From positions 1-10,655 of the forward strand of contig JAUYDO010000164.1 in the NCBI GenBank assembly GCA_030691835.1: a stretch of 10,655 nucleotides of DNA. Direction: 5' to 3'. This stretch comes from Dehalococcoidia bacterium (GTDB lineage Bacteria > Chloroflexota > Dehalococcoidia > Dehalococcoidales > UBA3254). The notes under the pieces are model-generated. The model did no database searches. It worked only from the letters and a program-made list of their open reading frames with translations, and was not told the origin of the DNA. This document shows, piece after piece, positions 1-10,655 of this stretch. Within the stretch, counting starts at the first letter, position 1. Each line of letters begins with the position of its first letter. The position numbers were made by a program, and so were the translations under genes.

Positions 1-111
1 AGAACCATCTATACACCAGGGTATGAGGGAATCTTTCTTACGTAGTACAGCTTCTAGATACTGATTACAAAATCACTTACTTACTGACATACCGTATCCT
101 GATTAGCCAAG
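1..111. other. Unassigned left edge
   Basis: No gene is recognised here. In frame 1 the first 45 bases read as 14 codons ending in TAG, which could be the last residues (ending GIFLT) of a gene entering from the left. A second frame stays open to a TGA at 62-64. The terminator just downstream would fit the end of such a gene, but nothing identifies it. Confidence 0.2.
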
Positions 112-135
112 AGCCCCCATTAGGGGGCTTTTTTA
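112..135 (+). terminator. Intrinsic terminator
   Basis: A perfect 7-bp stem AGCCCCC/GGGGGCT (112-118 and 123-129) with an ATTA loop runs directly into TTTTTT. This is a canonical rho-independent terminator for transcription entering from the left. It separates whatever lies upstream of the window from the small genes that follow. Confidence 0.9.
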
Positions 136-150
136 TTATCGCTAAAAACA

Positions 151-170
151 CCTTCCTCGGGAGGGGAAGG
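151..170 (+). other. Hairpin with GNRA-type loop
   Basis: CCTTCCTC (151-158) pairs over 8 positions, with one T-G wobble, with GGGGAAGG (163-170) around the tetraloop GGGA, which fits the stable GNRA class. There is no T-run after it, so it is not a simple terminator. It sits between the terminator and a putative promoter, so it may never be transcribed. If read through, an AGGAGGGAGAGG stretch and an ATG at 180 follow, encoding only MQLLPLI. Confidence 0.4.
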
Positions 171-174
171 AGGG

Positions 175-196
175 AGAGGATGCAATTGCTTCCTCT
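175..196. promoter_or_regulatory. 22-bp near-palindrome, candidate operator
   Basis: AGAGGA (175-180) and TCCTCT (191-196) flank the perfect palindrome GCAATTGC (182-189), with a T/T mismatch on each side, so 20 of 22 positions are symmetric. It ends where an extended -10 element begins (196-204). That placement suits an operator for a dimeric helix-turn-helix repressor covering the promoter. The role is inferred; no regulator gene is visible in the window. Confidence 0.4.
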
Positions 197-204
197 GATA
201 TAAC
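196..204 (+). promoter_or_regulatory. Candidate extended -10 promoter
   Basis: TGATATAAC matches the extended -10 pattern TGnTATAAT except at the last base. No good -35 hexamer lies 17 bp upstream, as is usual for extended -10 promoters. The predicted start, near 211, coincides with the 5' edge of the first leader hairpin, so the transcript would begin with that hairpin and then carry the 53-residue membrane peptide gene. Confidence 0.35.
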
Positions 205-210
205 TTAATG

Positions 211-249
211 ACTTTTTGTTACACAATGAAGCTAGAAAAGTGAAAAAGT
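211..249 (+). promoter_or_regulatory. Leader hairpin copy 1
   Basis: ACTTTTT (211-217) pairs with AAAAAGT (243-249) and CAC (222-224) pairs with GTG (240-242). A GTTA bulge lies on the 5' side and the loop begins AATGAAGCTAG. The loop holds an ATG at 226 that opens the five-codon frame MKLEK, stopping at 243. The hairpin ends 12 nt before the next ATG (262). It shares the TTTTGTT segment and the AATGAAGCTAG loop with a hairpin at 430-470, while the stem sequences differ but still pair. Confidence 0.5.
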
Positions 250-261
250 AGGTCGTAGTAA

Positions 262-423
262 ATGAAGTTCGGATTTAAGAAGATGCTCCTCATGGCTGTC
301 ATGATAATAATCCTGATAGTCTTCCTTATCATGGTATCTCAGCGTAACTTGGTGGGTGAGGTAGCCTGCTTAGGTGCAACAGGTGCACTGTTCATGGCAA
401 CCCGCAGGAAGCAGAATCACTAA
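262..423 (+). CDS. Small membrane protein, unknown
   Basis: A 53-residue frame starts MKFGFKKMLLMAVMIIILIV. After a short basic start (K2, K6, K7), residues 8-25 form a strongly hydrophobic stretch that is almost certainly membrane-spanning. A second, weaker hydrophobic segment lies at about 31-46 (VGEVACLGATGALFMA), and the protein ends in a basic tail TRRKQNH, so one or two spans are possible. The ribosome binding site is weak (GTAGG about 7 nt upstream). It follows leader hairpin 1, whose loop could start a short MKLEK peptide, so translation may be coupled. I do not recognise the family. A toxin-like or holin-like role is possible for such a peptide but has no direct support. Confidence 0.55.
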   Translation: MKFGFKKMLLMAVMIIILIVFLIMVSQRNLVGEVACLGATGALFMATRRKQNH

Positions 424-429
424 CAATAG

Positions 430-470
430 CTCCTTTTGTTCAATAATGAAGCTAGCAATTGAAAAAGGAG
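430..470 (+). promoter_or_regulatory. Leader hairpin copy 2
   Basis: CTCCTTTT (430-437) pairs with AAAAGGAG (463-470) and TCAAT (440-444) pairs with ATTGA (458-462). The 5' side has a GT bulge, and the loop is AATGAAGCTAGCA (445-457). The 13 pairs are all Watson-Crick. Relative to copy 1 the bulge position and the loop are conserved while the stem bases differ, which suggests a conserved RNA structure or protein-binding site. The loop again holds an ATG (446). Confidence 0.55.
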
Positions 471-544
471 TAAACCAAAAGCTTAAAAAACACATCTTGA
501 GACTGGCAATCTTAAAAACTACCCTTGATATATATGTACCTTAA
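446..544 (+). CDS. Possible 32-residue basic peptide
   Basis: An open frame starts at the ATG in the loop of leader hairpin 2 and reads MKLAIEKGVNQKLKKHILRL and onward to DIYVP. It has no Shine-Dalgarno site; the preceding sequence is TTTTGTTCAATA. It begins with the same MKL as the MKLEK frame in hairpin 1 because the DNA is repeated. It is rich in Lys and Leu and could form an amphipathic helix. Given its length and the absence of a ribosome binding site it may be fortuitous. It is listed because the same ATG-in-loop arrangement occurs three times. Confidence 0.2.
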   Translation: MKLAIEKGVNQKLKKHILRLAILKTTLDIYVP

Positions 545-637
545 TAAACACCACTTACCGCATAACGGGCGGGTGATAGTCACAGGTGAATAGGTTTACT
601 AACCGAAAGCTGGTTGACCTAGTGGTTATAGAGTAGC

Positions 638-665
638 AGTTAAGCCGTACAGTGTGGGTGTTACG
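638..665 (+). repeat. 28-bp inverted repeat, left arm
   Basis: The 28 bases from AGTTAAGCCG to GGGTGTTACG are the reverse complement of 1241-1268 with a single mismatch (27/28). The match stops abruptly at both ends of the arm. Together the arms bound a 631-bp unit containing the 176-residue gene. No target-site duplication is obvious outside the arms, and no transposase or invertase lies inside the unit. Confidence 0.85.
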
Positions 666-695
666 TTCAATAAAATGAAAGTGAGGTATTGAACG
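664..695 (+). promoter_or_regulatory. Leader hairpin copy 3, sequestering a start region
   Basis: CGTTCAATA (664-672) and TATTGAACG (687-695) form a perfect 9-bp stem around a 14-nt loop (673-686). The loop contains an ATG at 675 and the Shine-Dalgarno-like GTGAGG (681-686). The ATG opens MKVRY, which stops at 692, four nt before the start of the 176-residue gene (697). The segment GTTCAATAA then ATGAA matches hairpin 2. Translation of the downstream gene could depend on hairpin opening or on reinitiation after MKVRY. Confidence 0.55.
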
Positions 696-696
696 A

Positions 697-1227
697 ATGA
701 ATCCTACGCCTACATACATCAAGTCGCTTTTAACCCCCGCCACCAAACAGCCACTGGGTCGTAAGGTATGGTCAATTGACCTGGTGGCGGTATGGCTTCC
801 ATTCTTTATAGCTACCAATGCGATGCAAGACACGGCTATCCCGTCCGATGCGCTCGGTTGTCCGTTAAGGCTCGGATACGACAAGGCTGGTGCGGTACGC
901 TTCACACAAGCGGGTCGCCCCGTTATCAGGGTCGCAAAGGAATTGAGCGACTCTGTGCGTCTTGTCCGTGACAACTTCACAGCCAATCTTATCAACTACG
1001 CTGGTGAAGTGATGCGGGACAATACAGAGGCGTACAAGGCGCAAGTCTCAAGCGCACAAAAAGCGGGTATGCCGATATACCAGCACGACCTTGCCGAATT
1101 GGACAAGGCTGTCAAAGCCAAAGCGGAAGCGATAGCCAAAGCGGAAGCGGTAGCGGTAGCCAAAGCCAAAGCGGAAGCGGTAGCGGAAGCCGAAACGATA
1201 ACCGAACGGGAAGCGGTAGCCGTCTAA
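697..1227 (+). CDS. Unknown protein with Ala/Glu/Lys repeat tail
   Basis: A 176-residue protein that I do not recognise. Residues 1-115 look like an ordinary soluble domain, including the stretch VRLVRDNFTANLINYAGEVM, which is probably helical. From about residue 139 to the end it is a low-complexity AKAEA/AVAEA region, which would form one long charged helix or coiled coil, ending TEREAVAV. The start is preceded by GTGAGG inside the loop of leader hairpin 3, so expression is probably controlled at translation. The gene lies between 28-bp inverted repeats (638-665 and 1241-1268), which makes it the cargo of a possible mobile or invertible unit or of a long RNA stem. The repeat tail also leaves a long open frame on the opposite strand (1048-1254, rich in Phe, Tyr, Arg and Gly), which is probably a by-product. 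Confidence 0.7.
   Translation: MNPTPTYIKSLLTPATKQPLGRKVWSIDLVAVWLPFFIATNAMQDTAIPSDALGCPLRLGYDKAGAVRFTQAGRPVIRVAKELSDSVRLVRDNFTANLINYAGEVMRDNTEAYKAQVSSAQKAGMPIYQHDLAELDKAVKAKAEAIAKAEAVAVAKAKAEAVAEAETITEREAVAV
1114..1221 (+). repeat. Degenerate hexamer repeat inside the gene
   Basis: The 3' end of the 176-residue gene is built from six-base units such as GCGGAA, GCGGTA and GCCAAA, encoding Ala-Glu, Ala-Val and Ala-Lys pairs. The period stays in frame throughout. Such tracts expand and contract by slippage, so length differences between related copies would be expected. Confidence 0.7.
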
Positions 1228-1240
1228 AGTCACACAAGGG

Positions 1241-1268
1241 CGTAACACCCACACTCTACGGCTTAACT
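1241..1268 (-). repeat. 28-bp inverted repeat, right arm
   Basis: From CGTAACACCC to GGCTTAACT this is the reverse complement of 638-665, differing at one position (C for the expected G at 1256). It lies after the stop of the 176-residue gene and 17 nt before the next ATG (1286). A transcript covering both arms could form a near-perfect 28-bp duplex closing a loop of about 575 nt. Confidence 0.85.
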
Positions 1269-1285
1269 AAAAGAGAGGGTAAGTT

Positions 1286-1810
1286 ATGACGAAACCGAAA
1301 TGGGCAACTTCAGAGCGTCAAACCTACCTTGTCAAGCTATTCATACGTTCAAGTGGCTTTTGCGTGTTTGGGGAAGCTAATTGCACGATTCCAGAGCATC
1401 ACTATGAGATTGCCATTGAACGGCTAATTGACGATTGGCAAGCGGAAGATAGAGAACAAGCCAACCTAGATTGGCAAGCGGAACGGAAAGTCTTGCACTC
1501 ACTAGGCGAACGTAAAACGCCGTTGCGTGGTAGATTCTCAAATATCAGTCAGGATATATGGCACGACCAGCAACCGCTATTTTACGTTGAGAATCTAGGA
1601 ATGAACGGTATAACGCTAAAGCCGTTCGCTAAAGTCAAGCTGTCATCAAGCTATATGCGCCTGTATGTGGACTTGGGCGATTGCTTACGGAATGTGAGTA
1701 AAAATAAAAGACGCAAGGCTATCCGATACGGCAAGCCACTTCCGAAGTCCGTTGACAATAGAATAGCTGATAAGGTCTGGCAAGCGGTCAAGCATTATCT
1801 AAACTACTAA
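1286..1810 (+). CDS. Unknown 174-residue protein
   Basis: The gene starts at an ATG with AGAGAGGG upstream and ends at TAA next to a strong terminator, so it is a complete unit. I do not recognise the family. Near residues 26-40 it has Cys-x6-Cys followed by His-His (GFCVFGEANC then IPEHH), which could hold a metal. This is followed by a charged helical segment with a repeated DWQAE/DWQAER motif (about 50-68). The C-terminal third is basic (SKNKRRKAIRYGKPLPKSV), which would suit nucleic-acid binding. It follows the inverted-repeat unit and has similar AT-leaning composition to the genes around it. A DNA-binding or accessory role is a guess only. Confidence 0.7.
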   Translation: MTKPKWATSERQTYLVKLFIRSSGFCVFGEANCTIPEHHYEIAIERLIDDWQAEDREQANLDWQAERKVLHSLGERKTPLRGRFSNISQDIWHDQQPLFYVENLGMNGITLKPFAKVKLSSSYMRLYVDLGDCLRNVSKNKRRKAIRYGKPLPKSVDNRIADKVWQAVKHYLNY

Positions 1811-1818
1811 AAGCAAAA

Positions 1819-1852
1819 AAAAGACGCTTCTAGTTTACTAGGGGCGTCTTTT
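1819..1852. terminator. Strong bidirectional intrinsic terminator
   Basis: A 15-bp stem (1819-1833 with 1838-1852, two T-G wobbles) closes a TTTA loop, with an A-run on the 5' side and a T-run on the 3' side. It should stop transcription of the 174-residue gene and could also act on transcripts from the right. Key arms are AAAAGACGC and GCGTCTTTT. Confidence 0.9.
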
Positions 1853-1871
1853 GCTATTCACACGCATATTT

Positions 1872-1928
1872 GAGGGCGTTACGAAAGTACCGCCCTCTTT
1901 TTGTAATTACGAACAGATAGCTTTGAGG
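1872..1928 (+). repeat. Stem-loop module, copy 1
   Basis: GAGGGCG (1872-1878) pairs perfectly with CGCCCTC (1891-1897) around the loop TTACGAAAGTAC and is followed by TTTTTG, so it is terminator-like. It continues with TACGAACAGA and TTTGAGG, both also present in copy 3 (2314-2370). A GTG at 1946, preceded by AGAGAGG, opens a 14-codon frame MSTLTGVRQPLRAS ending at 1990 that could be a leader peptide. This module, the 10-bp array and copy 2 fill the long non-coding gap 1853-2135. Confidence 0.55.
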
Positions 1929-1990
1929 CTAATCAGAGAGGTATTGTGAGTACCCTGACGGGCGTACGACAGCCTCTACGGGCATCGTAG

Positions 1991-2080
1991 CGAGTCGGTC
2001 GGGGCAAAGTGGGGCTAATTGAGGCTAAAAGGGGCTATTTGAGGTCGGTTAGAGCCGGTTAAGGCTGATTTGGGCGTTAC
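1991..2080 (+). repeat. 10-bp phased degenerate repeat array
   Basis: Successive 10-base blocks from 2001 read GGGGCAAAGT, GGGGCTAATT, GAGGCTAAAA, GGGGCTATTT, GAGGTCGGTT, AGAGCCGGTT, AAGGCTGATT and TGGGCGTTAC. A weaker match, CGAGTCGGTC, precedes them. The approximate consensus is GRGGCTAATT at exactly 10-bp spacing. Ten is not a multiple of three and all frames contain stops, so it is not coding. The spacing is close to one helical turn, which would place a bound protein on one face of the DNA, as in centromere-like partition sites or replication iterons. That role is inferred. Confidence 0.65.
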
Positions 2081-2105
2081 GATGGAGTAATGCCATCTCT
2101 TTTTA
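2072..2105 (+). repeat. Stem-loop module, copy 2
   Basis: It begins with GGGCGTTACGA, identical to copy 1, then diverges. GATGG (2081-2085) pairs with CCATC (2093-2097) and is followed by TCTTTTT, which again gives a terminator-like structure although different bases pair. It overlaps the end of the 10-bp array and lies upstream of the 46-residue gene. Confidence 0.5.
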
Positions 2106-2135
2106 TGTACTGTGTCCATCAAAGGAGGTGGATAT

Positions 2136-2276
2136 ATGGATTACAGTCGGGAGATACTCAAAACGTACTTCAATATGACAGATGCCGAGCTGGACAAGGA
2201 ACTTGCTTCGTTATCTCCGGCGGAACGGGCTGAATTGTTCTACCTGGCAGAAAAGGAACTGGTTCCCTACGACTAA
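2136..2276 (+). CDS. Small acidic protein, unknown (46 residues)
   Basis: A complete small gene with an excellent ribosome binding site, AAAGGAGGTG, five nt before the ATG. The product reads MDYSREILKTYFNMTDAELD and onward to LVPYD. It is acidic and predicted almost entirely helical, with the pattern of a two-helix hairpin (MTDAELDKELASLSPAERAE). The length, ribosome binding site and sensible composition argue that it is real. It stands alone between stem-loop modules 2 and 3, so it may be a single-gene transcript. No family is recognised. Confidence 0.65.
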   Translation: MDYSREILKTYFNMTDAELDKELASLSPAERAELFYLAEKELVPYD

Positions 2277-2313
2277 CAGCTCCTTAAATTAAAGGGTTGC
2301 TATTAAGCCGGTG

Positions 2314-2370
2314 GGGGGGTTACAAAGTAGCACCCTCTCTTTGTGCCTACGAACAGACTACTTTTGAGGA
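2314..2370 (+). repeat. Stem-loop module, copy 3
   Basis: GGGGGGT (2314-2320) pairs, with two wobbles, with ACCCTCT (2332-2338) around the loop TACAAAGTAGC and is followed by CTTTG. Its downstream part (CTACGAACAGA, TTTTGAGG) matches copy 1 closely. The module ends in GAGGAGGAG, the ribosome binding site for the ATG at 2381. Confidence 0.55.
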
Positions 2371-2380
2371 GGAGTCCAAT

Positions 2381-2535
2381 ATGGCAGTAGGTCAAGTATT
2401 CGGGGAGCATACCGGCAAGCTCTAATAATAGAATGCCGCCTTGGGTATTGCGCTACTAAGAAAACTCACTATGGCGGCGGTGGAAATGTTAAAAGTCAGT
2501 GTCCAATATGTGGTGGGGAGCTTCATCCCCAGTAA
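2381..2535 (+). pseudogene. Frame-disrupted zinc-ribbon microgene
   Basis: An ATG with a strong GAGGAGGAG site starts MAVGQVFGEHTGKL, then meets TAATAA at 2423. The overlapping -1 frame, which has no usable start codon of its own, reads on through IIECRLGYCATKKTHYGGGG to SQCPICGGELHPQ and stops at 2535. It contains Cys-x4-Cys and then Cys-x2-Cys, a plausible zinc ribbon. Joining the two frames within CTCTAATAATAG would give a protein of about 50 residues. The simplest reading is a gene broken by a small indel. Programmed frameshifting or a sequence error are alternatives. It lies just upstream of the ubiquitin-like gene. Confidence 0.45.
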
Positions 2536-2566
2536 GATAATTATTATTAAAGAAAGGAGGTGTAAC

Positions 2567-2752
2567 GTGGCAAGAAAATTCATTGTCGATGGAACAGAGT
2601 ACCCGGATCCCGGACCTGATGTGACCCCTGAACAGTTCAAGCAGATGATGGCCGGCTTTTTACCCGAGCTGTCTAACGCCGATATGACCCAGGAGAAACA
2701 GGGCGAGGACACCATCTATCGTTTCAAACGGCGCGTCGGAACAAAAGGATGA
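2567..2752 (+). CDS. PRTRC system protein C, ubiquitin-like
   Basis: A 61-residue protein from a GTG start with an ideal AAAGGAGGTG site 4 nt upstream; the longer reading from 2441 lacks a ribosome binding site and is not supported. It matches my memory of the PRTRC protein C family (Prok_Ub type beta-grasp fold): a first strand RKFIVDG, then YPDPGPDVTPEQFKQMMAGF with the conserved Pro-Asp-Pro and helix, a PELSNADM segment, and a last strand TIYRFKRRVGTKG. The C-terminus Val-Gly-Thr-Lys-Gly is the family signature. A terminal Gly is what an E1-type enzyme would adenylate, and ThiF, E2-like and JAMM partners lie in the same operon. Its ATGA overlap with the HNH frame shows translational coupling. 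The target of conjugation, if any, is unknown. Confidence 0.87.
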   Translation: MARKFIVDGTEYPDPGPDVTPEQFKQMMAGFLPELSNADMTQEKQGEDTIYRFKRRVGTKG

Positions 2753-3240
2753 AGAAGGGACCCCAAGCACGGCTACCGGAAGATAGGTTCTGGGCAAAGG
2801 TCGATAAGAACGGACCTATCGTTATACCTGAGCTAGTGCCATGCTGGATGTAGAAGGGAGCCCATCAGAAACTGGGGTACGGCAATTTCTTTATTGGAAG
2901 TCACACATTTGTCTCGGCTCACAAGTTTGCCTATGAGACACTTGTCGGTCCTGTCCCGGAAGGCAAGGAGCTTGACCATCTCTGCCGTAATCCTCCTTGT
3001 GTTAATCCTGCTCACCTTGAACCGGTGACCCATCAGGAAAATGACATAAGGGGGATAGCTGGAACTGTAAGTGCACAACGGCTGAGGTCTATAACGCATT
3101 GCCCGCAAGGCCATCCCTATGATTTATTCAATACCTACATTCATCCGAAAACTGGAGCAAGGATGTGTAGAATTTGTAGGTCTCTCAGAAAGAGTGCTGA
3201 AACGCTGAAGAAAAAGAAGGGTATTCCACATGCAGACTAA
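2749..3240 (+). pseudogene. HNH endonuclease with in-frame TAG
   Basis: Read through one stop, this 163-residue frame is a typical phage or plasmid HNH endonuclease. The N-terminus RFWAKVDKNG leads to a CWM-stop-KGAHQ segment, then YGNFFIGSHTFVSAHKFAYE, the catalytic core LDHLCRNPPCVNPAHLEPVT (about 68-91), and a C-terminal HCPQGHPYD with CRIC, a zinc-binding finish. The TAG at 2851-2853 stands where related proteins carry Trp (Cys-Trp-x-Trp), so one TGG-to-TAG change explains it. A restart at GTG 3025 would miss the catalytic DH. The enzyme is therefore probably inactive unless the stop is suppressed. It overlaps the protein C gene by ATGA, as an intact operon member would. Confidence 0.8.
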
Positions 3241-3271
3241 GAATCAAAACATCGACAGGAAGAGGTGACGT

Positions 3272-3589
3272 ATGGCCAGAAGAATCATTGCACAGTGTAA
3301 TACTGTCGACTTCAATGATATCGCGCACCTTGTAGACCTTGTAAGTAATGGCGGTGCCGTCTTCCAGGATAACCTCAACAGCCGACAAAAAGCGACAATC
3401 AGAGTGGTCTATCATTTTGAGCAATGCGGTGTCCCTTTCAAAGTACTCTTGAAACTCCGCGAGGTTCTCGTCTGGGAAATGCCGGACAAGGGGTTAGCTT
3501 TCGAGTACAAGCTGTTGGACCCGAGAGATAGCGCAACCTGGCATATTCTGAGGACGATGCAACCAAGAAAGGTGAACTCGCGTGGATGA
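3272..3589 (+). CDS. Unknown 105-residue operon protein
   Basis: The ATG is preceded by GAAGAGGTGA at good spacing. The protein begins MARRIIAQCNTVDFNDIAHL and looks like a compact mixed alpha/beta domain, including VVYHFEQCGVPFKVLLKLRE. There are no signal peptide, membrane segments or known motifs. Its end overlaps the next start (GTG at 3582) by 8 bp, so the two are probably co-translated. It lies between the HNH frame and the likely protein F gene, and I know of no counterpart in standard PRTRC cassettes. Function unknown. Confidence 0.65.
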   Translation: MARRIIAQCNTVDFNDIAHLVDLVSNGGAVFQDNLNSRQKATIRVVYHFEQCGVPFKVLLKLREVLVWEMPDKGLAFEYKLLDPRDSATWHILRTMQPRKVNSRG

Positions 3590-3824
3590 AGCAGAGAATA
3601 TCGAGAGGGTAGTTACAGCTCTCCTGAAGGTGCCGGAAAAGAAACTGCGCATCATAGAACTCGTGAATGAGATACCTATCAAGTATGGTGAGCTGGATTA
3701 TACCGAACTGGCAAAACGGCAGCTCGATGTAACCCTTGCCATTGCCGAGGCTAAATCCTACGGCACTCATACCATAATGGCAGTTGATTCGCTAATCAGG
3801 TTGAGAGCCAGGGAGGAGGCGTAG
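3582..3824 (+). CDS. Unknown 80-residue helical protein
   Basis: The GTG start overlaps the preceding gene and has AAAGGTGA about 7 nt upstream. The product, VDEAENIERVVTALLKVPEK and onward, is predicted mostly helical, with no cysteines and no recognisable motif. Its TAG stop abuts the ATG of the next gene directly, so translation is tightly coupled to the likely protein F. That arrangement suggests the two products may act together, but no function can be read from the sequence. Confidence 0.65.
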   Translation: MDEAENIERVVTALLKVPEKKLRIIELVNEIPIKYGELDYTELAKRQLDVTLAIAEAKSYGTHTIMAVDSLIRLRAREEA

Positions 3825-4808
3825 ATGTGGGATTTGGAACAGATCATCGAGCAGAATAACCAAGCCGCCCTGGATTACATGATGAGAGGCCTTCAGGTCG
3901 AGGAGGCACAGTCGCCGCAACCTGAGGCATGGGCGCTATCCTTGCTGGCCGACATACTCAAGGTGGGCCCACCTCTTCTGTCAGAAATCATCGAGTGTCT
4001 TCAACACATCGATAATCAGAAGGAATTCTTAAGCCTGGTCAGAATGTTATTACCGGAACACGAGACAGAGATCATGGCGGAAACCAAAAGACGGCGGGTG
4101 TATAAGTTTTGTTTCTACTTTGGCAAGAAATACTATCGGCTTCCAGCTAATACCGAATGCTCGACAAGCGATTGGATAGCAGGTATGCCGGTAGAGCTGT
4201 TAGCTATGTCCTATTCATCCTACCACGAGCTGGATATGCGCCCGGGCTACCTCTTGTTGCTGTCGCTCGTAATATATCCTTACGAAGGCGACGAAAGGGA
4301 TTTGGAAGAAGACGAATTAGGCGACATTCCTGATGGCGCCAGAGTACCTCTTCTTGACCTGGTACAGAATATGGTCGGCGCCGAGCTGGTTAATCGGATA
4401 CCAGCGGAGGGCTGGGACCCCGTTGAATTACACCGGATGACAGACAAGACACCTTATGACGGAGTCGGTGACTTCGCCGATTGGGTATGCTCTCAGACAG
4501 AGTGTGTCATGTTGGATGCCAGCTACGAGAATTGCGACTACCAGGAAGGCGTCGGCGAGCCTATCTTTCGATGGACAAAGCGTAATGTCGCTATCTTGAC
4601 CGAGCAATGGCCGAAAGTCAAGCGAATTCGCAGGAAAATAGACCACATTGTTGAATGGCTTGAGGCAGACCAGATAAACCACTTCGCGGAGCTCCTGGAG
4701 TTTTTATTGAAATCCCAGCCGGCGAAAACCAAGAAAAGGAAATACCTCTATGACCCCATGGAGCATATCTGTCAACTAGACCAGGATTCTGGAGAGGAGG
4801 GACGATGA
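3825..4808 (+). CDS. Probable PRTRC system protein F
   Basis: A 327-residue soluble protein with GGGAGGAGG upstream of its ATG. It matches what I remember of PRTRC protein F in length and general plan: a helical N-terminus (ALSLLADILKVGPPLLSEII), a central domain with TPYDGVGDFADWV (about 208-220), and a C-terminal helical bundle ending in W-x(n)-RRKIDHIVEWLEADQ (about 268-283), where the WLEAD motif is the most family-like part. It overlaps the protein B start by ATGA, as expected for the cassette. It has an acidic loop (DERDLEEDELGD, about 154-165). There is no catalytic motif, and its role in the system is unknown. The family call rests on partial motif memory and position, so it is less certain than proteins A, B, C and ThiF. 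Confidence 0.6.
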   Translation: MWDLEQIIEQNNQAALDYMMRGLQVEEAQSPQPEAWALSLLADILKVGPPLLSEIIECLQHIDNQKEFLSLVRMLLPEHETEIMAETKRRRVYKFCFYFGKKYYRLPANTECSTSDWIAGMPVELLAMSYSSYHELDMRPGYLLLLSLVIYPYEGDERDLEEDELGDIPDGARVPLLDLVQNMVGAELVNRIPAEGWDPVELHRMTDKTPYDGVGDFADWVCSQTECVMLDASYENCDYQEGVGEPIFRWTKRNVAILTEQWPKVKRIRRKIDHIVEWLEADQINHFAELLEFLLKSQPAKTKKRKYLYDPMEHICQLDQDSGEEGR

Positions 4809-5497
4809 CAACGAATAAGGCACCCGCTTTCACCTGGGCAGTTCCAAAAGAGTTAGGCATACCTGCCGACCCTCTCAGATTACGTCTCGACTTTTTTCAC
4901 CAGAGTACCACTCTCATATATTTTCAGGGGGATACGGTTACCACCAAGCAGGTCGACGCGATGGATGTAGCCCATGCCCTGGCTAGTGACCTGTCTTTCG
5001 GCACCGGGTTGTTACCGCCCAACACTCTCTGGTGGCAAAATACCAGGGGCGGTCCGGTGTTCGCACTGTATGTCGAGCCGAAAATCCGGAAGTTGGCTCT
5101 GCAGGAGAGTATCAAGAAGCCTCCCCGCCGGTTCACTATCCCGCTTCCCGGGCTCATCTTTCTCTGCACACCAGGTCAACCGCCATGGGTGATAGCCTGT
5201 AAGAAAAAACCGACGAAAGAGAGTGACCTAGTATTTCATGCTCCACTTTGTAATATTTTCAGAAACGGAAGGTCATGCCCTGGCTCTCACACGTACCCAA
5301 CTCGCATTGTAGATATAGTACAGTCATTCTTTGTATCGTTCTTCAGTGCAACCGCGGACCTGCAGAACAGGTCACAGAAGTTCCCGAAGAACGTAATTGA
5401 CCTGTGGAAATATCTAGATGGGAAGTCCAAATTTCCTAACGACGATTTAAATGAGTTTGGGACGGTTGCCGATTTAATGAACATGGGAAAGTCGTGA
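4805..5497 (+). CDS. PRTRC system protein B, E2-like
   Basis: A 230-residue protein of the PRTRC B family, classed with prokaryotic E2-like folds (Prok-E2_D). Family marks in order are the N-terminal strand pair TTLIYFQGDTVTTKQV, LPPNTLWWQNTRGGPVFALY (about 70-89), the core strand IPLPGLIFLCTPG (112-124), then DLVFHAPLCNIFRNG with SCPGS (about 141-161), and IVQSFFVSFFSA (171-182). Cys158 in SCPGS lies in the most conserved segment and is the natural candidate for thioester formation; Cys149 is nearby. Whether the family forms a thioester with protein C has, as far as I know, not been shown. It overlaps its upstream neighbour by ATGA and its downstream neighbour by GTGA, so it is co-translated within the cassette. 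Confidence 0.87.
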   Translation: MTTNKAPAFTWAVPKELGIPADPLRLRLDFFHQSTTLIYFQGDTVTTKQVDAMDVAHALASDLSFGTGLLPPNTLWWQNTRGGPVFALYVEPKIRKLALQESIKKPPRRFTIPLPGLIFLCTPGQPPWVIACKKKPTKESDLVFHAPLCNIFRNGRSCPGSHTYPTRIVDIVQSFFVSFFSATADLQNRSQKFPKNVIDLWKYLDGKSKFPNDDLNEFGTVADLMNMGKS

Positions 5498-5697
5498 AGA
5501 TTCAAGACCGAATAAAAGCCCTGCCGAATATTAAAGATGCCTACTGGGACTGGAAACAAAACAGACTGGTTGTTTATTACACTGGTGAACTTTTCAGAAC
5601 ACGAGTATTGGTGGCAGGGGCGATTGGTGATGCTGGACTTCAACGAGCAGTAGACACCATCACTTTTATTCAACAAAGCAATGAGGAGGTGATGTGA
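5494..5697 (+). CDS. Unknown 67-residue protein between B and ThiF
   Basis: It starts at a GTG overlapping the stop of protein B (GTGA) and ends in GAGGAGGTGATGTGA, so it also carries the ribosome binding site for the next gene. The product runs from an N-terminal helix (IQDRIKALPNI) to a strand pair (DAYWDWKQNRLVVYYTGE) and a C-terminal helix (LQRAVDTITFIQQ), a layout reminiscent of small ferredoxin-like alpha/beta folds. There are no cysteines and no terminal Gly, so it is not an obvious second ubiquitin-like protein. I know no standard PRTRC member like it. Its position between E2-like and E1-like genes suggests a partner or adaptor role, which is inference only. Confidence 0.65.
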   Translation: MKIQDRIKALPNIKDAYWDWKQNRLVVYYTGELFRTRVLVAGAIGDAGLQRAVDTITFIQQSNEEVM

Positions 5698-5746
5698 GAC
5701 GGCAACTTATACTGTTTCGTTAGGAGAAAACACTGGCAAATACAAA

Positions 5747-6550
5747 TTGGTCGTAGTTGGCTGCGGTGGTACCGGTTCACTGGTTAGCGAAGGGCTTTGT
5801 AGACTTCTAATAGGTAGTGATTTAACTCTGATGTTGGTAGATCCCGATCGGGTCGAACCTCACAACCTGCGCCGCCAGGCTTTCTTCGAAGGGGATATCG
5901 GCAGGTTCAAAGCTCAAGTGCTTGCCGAGCGCCTAGCCAGGCAGTACGGGCGTCAGATAGGCTACAGCGTATTGCCTTATGACAAAGCTATGTTCGATGA
6001 GGAAATGGGCGGCGGGATGCGTTCTAGGGCATTATCGCTAATCATTGTGGCCTGCGTCGACAACACATTTGCCAGGAGAAGTATTGCTGACAGTATTGGT
6101 GGCAGTTGGGAGAGCAAATGGTGGGTAGACGCCGGCAATGGCTTTGCATCGGGCCAGGTGTTGCTCGGTAATGCCAAGGACAAGGAAAGTCTAAAAGAGG
6201 GATTTAACAAGGCTGACCGTACTGTTGTACGGTTACCGATGCCCTCTCTCCAGCTCCCGGCGCTTCTAATACCGACGGTCAAGTCGGAGCGGCCGCGGGA
6301 CTGCGCCGAAGCGGTAGAGGACGACGACCAAAGCCCTACAATTAACCAAGCGATGGCAACACTGGTCTTAGACTGCATATATCGTCTTCTAAGGGGTACG
6401 TTGACGACCATGGGCGCGTACATAGACCTTGACGCCGGGACTCTTCAGACAGTGCCGGCTTCACCCGCGACGGTCGCCAGAATGTTTGGGATGAAAGTTA
6501 ATGAACTAATGACCAATAAATGCGCTCTGGGGGCGAGGTACCACGTATGA
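5747..6550 (+). CDS. PRTRC system ThiF-family E1-like protein
   Basis: An E1/ThiF-type adenylating enzyme that would activate the C-terminus of protein C with ATP. From the TTG start shown, the nucleotide loop VVVGCGGTGS lies at 2-11, the acidic and Asn/Arg motif VDPDRVEPHNLRRQ at 31-44, Lys55 and Asp105 follow in the usual spacing, and WWVDAGNG at 125-132. The C-terminal RDCAEAVEDDDQSPTINQA (184-202) is a PRTRC ThiF hallmark, with Cys186 a candidate thioester residue. The start is doubtful: the frame is open from 5693 (reading ETATYTVSLGENTGKYK), but no ATG or GTG lies in it. The good AGGAGG site (5684-5689) points to an ACG at 5699 or to a one-base deletion within ATGTGAG. It overlaps protein A by ATGA. 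Confidence 0.87.
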   Translation: MVVVGCGGTGSLVSEGLCRLLIGSDLTLMLVDPDRVEPHNLRRQAFFEGDIGRFKAQVLAERLARQYGRQIGYSVLPYDKAMFDEEMGGGMRSRALSLIIVACVDNTFARRSIADSIGGSWESKWWVDAGNGFASGQVLLGNAKDKESLKEGFNKADRTVVRLPMPSLQLPALLIPTVKSERPRDCAEAVEDDDQSPTINQAMATLVLDCIYRLLRGTLTTMGAYIDLDAGTLQTVPASPATVARMFGMKVNELMTNKCALGARYHV

Positions 6551-7098
6551 CCAAGCCAGTAGGGTACTTAATCAACACGCCGGCCGGTCTGCAGGGGGAA
6601 GCTGGAGTATTTTATGACTATATCATGGCTGCCGGTGGATTGTATCTGCGGGCAAAGAACGCACACCTGGCAGCTACCGTGTGTATCGCGCCCCAACTGG
6701 TCAGAGGGCTGGCGCCGCTGGAGGAATCTATTCAACTGATTCATGGGAAGATACCCACGGAGCTGCTCTCCCTGGCGCTGTCGGTACTAATCATAAAGCC
6801 GGATATCGAGCAGTACCTGGCGGTCATATGGAAAGATGGCTACACCATTAAGATACCGCCACAGGAGCAAACTCCGGCATCAGTCACCTATGAAGTCTTG
6901 CCAGATACGGTGCTAGATATCCACAGCCATGTTGACCCGGTGCCGCCCCAGTTCACTGGTATCGACAACCATGATGAGCAGGGGTTCGGTATTTATTGTG
7001 TCGTTGGGGATTTAAGGAATCTGTTCCCTACGGTCACCTTGCGTCTTGGGGTATATGGCTACTTCATGGAAATAGATAAAAGTGAGGTCTTCGCATGA
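6547..7098 (+). CDS. PRTRC system protein A, JAMM peptidase-like
   Basis: A 183-residue member of the PRTRC A (Prok-JAB) family; JAMM domains are zinc isopeptidases that remove ubiquitin-like tags. The ATG at 6547 overlaps the ThiF stop and has GCGAGG upstream, so it is preferred to the ATG at 6520. Metal-binding residues are His126 and His128 in DIHSHVD and Asp140 in FTGIDNHDE, followed by the family-typical GFGIYCVVGDL and LRLGVYGYF. Two deviations stand out. Eleven rather than ten residues separate His128 and Asp140, and the usual Ser of the motif is Thr137. The candidate upstream Glu is not clear. The last gene base pairs overlap the next start by ATGA. Confidence 0.87.
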   Translation: MTKPVGYLINTPAGLQGEAGVFYDYIMAAGGLYLRAKNAHLAATVCIAPQLVRGLAPLEESIQLIHGKIPTELLSLALSVLIIKPDIEQYLAVIWKDGYTIKIPPQEQTPASVTYEVLPDTVLDIHSHVDPVPPQFTGIDNHDEQGFGIYCVVGDLRNLFPTVTLRLGVYGYFMEIDKSEVFA

Positions 7099-7304
7099 AA
7101 AGCGCAGAGGAACATGAACAGCGAGAATACGAGCGACGGAAGATCGTTGAGAAGGCAGTTGAAGCCGCTGATAGGATAATTCTGGACGGGAGTGATGGGA
7201 CGGTGGAGGAGACAAATTGGCTAACGGCAGAGGTTGCTAGGAAATTCAACGAGAAAGTTAACCATGCCTTCCAGACAGCACTGCTCAAGAAGGATTTAGA
7301 ATAG
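7095..7304 (+). CDS. Unknown 69-residue helical protein
   Basis: It starts at an ATG overlapping the stop of protein A (ATGA) and ends at TAG. The product, MKSAEEHEQREYERRKIVEK and onward, is highly charged and predicted as helical hairpins, with a short Gly/Asp turn (ILDGSDGT, 29-36). No motif is recognised. It is the last tightly overlapping gene of the cassette; after it there is a 29-nt gap with a fresh strong ribosome binding site. Confidence 0.6.
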   Translation: MKSAEEHEQREYERRKIVEKAVEAADRIILDGSDGTVEETNWLTAEVARKFNEKVNHAFQTALLKKDLE

Positions 7305-7333
7305 CAAAGAGAATCTTAAAAAGGAGGTGAACA

Positions 7334-7630
7334 ATGCCACGGGAAGAGCTAAAGGTAAACATTATCATCAGGGGAGACAAAATCTTCCTGGGAGCTCAGG
7401 CGACCGACTGCGACCCGAAGATGACCACACTGACGGGTAATCTCCAGAACGCGCTCGAGCTAATCCCCAACTTCATCGAGCAGGCGAACCGAGAGTGGGA
7501 CGTATCGGCACGCAATCCCAAGGTGCCAGAACCGGTAGTAGCAGCGCCAGCACCGCGAGTAGCGACGACGTCCGCGAGCAAACCGGCTGCCGCCGCAAAG
7601 CCCGCTCCAGCACAGCCAAAATTCTTTTAA
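7334..7630 (+). CDS. 98-residue protein with QPKFF tail; possible PRTRC E counterpart
   Basis: The ATG follows AAAAAGGAGGTG at ideal spacing. Residues 1-57 form a small domain (KVNIIIRGDKIFLGAQATDC, then LQNALELIPNFIEQANREWD). From about residue 64 the protein is a flexible Pro/Ala/Lys-rich linker, ending in the pentapeptide Gln-Pro-Lys-Phe-Phe. A disordered linker with a Q-x-x-aromatic-Phe terminus is how many bacterial proteins bind the sliding clamp, and a clamp gene is the next gene downstream. PRTRC protein E also has a small N-terminal domain and a low-complexity tail, so it could be an E counterpart, but similarity is too weak to assert. The DNA of the tail is GC-rich. Confidence 0.7.
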   Translation: MPREELKVNIIIRGDKIFLGAQATDCDPKMTTLTGNLQNALELIPNFIEQANREWDVSARNPKVPEPVVAAPAPRVATTSASKPAAAAKPAPAQPKFF

Positions 7631-7639
7631 AACTGAATG

Positions 7640-7900
7640 GGTGAGCCTCAAAAGAAGAGAAAACCAAACCCAAAGAGCGAGTCATTGAACTGAAGTAAAC
7701 CAGGTCTCAGAAGCGAGCCAACCTGAAGGAGCAAACCATCGGCATAGAGCGAGCCAGGACACGTGAGAATACCAGCATCCAAAAGCGAGCCCAAACCTGG
7801 GAGTAAACCAGTACTTCAGAGCGAGCCAAGGCATTTGAGAAACCCAGAGGCTGAGAGCGAGCCAATGACCATGAATAAACCATCGAAACCGAGCGTAACA
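7640..7900 (+). repeat. 36-bp tandem array with 18-bp sub-repeat
   Basis: The 9-mer AGCGAGCCA or close variants start at 7640, 7676, 7712, 7748, 7784, 7820, 7856 and 7892, exactly 36 bp apart. Midway in each of the first seven units, 18 bp later, lies a second 9-mer, AGNAAACCA (7658, 7694, 7730, 7766, 7802, 7838 and 7874). The 9 bp between motifs are highly variable. The period is a multiple of three and one frame would encode S-E-P-x3-S-K-P-x3, but that frame has stops at 7691, 7724 and 7745, so no full protein is made. The array fills the gap between the QPKFF gene and the clamp gene. Possible roles are protein-binding iterons (replication or partition) or a decayed repeat protein. Apart from this array and the hairpin after it, I see nothing else in 7631-7956. 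Confidence 0.8.
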
Positions 7901-7926
7901 AGTCTCCGGGCCGGCCTCCGGAGACT
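7901..7926 (+). promoter_or_regulatory. GC-rich hairpin upstream of clamp gene
   Basis: AGTCTCCGG (7901-7909) and CCGGAGACT (7918-7926) form a perfect 9-bp stem with an 8-nt loop. It starts at the base after the last array motif and ends 14 nt before the clamp ribosome binding site. No T-run follows, so it is not a standard terminator. It may shield the mRNA end, slow transcription, or be the edge of the array as a DNA site. Confidence 0.55.
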
Positions 7927-7956
7927 GAATAATTGGCCAAAAAGGAGGTGAAACAG

Positions 7957-9219
7957 ATGAACATACAAGTAACCAAGCTCAGAGAAGTGATGGAGCTGCT
8001 CAAGCCGGCAGTTCCCAAGAAGTCTACGCTAAAGGTTACGGCCTACATCAGACTCGGCGAGGGGAAGGCGATAGCAACGGACCTTGAATCGATGGTCATA
8101 GCAGACCTACCCGAAGCCACGGAGGCGATGTTGCTGCCCTTCGTCCAGATCGCCGAGATGCTCAAGTATGTGCCCGGCAATGAGGTGCTCAAAGTCGAGG
8201 CAGAGGGCAAAATGCTGAAGCTCTCATGGCCAGACGGCAACGCAAGTTACCCGACAGAGTCCGTCGCGGATTTTCCCGTACTACCCGATATGCCGGTTAA
8301 AGCCGAGGGTCTGGTTGATGGCGACACCCTGATGCCCGCATTGGAGGCTGCCCTAGCTTACGCAGCCACCGACACCGCCCGCCCTGTGCTCAGCGGAGTA
8401 ACCCTGGTATTAGGCAATCCCATCGAGGTTGCATCCGGAGACGGCTTCAGGATGTCCCACCAGGTGCTGGGGCTTTCCTTCCCACTTGAGGTAAAAATCA
8501 TCATACCGGCACATGCTGTGGCAATCCTGGAACACGTCTTTGCCAAGACACCGCGGACGCCTCCCTCGACTGCCGACTCCCTGATCAAGGTGATCACCGC
8601 CAAGCGGCAACTCCACATGGCTCTCTTCGGCGACAACAAGGTCAGGCTGGACTTCGGCACGAGCGCATCCGTCGTCGTCAATCTAATCGCTGGCGAGCCG
8701 CCGGCATGGCTTCAGCTCATCCCTAAAGGCGAGCCAGTGCTGCAGAGCCAGGTCTTCGCTCCGCAACTGGAAGCGGCTGCCAAGCGGGTCCGCACCATTG
8801 CCAAGGACGGCAGCGGTATTGTCCGCCTGGAGTTTGCTGGCGGCAAGCTGAAGGTATCCGCCAAAGGAGACGACCAGGAAATCAGTGCCACCATGGACGC
8901 ACTGAATACCCAAGGCGAACCGGGTAGGACCGCTCTCGACCAGAAATACCTTATCGGCTACCTCTCCGGCAAACAGGGCATCGTCATCTTCTCCAAGTAC
9001 ACCGACATCGGCCCTGTAGTCTTCCAGTACCAGAATTCGCCGCGAGTCCTGATCATGCCGATGGCTGTACAGTGGGGGGACGAAACCCCGCCAGCCGCGG
9101 CAACAGTAGAACCGACCGCGGAAACAACCGCAGAAACACCGGAAGTTGAGCCAGGTGAAGAAACCGAACCCGTGGAAGAAGAAAATACCGGCGAGGAGGA
9201 ACCGGTAACCACCGAGTAA
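7957..9219 (+). CDS. DNA polymerase III beta sliding clamp homologue
   Basis: A 420-residue DnaN-like ring clamp, which would encircle DNA and tether polymerases and other proteins. The ATG at 7957 has AAAGGAGGTG at ideal spacing, and the upstream TTG at 7933 is not needed. Three clamp domains can be read: I (about 1-112, with MNIQVTKLREVMELLKPAVP and ATDLESMVIADLP), II (about 113-255, with the signature ARPVLSGVTL, then ASGDGFRMS and IIIPAHAV), and III (about 256-368, with FAPQLEAAAKRV, GIVRLEFAGGKLKVSA and the closing PVVFQYQNSPRVLIMPM). Residues 370-420 are an added acidic Glu/Thr/Pro tail absent from ordinary DnaN. The gene is visibly more GC-rich than the left of the window. Two neighbours end in QPKFF and QPSFF, which resemble clamp-binding peptides. 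An element-borne clamp implies some replication or repair autonomy. Confidence 0.88.
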   Translation: MNIQVTKLREVMELLKPAVPKKSTLKVTAYIRLGEGKAIATDLESMVIADLPEATEAMLLPFVQIAEMLKYVPGNEVLKVEAEGKMLKLSWPDGNASYPTESVADFPVLPDMPVKAEGLVDGDTLMPALEAALAYAATDTARPVLSGVTLVLGNPIEVASGDGFRMSHQVLGLSFPLEVKIIIPAHAVAILEHVFAKTPRTPPSTADSLIKVITAKRQLHMALFGDNKVRLDFGTSASVVVNLIAGEPPAWLQLIPKGEPVLQSQVFAPQLEAAAKRVRTIAKDGSGIVRLEFAGGKLKVSAKGDDQEISATMDALNTQGEPGRTALDQKYLIGYLSGKQGIVIFSKYTDIGPVVFQYQNSPRVLIMPMAVQWGDETPPAAATVEPTAETTAETPEVEPGEETEPVEEENTGEEEPVTTE

Positions 9220-9240
9220 GTAAATACCCGGGTATTTACT
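9219..9240. promoter_or_regulatory. Perfect 22-bp palindrome after clamp gene
   Basis: All 22 positions are symmetric, half-site AGTAAATACCC. It begins on the last base of the clamp stop codon and abuts the terminator stem. In RNA it could fold into an 11-bp stem only by opening a small loop from its centre, so it is perhaps better explained as a dimeric protein-binding site in DNA, though a tandem terminator role is possible. Confidence 0.6.
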
Positions 9241-9241
9241 G

Positions 9242-9280
9242 GGGGTGCCGGGGGTAGGAGCTCCCGGCACCCCTCTTTGT
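9242..9280 (+). terminator. Intrinsic terminator after clamp gene
   Basis: GGGGTGCCGGG (9242-9252) pairs perfectly over 11 bp with CCCGGCACCCC (9263-9273) around a 10-nt loop, followed by TCTTTGTT. The T-run is short but the stem is very stable. It would end the clamp transcript and separates it from the gene starting at 9309. Confidence 0.8.
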
Positions 9281-9308
9281 TAGCAATAATACCAGAAAAG
9301 GAGGCTCT

Positions 9309-9578
9309 ATGAAAGAGGTTGTCGTAAAACAGGCAGAAATCGAGGTGAATGGCAACAAGTTTACCGTCACCCGCATACCCACGGCCACATCCGGGAGCTG
9401 GTTCACGATCCATGACGCCTTCGAGATATGGGGAGCAGTGGCCATCGATGACTTCTCCGGAGAAATAGACGGCTGGCGTAATCCACCCGATAAGTGCCGA
9501 GCAGAGATTGAAAATGCCATCAAGAAGGCATTTGACATCCCGGAGAATGAGGTGACAGATGACCACCAAACAGGATGA
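9309..9578 (+). CDS. Unknown 89-residue protein
   Basis: The ATG follows AAAAGGAGGCTC. The product reads as a small beta-rich domain: two strands (VVVKQAEIEVNGNKFTVTRI), then WFTIHDAF and a Trp/Gly/Asp-rich part (IWGAVAIDDFSGEIDGWRNP), and a C-terminal helix (AEIENAIKKAFDI). No catalytic motif is recognised. Its end overlaps the next gene by 20 bp, and the GAGGTGAC within it serves as that gene's ribosome binding site, so the two are co-translated. Function unknown. Confidence 0.7.
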   Translation: MKEVVVKQAEIEVNGNKFTVTRIPTATSGSWFTIHDAFEIWGAVAIDDFSGEIDGWRNPPDKCRAEIENAIKKAFDIPENEVTDDHQTG

Positions 9579-10065
9579 TAAATGGATCGGCGAGCTGGTT
9601 GGAGCTCTCTGTGACCCGATAATCGTTTATCCCTCCGGTTGGGAGGATACCTTACCTGACTGGATCAAGTCCCAGATTCACCTGGAGCGGCTAATTATGA
9701 ACGCCAAGGTGATGAAGGAAGGGGGTGTGCCGGTCGGTGACACGGAAGCTCTGGCCTATATGTACCCGCGAACGATGGAAGCACCGATGAGCGAACAGTG
9801 GTTCCGCATTTATATGTACGTCTTCACCCAAGCCATGAAATTCAAGAAGACGGAAGTGCCGGAGGACCTCAGGAGCGAGACCCTAACAGATTACGATATG
9901 AGGCAGCTGGACGACTTGAAGCGGTGGATCTACCAGAAGCGAGTACAGCACCGCAAGGAAAAGGCCCGCGACGAGCGGCGCCAGGCGGCTGAGGAAGCAG
10001 AGACAAAAGAGGCATCCGGGGCAAAGGAACTGGAAACCAAGCCAGTCCAGCCCTCATTCTTCTAG
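9559..10065 (+). CDS. Unknown 168-residue protein with QPSFF tail
   Basis: The ATG at 9559 overlaps the previous gene and has GAGGTGAC at good spacing. The N-terminal two thirds form a helical domain with several aromatics (PSGWEDTLPDWIKSQIHLER, YMYPRTMEAPMSEQWFRIYM). Residues about 120-160 are a long charged helix and linker (HRKEKARDERRQAAEEAETK), and the protein ends Gln-Pro-Ser-Phe-Phe. The last five residues match the QPKFF end of the 98-residue protein before the clamp gene, and both are reached through a flexible linker. I do not recognise the main domain; clamp docking of the tail is an inference from the motif and neighbourhood. Confidence 0.7.
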   Translation: MTTKQDDKWIGELVGALCDPIIVYPSGWEDTLPDWIKSQIHLERLIMNAKVMKEGGVPVGDTEALAYMYPRTMEAPMSEQWFRIYMYVFTQAMKFKKTEVPEDLRSETLTDYDMRQLDDLKRWIYQKRVQHRKEKARDERRQAAEEAETKEASGAKELETKPVQPSFF

Positions 10066-10125
10066 GTGACTTTAGTAAACCAAAGTGAACGATAGTGACA
10101 AATATTGAATAGGAGGTAGAGAAAT

Positions 10126-10655
10126 ATGGAGACAAAATATCTAAGCTGTGCTGAAACAGCAAAGTTTGTACGAGCTGCCTTGAAAAAGAAATTCCCTGGA
10201 GTGAAGTTTTCTGTGCGGTCCAGTGTTTACAGCGGGGGAGCTTCGATCGATGTGTCCTGGGTTCTTGGCCCTACTACCAGGGAAGTCGACACTGTCGCCG
10301 GTCAATTTGAATCAGCCGACTTCGATGGGAGTATAGACATGGAGACTCGTTACGACCACTGGTTGTTGCCCGATGGTTCCACGATCGTCAAACATGGTCC
10401 CGGCACTGAGGGTTCTATGGGTTATATTCCAGCCGTGTCAAATCCAATGCCCCCCGGCTCTATTCCGGTATCATTTGGCGCTCACTACGTACAATGCCAG
10501 CGCCGGTACGCCGACCAATGGGAGGGCGAAACAACCCTGATAAACCAGGTCGCCGCTGACATGTGTAAGCTTCAAGGGGTCGCGTGGAATGGTCCAAACC
10601 TGACAACAGGGCTATTTGGTTCCGGCGACACGGAACAAGTCAGTCAACATGCCTG
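10126..10655 (+). CDS. LPD29-like domain protein, truncated by window end
   Basis: It starts at an ATG with AATAGGAGG upstream and is open through the right edge, so only the first 176 residues are seen. The N-terminus, YLSCAETAKFVRAALKKKFP followed by GVKFSVRSSVYSGGASIDVS and WVLGPTTREV, matches what I know of the large polyvalent protein-associated domain 29: a helix with Ala-Lys, then a KFSVRS strand, an SGGAS turn and a W-x-GPT motif. Later it has VQCQRRYADQWEGE. Such domains occur in plasmid and phage proteins with unknown roles, sometimes as parts of very large proteins. Residues after about 70 are less clear. Its presence supports a mobile-element origin. Confidence 0.75.
   Translation, partial: METKYLSCAETAKFVRAALKKKFPGVKFSVRSSVYSGGASIDVSWVLGPTTREVDTVAGQFESADFDGSIDMETRYDHWLLPDGSTIVKHGPGTEGSMGYIPAVSNPMPPGSIPVSFGAHYVQCQRRYADQWEGETTLINQVAADMCKLQGVAWNGPNLTTGLFGSGDTEQVSQHA

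Follow-up and report, generated by a model that had tools for sequence, protein, structure and literature searches.

PRTRC gene sets (TIGR03735/36/37/38; Prok_Ub, Prok-E2_D) are among the closest described comparisons for the locus analysed here, and no function is reported for them in the literature searched. Related ThiF proteins are found on 386 plasmid records, and many of the matches listed, though not necessarily all of them, are annotated as PRTRC; the laboratory strain Leptolyngbya boryana dg5 has a ThiF whose plasmid coordinates coincide with those of L088. The window, that is, the whole stretch of 10,655 nucleotides under analysis, resembles these sets in that C, B, A and ThiF lie in a single operon, with a GTKG end on C and catalytic residues in place. 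There are also differences: all four proteins fall under the NCBIfam cut-offs, E and F are not recognised by model, no ParB is recognised in the window, the order is ThiF-A, and g80, g98 and DnaN are present in addition (Table 1).

A further comparison is offered by the fourth operon type in a 2006 Genome Biology survey, whose Table 1, row 6d (PMC1779556), gives a ubiquitin-like protein with a C-terminal Gly, an alpha-helical protein, an E2-like protein with a Cys, a JAB protein and an E1. The window shares this make-up; its corresponding features include the Prok_Ub protein C ending in GTKG, the Prok-E2_D protein B with its Cys, and a JAB protein next to the E1. A difference is that section 14 of that survey, in describing this type, mentions neither g80 nor a clamp nor a clamp-binding tail.

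Table 1. Genes and frames of the window, numbered from its first letter
Feature	Description	Position	Strand	Basis or remark
C	Ubiquitin-like modifier, 61 aa, C-terminal VGTKG	2567..2752	+	GTG start, ends RRVGTKG
HNH frame	HNH_3 endonuclease frame, one in-frame TAG at 2851-2853	2749..3240	+	HNH_3 5.3e-12, piece after stop
g105	105-aa gene	3272..3589	+	Family of 2 members
g80	Small recurrent PRTRC-type component, 80 aa	3582..3824	+	g80 model
F-position protein	327 aa	3825..4808	+	Family in Chloroflexota, viral contigs, cyanobacterial plasmids
B	E2-like, catalytic-type Cys (NGRSCPG) and Asn	4805..5497	+	Prok-E2_D 6.4e-17
g67	67-aa gene between B and ThiF	5494..5697	+	Self-match only
ThiF	E1-like adenylyltransferase	5699..6550	+	Pfam ThiF 7.1e-17; TIGR03736 1.5e-35
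A	JAMM/JAB-like protease, HSH...T..D	6547..7098	+	TIGR03735 5.5e-9
g69	69-aa gene	7095..7304	+	Self-match only
g98	E-like, 98 aa, small domain, Ala/Pro linker, tail AQPKFF	7334..7630	+	Clamp-binding-like tail
DnaN	Element-type beta sliding clamp, acidic C-terminal extension	7957..9219	+	phrog_947 7e-45; PDB clamps 8.5e-15
g168	Second clamp-tail candidate, tail VQPSFF	9559..10065	+	Strict motif 4/7
LPD29 protein	LPD29-domain protein, cut by contig end	10126..10655	+	PF18847 8.2e-22

The conjugation cassette and its operon

The cassette at 2567..7098 is a real PRTRC-type set of ubiquitin-like, E1, E2 and JAMM proteins, carried on a bacterial mobile element. C (2.5e-12 to Prok_Ub) and B score above the Pfam gathering thresholds, and A has no match to Pfam JAB. 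With the NCBIfam models, C reaches 43.2 bits against PRTRC_C TIGR03738 (cut-off 45.95), B 57.9 bits against PRTRC_B (131.45), ThiF 122.7 bits against PRTRC_ThiF TIGR03736 (144.75), and A 35.9 bits, E 5.5e-9, against PRTRC_A TIGR03735 (101.8). Because all four matches are significant yet lie under the curated cut-offs, the locus is classed, on sequence grounds, as a divergent form of the PRTRC type. Alignment of relatives shows the E2 Cys and Asn each in 48/48 B proteins and the JAMM HxH, Ser/Thr and Asp each in 40/40 A proteins (what remained of 56 B and 54 A matches after a length filter, a few duplicates included), and the E1 Cys201 is invariant among 36 aligned ThiF sequences. These B and A counts, and those given below for the C ends, the g98 tails and DnaN near g98, exclude the short loci L001-L021 and L104-L120, the weak matches L058-L067 and the duplicates L122, L125, L128, L131 and L135.

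From g80 through g69, neighbouring genes overlap or abut, all on the + strand, and the operon continues past 7098 with g69, g98 and dnaN. Annotated proteobacterial cassettes have the order A-ThiF, and the ThiF-A order of the window recurs in L023 and L024. These results bear out much of a previous sequence-only reading, which had named a ubiquitin-like protein ending in VGTKG, an E2-like B, an E1-like ThiF and a JAMM protein A in one overlapping operon: the proteins match models, their catalytic residues are conserved and the overlaps are there. Its assignment to PRTRC holds in part, with significant matches for A, B, C and ThiF, all under the cut-offs, and none for the E and F models. Of the extra genes it named, g80 is a recurrent component. 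The two genes it had placed between C and F are present, g80 being matched by its model in 39 loci and g105 being common to L028, where its homologue immediately precedes C. The 67-residue gene between B and ThiF is likewise present. The HNH frame between C and F does match HNH_3, but it carries an in-frame TAG and is a probable insertion.

g80 is a separate gene in the window, and some relatives have it in frame behind the GTKG of C. A similar-sized gene or extension follows C in cyanobacterial loci, though the g80 model gives 0/18 matches there, which leaves kinship with g80 unsupported. The 327-residue protein has no match to NCBIfam PRTRC_F and is taken as the predicted F from its place in the operon and from its family, members of which also occur on cyanobacterial plasmids; in the family clustering, L079's canonical F matched nothing but itself. 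Fused ORFs let the C, g80 and F families merge in this clustering, and it was repeated with trimmed seeds. Neither g67 nor g69 has relatives among the loci clustered.

The end of C reads [GA]xKG in 62/63 relatives and GQNG in one, in a tally whose inclusion rule itself required such an end; L124 (GTRG) and L075 (GTKG, fused, weak score) lie outside it, and L080 entered as ARKG although GTKG comes after. Following the conserved end, there are no further residues in 16 of these 63 loci, 1-20 in 24 and more than 20 in 23.

The ThiF frame has no ATG, GTG or TTG at the start site of its relatives, which mostly begin MxYTVSL (among 60 listed). An ACG is found at 5699, with the Shine-Dalgarno-like GAGGAGGT eight bases upstream, and the earliest ordinary start is TTG 5747, just upstream of the GCGGTGS loop; translation probably begins at the ACG or, alternatively, at this TTG. 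The HNH frame is probably a mobile insertion and lies outside the cassette core. L035 has an HNH frame without a stop at the identical C/g80 junction, and L024 has no HNH frame. A core role for HNH was rejected, as only the window and L035 among three family members have it at the junction, L069 having it elsewhere (counted in the first set of clustered loci, with later-fetched loci outside the scan). Reassignment of TAG was ruled out because TAG ends g80, g69 and g168.

Clamp-binding-like tails and the adjoining clamp gene

QLxLF at protein C-termini is given as the beta-clamp-binding consensus in PMC4549789. The tail of g98 resembles the tails described in that source in forming the very end of the protein, behind a low-complexity linker and beside a clamp gene, and differs in that its binding is predicted and that it sits in a ubiquitin-like operon. 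It is a candidate clamp-binding peptide: the window sequence, QPKFF, departs from QLxLF and fits just the loose Qxx[LMF][FL] pattern. Tails of the clamp-binding type, namely QLSLF, QISLF and QLTLF, occur in relatives at g98 or directly upstream of C, with QLSLF exact in L031, L032, L126, L136, L098 and L159; among cyanobacterial E-position proteins, those of Planktothrix end in QLSLF and those of Nostoc in QISLF. g98 itself lies directly upstream of C, in the E position, in L031, L032, L036, L126 and L136.

Across 37 loci, g98 ends in the strict pentapeptide in 15, in the pentapeptide or hexapeptide form in 23, and in neither in 14. The same scan gave 0/45 for C, 0/25 for g80, 0/63 for A, 0/19 for DnaN, 1/73 for B, 1/64 for F and 3/79 for ThiF, against a strict background of 29/1136 that still includes motif-bearing E-position proteins of cyanobacteria, as none of the models covered them. 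The 120 g98 homologues listed, which are SAR202-like, keep the Gln in only 38 cases, and 76 end in ETLRLF. g168 provides a second candidate, with tails in its relatives reading QPTFF, QPKMF, QFKMF, QPSFF and QMSMF.

E-position proteins on cyanobacterial plasmids carry the motif in 12/13 testable loci and 5/6 sequence clusters, as compared with 2/88 other CDS. These 13 loci were fetched after the hypothesis had been formed, 11 being named beforehand and L158 and L159 added later; the six earliest cyanobacterial or viral tails (4/6 strict) shaped the hypothesis and are excluded from the 12/13. The strict motif is missing in L095, L082 and L076, L102 is out of the test as its C spans the record start, and no E position is assignable in L161-L163. 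g98 and these proteins are weakly homologous (hhalign E 3.3e-4, probability 38). The clamp motif occurs in 0/27 canonical (PF19556-type) PRTRC E proteins and likewise not in L086, L087 and L160; neither g98 nor the E-position proteins of cyanobacteria show detectable homology to the 27. Identity of g98 with canonical PRTRC E was rejected on sequence grounds (hhalign probability 0.3 against the 27), position and architecture alone agreeing, and 22 g98 proteins match no E model of either Pfam or NCBIfam.

The window DnaN is by sequence a bacterial beta sliding clamp, with 28% identity to the host's own DnaN and a LIMPM sequence (MPM motif) towards its C-terminus; its Pfam domains score slightly under the gathering thresholds, and the N-terminal domain has no match. 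An LPD29-domain protein is likewise found downstream of DnaN in L028. Of the testable non-SAR202 loci with g98, 15/19 have DnaN, L032, L034, L070 and L136 having g98 with no DnaN found; flanks are too short in L022 and L041, and the DnaN match in L037 is doubtful, being the same ORF as F. No DnaN lies near g98 in 16 SAR202-type loci. In the reverse test, PRTRC genes lie beside 12/13 clamps of the window's type, the window counted. Furthermore, related cassettes of three further phyla have clamp or clamp-loader genes next to them. Linked genes of this kind are dnaN and dnaX in L102 and L158, a DnaN-like gene and holA in L088, and dnaN in L162 and L163; of the 20 loci fetched from cyanobacteria, three (L088, L102, L158) show a clamp gene.

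It should also be noted that shared transcription alone might account for replication genes being linked on plasmids.

Where the sequence-only reading had left the target unknown, a clamp-tail protein and a sliding clamp lie just beyond the span it described. A clamp-binding-like tail on one cassette protein, together with two-way linkage to dnaN, turns the matter of the target into a concrete, testable question.

Proposed mechanism and rival explanations

Building on the observed genes, catalytic residues, tails and gene linkage, we see about an even chance that the locus encodes a divergent PRTRC-type conjugation cascade tethered to a sliding clamp, with clamp binding, conjugation and target as we infer them. 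In this scheme, C would be a precursor-type modifier with its GTKG end exposed, trimmed by the JAMM protein A wherever a tail or further domain follows. ThiF would adenylate C and pass it to the E2-like Cys of B, C would be attached to target proteins at their lysines, and A would later take it off. Because of its C-terminal clamp-binding peptide, g98, and probably g168 too, may bring machinery or substrate to DnaN on the replicating element DNA. Likely targets would be DnaN or the replication and repair proteins bound to it, and the neighbouring genes suggest that the cascade acts on this clamp, the part that keeps the replication machinery on DNA.

An ordinary PRTRC cassette serving plasmid partition or maintenance, beside which clamp genes lie as fellow core genes of large elements, is how genome annotators see the set, and would be in keeping with the ParB-family gene of the canonical cassette and with the listing of PRTRC among partition or plasmid-core genes in PMC7466150, PMC3826726 and PMC4465626. 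We consider this unlikely, given that the clamp link is reciprocal and the clamp tails sit on one particular cassette gene; no ParB is recognised within the 10.7 kb between the two contig ends. A CBASS Cap2-, Bil- or Bub-like system, regulated and tagging invading proteins in defence against phages or in conflict between elements, appears less likely still. The E1 is similar to those of CBASS and Bub, the distribution is patchy (Prok_Ub in 16/393 genomes of the class) and CBASS-like genes adjoin L103, but in the window the cassette has replication genes, and no effectors, next to it, and a PADLOC scan of 10 window proteins matched ThiF alone, 25 of the 27 matches listed being to generic E1-E2 models.

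The window copy might instead be decaying or mis-assembled, and thus inactive while its relatives function, as the missing ThiF start codon, the broken HNH frame and the draft state of the source genome (61% complete) would allow. This, too, is quite improbable: the remaining frames are open and keep their catalytic residues, GAGGAGGT precedes the ACG, and HNH is not a core part. Least probable is a sulfur-carrier pathway of the ThiS/MoaD/Urm1 type, which would yield a C-terminal thiocarboxylate and no isopeptide; it accords with the ThiF family and the C-terminal Gly, but the operon also encodes a JAMM protease and the E2-like B, whose Cys and Asn are invariant, and no sulfur-metabolism gene is recognised among the window's genes.

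A viral origin was also considered and set aside: a single-protein scan gave no viral relative and the alignment scan 10 loci, and most of the named relatives with the top scores carry a Chloroflexota label.

Comparison with other ubiquitin-like systems

CBASS Cap2/Cap3, Bil and Bub share the E1/E2/JAB logic, and the window ThiF matches PDB entries for Cap2 and BubCD. Unlike in those systems, the E1 and E2 here are separate single-domain proteins that come with their own ubiquitin-like C, in a replication-gene neighbourhood with no recognised effector.

In eukaryotes, PCNA is modified by ubiquitination and SUMOylation. The likeness here would be one of working principle, a ubiquitin-like modifier at a sliding clamp; the clamp of the window is bacterial and a putative target, and no evolutionary link is claimed. 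The clamp-tail link would supply PRTRC-class systems with their first testable role. If the proposal is true, the bacterial sliding clamp would be under ubiquitin-like control, which suggests that mobile elements manage their own replisomes by protein tagging. Overall, it is possible, though we hold it as doubtful, that PRTRC-type cassettes are working counterparts of PCNA modification, in which a ubiquitin-like protein, with a clamp-binding E-position protein as guide, is placed reversibly on the sliding clamp of large mobile elements or on replication proteins bound to that clamp, and so controls replication or excludes host factors.

Cassette identity and catalytic residues

The window, 10,655 nt long, comprises one entire contig (C257) from a draft genome of 1.5 Mb that is 61% complete. 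On its + strand the genes run in the order C, HNH frame, g105, g80, F-position gene (327-aa protein), B, g67, ThiF, A, g69, g98, dnaN, g89, g168 and lastly an LPD29 gene cut by the contig end, the g-numbers giving protein lengths in residues. The sequence-only reading of this set as Ub-like C, E2-like B, E1-like ThiF and JAMM protein A is borne out by profile searches, in which all four match PRTRC models of NCBIfam (E 5.5e-9 to 1.5e-35, far beyond chance), though each stays below its curated cut-off; the Pfam thresholds are cleared for Prok_Ub, Prok-E2_D and ThiF. Metagenomes hold 1556 relatives of this ThiF at E <= 0.001, and a number of the best 120 of these 1556 carry the JGI label PRTRC. 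The best-scoring named relatives are labelled mainly Chloroflexota, often Dehalococcoidia.

The catalytic residues are well conserved. The Cys and upstream Asn of B are kept in 48/48 aligned relatives and the HxH, Ser/Thr and Asp of A each in 40/40, these alignments consisting of ORFs of plausible length from 56 and 54 matches, respectively, with a few duplicates included. Among 36 aligned ThiF sequences, the GxGGTG loop is nearly invariant and the DCA cysteine invariant. Given the known E2 and JAMM families, the conserved residues of B, A and ThiF together support conjugation and removal over sulfur transfer. A working Ub-like conjugation chemistry is considered very probable for the cassette family. 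That the window copy is itself functional is less sure, because its ThiF frame has no ordinary start where relatives begin; the ACG found there is possibly a non-standard start, a mutation or an assembly error.

Coordinates of features in the window and in related loci (L-numbers) fetched for comparison
Feature	Locus	Coordinates	Observation
Gene pair u176 and u174	window	697-1810	u176 with Ala/Glu/Lys repeat tail; relatives 5' of cassette in L025; look-alike pairs (by eye) in L133, L151, L157; no convincing Pfam match
HNH_3 homing-type endonuclease frame	window	2749-3240	coupled to C stop codon (ATGA); one internal TAG
ACG in ThiF frame	window	5699-5701	at relatives' ATG site, eight bases 3' of GAGGAGGT
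g98	window	7334-7630	
DnaN	window	7957-9219	
g168	window	9559-10065	tail QPSFF; relatives QPTFF, QPKMF, QFKMF, QMSMF
LPD29 (large polyvalent protein associated) domain gene	window	10126-10655	beside dnaN; likewise in L028
Helicase-like protein near cassette	L029	16765-19038	ends GQLALFGT
C, g80-like stretch and F	L031	3455-4747	read as single 431-aa open frame
Helicase-like protein near cassette	L032	12827-15946	ends GQLALFSS
Helicase-like protein beside cassette	L039		802 aa
CBASS-like CD-NTase and SAVED genes	L103	7865-11062	directly beside cyanobacterial PRTRC-type cassette
Alphaproteobacterial PRTRC E	L160	2601-3032	ends SDQPASLW; strict pattern failed
Rad52, dnaN, then E2-D, JAB, ThiF	L163	1033-6795	Bacillota plasmid; PRTRC-like cassette outside usual phyla

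Ends of C, g80 and the HNH frame

Across 63 loci, C stops exactly at its conserved end in 16, runs 1-20 residues further in 24 and more than 20 further in 23, where some of the long extensions do not resemble g80 and the short tails of SAR202 type come from loci closely related to one another. Such a pattern would be expected of a ubiquitin-like precursor, for which JAMM protein A would be the obvious maturation protease.

Two of the genes earlier regarded as extras fare differently. With model matches in 39 loci, g80 is a recurrent component; it is a separate gene in most and lies in one frame behind the GTKG of C in L033, L036, L123 and L126 (by rule) and in L029, L031, L032 and L136 (by eye). 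Its model matched 0/18 cyanobacterial loci; in cyanobacteria a similar-sized gene or an extension of C occupies its place. The HNH frame looks like an insertion, since L035 has a stop-free HNH frame at the same C/g80 junction and in L024 C and g80 nearly abut with no HNH between them.

Candidate clamp-binding tails at the E position

In the protein g98, a short domain is followed by a linker rich in Ala and Pro and then by the tail QPKFF. Its relatives are encoded between the cassette and dnaN or else immediately 5' of C, which is the place of protein E in annotated cassettes. Other tails in the family include QPSFF, QASFF, QPTFF, QLTLFG, QLALFD and the exact QLSLFG. The beta-clamp peptide consensus is given in PMC4549789 as C-terminal QLxLF, from which the window's own tail departs. 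The pentapeptide in its strict form (Qxx[LMF][FL] within the last 12 residues) is found in 15/37 g98 loci, or 23/37 with the hexapeptide form allowed, and in 5/368 members of seven other families (ThiF 3/79, B 1/73, F 1/64, A 0/63, C 0/45, g80 0/25, DnaN 0/19). SAR202-like tails mostly have Glu in place of Gln, the hexapeptide Gln being kept in 38/120 of the matches listed. Profile searches of F and g98 against solved structures gave nothing convincing. The strict pattern also occurs in 4/7 members of the g168 family; g168 itself, which has no convincing Pfam match, is a candidate for a second clamp-binding protein of these elements.

The hypothesis came from the first six cyanobacterial/viral E-position tails (4/6 strict), and the prediction was recorded before twelve further plasmid loci were fetched. 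Ten of the 11 testable loci match strictly, against a background of 2/88 other CDS from seven of the twelve, and two later cyanobacterial plasmids have the E-position tails NQLTLF and NQLSLF. Combined, 12/13 loci versus 2/88 gives a Fisher p of 1e-12; with similar bodies merged, 5/6 clusters versus 2/88 gives 2e-6. The E-position bodies differ widely and the tail persists, in 9/11 clusters over all 19; g98 and the cyanobacterial family may have a domain in common (hhalign E 3.3e-4, probability 38). The tail finds no support in four plasmids of other phyla: the Sphingobium E fails, and the E position is not assignable in Deinococcus, Rubrobacter and Cytobacillus. Canonical PRTRC E proteins of the founding group match in 0/27, and their tails (DLASLL, NLFA, ALWD) may or may not be clamp peptides; that of the alphaproteobacterial E in L160 is possibly a degenerate one. 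The E-like tail is predicted, with fair probability, to bind a sliding clamp.

Linkage to dnaN and relation to known systems

DnaN is encoded <=5 kb from ThiF on the same strand in 19/79 loci (18 without the doubtful L037). Among loci with g98, it is present in 15/19 non-SAR202 loci with enough flank and in 0/16 of SAR202 type, a type assigned by tail and record titles. A reverse search with the window DnaN (E <= 1e-30) located 13 places in 9/156 genomes of its order, and PRTRC genes adjoin 12/13 of these window-type clamp places, the window itself included. The element DnaN is 28% identical to the host's own.

In other phyla, Chroococcidiopsis and Sphaerospermopsis have dnaN and dnaX 3' of the cassette, and the one in Leptolyngbya boryana has a DnaN-like gene and holA around it. 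Cytobacillus carries dnaN close to an E2/JAB/E1 cassette; in Rubrobacter, dnaN is close to a JAB/E1 pair for which no E2 was recognised. Of the 20 cyanobacterial loci retrieved, with flanks mostly of 6-9 kb on each side, only 3 showed a clamp gene; the others would depend on the clamp of the host.

The sequence-only reading had left the target of the cassette open, and the clue from the g98 tail and dnaN lies outside the interval it covered. The clamp or clamp-bound proteins are proposed here as possible targets, though at clearly less than even odds. The reading as given, a divergent PRTRC-type Ub-like conjugation cascade tethered to the DnaN sliding clamp via an E-like tail, with its target clause read loosely, stands at about even chances. 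Counting against it are the canonical E proteins, the Glu of most SAR202-like tails listed, the non-consensus QPKFF of the window and the small number of clamp genes near cyanobacterial cassettes.

No report of a clamp link for PRTRC-type systems was found among the matches listed in literature searches, where coverage of subscription papers and preprints was limited, so this absence is unproven. PRTRC genes are listed among plasmid or partition genes in PMC7466150, PMC3826726 and PMC4465626, and the same kind of gene set appears as the fourth operon type of a 2006 survey (PMC1779556).
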